Below are positions 1 to 38,573 of a stretch of 38,573 nucleotides of DNA, piece after piece. Position 1 is the stretch's first letter. Each line of letters starts with the position of its first letter. The position numbers and the translations under genes were made by a program. Under the pieces are notes generated by a model that had not been told where the DNA came from, made no database searches, and was given only the letters and a program-made list of their open reading frames with translations. This stretch comes from a virus: IMG/VR virus record IMGVR_UViG_3300033153_011288, positions 1 to 38,573 of that record. One strand, given 5' to 3'.

Positions 1-42
1 TTTATAAAAAGATTTTATCTCAGGAGCATTTAGAAGAGAAAA
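1..42. repeat. Left copy of 42-base terminal direct repeat
   Basis: Bases 1-42 are identical to bases 38532-38573 at the other end of the window. The sequence ends inside the second copy, and a reading frame continues across the joint, so this is best read as the overlap of a circular or circularly permuted genome. It could be an assembler overlap or true terminal redundancy. The sequence alone cannot tell which. Confidence 0.95.
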
Positions 43-233
43 CAAAAAGTTTTCTATGTTGGATAATAGCTAATTGGGATAGTTATGAATGGGCGAGAGA
101 TAAGGCGATAAAAGTTGGCAAGGGATCTAAAACAATAAGAAGAATTTTGACTAAAGAAATAGGAGCAACACCGCCTCTATTGTGTAATTGGAAAAGTCAG
201 GTAGATATGTTAAGGCAATTTGATATAAATTAG
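1..233 (+). CDS. Small protein of unknown function, 3' part of a gene crossing the circle joint
   Basis: This is the downstream part of a 79-residue reading frame that starts at the ATG at 38525 and continues here after the 42-base overlap. Whole codons begin at base 3 and the stop is TAG at 231-233. The joined protein starts MNIYKKILSQEHLEEKT and has a basic middle (KVGKGSKTIRRILTKE) that could form a small helical DNA-binding unit, but no family is recognisable. It belongs to the operon that starts at 38334. Confidence 0.7.
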   Translation, partial: YKKILSQEHLEEKTKSFLCWIIANWDSYEWARDKAIKVGKGSKTIRRILTKEIGATPPLLCNWKSQVDMLRQFDIN

Positions 234-252
234 TGATTTCATTCTGCTCTCT

Positions 253-259
253 AAGGAGG
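253..259 (+). promoter_or_regulatory. Strong Shine-Dalgarno, decides start at 266
   Basis: AAGGAGG lies six bases before the ATG at 266. This is one of only three clear Shine-Dalgarno sequences noticed in the window. It argues for this start rather than the upstream in-frame ATG at 233 or the downstream one at 311. Confidence 0.75.
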
Positions 260-265
260 GCAGAG

Positions 266-646
266 ATGAGAACATTAAAATGTCGTTTGTTCTCTATAAG
301 TAAATTTATTATGAAAGATGATTTTAAGGACGAGGTATTTTTAAGCGAAATTAAAACCGATGAAGAAGGTTTTAATTCGTTGGCAAGTCGCAAGGAGTTA
401 GAGCAAATGTTAGCTGATACTATAAAAAGCGGTATTTGGAGAGCTGTTGACATAAGTATGGAGAGTGGAGATTTTTGGAGCAACGGTTGTGATACTTTGG
501 TTTTGATGTTTAGTATAAACAGCGGATTTACAGCCGGGCTTGAGGTCGCTGATTTCGTTAAGAGATGCGGGGCTGATGAATATAGTTATCAAGAGGCAGT
601 ATTTCAAGGCAAAAGAAAGGTCGTTGTTAGATTGTGGTGGGATTAA
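266..646 (+). CDS. Hypothetical protein, paralogue of the gene at 873
   Basis: This 126-residue protein has no family I recognise. Its C-terminal half (DTLVLMFS, then GLEVADFVKR, ending VVVRLWW) lines up with the protein at 873 (NVLVLMID, GLEIGQFAKA, VVFVRFEW), so the two are diverged paralogues. Both look like small alpha/beta domains with a hydrophobic strand near the end. Each copy is followed at once by a zinc-ribbon gene starting MNKCE, which points to duplication of a two-gene cassette. The start was chosen for the AAGGAGG at 253-259. Confidence 0.65.
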   Translation: MRTLKCRLFSISKFIMKDDFKDEVFLSEIKTDEEGFNSLASRKELEQMLADTIKSGIWRAVDISMESGDFWSNGCDTLVLMFSINSGFTAGLEVADFVKRCGADEYSYQEAVFQGKRKVVVRLWWD

Positions 647-650
647 AAAT

Positions 651-863
651 ATGAATAAATGTGAAGTTTGCGATAACGAAATTTATAATCCTGAATACGA
701 AGAGGTCGGATTGTGTTCGGCTTGTGCTACTGGAGAAAGTGAAGAAGCAAATCCATTAGAAAAAAAATATTCTTGTGAAGATTGTGATAATGAAATATCA
801 AAACAAGAATATGATAATAATGGCGAGATGTGTGATAGGTGTTTATTGGCAATGAATATTTAA
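651..863 (+). CDS. Small double zinc-ribbon protein
   Basis: A 70-residue protein with four CxxC knuckles: CEVC near residue 4, CSAC near 23, CEDC near 43 and CDRC near 61. These could hold two structural zinc ions, with the two halves looking like repeats (CEVCDNEIYNPEY and CEDCDNEISKQEY). Such proteins usually bind DNA, RNA or a protein partner, but no role can be named. It follows the gene ending at 646 by four bases. A longer in-frame start at 540 would overlap that gene and is not needed. Confidence 0.65.
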   Translation: MNKCEVCDNEIYNPEYEEVGLCSACATGESEEANPLEKKYSCEDCDNEISKQEYDNNGEMCDRCLLAMNI

Positions 864-872
864 TTAAAAAAA

Positions 873-1319
873 ATGAAATTAAAAAAAGCAAAAATACAAA
901 TAGATTTCTACGATGATATTTATGACAATGCTGAAAAGGGCATAAATATTTTGAGGCAAAAAATGGAGCATGATTTTGATATTCTAAAAAAGGCACAAGT
1001 GGTAGATATTGGAAATAATAAAATATGGACTAATTCAAAAAATGTTTTGGTTCTGATGATTGACTGGAAAGAGGATGCAGTACTTGGTTTAGAGATAGGT
1101 CAATTCGCAAAAGCAATGGTTGTTAAAGAGTTTGATTATATTCATACAAATATAAATTTCAGCAATGAGGATGTTGTGATTTCTAAGAAGGTGGTTTTCG
1201 TGAGGTTTGAATGGGAGGAGGAAACGCCTGAGGAAAGGAAGGAAAGGTCTGAGGCAAGGAAAAAAGAAATAGCAGAAAATATTAAAAAGATAAAGGACGA
1301 TCCTAATTTACAAGACTAA
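873..1319 (+). CDS. Hypothetical protein, paralogue of the gene at 266, with charged C-terminal tail
   Basis: A 148-residue protein related to the product of 266-646 through the core from about residue 45 to 118. Compared with that copy it has an added, highly charged tail from about residue 118 (EEETPEERKERSEARKKE) that is likely a helix. It is followed one base later by a second MNKCE zinc-ribbon gene, which repeats the arrangement at 266-863. The function is unknown. Confidence 0.65.
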   Translation: MKLKKAKIQIDFYDDIYDNAEKGINILRQKMEHDFDILKKAQVVDIGNNKIWTNSKNVLVLMIDWKEDAVLGLEIGQFAKAMVVKEFDYIHTNINFSNEDVVISKKVVFVRFEWEEETPEERKERSEARKKEIAENIKKIKDDPNLQD

Positions 1320-1320
1320 T

Positions 1321-1566
1321 ATGAATAAATGTGAAGATTGCGGATGTGGAATGAGTGGTGGATTTTGTTCTAACTGCCACGAAGAAGTATTTATCGCAGA
1401 ACAATATATTGAATTAGGAGAAGATGTGCCTTTATCAATAAATAATAAGGCAAATGAGCATATAAATAATAAAAGTCGTATAGAACAAGCGGAGCAACAA
1501 AGAGATATTGAGTCCAATAGATTGCGAAAAGAACATTTTGAAGCATATGGAGAATATCCTAAATAA
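1321..1566 (+). CDS. Small zinc-ribbon protein with helical tail
   Basis: An 81-residue protein starting MNKCEDCGCGMSGGFCSNC: one four-cysteine zinc site in the first 20 residues, then a charged, probably helical tail. The first bases of the gene nearly match those of the zinc-ribbon gene at 651 (ATGAATAAATGTGAAG in both), which supports common origin by cassette duplication. No enzyme signature is present. A role as a DNA- or protein-binding adaptor is only a guess. Confidence 0.6.
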   Translation: MNKCEDCGCGMSGGFCSNCHEEVFIAEQYIELGEDVPLSINNKANEHINNKSRIEQAEQQRDIESNRLRKEHFEAYGEYPK

Positions 1567-1570
1567 AAAA

Positions 1571-1771
1571 ATGAAATTCAAAAAAGAAAAAATAAAACTT
1601 GGTTTGAAAATCAAAACTAATGCCTACGGAGAGCGCGGGACTTCAGATTGGATTCAAGGCAGGGTTCACAAGTTAAAAGTTTTGTCTTTCATTATTAGGT
1701 CGGACGAAGGAGAGAATAGAGAGGTTTATTACTCTAATGAGAATCCAAAGATTCAAGTTTATTATGGATAA
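1571..1771 (+). CDS. Small hypothetical protein, possibly a beta-barrel fold
   Basis: A 66-residue basic protein starting MKFKKEKIKLGLKIKT. Alternating strands (IKLGLKIK, WIQGRVHKLKVLSFII, EVYYS, IQVYYG) suggest a small SH3-like barrel, but no family is recognised. The start at 1571 follows the stop of the previous gene by four bases. The stop at 1769-1771 overlaps the ATG of the next gene (ATGGATAA), so the two are probably translationally coupled. Confidence 0.55.
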   Translation: MKFKKEKIKLGLKIKTNAYGERGTSDWIQGRVHKLKVLSFIIRSDEGENREVYYSNENPKIQVYYG

Positions 1772-2243
1772 ATTTTTGGCAAAAATAATTCCTGACGGGG
1801 AAGGCAAGAAATTGGTTTTGAAAGATACAAATTATTATAATTCAGTCATTAAAAGAAAAAGATTAGGGGACTACGAATTGTCTTTGAAGTCAATCAGATT
1901 AGATGCGAGAAAAAGAACACTGCTTGAAAATAATTATTATTGGGGAGTTGTGATCGTGGTATTCGCAAGTTATGGAATGGATGAGGAATATTGGCATAAT
2001 CTCTTTAAGGTCAAATTCATTGGTCCTTCGATCACTGGCGAGAAGAAAATCAATGCGGAGCGTTGGAGTCCTGATGGGGTCATTGATGTTGGCGCAAATT
2101 TAACAACGACAGAAATGACAACTGTTAAATTTGAGAATTATCTAAGAAAGATTAGGGAGTGGGGAAGCACAAGTGAATTTTTAAGAACTCAGTTTGGCAA
2201 TGCCATATTCGTACCATTGCCTAACGAGAAGGAATTTGATTAG
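1764..2243 (+). CDS. ninB: NinB-like recombination protein
   Basis: A 159-residue protein resembling phage NinB (Orf), which binds single-stranded DNA and helps phage recombination. The signature is the segment around residues 45-70 (LDARKRTLLENNYYWGVV), like the RNRSLDQN-type motif of NinB. It is followed by a YWHNLFKVKFI segment and a C-terminal TTEMTTVKFENYLRKIREW helix that matches the expected STS...EF...I layout. The NinG-like gene at 2447 follows closely, as in the lambda nin region. The assignment rests on remembered motifs, not on a search. Confidence 0.5.
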   Translation: MDKFLAKIIPDGEGKKLVLKDTNYYNSVIKRKRLGDYELSLKSIRLDARKRTLLENNYYWGVVIVVFASYGMDEEYWHNLFKVKFIGPSITGEKKINAERWSPDGVIDVGANLTTTEMTTVKFENYLRKIREWGSTSEFLRTQFGNAIFVPLPNEKEFD

Positions 2244-2255
2244 TAAATTAATTAT

Positions 2256-2450
2256 ATGAATATGAAAAGAATAAGTGTTATATTAGAAGCTTCAAATCTT
2301 TGGGATGAATTTTTGAAGGATAGAATTAAAAAGATAATGGAGGACGATGTTGTTGCATTAGAAGATAGGGCTGAAAATCTATTCGCTATGGTAGTAGAAC
2401 CAGATAGAGAATTTAGGAATTTTGTAAAGTATATTCTAAAAAAAAGATGA
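2256..2450 (+). CDS. Small hypothetical protein between ninB-like and ninG-like genes
   Basis: A 64-residue charged, mostly helical protein (MNMKRISVILEASNLWDEF start). The stop TGA overlaps the ATG of the next gene in an ATGA, which indicates coupled translation with the NinG-like protein. No family is recognised. Confidence 0.55.
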   Translation: MNMKRISVILEASNLWDEFLKDRIKKIMEDDVVALEDRAENLFAMVVEPDREFRNFVKYILKKR

Positions 2451-2812
2451 GACAATTCAGCAAAAATCCGATTAGTAAATTAATCAGAAAGGCAGACAAG
2501 ACTATTCAAGATTATTTCAGAAGGATATTCCGTGATTTTCCTTGCGAGGTTTGTGAAAAGAGACGATTTGTTGAGATGCATCATTTTGCGAGAAAGAGCG
2601 AGTCTAATTTTTTGAGGTATCACGAGAAAAATCTTATCAAGGTTTGTAGGATCTGCCATTCTTGGGCTCACGGATTTGATGAGTCAGGATTCAAGGACAG
2701 GGTCAAAGAAAAGAAGGGTCAAGAATGGTTTGATTGGATTGAGGCAAACAAAAGAAAATATTTAAGGTTAGATGAGAAGTATTTAGAGTTGGTAATTAAA
2801 AAATATAATTAA
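2447..2812 (+). CDS. NinG/Rap-like or HNH-fold zinc nuclease-like protein
   Basis: A 121-residue basic protein. After an N-terminal helical part typical of NinG-like proteins (IRKADKTIQDYFRR) comes a zinc-linked HNH-like core: CEVC near residue 33, MHHF near 43, then VCRIC and HSWAH near 67-75. In lambda, NinG (Rap) acts on recombination intermediates. The fold also occurs in plain HNH endonucleases. The nearby NinB-like gene favours a recombination role. Whether the catalytic residues are complete cannot be settled by eye. Confidence 0.5.
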   Translation: MRQFSKNPISKLIRKADKTIQDYFRRIFRDFPCEVCEKRRFVEMHHFARKSESNFLRYHEKNLIKVCRICHSWAHGFDESGFKDRVKEKKGQEWFDWIEANKRKYLRLDEKYLELVIKKYN

Positions 2813-2823
2813 GAATATTTAAT

Positions 2824-3099
2824 ATGTTAAAAGAAAAACAAATAACAAAAAAAATTTATATTGATTGTTGTGATATTTGTGGGGAAGAAATAAGTGGGTG
2901 TGAATTTCCTTTTGAAATAACAAGGGAAAAGATTTTAGGAGAGAATAAAGTTTCAGAAAAAGAAAAAATGAATATTTTCAAAAAGTTAATGGTCGGATTG
3001 AGTGGTAATTTATGGAAGAAAAAAGTTTTTAAGTTTCATCATAAATGCGTAGAACAGGCAGTTTTTGAAAAAATGAAAAAATGGAAAAAGAACAAGTAA
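2824..3099 (+). CDS. Small zinc-binding hypothetical protein
   Basis: A 91-residue lysine-rich protein with a CDICGEE knuckle near residue 16 and a second ligand pair (HHKCVEQ) near residue 74, which could form one zinc site. The middle is helical and charged. It overlaps the start of the next gene at 3081 by 19 bases. No known family. Confidence 0.55.
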   Translation: MLKEKQITKKIYIDCCDICGEEISGCEFPFEITREKILGENKVSEKEKMNIFKKLMVGLSGNLWKKKVFKFHHKCVEQAVFEKMKKWKKNK

Positions 3100-3617
3100 A
3101 ACAATATATTTTAGAAAATAGAAATAAAATAAAGATTTGCCCTTTCTGTAATTCAAGAATTGAGGACAGAGTAATATCTTTATATTCGGGACTGATTGAG
3201 GCTCTGTATAAGATTTTTAAGTGGTGTCAGGAAAAAAGAAGGCACGAGTTTGAGACAAAGGAAATCAAACACTTTTTAGGCAGGAGTGAATATGCGAGGT
3301 TCGGGGATTTAGTAAGGTTCGGAGGTTTAGTTTATAAGCCAACAACAGAAAAAAGAAAAGCATTTTTTGGTTTGAATATGGAAAGGTGCGAGAAATTTTT
3401 CAAGGGCGATTATTCTATTCCTGCTCAGTTGGTAATCAATCAAATCACTAACGAGGTTGAGGCTGAGAGTTATGTAAAGATTCACGATTTCAAAAAATTG
3501 CCTTTGTATAAATTTTTGAAGGAGCACGGATTGTTTGATGATAAGAAAGTTCAAGATATTGGGGTTGGGAAAGATAAGCCAACGGTCGCAGAGCATATGG
3601 AAGGACAACTATTTTAA
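3081..3617 (+). CDS. Hypothetical protein with zinc knuckle, possible winged helix
   Basis: A 178-residue protein with a CPFC pair at residues 20-23, a helical middle, and a segment around residues 60-100 (FETKEIKHFLGRSEYARFGD, then LVYKPTTEK) that looks like a small winged-helix module. The tail from about residue 145 is helical and basic. It lies in the recombination-accessory block after the NinB/NinG-like genes. A DNA-binding role is plausible but unproven. Confidence 0.55.
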   Translation: MEKEQVKQYILENRNKIKICPFCNSRIEDRVISLYSGLIEALYKIFKWCQEKRRHEFETKEIKHFLGRSEYARFGDLVRFGGLVYKPTTEKRKAFFGLNMERCEKFFKGDYSIPAQLVINQITNEVEAESYVKIHDFKKLPLYKFLKEHGLFDDKKVQDIGVGKDKPTVAEHMEGQLF

Positions 3618-3618
3618 T

Positions 3619-3897
3619 ATGAAAACAAAAATTTGTAGCAAATGCCAAAAAAGAAAATTGATTGAGAATTTTTATCAAGACAAAAGAAACGCAGATGGTC
3701 GCCATAGTTTTTGTAAGGATTGTAAGAAAAAAATTGAGGCTGTTTGGAGGGATAAAAACAGAGATCAAATAAAAAAAAGAAATGATAAGTATCGTAAGAA
3801 AAACAAAGAATTGATTTTGAAAAAACAAAGGGAAAATTACGATCCAGTTAAAAGAAGGGTCGGATATCTTGTTGATAAGAAATTAAAACGATTATGA
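3619..3897 (+). CDS. Zinc-ribbon protein resembling the N-terminus of phage HNH endonucleases
   Basis: A 92-residue very basic protein. Residues 5-36 form a four-cysteine knuckle (CSKC and CKDC) with the spacing FYQDKRNADGRHSFCKDCKK. This module often precedes HNH nuclease domains in phages. Here the nuclease core itself is absent and only a lysine/arginine-rich helix follows (WRDKNRDQIKKRNDKYRKK). It could be a DNA-binding remnant or a stand-alone small protein. The start at 3619 was preferred to 3535, which would overlap the previous gene by 83 bases. Confidence 0.6.
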   Translation: MKTKICSKCQKRKLIENFYQDKRNADGRHSFCKDCKKKIEAVWRDKNRDQIKKRNDKYRKKNKELILKKQRENYDPVKRRVGYLVDKKLKRL

Positions 3898-4094
3898 GCA
3901 TAGAAGGAATATTATTATATCTTGCGGGATTAGCAACTGGTTGGTATCTGACTAGGAAATCTTACAAAGCGAAAATTAAAGATTTGAAAGATAAGATGTT
4001 ATTGATTGAGAAAACAAACGATGTTCTTTTCAAAAATGTGCAGGAATTACTGAGTACGATCAAGTGGCTGAGGTTTATTTTCAAGGAAAAATGA
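3894..4094 (+). CDS. Small membrane protein with coiled-coil tail
   Basis: A 66-residue protein whose N-terminus is a membrane segment with a GxxxG-like pattern (IEGILLYLAGLATGWYL). A positively charged turn and a coiled-coil helix follow, probably on the cytoplasmic side. It overlaps the preceding gene by ATGA. Function unknown. Membrane adaptor or holin-like roles are possible. Confidence 0.55.
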   Translation: MSIEGILLYLAGLATGWYLTRKSYKAKIKDLKDKMLLIEKTNDVLFKNVQELLSTIKWLRFIFKEK

Positions 4095-4102
4095 GGTATA
4101 AT
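4074..4102 (+). promoter_or_regulatory. Putative promoter for the lysozyme-like gene, leaderless
   Basis: TATAAT at 4097-4102, with TTTATT at 4074-4079 as a weak -35 box 17 bases upstream. The ATG at 4109 is seven bases beyond the -10 box, about where transcription would begin, so the mRNA would have almost no leader. The same geometry recurs at 10962, 13098, 18636 and 25086. Confidence 0.45.
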
Positions 4103-4108
4103 AGAAGT

Positions 4109-4534
4109 ATGAAAAAATCCTATATTGCCTTTGTTTTAGCGGTAATACTGATACTTTTGGGGATTAACTGGTATGTATGGTTTATGTTGGATACGGTTCA
4201 ACCTGAGCCAATAGAAATGGTGCCCGATGGCTTGGATCACTGGATTGAAGAATTGGCTGATGTAGAAAATTGCGGTCAAGAAGGAATCATTGATGTTAAT
4301 GGAGAGAGATCATATGGGGATTTATGTTTTCAAGAAAAAACATTTAGGCATTTTGTAGAAAAGTTTAGCCAACTACGAAATGCTGAGGAGGCAGAGATTA
4401 TGAATTTTATTAGCGATAGCGAATTTCAAAGAAAACTCGCGCGCAAAATGATAATTCATAGACATAGGAATTGGAGGCATTGGCTAACAAGTGTCATTTA
4501 TAAAATAGGCAAACCGCCAAAAAACAATGGATAA
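4109..4534 (+). CDS. Membrane-anchored lysozyme/transglycosylase-like protein
   Basis: A 141-residue protein. Residues 5-27 are a signal anchor (SYIAFVLAVILILLGINWYV), so the rest should face outward. The ectodomain has DVENCG at 51-56, with E53 as candidate catalytic glutamate, then NGERSYGDLCFQEKTF at about 64-79. This resembles the E...S-x-G-L-x-Q layout of lysozyme-like transglycosylases. C55 and C73 could form a disulfide. It is far from the endolysin cassette and has its own putative promoter, so it may serve DNA entry, superinfection exclusion or cell-wall remodelling. The family call is tentative. Confidence 0.5.
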   Translation: MKKSYIAFVLAVILILLGINWYVWFMLDTVQPEPIEMVPDGLDHWIEELADVENCGQEGIIDVNGERSYGDLCFQEKTFRHFVEKFSQLRNAEEAEIMNFISDSEFQRKLARKMIIHRHRNWRHWLTSVIYKIGKPPKNNG

Positions 4535-5081
4535 AAAAATAGCATTAGAAAATTTAAGAGATGCGGTTGAGGTTTTGAATCAATATAAGGCTTATTGGTG
4601 GATTACTGCAGGGACTTGTCTTGGCGCAATTCGTGAAAAAGATTTTATTGATCACGATGATGATATAGATATTGGAATTTTATATAATAGCAAGAAACAG
4701 AGAGATAATATAATTGCAGGAATGATGAAAAAGGGTTTTGAGTTGAAGCATATTTTTGGCAAAAAAAATGCAGGGCTTGAATATTCTTTTATAAAAAAGG
4801 GGGTAAAAATAGATTTTTTCTATTATGATGAATCTGTATGGAAGTGTATAAACGATGGATATTGTATGAGTATATGGCAGTATGGCAAAAGAATAATTTT
4901 AGATTTTCCTGCCTATCTTTTTGAAGAATTAAAAGAAATAGATTTTTTGGGATTAAAAGTGAATGTTCCTAATCCGCCAGAGGACTATCTAAATATTAGA
5001 TACGGAGACTGGAAAAAAGTCGTCAAGGATTGGGATTGGGCTTATGGTGCTCATAATACAAGAGGTAAAAATGGAAAATAA
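4527..5081 (+). CDS. LicD/fukutin-family nucleotidyltransferase-fold transferase
   Basis: A 184-residue protein with the LicD family hallmark: GTCLGAIREKDFIDHDDDID at about residues 29-48, including the DDDID metal site. LicD proteins transfer phosphocholine or related phospho-groups onto cell-surface sugars, and fukutin relatives add ribitol phosphate. The length fits a compact catalytic domain. It is followed by two GT2 glycosyltransferases (5071 and 6262), so the three probably build or modify one surface glycan or virion decoration. The acceptor cannot be told from sequence. Confidence 0.8.
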   Translation: MDKKIALENLRDAVEVLNQYKAYWWITAGTCLGAIREKDFIDHDDDIDIGILYNSKKQRDNIIAGMMKKGFELKHIFGKKNAGLEYSFIKKGVKIDFFYYDESVWKCINDGYCMSIWQYGKRIILDFPAYLFEELKEIDFLGLKVNVPNPPEDYLNIRYGDWKKVVKDWDWAYGAHNTRGKNGK

Positions 5082-5802
5082 AAAAATAACAATTATTGCG
5101 GTTAATTGGTGGGGAAAAGATTTTGCAGAATTACTTGTGAGGAGTATTTTTGAAAAATCAAAATCCAAAGAGCACGATATTATTTTGGTTGATAATAGCG
5201 GGGAATTAAGCATTCAAGATTTTAGCAAATCCTACACAATTATTGAGAGAATTATTAAACCTAATTCAAATTTAGGACACGGCGGAGGATTAGATGTAGC
5301 AATCAAAGAAGTCAAAACTAATTATATAGCTTTGTTTGATATTGATGCTTTCGTATTGGCACAGGATTGGGATGAGAAGATTATTAAGGAATACGAAAAG
5401 AATGATAGAACTAAAATGATTTCAGTTAAGGGAAGTAATTTGAAGCCGGCAAGACCTTTATTTATGTTTTTTGAAAAGAAAACTATTAAAGAAAATGATA
5501 TAAGTTTTAAGGCAAGAGAATTTGAGGGAGTGAAATTTGATGTCGGCATCCACGCTTATTTCAATATATTATCAGTGTATGGAGATGATTCAGTCATTCT
5601 ATTGCCGAGACACAATTCAAAATTTAAGGATGTTCTCGGAGATGAATATTCTTTGAATGGCGAAAGGTTTGTTTATCACAATTGGTATGGCACGCGTTGG
5701 TATGGCGCAAATGGGAAAAGATGTTATGACATAATAGATAATGTTAAGTGGGATCATTTTGAGAAATGTAAAAAGTCGCTTTTTAATCAAGTAGGAAAAT
5801 AA
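5071..5802 (+). CDS. GT2-family glycosyltransferase
   Basis: A 243-residue protein with a GT-A fold. It opens with a Rossmann-like strand (KKITIIAVNWWG), has a DNSG at 41-44, the NLGHGGGLD segment near 67-75 and a DID metal/sugar-nucleotide motif at 90-92 (ALFDIDAF). A typical acceptor-side histidine/tryptophan-rich end follows (VYHNWYGTRWYG). It lacks membrane segments. It overlaps the LicD-like gene by 11 bases, so the two are probably made together. The start at 5071 is preferred over 5044. Confidence 0.75.
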   Translation: MENKKITIIAVNWWGKDFAELLVRSIFEKSKSKEHDIILVDNSGELSIQDFSKSYTIIERIIKPNSNLGHGGGLDVAIKEVKTNYIALFDIDAFVLAQDWDEKIIKEYEKNDRTKMISVKGSNLKPARPLFMFFEKKTIKENDISFKAREFEGVKFDVGIHAYFNILSVYGDDSVILLPRHNSKFKDVLGDEYSLNGERFVYHNWYGTRWYGANGKRCYDIIDNVKWDHFEKCKKSLFNQVGK

Positions 5803-5806
5803 AAAT

Positions 5807-6040
5807 ATGGCACTTCTAAAAAATTATAATGACGGCAAGTATGAAATAACAATCTATACCGCTGGCGGTTCTGTTAGAGATAGATTAACTGGGGAAATAT
5901 TAGCTGATTTCACGAATTACTGGACTGAAGATGGTAGTATTCACGAAGAGACAGCGAGTCAACTAAACCTTATTTTTGAAGAATTAGGATTGATTATAGA
6001 TTACAAGAATTTTAAGCCACAAAGTAGGAAAATAATATGA
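5807..6040 (+). CDS. Small hypothetical protein
   Basis: A 77-residue protein starting MALLKNYNDGKYEITIYTAG. Predicted beta-rich at the front and helical behind (EETASQLNLIFEELGL). No motif is recognised. It sits between two glycosyltransferase genes and overlaps the next gene through ATGA. Confidence 0.55.
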   Translation: MALLKNYNDGKYEITIYTAGGSVRDRLTGEILADFTNYWTEDGSIHEETASQLNLIFEELGLIIDYKNFKPQSRKII

Positions 6041-6237
6041 ATAATAAAAAGAAAAAAAAGATAAAGAAATGGATTGGAGGAGAAGAACACGAACTTTGTG
6101 AACAGGGTATTTGTTGGGTACCAACAGGAAAGCATATTTGTAATTTTATTTCCGATGATAGTTTGGGAGAAGATAATAAAGGGCGGTGTATGATTTGCGG
6201 TGAGTATAAAAAAGTCGATGGGGAGATAATAATATAA
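6037..6237 (+). CDS. Small zinc-binding hypothetical protein
   Basis: A 66-residue protein with a lysine-rich start (MNNKKKKKIKKW) and five scattered cysteines plus histidines, including CMIC near residue 52. Cys and His near residues 21-36 could complete a zinc site. The coupling ATGA with the previous gene suggests one transcript. Function unknown. Confidence 0.55.
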   Translation: MNNKKKKKIKKWIGGEEHELCEQGICWVPTGKHICNFISDDSLGEDNKGRCMICGEYKKVDGEIII

Positions 6238-6261
6238 AATTTTTGCCTTCAAATGCTAATT

Positions 6262-7167
6262 ATGAAATATAATAATCTTACAGCGGTCTTGATTACATTT
6301 TTAAGACCAGAATATACAAGAAAATGCGTAAAATCACTTTATAAACAATATAAAGGGATAAATATTATTGTTGGAGAGAATGGAAATTATGATGAGGATA
6401 TGCATATTTTTTTGAATGCGCATAATGCGCGATATATTATGCTTCCATTTGACAGCGGTGTTTGTTATGGTCGCAATAGATTAGTTGAGGAAGTAGAAAC
6501 AGATTATATTTTGGTTGGCGATGACGATTTCTTTTATACTAAAAATGCGGGAGTTGATAAAATGTTTAATTTCATTCAGAGGCACGATGAATTTTCAGTG
6601 ATTTGCGGTCGCATTTTTGAGAAAGGGAATATAAGAAATTATCAAGGACATATGACTTTTGAGGATAAAGGAATTAGGTATACAAAATTTGATAATGAAA
6701 ATGGTCCTTATGAAATTGATAAAAAGACAGGTTTGAGGTATGCGAAGGTTGATATAGCTTTCAATTATTTTGTGGCAAGAAAGAAAGATATTGAAGATCA
6801 AAAATGGGATGAGAAAATTAAAGTTGCCTACGAGCATTCTGATTGGTTCATTCAATTGAGGCATAATAATACTCCTGTTTGTTTTGCGCCTGATTGCGTG
6901 GTAGTTCACAAGCCTGAAGGAGTAAAGGTCGATATAAAGGCTTACAATCCATATAGAATGAGAAAATCTGACAGGCTTTATTTCTTTCAAAAGCACGGGT
7001 TAGATTATTTCATTGATATGCAGGGGCGAACAGATAGGTTTAAGGTTGAAAAGAAAACAGATAAATATTGCGCTCTTCAACCGTTAAATCACGATAATAA
7101 GTTTTATAATCGTGGGGACATAATCGTAACTAAACACCCCACTAAGTTAATGAGAGAAGTATACTAA
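6262..7167 (+). CDS. GT2-family glycosyltransferase
   Basis: A roughly 301-residue GT-A glycosyltransferase. Near the start comes TAVLITFLRPEYTRKCVKSL, typical of the family's donor-binding strand. The DDD metal motif is at about residue 87-89 (ILVGDDDFF), and a later NYFVARK...HSDWFIQLRH stretch resembles the acceptor and base region of GT2 enzymes. An alternative ATG at 6253 adds three residues. There is no Shine-Dalgarno to decide. With the LicD-like and other GT2 genes it forms a three-enzyme glycan set. Confidence 0.75.
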   Translation: MKYNNLTAVLITFLRPEYTRKCVKSLYKQYKGINIIVGENGNYDEDMHIFLNAHNARYIMLPFDSGVCYGRNRLVEEVETDYILVGDDDFFYTKNAGVDKMFNFIQRHDEFSVICGRIFEKGNIRNYQGHMTFEDKGIRYTKFDNENGPYEIDKKTGLRYAKVDIAFNYFVARKKDIEDQKWDEKIKVAYEHSDWFIQLRHNNTPVCFAPDCVVVHKPEGVKVDIKAYNPYRMRKSDRLYFFQKHGLDYFIDMQGRTDRFKVEKKTDKYCALQPLNHDNKFYNRGDIIVTKHPTKLMREVY

Positions 7168-7168
7168 T

Positions 7169-7480
7169 ATGAAAAAAATAATTTTAAGTTTAATTTTGGC
7201 GGTTATGATTTTCAGTCCATTGTCAGCAATGGCATTCAAGAATTATGATCAGCCAATCATAGATCAAATCCAAAAAGACATTAAGGATTTGAAATCTCAG
7301 CAACCGACAATAATCAATCAAGAAAGTAGCTTTGATTATTCTATAATTGAAAGGTTAGAGGCAAGGATTGTAAAATTAGAAGCAGAGGTAAAAGAAACAA
7401 GGTCATTAATGGATATTATTCTTCAACTTTTGACTGCTCTTCAGCAATTAATCAGTCAACTTTTGACTAATTTAATCTAA
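7169..7480 (+). CDS. Secreted or lipid-free periplasmic coiled-coil protein
   Basis: A 103-residue protein with a clear signal peptide (KKIILSLILAVMIFSPLSAMA, cleavage likely after AMA near residue 22). The rest is one long amphipathic helix with leucine heptads (IERLEARIVKLEAEVKE), ending in a leucine-rich hydrophobic stretch (LLTALQQLISQLLTNL). It could span the envelope like a spanin or act as a surface adhesin. It overlaps the next ATG by one base (TAATG). Confidence 0.6.
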   Translation: MKKIILSLILAVMIFSPLSAMAFKNYDQPIIDQIQKDIKDLKSQQPTIINQESSFDYSIIERLEARIVKLEAEVKETRSLMDIILQLLTALQQLISQLLTNLI

Positions 7481-8784
7481 TGAATAAAGAAAATCTAAAA
7501 TTAGAATATATGCCGGTAGGCGAATTGAAAGGAGCAAAGTATAATCCGAGAAAAATGGATGAGCTTACTTTAAGGCATGTTAAAAAAAGCATAGAAAAGT
7601 TTGATTTAGTGGACCCATTGATTGTTAATTCAAATCCAAAGAGAAAGAATATAATCATTGGTGGTCATGCTCGTTTAATGATAGCGAAAGAATTGGGATA
7701 CAAAGAAGTCCCTGTGGTTTTTGTTAACATTCCTACTGAAGCAGAAGAGAAAGAATTGAATTTAAGGCTGAATAAAAATGTCGGCGAATTTGATCTTGAA
7801 ATGTTGGCCGAGTTCGATAAGGATATGCTTGAGGATGTAGGTTTTGACTCAGAGGAAATTGACAAAATTTTTGACGAGGATGTCAAAGAGGATGGTTTTG
7901 ATTTAGAGGAAGCTTTAGGAATGATAAAAATTCCAAGAACTAAGCTTGGCGATATCTACGAATTGGGAGAGCATAGATTAATTTGTGGGGATTCTACAAA
8001 ATCAGAAACTTATAAGGAAGTATTAGGGGACGAATTAATTAATATGATTTTCACTGATCCGCCTTATAATGTTGATTATAAAAGTCCGGCCGGAGAGAGT
8101 TATAATTCTACTAAGTTCGGTGGTAGTGGTGGAAAAATATTCAATGATAAAAAATCAGATGAGGAATGTTTACAATTCTATACAGATATTCTTAAGTGTC
8201 TGCATCAGTTTTCAACTGACAAGGTAACGATTTACTGGTGGTTTGCGAATAAAAATAACTGGCTGAATAGATTAGCCTTTATGCATTCAGGTTGGAAAAT
8301 GAGCCAAATAATAATTTGGCTAAAAAACAGCATGGTATTTTCAAGGGGTCAGGATTATCACAGGATGCACGAGCCTTGTATGCTTGGTTGGAAAGAGGGC
8401 AAGAGCCATTATAGAAATAAAACAATTGCTGACTTGAAAGATGTATTTAATTTAGAGCATCAAGACTTTTTAGAAATGCTTGATGTTTGGTATCAGCACA
8501 GGGACCCAACTAATAAATATATCCATCCTACTCAGAGGCCAATTAGATTGCCTGAGCGCGCAATTAGAAAAAACAGCAAAATTCACGATATTATTTGCGA
8601 TGCCTTTGGCGGTTCAGGTTCAACGATGATGGCATCTGAGCAGTTAGGCAGAAGGTGTAGAAGCATTGAGTTAGATCCTAAGTTTTGCGATGCTATGGTA
8701 GAAAGGTGGTGTCAATTTTCAAAGGATAGAAAGGTCAAATTAAATAATAAAGAGATTGAATGGACTCCATTCAGTCAAGGTTAA
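7480..8784 (+). CDS. ParB-like N-terminal domain fused to beta-class DNA methyltransferase
   Basis: A 434-residue protein. Residues 8-110 form a ParB/Srx-type domain with the GGHAR motif at 61-65. A spacer leads into a DNA adenine-N6 or cytosine-N4 methyltransferase with DPPY at 193-196 and the SAM-binding DAFGGSGST near residue 370. Catalytic motif before SAM motif is the beta-class order. Such fusions are common in phages and may protect phage DNA from host restriction. No cognate restriction nuclease is adjacent. The target sequence is unknown. Confidence 0.85.
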   Translation: MNKENLKLEYMPVGELKGAKYNPRKMDELTLRHVKKSIEKFDLVDPLIVNSNPKRKNIIIGGHARLMIAKELGYKEVPVVFVNIPTEAEEKELNLRLNKNVGEFDLEMLAEFDKDMLEDVGFDSEEIDKIFDEDVKEDGFDLEEALGMIKIPRTKLGDIYELGEHRLICGDSTKSETYKEVLGDELINMIFTDPPYNVDYKSPAGESYNSTKFGGSGGKIFNDKKSDEECLQFYTDILKCLHQFSTDKVTIYWWFANKNNWLNRLAFMHSGWKMSQIIIWLKNSMVFSRGQDYHRMHEPCMLGWKEGKSHYRNKTIADLKDVFNLEHQDFLEMLDVWYQHRDPTNKYIHPTQRPIRLPERAIRKNSKIHDIICDAFGGSGSTMMASEQLGRRCRSIELDPKFCDAMVERWCQFSKDRKVKLNNKEIEWTPFSQG

Positions 8785-8785
8785 A

Positions 8786-9025
8786 ATGGAAAATAAAGAG
8801 GCTGAAAAATTGAAAATAGAATTTATAAATTGGTATGAGAGTAATGGATTTAATGTAGAAAAATCTTATTTGATTTATAATTGGTGGTTAAAAAAAATGA
8901 GGGAAAGAGAATATAAAAAAGAGGAAAAGATAAGATTAAATTGGTTTGGAATTTTAATGGTTTTTGGTTCATTGCTTTGGGTGGTCGCAATAATTTGGCA
9001 AATAATAATATGGATAACAAAATAA
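8786..9025 (+). CDS. Small tail-anchored membrane protein
   Basis: A 79-residue protein: a charged helical front (MENKEAEKLKIEF) and one C-terminal membrane segment (GILMVFGSLLWVVAIIWQII). The start at 8786 follows the previous stop by one base. It overlaps the following methyltransferase by 16 bases. Function unknown. Holin-like activity is conceivable, but the lysis genes are elsewhere. Confidence 0.55.
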   Translation: MENKEAEKLKIEFINWYESNGFNVEKSYLIYNWWLKKMREREYKKEEKIRLNWFGILMVFGSLLWVVAIIWQIIIWITK

Positions 9026-9492
9026 AATTAGACATAGGCTCAGGCAGAAAAAGTTTTGAGGATTATATCACTCTTGATAAAGAGCCAAAAGTTGGGGCTG
9101 ATATTTGTATGGATATTGAGAATGATTACATTGATAATATAAAACATCTAAAACTTGCTACCGTATTCGGAGATGTTGATGAGATAAGAGCACATCATAT
9201 TCTTGAGCATTTTAAGCCTGAGAATAAAGTTTTAGTAATGCAGAGGTTTTACGATTTATTAAAATTCGGAGGAATATTAGATATTGAGGTTCCAAAATTT
9301 CCGCATCCAGCCAGTGTGCAGGACCCGACTCATATCAGTTTTTGGTGTAAGGAGAGCTTTTGGTATTTTATTAAGGGAAATAAATTTGGCGAGGCTTTTG
9401 TTCAGAGATGCCCGGGAAGTCCGCTATTTGAATTTATTGACGAGGAGGATGAGAGTGATTGGAAATATAGGATTAGATTAAAGAAAGTATGA
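9010..9492 (+). CDS. SAM-dependent methyltransferase (class I, type 11-like)
   Basis: A 160-residue protein with the SAM-binding start KLDIGSGRKSFEDYITLDKE, an acidic end to the second strand, the HHILEHF motif at about 63-69, and LKFGGILDIEVPKF near 87-100. A DPTHISFWCKESFW end follows. This is the pattern of methyltransferases that act on small molecules or sugars and not on DNA. Near the glycosyltransferases, it may methylate a surface glycan. The substrate is not identifiable. Confidence 0.75.
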   Translation: MDNKIKLDIGSGRKSFEDYITLDKEPKVGADICMDIENDYIDNIKHLKLATVFGDVDEIRAHHILEHFKPENKVLVMQRFYDLLKFGGILDIEVPKFPHPASVQDPTHISFWCKESFWYFIKGNKFGEAFVQRCPGSPLFEFIDEEDESDWKYRIRLKKV

Positions 9493-9788
9493 ATTACAAT
9501 AAATTAGATTCAATTCAAAAAAGAGAGACATTGTTTGGCTTTGAGGTTATTGTTGCTGATAGCAATTCTATCGTTTTCAAATTGGCAAAAGCAATGGCAG
9601 AAAAGCAAGCGCAAAAGATTGATTTAGGTGCCGAAACATTTTTTGTTTGCCCGAGTATAGCAAAAAAGGTTAAAGCGTTTCAAAGGCTATATTTCAAAAT
9701 GAAAAAATACGAGATTAGGGATTATCGTGAGAGCAAAAAGGTTGAGTTTTGGCAAGGTAATGAAAAGTTGGGAGAAATAAATTTATGA
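9489..9788 (+). CDS. Hypothetical protein
   Basis: A 99-residue protein with a beta-rich start (LFGFEVIVADSNSIVF) followed by a basic helix and strand. No motif is recognised. It overlaps its neighbours on both sides through ATGA, so it belongs to the same translationally coupled operon. Confidence 0.55.
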   Translation: MNYNKLDSIQKRETLFGFEVIVADSNSIVFKLAKAMAEKQAQKIDLGAETFFVCPSIAKKVKAFQRLYFKMKKYEIRDYRESKKVEFWQGNEKLGEINL

Positions 9789-9865
9789 GCCAAAAGAAAA
9801 AAAAGAAAAAAATAAATAGGCGGGAGCAAAGAAAAAAAAGGTCGACAAGTAAAAAGAACAATTAA
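9785..9865 (+). CDS. Possible 26-residue lysine/arginine-rich peptide
   Basis: ATG at 9785 overlaps the previous stop (ATGA) and the frame ends with TAA at 9863-9865, one base before the next ATG. The product (MSQKKKKKKINRREQRKKR...) is almost entirely basic. The tight fit between two genes supports translation. A nucleic-acid-neutralising or packaging role is only a guess, and A-rich chance coding is possible. Confidence 0.35.
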   Translation: MSQKKKKKKINRREQRKKRSTSKKNN

Positions 9866-9866
9866 T

Positions 9867-10244
9867 ATGAATGAAACAAATCATTTAGACGATTGTAAAA
9901 CTAAGGAAATAAAAATGTATCTTGGATTAAGACCGTGCATGGTAAAGGATAAAAAGACTGGTAAGAGAATTTCGGCATTACAAAAGGCTTTTACTCCTGC
10001 ACTTTTTTGCGAGGATCACAAGGTTGAATGTTGCAGGTGCGGATATGAGTTTGGGAGACATCAATTTTCTGATTTAGAAAACAGGGTCGCAAAAGATTAT
10101 TGCGTATCTTGTGGGATAGAAATAAACAAGCACAATTATAAAATGAATGGTAATTTTTGCCCGGGCTGTTGTGCTATGGCAGGAGCAAAAGCAAAAGTGG
10201 ATAGTGGTAATGCGATTTTCTCTATCTTAAAAGAAATGGTATAA
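9867..10244 (+). CDS. Zinc-ribbon hypothetical protein
   Basis: A 125-residue protein with several metal-binding pairs: CEDH near residue 49, CCRC at 55-58, CVSC near 80 and CPGC near 97. This is enough for two zinc sites. The product ends just where the extended -10 box for the next gene lies (10237-10245). No enzymatic motif is seen. Confidence 0.6.
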   Translation: MNETNHLDDCKTKEIKMYLGLRPCMVKDKKTGKRISALQKAFTPALFCEDHKVECCRCGYEFGRHQFSDLENRVAKDYCVSCGIEINKHNYKMNGNFCPGCCAMAGAKAKVDSGNAIFSILKEMV

Positions 10245-10258
10245 TAGATACAGGAGGT
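10237..10258 (+). promoter_or_regulatory. Extended -10 promoter and Shine-Dalgarno for gene 10264
   Basis: TGGTATAAT (10237-10245) is a good extended -10 box. Transcription would begin near 10252, immediately followed by AGGAGG at 10253-10258 and the ATG at 10264. No convincing -35 box is seen, which extended -10 promoters can do without. Confidence 0.5.
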
Positions 10259-10263
10259 TCAAA

Positions 10264-10530
10264 ATGAGAAATTGTAATTTATGCAATAAAGATGCACTTG
10301 TGCCAATGCTTGTAAATAATAGATGGTTTTGTTTTGAATGTTATGAGGAATGCAGAAAACTTGCTGGAAGCTTTGAAAAGCTATTTGGAAAAAATCCAAA
10401 TCTTAGCACTACATTAAAATTGCTCAAACAAAACTGGAATAGTTTACGGGATTCAATTGGTATAATAAACGAGATTGATAGAGAAAATCTTGAAAAATTA
10501 AATGCTTTCAAAAAATTAAGAGGAGGATAA
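10264..10530 (+). CDS. Small zinc-binding protein
   Basis: An 88-residue protein with CNLC at residues 4-7 and CFEC near 23-26, making one probable zinc site, then a charged helical tail. It has a full AGGAGG Shine-Dalgarno and its own extended -10 box, unlike most neighbours. That suggests separate, higher expression. Function unknown. Confidence 0.65.
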   Translation: MRNCNLCNKDALVPMLVNNRWFCFECYEECRKLAGSFEKLFGKNPNLSTTLKLLKQNWNSLRDSIGIINEIDRENLEKLNAFKKLRGG

Positions 10531-10531
10531 A

Positions 10532-10621
10532 ATGTGGGAAAAATTCAAAGAAACATTTAGCTGTTGGGATTTAGTAGCAGTCGGAATTGTCTTGATAGTT
10601 GTATGGTTGGCTTCGCAATGA
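10532..10621 (+). CDS. 29-residue single-pass membrane peptide
   Basis: The frame ATG 10532 to TGA 10619-10621 codes a 29-residue peptide with one hydrophobic helix (DLVAVGIVLIVVWLAS). The AGGAGG at 10521-10526 is well placed before the start. The one-base gap to the previous gene and the strong ribosome site support it. Function unknown. Confidence 0.55.
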   Translation: MWEKFKETFSCWDLVAVGIVLIVVWLASQ

Positions 10622-10633
10622 GAAAAGAAAATC

Positions 10634-10657
10634 GGGGACGAGCAAAAGTTCGTCCCC
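10634..10657 (+). other. Strong GC hairpin without U-tract
   Basis: GGGGACGA (10634-10641) pairs perfectly with TCGTCCCC (10650-10657) around an eight-base loop. No T-run follows, so it is not a standard terminator. It may stabilise the 3' end of the upstream mRNA or cause pausing. Confidence 0.6.
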
Positions 10658-10706
10658 ATAACTTAAAAGTTGAAAAGGTCGGAATATTTAATTAAATAAT
10701 AAAAAA

Positions 10707-10847
10707 ATGAATTACGAAAAAGAAATAATAACAATACTTTGTAAATATTTTGAAGAAGAGTTTGGATGTAAGCCTGTAATTGAGAATGTAGGAGCTATGG
10801 AGAAATTGGCTGCTGATTTGTTAGAAAAAGTTGTGGCACAAGCATAA
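10707..10847 (+). CDS. Small hypothetical protein
   Basis: A 46-residue acidic, helical product (MNYEKEIITILCKYFEEEF start). There is no Shine-Dalgarno, but it has the AAAAAAATG start context common in this genome. Its place between two strong hairpins makes it a separate small unit. Function unknown. Confidence 0.45.
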   Translation: MNYEKEIITILCKYFEEEFGCKPVIENVGAMEKLAADLLEKVVAQA

Positions 10848-10855
10848 AGTCAATC

Positions 10856-10876
10856 GGGGGTAGAAAATCTACCCCC
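10856..10876 (+). other. Strong GC hairpin without U-tract
   Basis: GGGGGTAGA (10856-10864) pairs with TCTACCCCC (10868-10876) around a three-base loop. It is nine bases after the stop of the 46-residue gene and 35 bases before the terminator at 10912. No T-run follows. Confidence 0.6.
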
Positions 10877-10911
10877 ACAAATGGGAAGGTAGAATATGAT
10901 TAGGATAAAAT

Positions 10912-10950
10912 AAACGGCTCACACAGGGCAACCTAATGGGTCGTTTTTTT
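10912..10950 (+). terminator. Rho-independent terminator before the packaging genes
   Basis: AAACGGCTC (10912-10920) pairs with GGGTCGTTT (10938-10946) using two G-U pairs. Inside, AGG and CCT close a GCAA (GNRA) tetraloop. A T-run reaches 10950, with more T after one G. It separates the accessory operon from the packaging and head genes. Confidence 0.75.
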
Positions 10951-10958
10951 GTTTTTTG

Positions 10959-10967
10959 TGGTATAAT
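10959..10967 (+). promoter_or_regulatory. Extended -10 promoter for terminase, leaderless
   Basis: TGGTATAAT at 10959-10967, just after the terminator. The terminase small-subunit ATG at 10975 is eight bases past the box, so the transcript would begin at or next to the start codon. No clear -35 box. Confidence 0.55.
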
Positions 10968-10974
10968 AGAGGAT

Positions 10975-11661
10975 ATGGAAGAAGAATGCGCAAAACGCAC
11001 AGAGAGGGGGGGGCATAAGATTAAACTTTTGAAGGATAAAGCTAAATTTAAGGTTGGCAATGTTTTTATTTTAGGGCTTCACGGAGTGCCTAATATGAAA
11101 AGATATGAGAACACGAAGGCAGAGGATTGGTATTGGTTAGAAGGATCAAAGGTTGAGGAGGGTTCGTTTTTAATTGCTGAAGGATTAGTGGAAGGAGATT
11201 TTGAGGTTTTAGAAAAAGAAAATAAAGAGAAAAAAAGAAAAGAACAAGAAAAGACAACGATTGCCAAGAAAAAGTTTTTGAAAACATTTGAGGATTCATT
11301 AGGGAGCGTGACTGCTACTTGTGGGATGTTAGGAATAGGAAGGAGAACATTTTATGATTGGAAAGAAAAAGATGATGATTTCAAAAAAGAAGTTGAAAGG
11401 ATAAGATGGCTTCAGTTAGATTACACAGAGGATAAATTGATAACTAAAATCAGGGCAGGTAATTTAGGGGCAGTGATGTTTGCGCTTCAAAATAGGCATC
11501 CTGAATATGCCAATAAATTAAAGGTTGACAAAGTTGACGAAAATGCTTCGGTTGAGGATATTTTAATGCGTCAAGGTAGCGTAAGATTAAACGATGAAAA
11601 GAACAACAAAAACAGAAAATCTAAATCTGAGTCGGGAGCTGATATTCCAAGCAAAGAATAA
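10975..11661 (+). CDS. terS: Terminase small subunit-like protein
   Basis: A 228-residue protein directly upstream of the large terminase. After a beta-rich N-terminal part comes a charged linker (EKENKEKKRKEQEKT), then a helix-turn-helix at about residues 105-130 (SVTATCGMLGIGRRTFYDWK). This is typical of small terminases, which recognise the packaging site. The ~95-residue N-terminal region before the HTH is an addition of unknown purpose. The 3' end overlaps the terL start by 68 bases. Start 10975 is chosen because the promoter box lies just upstream. The in-frame ATG at 10936 would begin inside the terminator. Confidence 0.7.
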   Translation: MEEECAKRTERGGHKIKLLKDKAKFKVGNVFILGLHGVPNMKRYENTKAEDWYWLEGSKVEEGSFLIAEGLVEGDFEVLEKENKEKKRKEQEKTTIAKKKFLKTFEDSLGSVTATCGMLGIGRRTFYDWKEKDDDFKKEVERIRWLQLDYTEDKLITKIRAGNLGAVMFALQNRHPEYANKLKVDKVDENASVEDILMRQGSVRLNDEKNNKNRKSKSESGADIPSKE

Positions 11662-13090
11662 CGATCAGACTGAAAATGTTGAGAGGTTAATTAATATTAA
11701 AAACAAGCAGGGGTTTTTTATTCCTTTTCGTACCAACGAGGCTCAGGATTATTACAGGTCAAAGAAAACAAGAAGGAATATAATTTTGAAAGCTCGGCAA
11801 AAAGGGATGACAACTTTTTTGGATGCTTATCAATTGATAATGTGTTTAATGGCTCCGATCAATGCGGTTGTTATTTCACACGAGAAAGAGTCAACTATTC
11901 GTTTGTTTAGAAAGGTCAAGAATATGCTTGAGACTTTTTCTGGTGGAGGTAAAGCAACGACTGAGATTGACAGGGCAAACGAGATAACATTTCCTAAGAC
12001 AGGCAGTCATTATTATATCGGCACAGCAGGGCAGAAAGCTTTCGGACGAGGAGATACGATTGATATGGCACATCTTTCTGAGGCAGCCTTTTATGATGAT
12101 CTAAAAAATTTGTTGGGCGGTATTGCCGAGGCGGCAGAGTTCGGGCAAATAGATTTAGAAAGCACCCCGAATGGTGGGACACATTTTAAGGAGCTTTGGC
12201 AGAGGTCAGTTGCAGGGATGAGTCCATATACTCCGATATTTATTCCGTGGTTCATTGATGAAGAATATTCAGCAGATAATTTAGACGACAATTTTATTAA
12301 TGGATTGTCAAAGGGTGTGAGAGATATTTTTTATACAAAGGATTCAATTATAAGGTCAAGCTTAACAGAGGAAGAAAAAGAATTAATCTTTAAGGTTCAA
12401 AAAGAGTACTGTAAAGAATTGACAATGGGACAGATCAAGTGGCGAAGGTATAAGATATGGGATAAGGCAGATTTATTTTGGCAGGAATATCCTGAGGATG
12501 ATGTGTCTTGCTTCTTAAGGGCGGGTCGCTCAGTATTCACAAAGATTGACTATAAACTTTCTGTAAGAAAAGAAATGAAAAAAGGTGTAAGTTATTACGC
12601 TGGCCTTGACGGAGCAGAGGGCATTGAGGGCGGAGACAATCATTCTTTTGCAGTGATTGATACAAGGACAGATGAGAAGGAAGGATTACAACCACACATT
12701 TGTTTTGAAATGACAAGCAACGAGCCAATGAATATCTTTTTAGAAAAGGTAGCGAAAATTTGTCTTGAATATGATATAATGTTAGGAGTAGAAAAGAACG
12801 GCATAGGTTTAGCGCATTCAAACAAGCTAAAAGATTTAGGAGTACCACATCACGAATGGATAACAAGTGGAGCAAGTCGCCCAGTTATGATTACTGAGTT
12901 AGAGGAAGCATACAGAAAAGGAGAGTTGACAGAAACATACAAAGAGGCTTACGAAGAAGCATTGGGGATGTATTACGATGATAAAAACAGGGCAACACAT
13001 CCGACAGGCAAGCACGATGACAGAGTTTTCGCAAGGGCTATAGCTTGGCAAATGTTAAAAATTCCTGAGCCAAGATTTACTTTGATTTAA
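11594..13090 (+). CDS. terL: Terminase large subunit
   Basis: A 498-residue packaging motor. The ATPase half has a deviant Walker A at about 65-74 (LKARQKGMTT, with the lysine placed early as in many TerL proteins) and a Walker B-like region near 155-163 ending in SEAAF. The nuclease half has aspartates in YYAGLDGAEGIEGGD near 330, LGVEKNGIG near 395, and GKHDDRVFA near 474. It cuts and pumps DNA into proheads through the portal. The long overlap with terS is odd, but the conserved part begins after it, so a later non-ATG start is possible. Confidence 0.92.
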   Translation: MKRTTKTENLNLSRELIFQAKNNDQTENVERLINIKNKQGFFIPFRTNEAQDYYRSKKTRRNIILKARQKGMTTFLDAYQLIMCLMAPINAVVISHEKESTIRLFRKVKNMLETFSGGGKATTEIDRANEITFPKTGSHYYIGTAGQKAFGRGDTIDMAHLSEAAFYDDLKNLLGGIAEAAEFGQIDLESTPNGGTHFKELWQRSVAGMSPYTPIFIPWFIDEEYSADNLDDNFINGLSKGVRDIFYTKDSIIRSSLTEEEKELIFKVQKEYCKELTMGQIKWRRYKIWDKADLFWQEYPEDDVSCFLRAGRSVFTKIDYKLSVRKEMKKGVSYYAGLDGAEGIEGGDNHSFAVIDTRTDEKEGLQPHICFEMTSNEPMNIFLEKVAKICLEYDIMLGVEKNGIGLAHSNKLKDLGVPHHEWITSGASRPVMITELEEAYRKGELTETYKEAYEEALGMYYDDKNRATHPTGKHDDRVFARAIAWQMLKIPEPRFTLI

Positions 13091-13103
13091 GTTGTGATAT
13101 AAT
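13076..13103 (+). promoter_or_regulatory. Putative promoter for portal gene, leaderless
   Basis: TTTACT (13076-13081), 16 bases, then TGA-TATAAT (extended -10, box 13098-13103). The portal ATG at 13110 is seven bases further on, so the message would be leaderless. Confidence 0.55.
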
Positions 13104-13109
13104 TTTATT

Positions 13110-15287
13110 ATGAATTTAATAAATATAATTGGAAAAATAAAATCATTTGTTTTTAATGGTCCCAAGGTTCAATCAAAAGGAAGTTCTTTTATGGGGTCAA
13201 GTTGGGAGAGAGCAAGCGGTTGGAACATTACTAAATATATGCAGGCTTACGAAAGGAGTCTATATGTTCACGCTTGTATTTCAAAAATCGCAGAGAACAC
13301 ATCAGCGATTGAATTGGAGCTTTTTAATATATTAAATTCAAAAGGAGACACGGAGCAAGTTTATTTCCACCCTGTTTTAGATTTACTTTATAGACCAAAC
13401 CCATTTCAAACGAAAACTGAGTTTTGGAAGATTGCGGACATCAATCTAAAATCATCAGGGAATTGTTTTTGGCTAAAAATAAGAAACGAGAGCGGTCAAG
13501 TTGTTGAGCTTTGGAATTTAAGACCTGACAGAATGACAATTGTTGGGTCAGAGGAAAGTTTTATATCACATTACGAATTTAATACTCCTAATGGCAGGGT
13601 GGCACTTATTCCACCTGATGATATTATTCATTTCAAAGAGCCTACTCCTCTTGATGAATATTTAGGTGTAAGCGTTTTGAAACCCGCAGCCAAAAGGGTA
13701 GATAGCGAAGATTTTTCGGCAAGCTATCAAAGAGATTTCTTTTTGAATAACGCACGACCTGATGCTTTGTTGAAATTTCCATATAATCTTAAGCCACATC
13801 AGAAAGCAGAAATAAAAGATAACTGGGAAGATAGGCACAGAGGCATCGGCGCAAGTTCTCGCTTTGGAGTGCTTGAAGGCGGATTAGAATATCAGCAGGT
13901 ATCACTCACTCAGAAAGAAATGGATTATATTGAGTCAATGAAATTCTTGAGGGATGATATCTTGGTTGCCTTTCAAGTTCCTAAGCCAATCATTGCAGTG
14001 ACTGATGATGTTAACAGAGCAAATGCAGAGACAGCAATGTTTATTTTCCTATCTCAGACAATAAAGCCTGAAATGGGATATTTTGTAGAAAAATTAAATC
14101 AGCAGTTAATCATTCCTGATTATGACGATTCTTTAGTCTTGGGATTTGTTGATCCTACCCCTGAGAATGAAGAGCTAAAAATCAAACAATTTGAGAGTGG
14201 ATTGGCAAATAATTATTTGCTTATTAACGAGGTAAGGAATAAATTAGGCTTTCCTGAGGTTACTGGTGGTTGGAGTTGGTATAATCAGTTATCACAAATA
14301 CCGGGCGGGGGCATTTCAAAAGAAAACAGAAAAAGCCTTGTAGTAAAAAGCCCATTAAATATTTTCAGAGGCAGAGCAATGTTGAGAATAAAGTTAGCAA
14401 TCAAGGAATCTCTAATTGAAGGAGTAAAAACCGATGTTAAAAAAACATTGAAAATTATCAATGGAAAACTTAAGCTAATTAACAAAAAGGCTGTCAAGAA
14501 AACAAAGAAAAAAGAATTAGTGCCAGTGATGAAAGGGGAAATCAGAGAAAAATATGCTACACTTATTTTGAAGGTTCTTGATAGACAAGAAAATCAATTT
14601 AAGGCAGGTGTTTTATTAGAAGCAAAGAAGCAAGAAAAAAGAGTGATGGAAAATTTGAGAGAGGTTGCGAGTTCAAAGGGATTAGTTTCAAAGTTTGGAA
14701 GATTGTCAAAGAAAAAGATTGAGGTTGATGTAAAAGAAATATTTGATATTAAAAAAGAGAACAATATTTTTGCTAAGTTTGCCTTTCCATTGATTGAGGA
14801 ATATGTAAAGGAGGCAGGAGATAAGTCTTTGAATTTCTTGGCACCGCAGGAAGATTTTAATTTAACTGAAGATCAGACAGCTAAGTTTATTAAGGACAGG
14901 TCAAAGTTTTTTGCTGATAGTGTGAATAGCACAACCTTTGATAAGTTGACAAAGACGATAGAAGAAGGAGTGGCAGAAGGCGAAGGAATTTTGAAGATTA
15001 GCGATAGAATAGGAAAGGTTTATAAGCAATATCCTGACTCAAGGGCTGACCTTATGGCAAGGACAGAGGTCACCTCGGCTAATAACAGGGGCTTTATGGA
15101 TAGCTACAAGCAATCAGGGGTAGCAAATCATAAGGAATGGATAGCGACAATGGATGATAAAACACGGCCTGAGCATGTAAAATTAGACGGAGAGATTGTC
15201 AAGCTTGATGAAAAGTTTTCTAATGGTCTTGAATATCCATCAGAACCTAACTGTCGCTGTGTGATAGGTCCTGTTATTGAGAATTAG
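13110..15287 (+). CDS. Portal protein fused to MuF-type head morphogenesis domain
   Basis: A 725-residue protein. Residues about 20-400 are an HK97-type portal: WNITKYMQAYERS, HACISKIAENTSAIE, YRPNPFQTKTEFW and the DVNRANAET helix near 300. A lysine-rich coiled linker follows (400-580). The end from about 610 is a MuF minor-head domain (LMARTEVTSANNRGFMDSYK, then PEHVKLDGEIVKLDEKFSNG and PNCRCVIGP). The portal forms the DNA gate, and MuF proteins are carried in the head. The two are usually separate genes, and here they are one chain. No separate MuF gene is present. Confidence 0.88.
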   Translation: MNLINIIGKIKSFVFNGPKVQSKGSSFMGSSWERASGWNITKYMQAYERSLYVHACISKIAENTSAIELELFNILNSKGDTEQVYFHPVLDLLYRPNPFQTKTEFWKIADINLKSSGNCFWLKIRNESGQVVELWNLRPDRMTIVGSEESFISHYEFNTPNGRVALIPPDDIIHFKEPTPLDEYLGVSVLKPAAKRVDSEDFSASYQRDFFLNNARPDALLKFPYNLKPHQKAEIKDNWEDRHRGIGASSRFGVLEGGLEYQQVSLTQKEMDYIESMKFLRDDILVAFQVPKPIIAVTDDVNRANAETAMFIFLSQTIKPEMGYFVEKLNQQLIIPDYDDSLVLGFVDPTPENEELKIKQFESGLANNYLLINEVRNKLGFPEVTGGWSWYNQLSQIPGGGISKENRKSLVVKSPLNIFRGRAMLRIKLAIKESLIEGVKTDVKKTLKIINGKLKLINKKAVKKTKKKELVPVMKGEIREKYATLILKVLDRQENQFKAGVLLEAKKQEKRVMENLREVASSKGLVSKFGRLSKKKIEVDVKEIFDIKKENNIFAKFAFPLIEEYVKEAGDKSLNFLAPQEDFNLTEDQTAKFIKDRSKFFADSVNSTTFDKLTKTIEEGVAEGEGILKISDRIGKVYKQYPDSRADLMARTEVTSANNRGFMDSYKQSGVANHKEWIATMDDKTRPEHVKLDGEIVKLDEKFSNGLEYPSEPNCRCVIGPVIEN

Positions 15288-15304
15288 TATTGCTTTATAA
15301 ATAG

Positions 15305-15313
15305 TGCTATAAT
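15305..15313 (+). promoter_or_regulatory. Extended -10 box just upstream of a terminator
   Basis: TGCTATAAT at 15305-15313. The expected transcription start (about 15320) lies three bases before the terminator hairpin at 15323. It is either a fortuitous match or part of an attenuated start for the head genes. Confidence 0.35.
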
Positions 15314-15322
15314 AAAAAAGAG

Positions 15323-15350
15323 GAAATTGGGGACCCAATTTCTTTTTTTT
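15323..15350 (+). terminator. Rho-independent terminator between portal and protease
   Basis: GAAATTGGG (15323-15331) pairs with CCCAATTTC (15334-15342), followed at once by eight T. It lies between the portal stop (15287) and the protease start (15360). Partial read-through would set the ratio of portal to capsid products. Confidence 0.8.
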
Positions 15351-15359
15351 AATAAAATT

Positions 15360-16502
15360 ATGAAAATCTATAAAAATCTTTCAATAGAAATAAAAGAGGT
15401 TAATGATTCAGAACATACCATTGAGGGTGTTTTCTCTACTCCAGTTGAGGATCGTCACGGGGAAATTATAGATCAAGCAGGGTGGGATCTAAAAGAATAT
15501 TTGACTAACCCTGTTATTTTGTTTGCGCATAATCAGTGGGATCCGCCAATAGGTCAAATGGTTGACATAAAAGTTGAAGAAGGAAAGTTGATTGGCAGAA
15601 TTAAGTTTGCTGTTGAGGAATATCCTTTTGCTAATATTATATTCAAGTTGTTTAAGGGTAGATTTATGAGAGCATTTTCAGTTGGATATGAAAATACTGA
15701 AAGCGAGGAAGTGGACGGAGTTGTGGTTCATAGAAAAAATAAATTATTTGAAGTTTCGGCAGTCAATGTTCCTGCTAACGCTCAAGCACTTGCTAAAAGT
15801 CAAGGATTATTGTCTGATAAAGATATTGAAATATTGACAGAGAAAAAGGTTGTGCCTTTTGTTGCTTATAAAACAATGGACGAGGGGGCAGAGTGGGATA
15901 AGTCAAAAGCCGATATAAGATTAAAGACTTGGGCAGGTGGTCCCGCAAAAGAAAATATAACTTTCGCAAAATATTCTCGCGGATTCGCTTGGAATGACGA
16001 GAACGCTAAAGATGAATTTTCTTCTTATAAATTATTGCATCACGATGTTGAGGACGAGAAGATTAGGACTAATGCTAAGGGTGTATTTTCAGCAATGAGT
16101 CAATTATTGGTTGGCGGGGTGGATGTTCCTGATGCAGATAAAAAAGGAATTTACGAGCACTTGGCAAAACATTACGAGCAGTTTGGATTGGATGCTCCTG
16201 AGTTTGAAAAGGAATACTCAGCCAGTCAATTAAAAGATATTGAAGAAAAAGGAGTTATTCTTAAGTTTCACGGCAAGGAAGTTATAGTTGAAAAAAAAGT
16301 TGACATTGAAACACTGAAACAGGCAAGAGAAGCTATAGATAATGTGATTAATTCCAGTGAAAAAAGCACTGATATTCGGGATGCACTGGATAATAAATCT
16401 AAAGGTCGAGACTCCCGCACCCGAGGGACAGAAAAAAAGCATTTGTTTAATCGGTCGGTTAACAAAGCTATAAGATCTTTATTAAAAGTTAAATTAAAAT
16501 GA
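15360..16502 (+). CDS. HK97-family prohead maturation protease with extra C-terminal domain
   Basis: A 380-residue protein. Residues 1-165 are the serine protease domain that trims scaffold and capsid during head maturation. The catalytic pair is probably H57 (LFAHNQ) and S107 (RAFSVGY), the arrangement seen in HK97 gp4. Residues about 185-285 form a second domain (LKTWAGG, YSRGFAWNDENA, YKLLHHDV, then YEHLAKHYEQFG) that recurs in other phage proteases. Its role is unknown. Start 15360 is used because the in-frame ATG at 15327 lies in the terminator. It overlaps the capsid gene through ATGA. Confidence 0.88.
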   Translation: MKIYKNLSIEIKEVNDSEHTIEGVFSTPVEDRHGEIIDQAGWDLKEYLTNPVILFAHNQWDPPIGQMVDIKVEEGKLIGRIKFAVEEYPFANIIFKLFKGRFMRAFSVGYENTESEEVDGVVVHRKNKLFEVSAVNVPANAQALAKSQGLLSDKDIEILTEKKVVPFVAYKTMDEGAEWDKSKADIRLKTWAGGPAKENITFAKYSRGFAWNDENAKDEFSSYKLLHHDVEDEKIRTNAKGVFSAMSQLLVGGVDVPDADKKGIYEHLAKHYEQFGLDAPEFEKEYSASQLKDIEEKGVILKFHGKEVIVEKKVDIETLKQAREAIDNVINSSEKSTDIRDALDNKSKGRDSRTRGTEKKHLFNRSVNKAIRSLLKVKLK

Positions 16503-17857
16503 TTAAATTAAAAGAACTTCAGGAAATTTTGGCAAAGGAGCCTACTGAGCTCAGTGATGAGGAAAAGGTATCTTTGCGTGAAAACGAGGAAATGTTGTCT
16601 GATGAAGACAAAGAAAAGTTTGGGGATGCTCTTAAGGAAGAAGTTGAGAGTATAGAAGAGGATGAGCTTGATGAAAAAGCCTTGATGACTTTAATTGAGA
16701 AATCAGTTCAAGAGCAAATCAAAGGTAGGTTCGGCAATGTTGAAGGAATGGTTAAAAAGTTTTTTGATGGCGTTAAAACCCAGCAAAAAAATGTTCTGCT
16801 TGGCGTTGAAAATGGCAAAGACGAAAAGTCTGATAAAATCGTTTCAAGATTTTGGAAGGCTCTCGGTGCAGATGATAAAGTAGAATTGAAAGCCATTGAA
16901 AAGGAGCAAAGACTCAATCACAAGTTTCTTAACTCAGACACTAATTCAGAAGGTGGATATTTATTGCCCGTAGAATTAATTGCTGAAGTATTAAGGATTG
17001 CTGAAGATGAGTATGGTATCGCTAGACAAGAGTTTTTCAATCTTCCTTTCACAAAGCCTGGTGATACTCGTACCATTCCGACTTTGGCTTCAAGTGTTAG
17101 AGCCTACTGGATTGGTGGAAGTATAGCAAAGACAAGCTCACAGCCTGCTTTTGGATTAGTGACTCAGACTCTTAAGAAATTGGCAGCTATTATTCCTTGG
17201 ACTGATGAATTCGCTGAGGATAGTTCTATCAATATCACAAGTTTGATTGCTACTTTAATCGCAGAGCAGTTGGCTAAAGAAGAAGACTTGGCATTCTTCA
17301 TTGGAGACGGTTCTGCTACTTATGGCGGATTCACTGGTATTCTAAACAATGGATCTGTTGCTACTTTGTTATTGGCAAGTGGAGCAGCCTTTACTGATAT
17401 GACTGCTGATGACTTGGAAAAAATGCAGTATGAGGTTGCATCTTCAATCGCTAAGAAAGGTAAATATTTAATGCATCGATCTATCCTTGGTTTTATTAAA
17501 AGAATGAAGGATGACGAAGGCAGGTATATTTATCAAGCTCCTGCTGATGCTAATTCTCCTGCTACTCTTTGGACTCAGCCTATCGTATTGGTTGAAGCTA
17601 TGCCTGCTTTGAGCGAGACCGCAGCCGATACAGCTTTCGTTATTTTCAGTGATCTTAAGAAAACCACTGTTTTCTCAGCTAAGGGAACTCTTAGGGTCAA
17701 ACTGTTGACAGAAGCTACTATCACTGATGTTGATGGCGAGACTGCTCTCAACTTAGCAGAGCAAGATATGACTGCCCTTCGTTTCGTTGAAAGGGTAACA
17801 GCTAATATAACTTTGCCCGAAGGCATTTGTGTATTGAGCACTAATTCGTCGAGCTAA
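16499..17857 (+). CDS. Major capsid protein, HK97 fold
   Basis: A 452-residue protein. Residues 1-140 are a charged, helical delta-like domain that would act as internal scaffold and be cut off by the protease upstream. The mature shell domain starts around the NSEGGYLLPVEL segment near 145-156. It continues with IPWTDEFAEDSS, the LAKEEDLAFFIGDG spine, YLMHRSILGFIKRM and a beta-rich P-domain end (TALRFVERVTA). It forms the icosahedral shell. The gene is followed by a 15-bp hairpin at 17864 that may protect its mRNA. Confidence 0.92.
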   Translation: MIKLKELQEILAKEPTELSDEEKVSLRENEEMLSDEDKEKFGDALKEEVESIEEDELDEKALMTLIEKSVQEQIKGRFGNVEGMVKKFFDGVKTQQKNVLLGVENGKDEKSDKIVSRFWKALGADDKVELKAIEKEQRLNHKFLNSDTNSEGGYLLPVELIAEVLRIAEDEYGIARQEFFNLPFTKPGDTRTIPTLASSVRAYWIGGSIAKTSSQPAFGLVTQTLKKLAAIIPWTDEFAEDSSINITSLIATLIAEQLAKEEDLAFFIGDGSATYGGFTGILNNGSVATLLLASGAAFTDMTADDLEKMQYEVASSIAKKGKYLMHRSILGFIKRMKDDEGRYIYQAPADANSPATLWTQPIVLVEAMPALSETAADTAFVIFSDLKKTTVFSAKGTLRVKLLTEATITDVDGETALNLAEQDMTALRFVERVTANITLPEGICVLSTNSSS

Positions 17858-17863
17858 ATTTAA

Positions 17864-17897
17864 TGCTGAGCCTCTCTCTGTCGGGAGGGGCTCAGCA
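17864..17897 (+). other. 15-bp hairpin after the capsid gene
   Basis: TGCTGAGCCTCTCTC (17864-17878) pairs with GGGAGGGGCTCAGCA (17883-17897) around a TGTC tetraloop, with two G-U pairs. There is no T-run. It begins seven bases after the capsid stop codon, a typical position for mRNA-stabilising or partial-termination hairpins. Confidence 0.75.
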
Positions 17898-17905
17898 ACT
17901 TGATT

Positions 17906-18088
17906 ATGTTTCAAGGCTATAAAAACAAAATGTATATGAGCAAAGAAAAAAAGGTCTCTGTTTATGACCCGTCTGTTGGGGCATACAGAGAATACACTGA
18001 AGAAGAAGCTAAGAAATTTATTGAGTCTGCTAAAAAGGCAGAGGCAAAGCTTAAAAAAGAAGAGCCAAAAGCTGAAGAAAAAAAATGA
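17906..18088 (+). CDS. Small charged protein after capsid
   Basis: A 60-residue protein (or 50-52 if it starts at the ATGs at 17930 or 17936) with a YDPSVGAYREYTEEEAKKF core and a lysine/glutamate helix at the end. Small proteins of this kind after the capsid gene are often head-completion or decoration factors. No family is recognised. The true start is uncertain, since none of the three ATGs has a Shine-Dalgarno. It overlaps the next gene through ATGA. Confidence 0.55.
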   Translation: MFQGYKNKMYMSKEKKVSVYDPSVGAYREYTEEEAKKFIESAKKAEAKLKKEEPKAEEKK

Positions 18089-18591
18089 TTAATTCAATTA
18101 AAAAATCAGAAAAAGGAAAGCTTACGGGTAAATTCTATATTACTAAGTATGCCTCTGAGGAAGACTATAAGAATGGCAAAGTTTTAGAAAAGGTTTTTGC
18201 CGGTAAAAACTTGCTATTGAATGAGGGGATTAATGAGCTTTTTACTATCCTTTGTACCGCAGCCAGTGGCACAAAGTTTGATAATTCAAACGCTTATATC
18301 GGGGTTGGCGATGACAATACCGCAGCCGCCGCCGCTCAGACTGGTCTAATAGCAGCCGTTAATAAACTCTACAAGGGAATGGAAGGAGGTTATCCCACTT
18401 ATGGGGCATCTCAGAAAGCAACTTGGAGAGCAGTGTTCGGAGCGAGCGAAGCGAATTTTGCTTGGAATGAGTTTACTGTAGCCAATGGCAACAGCGACTC
18501 AGACGATAATCTTAATCGCTTGGTTTCAGCGCAAGGCACAAAAGTTAACGGTCAAGTTTGGCAGGTTGATGTAGAAATCACTCTATCTTGA
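18085..18591 (+). CDS. Putative virion structural protein
   Basis: A 168-residue, beta-rich protein. It contains NAYIGVGDDNTAAAAAQTGL near residues 72-91, then ATWRAVFGASEANFAWNEF near 111-129, and ends VWQVDVEITL. I recall this layout from phage structural proteins encoded between head and tail genes. The exact place in the particle (decoration, baseplate or fibre) cannot be fixed. The location after the capsid and before the large fibre supports a virion role. Confidence 0.5.
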   Translation: MINSIKKSEKGKLTGKFYITKYASEEDYKNGKVLEKVFAGKNLLLNEGINELFTILCTAASGTKFDNSNAYIGVGDDNTAAAAAQTGLIAAVNKLYKGMEGGYPTYGASQKATWRAVFGASEANFAWNEFTVANGNSDSDDNLNRLVSAQGTKVNGQVWQVDVEITLS

Positions 18592-18598
18592 TTTTTCA

Positions 18599-18636
18599 CT
18601 CAGACCATTTCGTTGACATCAGCAAAATGGTTTGAG
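18599..18636 (+). other. 12-bp inverted repeat flanking a -35 box
   Basis: CTCAGACCATTT (18599-18610) pairs with AAATGGTTTGAG (18625-18636), with one G-U in RNA. The 14-base loop holds a consensus TTGACA. It starts eight bases after the stop of the previous gene. It could act as an operator in DNA or as a 3'-end hairpin in RNA. Confidence 0.55.
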
Positions 18637-18641
18637 ATAAG
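18613..18641 (+). promoter_or_regulatory. Putative promoter for the large fibre gene
   Basis: TTGACA at 18613-18618, 17 bases, then GATAAG at 18636-18641 preceded by TGA (extended -10). The fibre ATG at 18650 is nine bases beyond, close to leaderless. The -35 box sits in the loop of the inverted repeat 18599-18636, so a protein or structure there could control it. Confidence 0.45.
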
Positions 18642-18649
18642 AAATTAAA

Positions 18650-21562
18650 ATGAGTAATAAAGCACTGGATCCAAAAAGAAATTTTATAAATATCAATTTA
18701 GCCTCAGGCATTGCTTCAACTGATTTGGAAATGACATTAGTTGCAGGTGGTGGGGCCCAACTTCCTGATCCTTCAACTGAGGGTGCTTTTAATTTAGAGC
18801 TTTATGATAAAAGCGTATATTACATTCCAAAAGACGATCCGAATAGGGAAATCGTAAGAGTCACGGCAATCGTTGGAAATGTTTTGACAATCGTTCGCGC
18901 GCAGGAAGGCACAGCGGATGTTAATCATAATACTGGCGGATCAACCTATTCAGTTGTGATGAGTATCACAAAGAAAGACTGGGACGATGTTGAGACAGGC
19001 AAATTCAACTCAATGGAGCGGGTTGTGAGTGTGGCAAAATCGGGAGGGGATTTTCTAACAATTCAAGATGCCTTAGATTCAATTAGTGATGCTACATTTA
19101 CAAAAAGATATACGATTTTAGTGGCTCCAGGGATTTATGCCGAGACCGTGACATTAAAACCTTTCATTGATATTGTAGGAACGAGTTGTAAGTGGAATAC
19201 AACTATCCAGCAAGTGAATGCGACTTTAACGGCGGCGGAATTACAAATATGCCAAATGAAAAACTTTGAAATTCAAACTTTGGTTTGTAATTTTCAGAAT
19301 GCTGGATTTGTGAAAGCACTCACATTGCTTTGTTGTTATGTGAGCGTAGCATTGACTGGGGTAGGGCAAAATAATACTTCAACTGGGCATATAATTCAAT
19401 TTATGAATTCTACAATCGTTGCGGCAGCGCCAGCCTTTAGTGGTGGTGTGTTTGTTGATTCGGTAAATACTGCTTGGGCTTTTGGTGGCACATTTAGTTC
19501 AGATACTATCTTTCAAAGTTTTGGATATGAATTGAGCGGGACTTATACTCTAAGTGACACGGCTCAAGCTTTTATTAGATCAGGTTCAAAATTATCACTT
19601 CCTCAGGTCTCCCCTGCTATATATATTGCTCCGAGCGGTACGAAATTAAATATTGACGGCATTACATTTTCAACGGCTAATACAGAACAGGTGGCAGATG
19701 ATGCTTTGGAAATTCAAGATGCTATTTCAGCAGGAGCAATAACTCCCGCACCTATAATCACTGAGAATGTTGATGGCACGGTAGATATAAACGACTTTTC
19801 TGTCAATCTATATAATAATGTTAGTCAAACTGGAAAGCCAAAAAGATATGACATCACAGGGTGGGACGATCAAGTGCTGACAAATAATTCAAACAATTAT
19901 ATTTCAGTTGATTTTAATAGCGGAAGCCCGCAGTTAAGAGTTGACACAACAGATCCTTCAAATGAAAGTAGTATAATTTTATTGGCGAATGTATTTAGGG
20001 ACGGAACGACTTTACACGCTTATCAATTAAATACTATCGGGGAGGGGCTACCTAATAAATTGAATGAAAAATCAATAGCCATAGCGCAATTTGAAAGAGC
20101 AAGCGGTTTAGCATTGGGCGAGGTAGCGACAAGAGTTGCGACAATAGGTTCAGGATTAATTTATACTGGAGCTTCGCCAATTAATTTACTGGCTTTTAAT
20201 TCAGGTGCTGATGCTTGGGATTTTTACGCTCATGTGTCAAGTGTTTGGACTAAAAATCCAGCAGGGGTAACGACTCAATATAATAATCTTCAATATGATG
20301 ATGGCACAGATTTAGTGACCTTGGGAGTAAATAAGTGGACTGTCAACTGGATTTATAGGGATATAGACGACCATGCTCATGCGATTTATGTTTTGGGAGA
20401 TGCCGAATATGGATCTTTGGCTTTGGCTCGGTTAGCAACACCGCCATCAGATTTGCCAGAGATAGCATCTCAACATAGCATATTGGTTGGAAGAATAATC
20501 GTTTTGAAAAACGCATCTTCAGGAAATGTTGAAAGTGCTTTTGTTGAGACATTTTCGCCATCGGGAGTGACTAATCATAATGACACAGCGAATAAACAGG
20601 GTGGGACAACAGATCAATTTTATCATTTGACGAGTTCCGACCACTCAACTATAAGCACTGGAGATTTTCTAAAATTAAGCGGTAGGAGTGGAGGGCAATC
20701 TGTCAAAGGAGGGACTGCTTCGGGAGAAAATTTAGATTTAAGTTCAACTAATCACGCAACAAAAGGAAAAATAAATATCGGGGCGAATTCGACTTATGAC
20801 GAAGTAAATGAAAGATTAGGAATTGGAACTAAGACACCTGCTTTTATTGCCGAATTTGTCGGAGACGGAATAAACGGAGTTATTTCAACTAGAAGGGTAT
20901 CGGGAGCGAGTTGTTATGTTAACGCTACAGCTGATTATGGTAATTTTGGGACAATAACTAATCATTCTACTAGAATAGTCTCAAATAATAATGTGATGAT
21001 TTTTATATCGGCAAGTAGTGGGAATGTTGGAATAGGAACTGGGTCAACAGCTGAGCCAAACGAAAAATTAACTGTTGAGGGAGCATTATCATTAGACGAA
21101 ATATCAGCACCTTCAAATACTGCGGGATATGGTAAGGTATATGCAAAGACAGATAAAAAATTATATTATCAGGATGCTGACGGTAATGAAATTCCATTAG
21201 TTGAGAAATTTATTCAATTAAGAGCAATTGAAAAAGCGACTGACTTGGCAATAGATACAAATGTTTTCGGGGATTTCAGGGTACCGCAAGGAATGATTGT
21301 TTTAGGGGTTGGGGCTTATGTTGATACAGCAGGAACGACTGGAGTAACAACGATTGATATTAACGAGGCAGGGACTACAATTCTTTCTACAAAAATCACA
21401 ATTGATTCGGGAGAGAAATCATCTGAGACCGCAGCAACTCCGCCTGTGATTTCAGATAGCGCAATCGCAGCCGATGCTATTCTAACAATTGATATTGATG
21501 GGGTTTCAACTACTGAGCCAAAAGGATTAACCGTTTGGCTAAAGGTCGCAGTAAAAGCATAA
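18650..21562 (+). CDS. Large tail fibre or tailspike protein
   Basis: A 970-residue protein, the largest in the window. Residues 1-115 look like a virion-attachment domain (IDLxxGxxST-like opening, REIVRVTAIVGNVLTIVRAQ). From about 125 a pectin-lyase-like beta-helix begins (SGGDFLTIQDALDSI, YTILVAPGIYAETV). The middle is beta-rich, with DNTANKQ-type fibre repeats (HNDTANKQGGTTDQFYHLT near 643). Near 790-840 are trimer-type segments (NVGIGTGS, AGYGKVYAKTDKKLYYQD). The last 110 residues form a beta-sandwich that may bind the receptor. It probably makes the host-recognition fibre. Confidence 0.75.
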   Translation: MSNKALDPKRNFININLASGIASTDLEMTLVAGGGAQLPDPSTEGAFNLELYDKSVYYIPKDDPNREIVRVTAIVGNVLTIVRAQEGTADVNHNTGGSTYSVVMSITKKDWDDVETGKFNSMERVVSVAKSGGDFLTIQDALDSISDATFTKRYTILVAPGIYAETVTLKPFIDIVGTSCKWNTTIQQVNATLTAAELQICQMKNFEIQTLVCNFQNAGFVKALTLLCCYVSVALTGVGQNNTSTGHIIQFMNSTIVAAAPAFSGGVFVDSVNTAWAFGGTFSSDTIFQSFGYELSGTYTLSDTAQAFIRSGSKLSLPQVSPAIYIAPSGTKLNIDGITFSTANTEQVADDALEIQDAISAGAITPAPIITENVDGTVDINDFSVNLYNNVSQTGKPKRYDITGWDDQVLTNNSNNYISVDFNSGSPQLRVDTTDPSNESSIILLANVFRDGTTLHAYQLNTIGEGLPNKLNEKSIAIAQFERASGLALGEVATRVATIGSGLIYTGASPINLLAFNSGADAWDFYAHVSSVWTKNPAGVTTQYNNLQYDDGTDLVTLGVNKWTVNWIYRDIDDHAHAIYVLGDAEYGSLALARLATPPSDLPEIASQHSILVGRIIVLKNASSGNVESAFVETFSPSGVTNHNDTANKQGGTTDQFYHLTSSDHSTISTGDFLKLSGRSGGQSVKGGTASGENLDLSSTNHATKGKINIGANSTYDEVNERLGIGTKTPAFIAEFVGDGINGVISTRRVSGASCYVNATADYGNFGTITNHSTRIVSNNNVMIFISASSGNVGIGTGSTAEPNEKLTVEGALSLDEISAPSNTAGYGKVYAKTDKKLYYQDADGNEIPLVEKFIQLRAIEKATDLAIDTNVFGDFRVPQGMIVLGVGAYVDTAGTTGVTTIDINEAGTTILSTKITIDSGEKSSETAATPPVISDSAIAADAILTIDIDGVSTTEPKGLTVWLKVAVKA

Positions 21563-21572
21563 TAATAAAAAA

Positions 21573-21977
21573 ATGATTTACAAAAATAAAAATCAAAAAA
21601 TAAATGGTGAGACAAGAGATTTGTTTTGGGCTATATGCGAGAGTATAAAATCGGTAGATGTTTCAAGTAAAAGTGCATGGATAACAATAGGATGTTTTCT
21701 AAGTAAAGAATTAGCTAAGGAAGGATTAGAAAGTAATTCTATAAGTAAATTTGACATTGAATTGGATTTTAATCCTGCTAAAACTTTGAAAACACAAGAT
21801 TTCGGCAGTCAAATTGAAAAATTATTAGATGTCAAATATGAATTGACAGATGATGATAAGATAGTATTAAAAAAATTATCAGATGAAGATAAGAAAATCT
21901 TTAAGTTAAAGAAAGTTAAAGAGAAAATCAAACAAGAGCCTTTGAAGCAATTGTTTGGCTTAGAAAAAATTAGTTAG
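21573..21977 (+). CDS. Hypothetical protein in the fibre block
   Basis: A 134-residue protein of mixed helices with an acidic-basic C-terminal half (LTDDDKIVLKKLSDEDKK). No family is recognised. It sits 10 bases after the fibre gene and one base before the next, so it could be a fibre chaperone or adaptor. Confidence 0.5.
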   Translation: MIYKNKNQKINGETRDLFWAICESIKSVDVSSKSAWITIGCFLSKELAKEGLESNSISKFDIELDFNPAKTLKTQDFGSQIEKLLDVKYELTDDDKIVLKKLSDEDKKIFKLKKVKEKIKQEPLKQLFGLEKIS

Positions 21978-21978
21978 T

Positions 21979-22998
21979 ATGGTATTTAATCTAAAATGGT
22001 TTCAAAAATATCAAGAGAAAATTCTTTGGCTAGCGAATACCCCGCTAGTCAAAGTTTGGTTTAGGCGGATTTTAAGGATCAGTAAAGACATAAATCCGCA
22101 GGAAAAAATCACTGAGATAACTCCTAATAGTTTTTCTTGGGGGGACAAGATAGTTGGAATAAATAAGGAAGGAAAATATTTAATAAATAGAACAACTGAT
22201 TTTCGCACTCACGAGAAATTTGGCAAAAGATTATATCATTCTTTTCGTTATCTTTGGCTGTTGGTTCATTGCTGGGATATGGTGGTTAATTGGCTTAGGC
22301 TTCCGCAGTTGAATTTTGGTTTTGATACTTTGACTGTTTATCCTGACCCTGGGACAGGCGGAGATACGGTTGATGGGAGAGTTAAGAGGGCAGCAGTAAA
22401 TGAACATTGGACTACTATTATAGCAGCTGCAGGAAATGGAGCAGACCAATTATCTACAACAGCATTGACGACTCCTTTTTCTACAGCAACATCAACAAGT
22501 GGAAATTACGCTAATCATCATAGAACAATATTGACATTTGACACATCGCCGATAGGTAGTAGTTCAGTTATAAATTCCTCAAATTTTTCTTTATGGGGAT
22601 TAGGCAAAAACAATAGTTTAGGCTGGTCGGCAGCACATATTGCGTTAGCATTAGTTGGAGCAACCCCCGCCTCAGATAATAATTTAGTGGCAGCAGATTA
22701 TCAGCAATTGGGGTCAACGAGGTTTGCTTCTGATTATGCTTATGCGAGTTTTGGTAGTGGTGGATATAATGTAATGACATTGAATGCCAGTGGATTGGCA
22801 GGAATATTAAAAACTGGAATTACTGGGTTGGGAAATATGTTTGCAGTGGATTTAGATGCAGGAACTCCCGCTTGGTCAAGCGGTGGATCTGCCTATTATG
22901 AAAGCAGGTCTGCCGACCAAACAGGAACAGCAAACGATCCAAAATTAGTGGTAAATTATACCGTTGTTTCATTCATTCCAAAAATAATAATGTTTTAA
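21979..22998 (+). CDS. Putative virion adhesin with beta-sandwich (DNRLRE-like) domain
   Basis: A 339-residue protein. The first 110 residues are basic and aromatic and include a tryptophan-rich stretch (RYLWLLVHCWDMVVNWLRLP) that may pack against the particle. From about 118 a beta-sandwich follows, with DTLTVYPDPGTGGDTVDG, TILTFDTSPIGSSSVINSS and the end segment GTANDPKLVVNYTV. This is the pattern of sugar-binding domains of the DNRLRE kind. Likely role: binding host surface polymers. Moderately uncertain. Confidence 0.5.
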   Translation: MVFNLKWFQKYQEKILWLANTPLVKVWFRRILRISKDINPQEKITEITPNSFSWGDKIVGINKEGKYLINRTTDFRTHEKFGKRLYHSFRYLWLLVHCWDMVVNWLRLPQLNFGFDTLTVYPDPGTGGDTVDGRVKRAAVNEHWTTIIAAAGNGADQLSTTALTTPFSTATSTSGNYANHHRTILTFDTSPIGSSSVINSSNFSLWGLGKNNSLGWSAAHIALALVGATPASDNNLVAADYQQLGSTRFASDYAYASFGSGGYNVMTLNASGLAGILKTGITGLGNMFAVDLDAGTPAWSSGGSAYYESRSADQTGTANDPKLVVNYTVVSFIPKIIMF

Positions 22999-22999
22999 T

Positions 23000-23713
23000 A
23001 TGATTTTAGGAAATTCTTCATTAGGTTCAAACGACTTAGGAAACGCAATTGAGCCATTGCGCTTCGTTGATTTACAGCAAGACAGTGGGGCAGGTGCCGA
23101 TCAGATAGCAATTTTAGCGCAGATAGCCTTGAGCGATGCAGGAAACGCCAGCGATGCCTTATCAATTTTGGTCGCAATGATAATGAATGATACTGGAAGT
23201 GGGGCAGAAGCTATAAATATTTTGGTTAATATGGTTCTCAGTGATAGCGGAAGCGGTGCTGAAGCATTGGCTTTACTGATAACACTAAGCCTTACTGATG
23301 CAGGTTCGGGTATAGATATTCAGAATATTTTGGCTCAGATTGATTTAAGCGACTCAGGGGCAGGGTCAGATTTGATTATCTTTGTGAATAGAATTTGCGC
23401 TGAAGATACAGGATTAGGAAGCGAGGCAATAAGCATTCTTAATCAGTTGGTCCTTGCTGATTCAGGGGTGGCAGTAGATAGTCCAATAATAAGTGCTATA
23501 ATAAATAAGCAGGAAGACTCAGGGATAGGAGTTGATGCAGTTCAGGTATTGGTTGAGATTTCACTTCAAGATTCAGCGGTTGGGTCAGAAGCATTAGTGA
23601 CATTAGTAGATATATGCGCTCAAGACTCAGGTGTCGGTCAGGATATAATTGACATAGTCACTCGCACATATCCGTATCTAAAAAAGCAAACTCCTTATAA
23701 TAAATTAAGATAA
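23000..23713 (+). CDS. 18-residue tandem-repeat protein, probable fibre or adhesin
   Basis: A 237-residue acidic protein. Residues about 25-224 are some eleven tandem repeats of 18 residues, each with a DSGxGxEA turn followed by a hydrophobic run (for example LSDSGSGAEALALLITLS). The regular period suggests a solenoid or rod with the DSG turns on one edge. These turns are not the GGxGxD repeats of RTX proteins. A basic tail follows (YPYLKKQTPYNKLR). It ends the fibre block. A surface-exposed, variable-length role is inferred. Confidence 0.6.
   Translation: MILGNSSLGSNDLGNAIEPLRFVDLQQDSGAGADQIAILAQIALSDAGNASDALSILVAMIMNDTGSGAEAINILVNMVLSDSGSGAEALALLITLSLTDAGSGIDIQNILAQIDLSDSGAGSDLIIFVNRICAEDTGLGSEAISILNQLVLADSGVAVDSPIISAIINKQEDSGIGVDAVQVLVEISLQDSAVGSEALVTLVDICAQDSGVGQDIIDIVTRTYPYLKKQTPYNKLR
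23072..23671 (+). repeat. Eleven degenerate tandem repeats of ~54 bases
   Basis: These are the coding repeats for the 18-residue units of the protein at 23000. They are diverged at the DNA level but keep a GAT-(TCA/AGC/ACT)-GG core. Diverged copies imply an old array maintained by selection on the protein, though recombination could still change copy number. Confidence 0.6.
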
Positions 23714-23714
23714 A

Positions 23715-24290
23715 ATGAAAAATTATACTACAATTGCAGAGATTGAAGCGTATCTATTAATCACGATAGATGATGATTTTCAGTTAAAAGTTAATGCTTG
23801 GATTGAAGCAATGGAGATTTATATTGACAATATCACTGGCAGAAATTTTGTCGCTGAAGACGGCACAGAAAAAATTTACGATGGCAATGGCACGAAGAAA
23901 TTATTAATTGACGATATAATTGAGATTGATAAATTGGAAATCAGCAGTGATCAGAGAGTATCATTTGAAGAGGTAACGGGATTTTTATCTTATCCGACAA
24001 ACGACACTCCAAAAAGAAAACTTATTTTAGAGGAGGATGTCTTTGTTAAAGGAAATCAAAATATAAAGATAACAGGAGATTGGGGATACTCAGTTGCTCC
24101 GCCTGAGGATCTAAAATTCGCAGCCACTATTCTTGTGGCAGGAATCATTAATTTTTCAATGAATGCTGATGGCGAAGTTGAAAGTTTGACTGTTGGCAGG
24201 TATTCAGTTTCTTATAAGGACAGAGAGAAAAGAGACGATTTCAATAGGGCAAAAGAAACATTACAAATGTATAAAAAACTTGTATTTTAA
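23715..24290 (+). CDS. Head-tail connector (HK97 gp6-like adaptor)
   Basis: A 191-residue protein with the layout of phage head-tail adaptors. An N-terminal helical part (TTIAEIEAYLLITIDDDFQL, AWIEAMEIYIDNITGRNF) is followed by a beta region (KIYDGNGTKKLLIDDI) and a helical end (YKDREKRDDFNRAKETLQMYK). Such proteins form a ring under the portal. It starts one base after the repeat protein and begins the tail-assembly run. Confidence 0.7.
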   Translation: MKNYTTIAEIEAYLLITIDDDFQLKVNAWIEAMEIYIDNITGRNFVAEDGTEKIYDGNGTKKLLIDDIIEIDKLEISSDQRVSFEEVTGFLSYPTNDTPKRKLILEEDVFVKGNQNIKITGDWGYSVAPPEDLKFAATILVAGIINFSMNADGEVESLTVGRYSVSYKDREKRDDFNRAKETLQMYKKLVF

Positions 24291-24292
24291 TT

Positions 24293-24634
24293 ATGAGAAA
24301 AACTAATCAATCGCCGTTGGCGAGACATTATAATCAAGAAATTGAAACATTGAGATTGACTGAGGTTGAAGGGACAGACAAGGAAGAATACACAAGCAAG
24401 TTAGGGGAAGTGCCTTGTATGATTCAACCTTTGGACGATAGTTTTGACGAGGGACTGGAGGGTCATCTTGGTCGCAATCATTTGATGATTTGCGAGATTT
24501 TAGACATTGAAATTAATGATCTTGTTTTTCATAATGGAAAAAAATATAAAGTGGTAGGCAAAGAAGATTTTAGTGTGATTGATGATCGGCTCACTCACTT
24601 GGAGTTAATTATAAGAGAATTTATCAATGATTGA
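24293..24634 (+). CDS. Head closure (stopper-like) protein
   Basis: A 113-residue beta-rich protein. Its size, position between the adaptor and the gp10-like protein, and the segments VPCMIQPLDDSFDE and LVFHNGKKYKVVGKEDF fit head-completion stoppers that seal the portal channel. Sequence similarity within this family is low, so the call rests mainly on order. It overlaps the next gene by eight bases. Confidence 0.55.
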   Translation: MRKTNQSPLARHYNQEIETLRLTEVEGTDKEEYTSKLGEVPCMIQPLDDSFDEGLEGHLGRNHLMICEILDIEINDLVFHNGKKYKVVGKEDFSVIDDRLTHLELIIREFIND

Positions 24635-25079
24635 GACACATATAAAAATTAGAGGACTTGAGAAATTGAGAGATGGTCTCAGAAAATATCCGCAGAAAAG
24701 TATCGTAGAAATAAATAATGCGATTAAGAAATCTGTTTTAACGGTTCAGAGAAACACGATGAGAGGAGCACCAGTTGGCAAGAGAGCAGGAGGCAATCTA
24801 AGGCAATCAATCAAATCAAGGACTGTTAGATTGGCAGGAGAGGTTAGAGTGGGCGCTGATTATGCCATCTTCGTAGAAGCAGGAACGAGACCGCATATTA
24901 TCAAGGTCAAGAATAAAAAAGTTTTGGCGGATAGGAGAGCAGGAATATTTTTTGGGAAAAAAGTGAAGCATCCGGGGACTAAGCCAAATCCATTTTTTGC
25001 CAAAGGAATTAAACAAAGTATTAGTAAAATCAGAAAATATTTTGCGGATTCAGCCTACAAAATAGCATCGCTAAAATAA
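24627..25079 (+). CDS. HK97 gp10-like tail completion protein
   Basis: A 150-residue basic protein with the gp10 signature: IRGLEKLRDGLRKYP near the start, NTMRGAPVGKRAGGNLRQSI at about 51-70, YAIFVEAGTRPHII near 85-98 and KPNPFFAKGI near 123. It joins head and tail during assembly. Confident family call. Confidence 0.82.
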   Translation: MIETHIKIRGLEKLRDGLRKYPQKSIVEINNAIKKSVLTVQRNTMRGAPVGKRAGGNLRQSIKSRTVRLAGEVRVGADYAIFVEAGTRPHIIKVKNKKVLADRRAGIFFGKKVKHPGTKPNPFFAKGIKQSISKIRKYFADSAYKIASLK

Positions 25080-25082
25080 TTG

Positions 25083-25091
25083 TGATATAAT
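25083..25091 (+). promoter_or_regulatory. Extended -10 promoter for tail terminator gene, leaderless
   Basis: TGA-TATAAT at 25083-25091, in the same TGTGATATAAT context as the portal promoter at 13098. The ATG at 25097 is six bases beyond. No clear -35 box. Confidence 0.5.
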
Positions 25092-25096
25092 AAAGT

Positions 25097-25549
25097 ATGG
25101 GAAAATATGCTCCACAAATAATGCCATTGATAAAAGCCAAATTTGAAGGCTTGGTGGATGGAAATGGCAAAAAAATTTTTAAGGAAGTTAAAGGATTTCT
25201 AAGTGGAAATTTCTCAGGCTTTCCGAGTGCTTTGATTAAGTATGATATCCACTTAGGAGAACTTTTAGATACAGCAAGAAATGAAAGAACTTATAATTTT
25301 AGAGCTTTGCTCTATCAAGAACAATCTGACAAAGGAAAACAAAACGAGGAGTCAGTTGAAATTTTGGCAGGGATAGTTGAGGCTGTTGAAAAAGCTTTTG
25401 ATCAGGATGTAACATTAGGAGGAGAGGTAATGAGAGTAATGGTCACACAAGCTAATCCTAACGATGAAGCGAGTGGAGACGAAGGATCATTTGTATTTTC
25501 GGATATGTTAATTCAAGTAGTCGATTTAGTGGATACTTTTAATTGTTAA
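25097..25549 (+). CDS. Putative tail terminator protein
   Basis: A 150-residue protein. Position (after the gp10-like gene and before the tail tube), size and a helix-plus-sheet layout (FRALLYQEQSD, VEILAGIVEAVEKAFDQD, MLIQVVDLVDTFN) fit tail terminators, which cap the tail tube and join it to the head. No strong motif exists for this family. Confidence 0.6.
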   Translation: MGKYAPQIMPLIKAKFEGLVDGNGKKIFKEVKGFLSGNFSGFPSALIKYDIHLGELLDTARNERTYNFRALLYQEQSDKGKQNEESVEILAGIVEAVEKAFDQDVTLGGEVMRVMVTQANPNDEASGDEGSFVFSDMLIQVVDLVDTFNC

Positions 25550-25550
25550 T

Positions 25551-25724
25551 ATGTATAAATATAAAAATATTTCAGGCAAAGACCTATCTTTAGGTGGTTA
25601 TGGATTAATCAAAAAAGATGGAATTGTAGAAGTCAAAAAGCCTATTAATAATGTAAATTTTAAGCCAGTCAAAGAGGCACAAAAAACTGGGGATCAGTCG
25701 CCAACTAATAATAAATTATCATGA
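25551..25724 (+). CDS. Small protein before tail tube
   Basis: A 57-residue protein. The ATG at 25551 directly follows the previous stop, and the TGA overlaps the next ATG (ATGA). The text MYKYKNISGKDLSLGGYGLI then VEVKKPINNVNF suggests a small beta fold, like the short tail-associated proteins often found before the tail tube gene. Function unknown. Confidence 0.6.
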   Translation: MYKYKNISGKDLSLGGYGLIKKDGIVEVKKPINNVNFKPVKEAQKTGDQSPTNNKLS

Positions 25725-26908
25725 ACTATATTTCAGATCTTAGCTATTTAGCTATAAAAAAAGAAACGAGCGAAGGGGTAGCAGTTATTCCTGATACTTT
25801 TTTGCCTTTGGAATCTGCTGACATTAAAACTATTCTAAACAACGAACCTAATCAAAGAATGTTCGGGGTTGATTTTGAGTCAGTAGAAGCCAGTCAAGGC
25901 GAAAGAAAACAGGAGGGTCAAATTAAAATTTGGGCTGATCCTGATACTATTGGTTACATTTTTGATATGTTCATGAAAAAAGGAGCAGATTCAGGAAACG
26001 CTAATGATGGATACACTCGTGAATTTACTCCTGAGGATCCAAATACTTACACAATTGACATTCCAAAGGGTCCTTATGCGCAGAGATTTTTCGGGGTTAA
26101 GGGCGATGAATTAAATTTGATTTTTGAGGATGCTAAATTAAAGGCTGAAGGAAATGTTAAAACAATGGGTCAATTCTCTGCCAGTTCTCTTTTAGAAGCG
26201 CTAACAGGCGCGGGAATGACTTCTTTGAAGCTAAATCAAGAATATGATTTAGAGCCAACGAGGGGGCTTGTAGCAGGGGATGTCTTGGTTGTAGGTGGAG
26301 TTGATATCACTATTGTAAGCCTTGGAGCAGACGGCTTCACTGTTAATTTTGGGTCAACTTCTGTGACGGCTTCTATCGGGGACCCAGTCTATTTGAAAAA
26401 ACAAGATTGCTCTCAATCAGCAATTCAAAAACCTTTTTTCTTTGGCGATGTATTAGTAGGGTTTGGAGCAGATGCTTCAGCCGCGGAAACCGCAGCGGGA
26501 AGTAAAACAACAGCCACTCCAGTTCACGAGTTAAAAATAAATTTCAAAAATAATTTATTGAATGATAATTCAAGCCAAGAGAGAGATGTTTCAAAATTGC
26601 TACCGCAGACTAAAATGATTGATGTTGAAATAAAACAATTATTTGAGACCGTGGAGCAACATATGAATTGGTTAGAACTCACCAAACAAGGATTGTGTAT
26701 TATAATGCGTGGCCGAACTATCAACAAAGCCACTCCAACAAGAAATCAACTAAAAATAACTTTGCATAAAGCTAAGATAATGGAAGGCGAAGAACCTTTG
26801 GAAAAAGGATCTTATATCTTTGATCAGCAAACCTTGAAAGGCTTGTATGATATTGGAGATGGCAAAGCAATAACGGTCGAGTTGATTAATGAGACAGCAA
26901 CTTACTAA
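25721..26908 (+). CDS. Major tail (tube) protein
   Basis: A 395-residue protein. Its place before the frameshifted chaperone genes, its beta-rich layout and segments such as YLAIKKETSEGVAVIPDTFLP near the start and GQIKIWADPDTIGYIFDMFM near 63-82 fit siphophage tail tube subunits. The insert at about 185-230 (LVAGDVLVVGGVDITIV) looks like a small exposed beta domain. Many copies stack into the tail tube around the tape measure. Confidence 0.75.
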   Translation: MNYISDLSYLAIKKETSEGVAVIPDTFLPLESADIKTILNNEPNQRMFGVDFESVEASQGERKQEGQIKIWADPDTIGYIFDMFMKKGADSGNANDGYTREFTPEDPNTYTIDIPKGPYAQRFFGVKGDELNLIFEDAKLKAEGNVKTMGQFSASSLLEALTGAGMTSLKLNQEYDLEPTRGLVAGDVLVVGGVDITIVSLGADGFTVNFGSTSVTASIGDPVYLKKQDCSQSAIQKPFFFGDVLVGFGADASAAETAAGSKTTATPVHELKINFKNNLLNDNSSQERDVSKLLPQTKMIDVEIKQLFETVEQHMNWLELTKQGLCIIMRGRTINKATPTRNQLKITLHKAKIMEGEEPLEKGSYIFDQQTLKGLYDIGDGKAITVELINETATY

Positions 26909-26909
26909 T

Positions 26910-27218
26910 ATGAATATACCAACATTTGAGGTTGAAACGCCTTATCAAAAAAATAAAGTAGTGATTAAAGAATGGATCACTGGTAAAGAATTAGAATATA
27001 TCAGTGAAGTAATTTATAACTCTATGGCTATAAAAGAAAGTGGCGGAGAAATAAAGGACGGTTCATTCTTGAGAAAGCAAAAAGAAAGAGCGATTGAATG
27101 CTTTGTGGTGTCAGTTAACGAAAGCAAAGACAATGTTGTAGAAGCAGTGCTAAATATGCACAGCGATGATTACAATTTTGTTAATGAGAAAATTGAAGAA
27201 AATCCAAAAAAAAAATAA
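26910..27218 (+). CDS. Tail assembly chaperone, short form (gpG-like)
   Basis: A 102-residue protein located between the tube and tape measure genes, the standard position of the lambda G gene. It ends at a TAA straight after a run of ten A (27206-27215). A -1 shift there leads into the 57-residue extension at 27215-27388, giving the gpGT form. The chaperones hold the tape measure while the tube is built. The start at 26910 is used. An earlier in-frame ATG (26889) would overlap the tube gene. Confidence 0.75.
   Translation: MNIPTFEVETPYQKNKVVIKEWITGKELEYISEVIYNSMAIKESGGEIKDGSFLRKQKERAIECFVVSVNESKDNVVEAVLNMHSDDYNFVNEKIEENPKKK
27204..27218 (+). other. Programmed -1 frameshift site
   Basis: CCAAAAAAAAAATAA: the zero frame reads CCA AAA AAA AAA TAA. 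Slipping back one base on the A-run avoids the stop and continues in the frame of 27215-27388. No clear stimulatory hairpin is visible downstream. Confidence 0.75.
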
Positions 27219-27388
27219 AAATTAGGATTCCACTAATAAATATTTTTGAGGTCTGTAAAGAGATGGGCTGGGACTATTGGACATACATGGCTCAGCCTAC
27301 TTTCTTTTTAGAAGCAGTCGGTAAATTAATAGATCAGGAAAGAACAAATGCCAAAAGCACAAACACAAAAACTAACATTTCTAATTGA
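27215..27388 (+). CDS. Frameshift extension of tail assembly chaperone (gpT-like part)
   Basis: This frame has no start codon of its own near the A-run and reads IPLINIFEVCKEMGWDYWTY, then MAQPTFFLEAVGKLIDQE, up to TGA at 27386-27388. The WDYWTY and QPTFFLEAV pieces resemble the C-terminal T domain of tail chaperones. Joined to the 102 residues upstream it gives a product of about 159 residues. It overlaps the tape measure start by 41 bases. Confidence 0.75.
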   Translation: MKIRIPLINIFEVCKEMGWDYWTYMAQPTFFLEAVGKLIDQERTNAKSTNTKTNISN

Positions 27389-28775
27389 TGCTGAAAATAG
27401 AGCTAAGGCAAAATTTGCTGATGCGGAGCGTCAAGTGAAAGGTTTTAGTAATAAGATTAAATCATTACAACCTACTTTTAGAAAAATGGCTGTTGCTGGC
27501 ACTATTGCTTTGGGGGCTTTGGCGGCAGGACTAGGATCTTCAATTAAACAAGCTGCTAAATTTGAAAAGCTACAAGTTTCATTTGAAACAATGTTGGGTA
27601 GTGCGGATAAGGCAGTCAAGATGATGAAGGATCTTCAAAACTTCTCAGCAACTACTCCTTTTCAATTTGATGATATATCAAAATCAGCTACTCAGCTTTT
27701 AGCTTTTGGCGTTGAATCAGATGAGATACAAAACAAATTAAGGTTCTTGGGAGATATAGCAGCGGGGGCAAATGTTCCGCTTACTGATATGGCGGCTATT
27801 TTTGGAAAAGCAAAGGCAAAAGGTAAGGCAATGACAGAAGAACTATTACAATTATCTGATAGAGGTGTGCCAGTTATTAAAGTATTAGCGGAGCAACTTA
27901 AAACTACCGAAGGAGACATTTTTGAATTAGCATCTCAAGGAAAAATAAGTTTTGAAATAATACAAACTGCGTTGAAGTCAATGTCTGAAGAAGGCGGATT
28001 GTTCTTTGATTTAATGAGAAAGCAGTCAATGACTTTAGATGGTAGAATATCTACTCTTAAGGATAATTTTACTTTGCTAAAAGCCGCTCTTGGTAGTCTA
28101 TTTTTAGGTCAATCAGGAGAGATTGTAGTTAAAATGACTGCGATAGTTGAAAAGGTTAAAGAATGGATTAAGGCAAATCCAGAACTGGCTAAAACTTTAA
28201 TAATAACAGGTAGTGCTATAATAGCGTTAGCGACAGGTCTTGCTATATTAGGCATAGCTATCCCAGCAATAAAAACTGCAGTGTTAGCATTGATAGGTCC
28301 TTTTGGTCAGTGGGCTTTAATTTTATTATCTGTAGCGGCCGCCTTTTTAGCTATAAGAGATGCTTCAAAAAAAGAGAGAGAAGAAACGGCAAAAAATGCT
28401 ATGGCTATAAGTGAATCATTTAGACAAGTAGAGGAAGATAGAGATAGGACTTTGAAGGGATATTTAGATGCAGGAGATTATGAAAAATATTTTGAGGCTT
28501 CAAGAAGGTTCAAAGAAAGAGACATAAAAGACGAGATAAGAGGAGTAGATGAAAATATTGGTAGATTTACTGAAGATGCAGAAAAAAATGTTTTTGGTAG
28601 GATTTTTTCAGGACTTGGAAGAATTCAAAGTGGGGAGGCATTGAGAAAGGAAATAAAAAATGCTTTTACTTTTAACTTCAGCGGACCGGTTCTCGGCAGT
28701 GAGAGCGAATTAGCAACTAAAATCTCAGAGCAAATAAACAGAACTACGGAATTAATTAATGTAGCAGGTCAATAA
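27348..28775 (+). CDS. Tape measure protein
   Basis: A 475-residue protein right after the chaperone pair. It has a helical N-terminal part (LIDAENRAKAKFADAERQVK), the conserved tape-measure core near 75-150 (FEKLQVSFETMLGSADKA, ATTPFQFDDISKSATQLLAFG), and hydrophobic segments near 50-62 and 280-340 (LIITGSAIIALATGLAILGI). Tape length sets tail length. At 475 residues, and using the usual rule of about 0.15 nm per residue, the tail should be short, near 70 nm. Confidence 0.85.
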   Translation: MPKAQTQKLTFLIDAENRAKAKFADAERQVKGFSNKIKSLQPTFRKMAVAGTIALGALAAGLGSSIKQAAKFEKLQVSFETMLGSADKAVKMMKDLQNFSATTPFQFDDISKSATQLLAFGVESDEIQNKLRFLGDIAAGANVPLTDMAAIFGKAKAKGKAMTEELLQLSDRGVPVIKVLAEQLKTTEGDIFELASQGKISFEIIQTALKSMSEEGGLFFDLMRKQSMTLDGRISTLKDNFTLLKAALGSLFLGQSGEIVVKMTAIVEKVKEWIKANPELAKTLIITGSAIIALATGLAILGIAIPAIKTAVLALIGPFGQWALILLSVAAAFLAIRDASKKEREETAKNAMAISESFRQVEEDRDRTLKGYLDAGDYEKYFEASRRFKERDIKDEIRGVDENIGRFTEDAEKNVFGRIFSGLGRIQSGEALRKEIKNAFTFNFSGPVLGSESELATKISEQINRTTELINVAGQ

Positions 28776-28776
28776 T

Positions 28777-30066
28777 ATGAGCAGTGTGAAATATGACAAC
28801 ACAGAAATTTTGAATATAACCTATACGCCGAGGTTTATTAAACACGAAAATGCTCCTGAGAGAACGATTGATGCTATCAATCTTGCTCGAGAAGATGGTT
28901 CAGTTTTTATAACTGAGAGATACGGGGTCAAGCGGATTAGACTGCAGGGCATTTTGAATGGATCATCTCAGGACGATCTTGAGAGTAAAATTGACAGCTT
29001 CAAAGAATTATTTTCAAGGATAGAAAAAAATTTAGATATAAGTTGGAATGCTACCACTCGCAGATATGTAGCGAGTGTAGAATTTCACGAGTTTAATAGG
29101 GATTATTTTCATTTGCTTTTCGTTCCTTGGACTGCTGAGTTTATTGTTTTAAGTGGCGAAGGAAAAGACACAATCTCAACTGAAGCAAACAAGGAAGATA
29201 TGAATGCCAACACTCCGACAGATATTGATTGGACTTTTTTGGGGAGTAAACCGCCAAAGCCAATAATCACATTAACCCCTGGTGGGGCATATCCAAATCC
29301 GTCAGATGCTAGGGGAATTGAAATAAGAAATAATCAAACTTTGGAAAAAGTAATATTCACAAATGTTAACGGATTCGGAGCGGGCGGAGGATTTGCTACT
29401 GAATTTGATTTTGAGAATAAGACTGTTGAATTTCAATCTGTCCTCAGGGATTTTTACGGATCATTCAGTAAATTTATAATAGGGCTAAACGAGATAAGAG
29501 TGACCATGGGCGGAATTATATGTCAGGAGACTCCTTTGATTGCGGGTGGAGGTGGCGCTGGTCTTTCTACGACAACTACAAATATCAGACTGGCTCAGGG
29601 TTTTCAAATACCTAGAGATGATTTAACCTTTCAATCAATTAAGTTGTCGCTTACAAAAACTGGAAGTCCGGGAAATTTAACCGTGGACATAGTTGAGGAT
29701 AATAATGGAGCACCGACAGGGGCAGTGATAAAAACATTCGTATATGCACCTGGGGATGTTCCTACGACTCCTTCAAATTTTCAATATGTAATAAAAACCG
29801 CAGCTTCAATGTTCGGTTTATCGGCAGATCAGACTTATTGGATTGTTGCGCGAGGCGCTGGAGTTGATGGAGCTAATTATTATACTTGGGAAAAATCAAA
29901 CACAGATATTTATAATAAAGGTGTTAGTTCATTGTCTAATAATGGAGGGACAACTTGGATAGATTCAGGCGGTTCAGATTTTCTATTTCAATTAATTTTC
30001 GGCGGTAAAAGAGAAGCATCAGGTCAAGTTGAAGTAAAGACAGATTATTATAAAACCTATCTATAA
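28777..30066 (+). CDS. Distal tail (Dit-like) protein with added sugar-binding-like domain
   Basis: A 429-residue protein after the tape measure. Residues 1-150 match Dit-type N-terminal domains (SVFITERYGVKRIRLQGIL, LESKIDSFKELF, YVASVEFHEFNRDYFHL). Residues about 270-415 form an inserted beta-sandwich (LAQGFQIPRDDLTFQSIKLS, NLTVDIVEDNNGAPTG, DQTYWIVARG) of the choice-of-anchor kind, suggesting host glycan binding at the tail tip. Dit forms the ring that joins tube and hub. Confidence 0.65.
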   Translation: MSSVKYDNTEILNITYTPRFIKHENAPERTIDAINLAREDGSVFITERYGVKRIRLQGILNGSSQDDLESKIDSFKELFSRIEKNLDISWNATTRRYVASVEFHEFNRDYFHLLFVPWTAEFIVLSGEGKDTISTEANKEDMNANTPTDIDWTFLGSKPPKPIITLTPGGAYPNPSDARGIEIRNNQTLEKVIFTNVNGFGAGGGFATEFDFENKTVEFQSVLRDFYGSFSKFIIGLNEIRVTMGGIICQETPLIAGGGGAGLSTTTTNIRLAQGFQIPRDDLTFQSIKLSLTKTGSPGNLTVDIVEDNNGAPTGAVIKTFVYAPGDVPTTPSNFQYVIKTAASMFGLSADQTYWIVARGAGVDGANYYTWEKSNTDIYNKGVSSLSNNGGTTWIDSGGSDFLFQLIFGGKREASGQVEVKTDYYKTYL

Positions 30067-30067
30067 A

Positions 30068-31258
30068 ATGAAAAAATCTTATACTATAAAAATTTATACC
30101 CCTGATGATGTGTTTGTCAAATCGTGGAGCAATGCTTCTATTGAAAGATTTGTCAAGGAAATAAACGGAGGGCTTGGAGAGTGTGTTATAAATCTTGGGG
30201 AAAAATTTGACTATGCGGGAGCTGAGCTTTCTTTGGGAAATAGAGCGGACATTTATATTAATGACATAGAAGGTCAGATGACTGAGTTCCTAATTTACAG
30301 GGGATATATTTCATTGATTGAGCCTGCTGTAATAAATAAAAATGAAGGGATCAGGGCAGTGGTGCTTGGATATCATACGCTTTTGACTTTGGACTATCTT
30401 AAGAATTCAAATACGACTACGCTTTTTTCTGATACTTCGGCAGGTCTAACGACTAGCGGGCCCGGGACAGCTTCTGATATCGGATTGATGATGAGGGCAG
30501 TGATTGATCGCTATCGGGCAGAAAATATAAATCCAAAACTAAGCTATACAAATCAAAGCATTCCTTTGGTGCCTGCCGTCTCAGAGAAATTCACATTTGA
30601 GCAGAGATTCTATCGAGAGGCAATGGATGATATTTTAGGATTGGCACCTGAAAATTATTTTTATTTTGTAGATCAAAATGGTATAATTCATTTCAAAGAA
30701 GCTCCGACGACGCCAACTTGGAGATTCACTTTTGGTAGAAACATATCTTTAATTCAAGTTAATTCAAACATTGAAAAGTTGAGGAACTTCGTTTTAGTTT
30801 GGAATGGATTAGCAGGTGGTCCCGCAATCTATAAGGCTTATTCAGATGATCTAAGTATTGCTCGCTATGGCAAAAGAGCCGAGAGGATAATTGACTATGG
30901 TATACAAGATCAAAGCGGAGCTGATGCAGTTGGAGAAAAATTTTTGGCACAGAATAAGAATTTTGAAGCGAGGGTAATAGTAGAATTAATTGACGACGAG
31001 ACAGACGATAGAGGTTTAGATATTGATAAAATTGAGCCAGGGCAAACAATTATGTTCTTAAATTATAATGATGTTTTCACAGACATTTTCAGATATAATT
31101 TAGTGATCACAGAGGTTGTATACTTTCCTAATATTCCGCATAGGGTAAGAGTTAAGGCAGAATTGAGAAGGTCTGGCATCGCAGACTTACAGAAAAAAAC
31201 AAATAGAAAGGTTGATGATTTATCAAAGTCAGCATCGATCCCTGCAGCGTGGACATAA
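30068..31258 (+). CDS. Tail tip hub protein (Tal/gp27-like)
   Basis: A 396-residue beta-rich protein. It opens YTIKIYTPDDVFVKSW, has the hub-type segment VVLGYHTLLTLDYL near 100-113, DILGLAPENYFYFVDQNGII near 190-210, and an end rich in strands (HRVRVKAELRRSG). It is 396 residues, so it lacks the long C-terminal lysin or fibre parts of some Tal proteins. It would sit under the Dit ring. Confidence 0.65.
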   Translation: MKKSYTIKIYTPDDVFVKSWSNASIERFVKEINGGLGECVINLGEKFDYAGAELSLGNRADIYINDIEGQMTEFLIYRGYISLIEPAVINKNEGIRAVVLGYHTLLTLDYLKNSNTTTLFSDTSAGLTTSGPGTASDIGLMMRAVIDRYRAENINPKLSYTNQSIPLVPAVSEKFTFEQRFYREAMDDILGLAPENYFYFVDQNGIIHFKEAPTTPTWRFTFGRNISLIQVNSNIEKLRNFVLVWNGLAGGPAIYKAYSDDLSIARYGKRAERIIDYGIQDQSGADAVGEKFLAQNKNFEARVIVELIDDETDDRGLDIDKIEPGQTIMFLNYNDVFTDIFRYNLVITEVVYFPNIPHRVRVKAELRRSGIADLQKKTNRKVDDLSKSASIPAAWT

Positions 31259-31259
31259 T

Positions 31260-31532
31260 ATGGAAAACTTTAGAGAATTACTAAAAAAAGAAATTGGATG
31301 GACGATCGCAATTATAATGGCCGTGGTAGCTTGTCTTACTTTCTTTTTGAAACTTCCAAATCAGAATAAAGATGCTATAATAAAATTAAGTGAGAGTGTG
31401 ATAAACTTAAGAGATAATCATATTCATTCAATTCAAGCTGATGTCGATGAGCTTCAAGGCGAAATGACAAATGCGAGAGTTGAAATAGGACAGGTTAAAG
31501 TTTTGGTCGAGCAATTGTTAAATAGAAAATAA
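31260..31532 (+). CDS. Membrane protein with coiled coil, lysis cassette
   Basis: A 90-residue protein: a short basic front, one membrane helix (IGWTIAIIMAVVACLTFFL), then an extended coiled coil (INLRDNHIHSIQADVDELQG). It lies directly before the endolysin. It could be a holin partner or a hemolysin XhlA-like protein in reversed order. The start at 31260 is two bases after the previous stop. Confidence 0.6.
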   Translation: MENFRELLKKEIGWTIAIIMAVVACLTFFLKLPNQNKDAIIKLSESVINLRDNHIHSIQADVDELQGEMTNARVEIGQVKVLVEQLLNRK

Positions 31533-31533
31533 A

Positions 31534-32067
31534 ATGAAAAGAATAAATATTTTGTTAAAAATGGTTGAGATTTTAAGAATTGTTTTTAAGATACAATCAA
31601 AGTTAGAAAAAAAAGAAACGGAAAATGGAAGGAAGATGTCAGAATTTTTGAAAAAAAATATAGGTAATTCTTTTACTCAAGATGTAGATTCAGACGGCGA
31701 CATAGACAAAGACGATGAAATGGTAAATTGCGCAGCTACTGTAAACGAAATAGCAAAAAGAGTTTTAGGAGATACTTTAGGATTAAGTTATCTTGGGAAT
31801 ATAAACACTGCTAAATTATTGGAAGACATAGAAGTCCAAAAATGGAGATTTTTTGAGGTTTCAAAAATAAGCCTAAAGAAGGGAGATATAATTATCTCGC
31901 CTACTGATAAAAAAATTGGGCATGTTGGATATTATTTTGGTGGTGGATTGATAGCATCCAATAATTCTTATACTGGCAAATTAGATACTCATCACACTTT
32001 AGAGAGTTGGAAAGAGAGATATGTTAAAAAATTTGGTTTGAAAATGAAATTTTATCGTATAATATAG
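31534..32067 (+). CDS. Endolysin, NlpC/P60- or CHAP-like, with EF-hand-type loop
   Basis: A 177-residue cysteine peptidase-like protein. C66 (VNCAATVNEIAKR) and H130 (KKIGHVGYYF) are the expected catalytic pair, with SNNS following. KKGDIIISPTDKK is typical of this fold. At 50-61 lies DVDSDGDIDKDD, an EF-hand-like calcium loop directly before the catalytic cysteine. The first 40 residues are a basic helix and may be a linker. It probably cuts peptidoglycan crosslinks during lysis, next to the two small membrane proteins. Confidence 0.7.
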   Translation: MKRINILLKMVEILRIVFKIQSKLEKKETENGRKMSEFLKKNIGNSFTQDVDSDGDIDKDDEMVNCAATVNEIAKRVLGDTLGLSYLGNINTAKLLEDIEVQKWRFFEVSKISLKKGDIIISPTDKKIGHVGYYFGGGLIASNNSYTGKLDTHHTLESWKERYVKKFGLKMKFYRII

Positions 32068-32088
32068 TCGTTGAAAAAAATCAAAATT

Positions 32089-32262
32089 ATGTTAAAAATA
32101 TTTAGTTCTGTTTCAAAAGTTGTCTTTCTACTAATGGCAATTTGTGCTTCAGTAGGATTTTTCCTAAAAATAATTTCTGCTGAATTATATATGGGATTAG
32201 TGATGATGGCATTCGTTCATTATTTCAAAAAGGACAGCACAAACGAAAACACTGAAGTGTAG
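32089..32262 (+). CDS. Putative holin
   Basis: A 57-residue protein with two membrane helices (VVFLLMAICASVGFFL and AELYMGLVMMAFVHYF) and a charged tail, the form of class II holins. It follows the endolysin gene. The ATG at 32089 is preferred over a TTG at 32071. It would form membrane lesions that release the endolysin. Confidence 0.6.
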   Translation: MLKIFSSVSKVVFLLMAICASVGFFLKIISAELYMGLVMMAFVHYFKKDSTNENTEV

Positions 32263-32269
32263 GTTTTTG

Positions 32270-32358
32270 GGCTTCATAACGGAGTTTGGTTTCGGATTAA
32301 GTTCTGATTGGCAACCCCATTGCCAAGCCTCACCAGACTCCCTTATGGAGCCTAATCC
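32270..32358 (+). ncRNA. Candidate structured RNA: long stem with possible pseudoknot
   Basis: This gap holds a near-continuous 20-bp stem. 32270-32290 (GGCTTCATAACGGAGTTTGGT) pairs with 32332-32352, with one C-C mismatch and two G-U pairs. The 41-base loop contains a hairpin TTGGCAA/TTGCCAA (32308-32314 with 32320-32326). GGATTA in the loop (32294-32299) can pair with TAATCC (32353-32358) just outside the stem, an H-type pseudoknot. No T-run follows. It starts eight bases after the holin stop. Confidence 0.6.
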
Positions 32359-32411
32359 ACAGCTAACCCACAGGTTATAATTTTGAGATTATATTTGATT
32401 AGCTGTATAAT
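32357..32411 (+). promoter_or_regulatory. Early promoter with two CCACAG (DnaA-box-like) sites
   Basis: -35 TTGAGA (32383-32388), 17 bases, -10 TATAAT (32406-32411). CCACAG occurs at 32357-32362 and 32368-32373, one helical turn apart, and TAATCCACA has one mismatch to the DnaA box. An 8-bp inverted repeat ACAGCTAA/TTAGCTGT (32359-32366 with 32399-32406) spans the promoter and could be an operator. It should drive the initiator gene. Confidence 0.55.
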
Positions 32412-32430
32412 AATATTGTCGGTAATTAAT

Positions 32431-32450
32431 GGGGATGAATTTTGGTCCCC
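32431..32450 (+). other. Leader hairpin near 5' end of the initiator transcript
   Basis: GGGGA (32431-32435) pairs with TCCCC (32446-32450) around a ten-base loop, about 13 bases after the predicted start of transcription. It may protect the mRNA end. It overlaps the upstream in-frame ATG at 32429. Confidence 0.45.
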
Positions 32451-32470
32451 GTGTGGATCAATTTTTATTT

Positions 32471-32677
32471 ATGAATGAAAAAAAATCAAAAAAATTAAGA
32501 AAGGAGGCAAAGAAAAAGATTGATGGAGAGGTTCTTTTCCTAAGCAGGGCTTTGAAATCAAGATCTAAGTGGATGCCTAAGTGGTTATTTTACAAGGTCG
32601 CAAAAATTTATTTCAAAAATGATTTCTTCAAAAAGCTATACTTTATTCGTGAAGATAGAAAAATTGGCGAAAAATAA
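32471..32677 (+). CDS. Small basic hypothetical protein before the initiator
   Basis: A 68-residue lysine-rich protein (MNEKKSKKLRKEAKKK start, then SKWMPKWLFYKVAKIYF). It could extend to the ATG at 32429, but that start lies in a hairpin, so 32471 is preferred. The next gene begins three bases after the stop. Function unknown. Its charge suggests nucleic acid binding. Confidence 0.5.
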   Translation: MNEKKSKKLRKEAKKKIDGEVLFLSRALKSRSKWMPKWLFYKVAKIYFKNDFFKKLYFIREDRKIGEK

Positions 32678-32679
32678 TT

Positions 32680-33489
32680 ATGAAATTTAATATATATATA
32701 AATCAAAAATCATTAATTGATTTAGGGTTTAGAGGTGGCATTGATGAAGCGATAATTTTAGAATATCTTTATTATCTTTGTTCGTCTGTAAATCCAAAAG
32801 TAGAAAAAAGCAGAAAAGAAAAAGAAGGCAAAAGATATACTTGGTTTAACTATTCTAATTTTTTCAAAGAAAATCCACTAATAAAAGTGAAATCAAAAAG
32901 TTGGATTACTCCTAGGATAGGTTTATTAGAAGGGGAAGGGTTTATAGAGACATTTCAAGATATGAAAAGCTTTAGAAAATATGTTAGGTTATTGCCGAAA
33001 ATAATGAGGATGTTCTCCAGTGAGAACGGGGGCGTTCTTGAGGAAGAACGGGGGGCGTTCTCCAGTGAGAACATTGATAATAGTATTAATGATTCTATTA
33101 CTAATGATGATATAGCCGACAAGTCGGCAGGATCTGAAATTAATGATTTAATAGAATTATTCAAACCATTGAACCCAAGCTATAAGATATTGTTTTCAAA
33201 TAAAACACAGAGAAAATGCCTGAAAAGAATGATCGCCGAACATGGCGCGGAAAAAGTAAAAGGACAAATTAAGCATGCGGTTTCAGTTTCAGGGCAAGAA
33301 TTTTCGCCAGTGATAACAACTCCGTATCAGCTTGAAAATAAATTAGGAAGTTTGTTGGCATTTGAAAAAATAAAAAAAGAAAAGAAAAAGAATGATGATA
33401 AAAAGAATGGGATCAATAGATGTAGTAAGTGTAAAAAAGAATTGCCTGAGAATTCGTGGGATAGTATTTGTTGGGATTGTAAGCATTAA
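32680..33489 (+). CDS. Replication initiator-like protein carrying the origin within its gene
   Basis: A 269-residue protein. Residues 1-105 look like a winged-helix DNA-binding domain (SLIDLGFRGGIDEAIILEYL, SKSWITPRIGLLEGEGFIE). A low-complexity linker (about 110-155) is encoded by the palindromic iterons at 33012-33072. Residues 160-235 resemble the C-terminal domain of phage replication initiators (FSNKTQRKCLKRMIAEHG, SPVITTPYQLENKLGSL). A four-cysteine zinc knuckle ends the chain (CSKC and CWDC). As with lambda O, it probably binds its own iterons and loads the replisome. Confidence 0.7.
   Translation: MKFNIYINQKSLIDLGFRGGIDEAIILEYLYYLCSSVNPKVEKSRKEKEGKRYTWFNYSNFFKENPLIKVKSKSWITPRIGLLEGEGFIETFQDMKSFRKYVRLLPKIMRMFSSENGGVLEEERGAFSSENIDNSINDSITNDDIADKSAGSEINDLIELFKPLNPSYKILFSNKTQRKCLKRMIAEHGAEKVKGQIKHAVSVSGQEFSPVITTPYQLENKLGSLLAFEKIKKEKKKNDDKKNGINRCSKCKKELPENSWDSICWDCKH
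33012..33072. other. Probable replication origin: three palindromic iterons
   Basis: Three 16-base units at 33012, 33034 and 33057: GTTCTCCAGTGAGAAC, GTTCTTGAGGAAGAAC and GTTCTCCAGTGAGAAC. Each has 6-bp dyad arms. They are 22-23 bases apart (about two helical turns), separated by GGGGGC and GGGGGGC. An AT-rich stretch follows (33073-33116), fit for unwinding. Position in the linker of the initiator gene copies the lambda origin design. Confidence 0.75.
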
Positions 33490-33492
33490 AAG

Positions 33493-33537
33493 CTATCCAC
33501 AGGTGGCACTTTACAGAAGATTAAAAATGATTATAAT
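33493..33537 (+). promoter_or_regulatory. Early promoter with DnaA-box element
   Basis: TATCCACAGGTGGC (33494-33507) lies two bases before the -35 TTTACA (33510-33515). A 16-base spacer leads to -10 TATAAT (33532-33537). CTATCCACA has one mismatch to the DnaA box TTATCCACA. The 14-base element and both spacings are identical at 38245-38288. Transcription should start near 33544, at the first base of the attenuator. Confidence 0.7.
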
Positions 33538-33543
33538 TATATT

Positions 33544-33606
33544 GAGGTTAAAAGGGGCAGTCGCTAGACGACAATTCCCATTTCAACCTCTAAAAGAGGT
33601 TTTTTT
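33544..33606 (+). terminator. Terminator with competing antiterminator (attenuator or small RNA)
   Basis: Terminator: AACCTCT (33585-33591) pairs with AGAGGTT (33595-33601), followed by T to 33606. Its 5' arm can instead pair with GAGGTT at 33544-33549, the first bases of the transcript. That pairing encloses GGGG/TCCC (33554-33557 with 33576-33579) and GTCG/CGAC (33560-33563 with 33569-33572). The two folds exclude each other. The product is either a ~63-nt RNA or read-through into the RNA at 33607. Ligand or protein unknown. Confidence 0.7.
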
Positions 33607-33816
33607 AATAACAGGTTCTTGAGGGAGATGATTGGTATTAGCGCCAGCTTCTCGGGTGGGGTTCAATGGTCCTTATATCGCCGTTGAGTTAAGCCCCTCG
33701 ACACGGCTTTCCTCTTAATAAGTCCCGAGGAATAGGAGGACAAGAAAGTGCGACTGTTTGAATGCCGAGACTCATTCAAATGATGATCTGATCATCTTCC
33801 GCACGAGCCTGTTATT
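33607..33816 (+). ncRNA. Large structured RNA of unknown class (~210 nt)
   Basis: P1: AATAACAGGTTC (33607-33618) pairs with GAGCCTGTTATT (33805-33816), 12 bp with one G-U. Inside: P2 CTCGGG/CCCGAG (33651-33656 with 33724-33729), enclosing P3, with 33658-33669 paired to 3381-type partners 33681-33688 and 33694-33697. P5 GTGCG/CGCAC (33748-33752 with 33800-33804) stacks directly on P1. It encloses P6 TTTGAATG/CATTCAAA (33757-33764 with 33773-33780) and P7 GATGA/TCATC (33782-33786 with 33792-33796). No long reading frame is present. It lies in the leader of the early operon. No known class recognised. Confidence 0.7.
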
Positions 33817-33853
33817 AGACCAATAGTCGTGAGGTTAATAATTAAACAAAAAA

Positions 33854-34258
33854 ATGACAGATGATAGAAAAAAAGAATTAAGTGTTTTTGAAAAAGATAA
33901 ATTAATAGAAATAGTAGGAGTATTAGAAGCAAAAATTGAGGATAGTTCTGAAGACTACTATAAAAACGAGGCAAGCGAAAAAAGCGAATTGGTTCAAAAA
34001 ATACTTAACGGAATTTTTGGCGTAGATAGACCAAGAAAAGACAAAGAAGGAAATTATCTTGGCACAGAAAAGTATATTGAATTAGCAATTGCGAATTTCA
34101 ATAATCTTAAGAACAACAAAGATATTGATGATTCAAGAAATTCATTAAATCTTGAAGTGTTAAAAGTAGAAAATAAAAAACTTTGGCATTTGTTAAGGGT
34201 TAATTTTGGGGAAACGCTATCTTATGAAGAAAAGGATATAAAAAATCCATTCAAATAA
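33854..34258 (+). CDS. Hypothetical early protein
   Basis: A 134-residue acidic, helical protein (MTDDRKKELSVFEKDKLIEI start) with a middle segment LVQKILNGIFGVDRPRKD. No family is recognised. It is the first gene after the large leader RNA, so it opens the recombination operon. There is no Shine-Dalgarno at useful distance. Confidence 0.6.
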   Translation: MTDDRKKELSVFEKDKLIEIVGVLEAKIEDSSEDYYKNEASEKSELVQKILNGIFGVDRPRKDKEGNYLGTEKYIELAIANFNNLKNNKDIDDSRNSLNLEVLKVENKKLWHLLRVNFGETLSYEEKDIKNPFK

Positions 34259-34259
34259 T

Positions 34260-34394
34260 ATGGTTAATCTAATATGGTATTCTCAGCACCAAAAAAAAGT
34301 TGAGAAAATAGAAAAGTTGAAAAGTAATTTTCAAATTTTCGCAGGGTTAGTGTTTTTATTAGGGATAGTATTAATATCAAGTGTCGGAAATTAA
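34260..34394 (+). CDS. Small membrane protein
   Basis: A 44-residue product. ATG at 34260 is one base after the previous stop and TAA is at 34392-34394. A basic front (WYSQHQKKVEKIEKLKS) is followed by one membrane helix (IFAGLVFLLGIVLIS). Function unknown. Confidence 0.55.
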   Translation: MVNLIWYSQHQKKVEKIEKLKSNFQIFAGLVFLLGIVLISSVGN

Positions 34395-34406
34395 ATCGTG
34401 CTTATC

Positions 34407-34464
34407 AGTCCCGCTCCTTTCCTTTCATTCGTTGTTCACGATTGGCGAAAGAAAGGACGGGGCT
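34407..34464 (+). other. Long imperfect hairpin between early genes
   Basis: AGTCCCG-C-TCCTTT-C-CTTTC (34407-34426) pairs with GAAAGAAAGGACGGGGCT (34447-34464): 18 bp with two single bulged C and one G-U. The 20-base apex includes TCG/CGA. There is no T-run. It ends 17 bases before the ATG at 34481, so it could control translation or be a processing site. Confidence 0.65.
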
Positions 34465-34480
34465 AATGAGTTAAATTAAA

Positions 34481-35176
34481 ATGGAAAATTTACAAGAAAA
34501 AGACTTGGTGCCTATAAAAACTGAATTGGCAGATGTTCAGTCTGAAGCTTATGATTTAGAAATTAAACAAGTTAAAGATATGGTCATTGCTACAGAGATG
34601 TTATCAAGGATTAAATTAATATCAAAGAATATTAAAGAAACAAAGGAGGGAGCAACAAAGCCAATTAGCGAAGGATTAAAAATGATTAGGGGTTGGTTCG
34701 CACCATTAGAGGATGGTTGGAAAAATGCTGATGGTGTTGTTAGAAAAAAAATGTCATCATTCCAAATGGAAGAGGATAGGAAGGCTCAGATAGAAAGAGA
34801 CAGGATTGCTCGTGAAATGAAAGAAGAGCAAGACAGGATCGCCAATGATAAAAGATTGAAAGATGAGACCAAGGAAGAGAAGGAGGAGGTTGTAGTTGAA
34901 AAGGCAATGGAAAATATTGAGAAAGTTGATGAAGGTCATCAGACTAAATTCAAAGCAGAGTCAGGGTCAGTTCATTTTAGAACTGATAAGGTGGTTGAAA
35001 TAGAACCTTTTAATCACGAATTCTATCAAGTAAAAGATGATTTCAAAGATAATCATAATTTAATACCAGCTGAGTATTTAATGCTTGATGTCAAGAAAAT
35101 TGAGAAAGTGGCAAGGGCAGGAGTAGAAATCCCTGGAGTGTCGGTCCGGGAAGTCAAGACTGTTGTAAATAGATAA
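34481..35176 (+). CDS. Coiled-coil protein of the recombination module
   Basis: A 231-residue protein with a conserved-looking front (EIKQVKDMVIATEMLSRIK, then IRGWFAPLEDGWKNADGVV) and a long charged coiled coil at about 90-150. A folded end follows (FYQVKDDFKDNHNLIPAEYL). I recall similar proteins beside ERF and SSB genes in other phages, where their role is unknown. Position suggests help in strand annealing or replication. Confidence 0.55.
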   Translation: MENLQEKDLVPIKTELADVQSEAYDLEIKQVKDMVIATEMLSRIKLISKNIKETKEGATKPISEGLKMIRGWFAPLEDGWKNADGVVRKKMSSFQMEEDRKAQIERDRIAREMKEEQDRIANDKRLKDETKEEKEEVVVEKAMENIEKVDEGHQTKFKAESGSVHFRTDKVVEIEPFNHEFYQVKDDFKDNHNLIPAEYLMLDVKKIEKVARAGVEIPGVSVREVKTVVNR

Positions 35177-35177
35177 T

Positions 35178-35828
35178 ATGGAAGAGAAAAAAACAACAAA
35201 GAAGACTGATAATTTAGAGACAAAAATCTTGAGAATTCAAACAGAGCTGAAAGCTCCAAAGGGTCAGTTTAATTCTTTCGGGAAATATAAATATCGTAGC
35301 TGTGAAGATATTTTAGAGGCATTGAAGCCATTGTTATTAAAAGAAAAAGTTTTGTTAACAATAAGAGATGAGATTATTTTGGTAGGGAATGGAGTTACTC
35401 CTATAGTGATAGAAAAGACAGCTGTTGGTGGAGATAGGTTTTATATCAAGGCAGATGTCACTGTTCATAATGCCGAGAAGCCTGAGGAATTTTTGGTCAC
35501 ATCGGGGTTTGCTAGAGAGTCGCAGACTAAAAAGGGAATGGATGCTAGCCAAATCACAGGGGCTTCAAGTTCTTATGCTAGGAAGTATGCTCTTAATGGA
35601 ATGTTCTGTATTGATGATAACAAAGATTCTGATAATACTAATAAAAAAGGAACTGGTAGCAAGACAGATTATTATAAAAATGCTTTGACTTCCATTAAAA
35701 GTTTCAAGACAAAAGAAATGCTGAAGGAATTAAAAGTCAAAGTCGAGGCTTCTAAAAATCTAACTAAAGATCAGAAGAATGATCTTGTACTAAAAATAAA
35801 TGCCAAAATCGGAGATAAAACTTCCTAG
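35178..35828 (+). CDS. erf: ERF-family single-strand annealing protein
   Basis: A 216-residue protein with the ERF core: FNSFGKYKYRSCEDILEALK near residue 33, a beta region, and the GASSSYARKYAL motif near 127-138 followed by IDDNKDSD. The C-terminal 60 residues are basic and helical. ERF proteins anneal complementary single strands for recombination and may circularise phage DNA. With SSB and the nuclease it forms a full module. It overlaps the next gene by 29 bases. Confidence 0.85.
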   Translation: MEEKKTTKKTDNLETKILRIQTELKAPKGQFNSFGKYKYRSCEDILEALKPLLLKEKVLLTIRDEIILVGNGVTPIVIEKTAVGGDRFYIKADVTVHNAEKPEEFLVTSGFARESQTKKGMDASQITGASSSYARKYALNGMFCIDDNKDSDNTNKKGTGSKTDYYKNALTSIKSFKTKEMLKELKVKVEASKNLTKDQKNDLVLKINAKIGDKTS

Positions 35829-36423
35829 GGAACATTTCAGTTGGTCTCAGTTATGGCTTTGGGAAAATAAGCCGTGGGAGTACAAGGAAATATATTTTGA
35901 AAAAGGCAAAGTTGATAGCAATAACAGAATGGAGTTTGGCAAAAAATTTGCCGAAGCAAGAGATTCTAATGATTCAGATGACGAAATGATAGAAAATCTT
36001 AATATGGCATTGCCTGCTTTCAAAACTAAAGAAAAAAAATTGACTGGATATATCAAGGTTGATGGAGTTAAGATTAAGCTGATAGGAAAACCCGACAGCC
36101 TTGATATGAAGTCATTATCAATTTGTGAGGATAAAACTGGGACAGCTAAGTGGACTCAGAAAAAAGTAGATGGTTGGGGTCAATTATCAATGTATTCATT
36201 ATTGCTTTGGTTAGACAAGAAAAAGCTTTGGAAAAAAATGATTTTGAATTGGGCCCAAACTGAAGAAGATGAGTACGGGAATATTGAATTAACTGGTCAT
36301 CACGAGACATTTGAAACATCTCGGGACACTGTCGCTGTTCTGCAGATGGCTAATCGTATTAAAAAAGCGATTAGAGAAATAAGCATAGCTTATATTAATT
36401 ACTTAAAAGAAAATGGAAAATAA
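35800..36423 (+). CDS. PD-(D/E)XK (RecB/Cas4-like) nuclease
   Basis: A 207-residue protein. The catalytic pattern is visible: D99 in LIGKPDSLD, E110 and K112 in CEDKTGT, and a downstream Q in WGQLSMYSLLLW. This is typical of RecB-type exonucleases that supply single strands to annealing proteins, a role like lambda Exo. The ATG at 35800 lies inside the ERF gene's end. It overlaps the next gene by 11 bases. Confidence 0.75.
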   Translation: MPKSEIKLPREHFSWSQLWLWENKPWEYKEIYFEKGKVDSNNRMEFGKKFAEARDSNDSDDEMIENLNMALPAFKTKEKKLTGYIKVDGVKIKLIGKPDSLDMKSLSICEDKTGTAKWTQKKVDGWGQLSMYSLLLWLDKKKLWKKMILNWAQTEEDEYGNIELTGHHETFETSRDTVAVLQMANRIKKAIREISIAYINYLKENGK

Positions 36424-36622
36424 AAAAGAAATAAAAATTGAAGTGGATGAGAATATAATTAGCGATTTAGCTGATATATTATGTTTTTTTTCAGGATATA
36501 AAGAGGCTAAGGGAGATAGTTGGGGTAATGATTGGATAAATGATTCATTCCAAGCATTAAGAAATTTGAGAATTGAGATTGAAGATAAATTGTCGGAAAT
36601 TAAATCTAATAAAAATAATTAA
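36413..36622 (+). CDS. Small acidic hypothetical protein
   Basis: A 69-residue protein (MENKKEIKIEVDENIISDLA start) of helical type with a SWGNDWINDSF turn in the middle. No family is recognised. It is placed between the nuclease and SSB genes and probably translated with them. Confidence 0.55.
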   Translation: MENKKEIKIEVDENIISDLADILCFFSGYKEAKGDSWGNDWINDSFQALRNLRIEIEDKLSEIKSNKNN

Positions 36623-36623
36623 A

Positions 36624-37043
36624 ATGAATTACAATAAAGTATTCGTATTGGGAAATCTTACGAGAGATCCCGAAATCCGCACAACTAACAGCGGATCACA
36701 GGTAGCCAGTTTTGGAGTGGCTACAAATCGTCATTGGAACGATAAGGACGGTCAGAGGCAGAGTGAGGTCGAGTTTCACAATATTACGGCTTGGGGCAGA
36801 TTGGCAGAGATTGCCGGTCAATATCTTAAGAAGGGTCAGATTGTCTTTGTTGAGGGTCGATTAAAGACTCAGACTTGGGAAGACAAGGAAGGAAACAAAA
36901 AGAGCAAGGTTGACATCATCGCTGAGGGCTTTCAAATGGGTCCTGGGGGCGATAGGTCAAATCAGAGTAATGAGCCTACTGAGGAGCCACCAGTGGTAGA
37001 TGAGCCAAAGGATATAAAGTCTCCTGATGATGTTGATATATAG
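36624..37043 (+). CDS. ssb: Single-stranded DNA-binding protein
   Basis: A 139-residue OB-fold SSB with the expected start (VFVLGNLTRDPEIR) and core (EVEFHNITAWGRLAEIAGQY, KGQIVFVEGRLKTQTWED). The tail is acidic and ends DDVDI, close to the bacterial DDxPF-type tip used to recruit partners. It coats single strands in replication and recombination beside ERF and the nuclease. Start 36624 is chosen at the conserved N-terminus. Confidence 0.92.
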   Translation: MNYNKVFVLGNLTRDPEIRTTNSGSQVASFGVATNRHWNDKDGQRQSEVEFHNITAWGRLAEIAGQYLKKGQIVFVEGRLKTQTWEDKEGNKKSKVDIIAEGFQMGPGGDRSNQSNEPTEEPPVVDEPKDIKSPDDVDI

Positions 37044-37046
37044 AAT

Positions 37047-38243
37047 ATGAATAAAATTACTTTGAGGGGCTATCAAAAAAAAGCTATAGAGAAAATATTT
37101 TGGGCTAGAGAAAATAATTTTGAAGGCAATGATTTGATAGTCCTTCCTACAGGGTCAGGAAAAAGTTTAGTGATATCAAATCTAATAAAATCTTCTGAGG
37201 AGCATGTTTTAATAATTCAACCGACAAAAGAAATCTTGGAGCAAAATGTTGAAAAATTATTGAATTATATTGATCGTTCAGATATAGGAATATATTCTGA
37301 GTCAATGAAAGAAAAGACTATCAGAAAATTTACATTCGCAACGATTCAAAGCATCTATAAAAAAGCGGAAGAATTTGAGCATTTTAATTTCGTGATAATA
37401 GATGAGGCACATCTTGTTAATCCAAATAAGAAGTCGAGTATGTTTAATAAATTCTTGGCAGGAATAAAAAATCCGAAAGTGATAGGTTTTACTGCTACAC
37501 CATATAGGTTGGAGCAACAATTCAGAAGAAGGAGAGGTGGATTTATAGATGTAAAAACTTTCATTCAGATTATAAGTAGAATGACTGGATTCTTTTGGCA
37601 CAGAATATTATATAAAGTTGACCTTCAGGAATTGATAGAAAAAAAATATCTTTGTCCTATTAATTATATAGACAAATCTTTGATAGAAATTGACGAGGCA
37701 AAATCAGAAGCGGAGTTAGTAAAGAAATGCGAGAAAGTTATAAGTTCTAAAATTAAGGAAGTATTAGGGATCATTGAATATGCCAAAGGAATATCAAAAA
37801 GCATTGCGGTTTTCTGTTCGTCTATAAAACAGGCAGAAGAATTATCAGAATTGGTTCAGGACTCAGCGGTTGTGTCATCCTATACTAAGAAAATTGAAAG
37901 AGAGACGATATTGAATGGATTTAAGAGCGGAAAAATAAAAGTGATATTTAATGTTGGAGTATTGTCTATCGGTTTTGATTTTCCTGCCCTTGATTGTATC
38001 GTTCTATTAAGGCCTACAAAATCAATCGCACTTTATTATCAAATGATTGGCAGGGGTGTTAGGACTTCAGTTGGTAAAAAACAATGTAATGTAATTGATA
38101 TGACTTCAACGATTAAAACACTCGGCAAAGTTGAAAGTATAAAATTGGAAAAGATAGAGGGTAAGTGGGAACTATTAACTGATACTGGATCGTGGCATAA
38201 CAGACAATTATATCAGAACATATTTAGATTAAAAGGCAAATAG
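37047..38243 (+). CDS. SF2 DEAH-box helicase
   Basis: A 398-residue helicase with the full motif set: Q-type RGYQKKAIEKI near 7-17, motif I LPTGSGKS at 33-40, II DEAH at 119-122, III FTATPYR at 148-154, and VI YQMIGRGVR near 330-338. An insert rich in basic residues (QFRRRRGGF) follows motif III. It is of the compact RAD25/UvsW-like form found in phages and likely unwinds forks or recombination intermediates. It ends the replication operon. The DnaA-box promoter follows its stop by one base. Confidence 0.87.
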   Translation: MNKITLRGYQKKAIEKIFWARENNFEGNDLIVLPTGSGKSLVISNLIKSSEEHVLIIQPTKEILEQNVEKLLNYIDRSDIGIYSESMKEKTIRKFTFATIQSIYKKAEEFEHFNFVIIDEAHLVNPNKKSSMFNKFLAGIKNPKVIGFTATPYRLEQQFRRRRGGFIDVKTFIQIISRMTGFFWHRILYKVDLQELIEKKYLCPINYIDKSLIEIDEAKSEAELVKKCEKVISSKIKEVLGIIEYAKGISKSIAVFCSSIKQAEELSELVQDSAVVSSYTKKIERETILNGFKSGKIKVIFNVGVLSIGFDFPALDCIVLLRPTKSIALYYQMIGRGVRTSVGKKQCNVIDMTSTIKTLGKVESIKLEKIEGKWELLTDTGSWHNRQLYQNIFRLKGK

Positions 38244-38288
38244 TTATCCACAGGTGGCGTTTGACAATGATTATCAATCTGTTAATAT
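38244..38288 (+). promoter_or_regulatory. Early promoter with consensus DnaA box
   Basis: TTATCCACA (38244-38252) is a perfect DnaA box within TATCCACAGGTGGC (38245-38258). Two bases later comes -35 TTGACA (38261-38266), a 16-base spacer and -10 TAATAT (38283-38288). The element and spacings repeat those at 33494-33537. It should drive the accessory operon across the circle joint. Confidence 0.7.
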
Positions 38289-38298
38289 AGGAGTGTAA

Positions 38299-38316
38299 GG
38301 ATGATGTCGGTCATCC
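38299..38316 (+). other. Leader hairpin of the accessory operon
   Basis: GGATGA (38299-38304) pairs with TCATCC (38311-38316) around TGTCGG, four bases after the predicted transcription start near 38295. It may shield the mRNA end. Confidence 0.5.
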
Positions 38317-38333
38317 AGTAAAAAATATTTATT

Positions 38334-38516
38334 ATGAACAAAAAAGAGAAAAAGTTGTTAGAGAAATTAGAATGTAAAAGGTCAAGGCAAGAGGAATTAT
38401 TAGATAGATGTTTGGGTAAGTATGATGCTCGTAGTTTAAGAACACAAAAGTTCGGTCAAATAAGATTGAGCGATATAGATAGAAAAATACAAAATATAGG
38501 GAGGATAAGTTTATAA
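38334..38516 (+). CDS. Small basic helical protein
   Basis: A 60-residue protein rich in K, R and E (MNKKEKKLLEKLECKRSRQ start), likely a helical hairpin. It is the first gene behind the 38283 promoter. Function unknown. Charge suggests nucleic acid or protein binding. Confidence 0.55.
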   Translation: MNKKEKKLLEKLECKRSRQEELLDRCLGKYDARSLRTQKFGQIRLSDIDRKIQNIGRISL

Positions 38517-38524
38517 AAAAATAT

Positions 38525-38573
38525 ATGAATATTTATAAAAAGATTTTATCTCAGGAGCATTTAGAAGAGAAAA
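38525..38573 (+). CDS. 5' part of the gene crossing the circle joint
   Basis: The ATG at 38525 starts a frame (MNIYKKILSQEHLEEK) that runs off the window. It continues from base 1 after removal of the 42-base overlap and ends at 233 for a total of 79 residues. See the entry at 1-233. Confidence 0.65.
   Translation, partial: MNIYKKILSQEHLEEK
38532..38573. repeat. Right copy of 42-base terminal direct repeat
   Basis: Identical to bases 1-42. See that entry for the reading as a circular joint. Confidence 0.95.

Follow-up and report, generated by a model that had tools for sequence, protein, structure and literature searches.

The DNA analysed here, referred to as the window, is the whole of a 38,573-base virus record from IMG/VR and belongs to a phage known from environmental DNA. 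Between an ORF of 269 aa and one of 134 aa, neither of known family, lies the intergenic region 33490-33853, which carries on its + strand a promoter, two overlapping hairpins and a 212-nt element (33606-33817) with paired ends. Four of the features described below come directly from computation: the inverted repeat, the fold specific to the + strand, the match to a promoter consensus and the leader hairpins that compete with each other. The features around the element are as follows.

33494-33507, + strand: upstream promoter element TATCCACAGGTGGC, DnaA-box-like; an identical 14-mer precedes the promoter at 38245, with a shorter match at 32367
33510-33537, + strand: sigma-70-type promoter TTTACA-16-TATAAT, 11/12 consensus matches
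33544-33590, + strand: 5′ hairpin GAGGUU...AACCUC, antiterminator-like, at the inferred transcription start (z -4.3, 0/300 shuffles as good)
33585-33608, + strand: intrinsic-terminator-like hairpin AACCUCUAAAAGAGGUU (33585-33601) with T run; it and the 5′ hairpin cannot form together
33854-34258, + strand: first downstream ORF, 134 aa, no family match
34481-35176, + strand: exonuclease-like gene
35178-35828, + strand: ERF annealing protein gene
36618-37043, + strand: SSB gene
37047-38243, + strand: helicase gene

When the 121-nt stretch was shuffled 1000 times, no shuffle reached the promoter match, and only two sites with 11 of 12 matches occur window-wide. The upstream sequence CCACAGGT is common to three early promoters of the window (32367, 33494-33507 and 38245-38258), two of which have it in the form TATCCACAGGTGGC. 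In the related phage records L149, L252, L255, L261 and L285, the DnaA-box sequence TTATCCACA precedes TATAAT at five sites. The near-consensus promoter together with its upstream element indicates that 33606-33817 belongs to a leader starting near 33544. Within this leader, the 3′ arm of the 5′ hairpin doubles as the 5′ arm of the terminator-like hairpin, and the element comes directly after. TGAGGTTAA, present at the inferred leader start (33543), recurs at 33830-33838 just ahead of the ORF, so that AACCTC, the arm of the terminator, could pair with any of three partners. From 33817 to the ORF at 33854 there is no terminator-like site, and the element would thus be co-transcribed with this ORF as one RNA.

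Two further structures were observed near this region. The stretch 32265-32357, which separates the late genes from the early promoter at 32383, is strongly structured (z -7.0, against -3.4 on the reverse strand), with a 13-bp and a 10-bp stem around two hairpins. In the gap ahead of the gene at 34481, a long hairpin AGUCCCGCUCCUUUCCUUUC/GAAAGAAAGGACGGGGCU occupies 34400-34470 (z -4.6) and has no T run.

In the 212-nt element on the + strand, two 30-nt arms (33606-33635 with 33788-33817) form a closing stem, about 28 pairs long, with a small internal loop. Its two halves, P1 and P2, have pairing probabilities of 0.97-0.98 in the best fold, and the internal loop between them holds two extra pairs (13 + 2 + 13). 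A preliminary description of this DNA had noted a closing stem of 12 bp; the stem is indeed present, and it exceeds that length. The parts of the element are as follows.

33606-33618, + strand: P1, closing-stem 5′ strand, 13 bp with 33805-33817
33623-33635, + strand: P2 (inner half of the closing stem), 5′ strand, 13 bp with 33788-33800
33636-33787, + strand: inner domain, G+C-rich, as a whole folding no better than shuffled sequence
33650-33655, + strand: UCUCGG, a possible partner of the loop CCGAGA at 33765-33770 (candidate pseudoknot)
33658-33697, + strand: P3 hairpin
33698-33753, + strand: P4 arm
33755-33782, + strand: hairpin UGUUUGAAUG/CAUUCAAAUG with loop CCGAGACU
33788-33800, + strand: P2, 3′ strand, 13 bp with 33623-33635
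33805-33817, + strand: P1, closing-stem 3′ strand, 13 bp with 33606-33618

With only Watson-Crick pairs counted, the repeat formed by the arms scored 39; when the intergenic region was dinucleotide-shuffled 400 times, the best shuffle scored 28. The repeat is the top widely spaced one of the entire window, where the runner-up of similar spacing scores 29. Folding energies gave the same picture: the + strand reaches -79.1 kcal/mol (z -4.4, with none of 200 shuffles as good), a repeat run gave z -5.5 (0/400), and the z value is the lowest among 732 windows with both strands counted. The reverse strand reaches only z -1.3, compared with -4.4 to -5.5 on the + strand. The element thus folds lower than its shuffled controls, as the earlier claim of a structured RNA demanded, and 33606-33817 is a genuine long-stem element with strong statistical support, and very probably an RNA. 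Among the 30 arm positions, 24 are Watson-Crick pairs, 4 are G.U on the + strand, none is A.C and 2 are other mismatches. Since a DNA palindrome is expected to accumulate both kinds of wobble, G.U without A.C leans toward selection on RNA, although the numbers are small (about 1 in 16 by chance) and the evidence is accordingly weak.

The inner domain behaved differently from the stem. Folded alone, its 152 nt gave z -1.1, with 41 of 300 shuffles equally good, and when the arms were kept and only the interior was shuffled, the value was z -0.75 (64/300). Because the interior does no better than shuffles, it is the closing stem that produces the folding signal, and not layered inner pairing, which the preliminary description had regarded as unlikely by chance. 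Local values were z -3.0 for P3, z -1.75 for P4 and z -2.5 for the P5 domain (10 of 500 shuffles as good), all for boundaries picked post hoc and with modest stability. The same description had placed a P5 domain with two hairpins directly on the closing stem. This arrangement is disfavoured: forcing P5 raises the energy from the -80.4 kcal/mol of the best fold to -72.0 kcal/mol, a penalty of about 8 kcal/mol, and the 3′ strand of the P5 domain is taken up by P2 in the best fold, the same bases being contested. A pseudoknot between 33650-33655 and 33765-33770 could form, a suggestion of the folding model that stands without comparative support; the pairing has a probability of 0.25 and the P5 hairpin one of 0.64, and the two exclude each other in nested models only. 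The inner domain is energetically ordinary and so may lack a defined tertiary fold. A ribozyme-like role, raised earlier, found no support. Our search for a leader peptide gave two ORFs, 19 and 27 codons long, that begin within the element, no higher a count than expected by chance.

We then compared the element with known RNA classes and with available sequences. A scan of the window with the Rfam 15 covariance models returned no match at the gathering score; up to E 10, only CRISPR-DR5 and snoZ119 appeared, each far under its gathering score, and no riboswitch. No tRNA or tmRNA was detected in the element either, and the view that it falls into no recognised class was therefore upheld. BLASTN searches of phages and plasmids with the element gave chance matches or none, and three DNA patterns searched in IMG/VR retrieved seven stretches, apparently by chance and all without the fold. 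A covariance model built from the single sequence found no relative in 80 ERF-neighbour loci (IMG/VR), 49 terminase-related records and further loci, which is weak negative evidence because a one-sequence model detects only fairly similar sequences. The record itself holds no second copy. For the proteins of both flanking ORFs, our search of IMG/VR gave no relative, and their structure models (pLDDT 43-44) were unusable. The terminase does belong to a genuine family, but its relatives, at 51-57% identity, are distant, and a terminase-profile search of the genome collection produced only seven hits, all distant as well. The element is thus an orphan and not yet a new RNA class.

Long stems were nevertheless seen in related phage records. 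A few inverted repeats with arms about as long stand out between genes, at 4935-5040 and 5043-5177 of L278, at 8814-8974 of L269 and at 3212-3369 of L150. All four begin with TAG, end with TTA and have a G.U at pair 3, and the window element begins with TAA and ends with TTA; the shared TAG/TTA ends may be due to chance because the boundaries were set by eye. The two L278 repeats (4935-5177) are long-stem elements arranged in tandem, and both lie upstream of the terminase genes. Within the first 13 pairs of these tandem stems, two pairs differ on both sides with pairing kept (compensatory), and the G.U pairs 3 and 8 are retained. An intron within the terminase gene of L278 or L269 was considered and rejected, the elements lying upstream of the small-subunit match. 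L150 also contains a tRNA gene (2341-2436). Across eight strong repeats, a neutral count gave 11 G.U versus 5 A.C, a weak lean toward RNA.

In the distant relative L252, the same promoter box lies before a leader that is closed by a 12-bp stem and has a second long stem crossing it, ahead of a probable replication gene. The crossing stems of L252 (7963-8124, minus strand) consist of 12-bp and 10-bp stems versus 24-nt arms and look switch-like. This record argues for reading the window element as part of a leader, whereas the other lineage phages whose promoters share the box have short, unstructured leaders, which argues against it.

Taken together, the promoter, the attenuator, the strand-specific folding, the G.U-only wobble and the position agree with the original proposal of a structured RNA following an attenuator in the leader of the recombination operon, and the element is probably a structured RNA leader of the replication/recombination operon. 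As to what it does, the explanation that we prefer, tentatively and at somewhat less than even confidence, is a cis-acting 5′-leader domain of this early operon closed by a long RNase III-type stem. Transcription would begin near 33544 at the near-consensus promoter, and the polymerase would traverse the small antiterminator/terminator switch and then the 212-nt domain with its paired ends. The stem would next be cut, or would join the leader ends, setting the attenuator apart from the downstream mRNA. Such processing or insulation may determine how stable, or how well translated, the mRNA of the 33854 gene and of later genes is, and the effect would accordingly be expected on the downstream genes. 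Long stems of this type are typical RNase III substrates, which makes processing and insulation the most likely role; leader stems of the RNase III kind have at least 20 pairs with small internal loops, and the closing stem has 13 + 2 + 13. Judged solely from the length of the stem, RNase III would act on it.

Other readings were ranked in the order of a released trans-acting RNA, a two-state switch and a mobile insert. According to the first, which we regard as unlikely, the stem is processed and the inner domain of about 150 nt is freed as a stable RNA acting on host or phage targets. The G+C-rich island in an AT-rich genome, the promoter of its own, the discrete domain framed by a long stem and the possible pseudoknot would all suit such an RNA; its 3′ end, however, has no terminator of its own, the inner domain is no more stable than shuffled sequence, and relatives elsewhere were not found. 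Less probable than a released RNA is a cis-acting switch, riboswitch-like or a processive antiterminator, that alternates between P2 and the P5/two-hairpin fold. These folds are mutually exclusive (-80.4 versus -72.0 kcal/mol), the P5 domain locally beats most shuffles, an attenuator precedes the element and the L252 leader likewise has two crossing long stems, but the difference of 8 kcal/mol strongly favours one state, no expression platform, either a terminator or a sequestered ribosome site, turned up downstream of the element, and a riboswitch match is absent from Rfam even at E 10.

Lower again, and rather improbable, is an explanation at the DNA level, in which a small mobile element, non-autonomous and bounded by imperfect inverted repeats that end in TA, was inserted after the terminator. 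The 27-nt terminal repeats (85% identity, TA at either end), the compact size of 212 bp and the foreign-looking G+C content are consistent with this origin, yet the sequence is single-copy in the record and did not turn up in our searches of phages, plasmids and IMG/VR, and the folding asymmetry between strands and the G.U-only wobble point to RNA. We give still less weight to the idea that the window element and the four long stems of the related records represent an undescribed kind of RNA in this uncultured-phage terminase lineage, 100-210 nt in length, with long imperfect stems, 5′-TAR...TTA-3′ ends and unrelated interiors, and released by processing. The least probable reading is a chance or decaying palindrome within the leader with no function of its own, which would fit the missing homologue and the undetectable inner constraint but not a 27-nt imperfect palindrome of a strength reached in 0/400 shuffles and unmatched in 38.5 kb.

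If real as RNA, the element is an orphan structured leader from a phage lineage without a near cultured member, and its placement at the switch ahead of the replication/recombination genes would offer an entry to early gene control. While it stands alone, with no relatives, it cannot yet be called a class, but the element merits follow-up if closer phages appear.

Several known systems resemble the element in part. Retron msr-msd RNAs have an end-paired long stem enclosing a branched domain, and the window element resembles them in both respects, with AGC after the 5′ arm; a retron ncRNA was rejected, as the 10 neighbouring ORFs scanned included no reverse transcriptase. The put RNAs of HK022 suppress downstream termination without a protein factor. 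They are structured, act in cis in an early phage leader transcript, as proposed here, and are about 70 nt long with two stem-loops (PMC9378689). Membership was rejected, the element having 212 nt and one long closing stem. ROOL and GOLLD are likewise structured phage RNAs whose function is not known, and they far exceed the element in size, often lie close to tRNA islands and were defined through covariation (PMC12286853); the Rfam models give no match to the element, and these classes were rejected as well. The closest parallel to the cis-acting leader domain that we favour is provided by phage early leaders. Stems processed by RNase III are known from the lambda N leader and the T7 early mRNA. 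The stem described here differs from them in holding a 152-nt domain and not a short loop, has no sequence relation to them, and its cleavage is predicted. What it has in common with both is a long imperfect stem, with an early promoter upstream and the first genes downstream.
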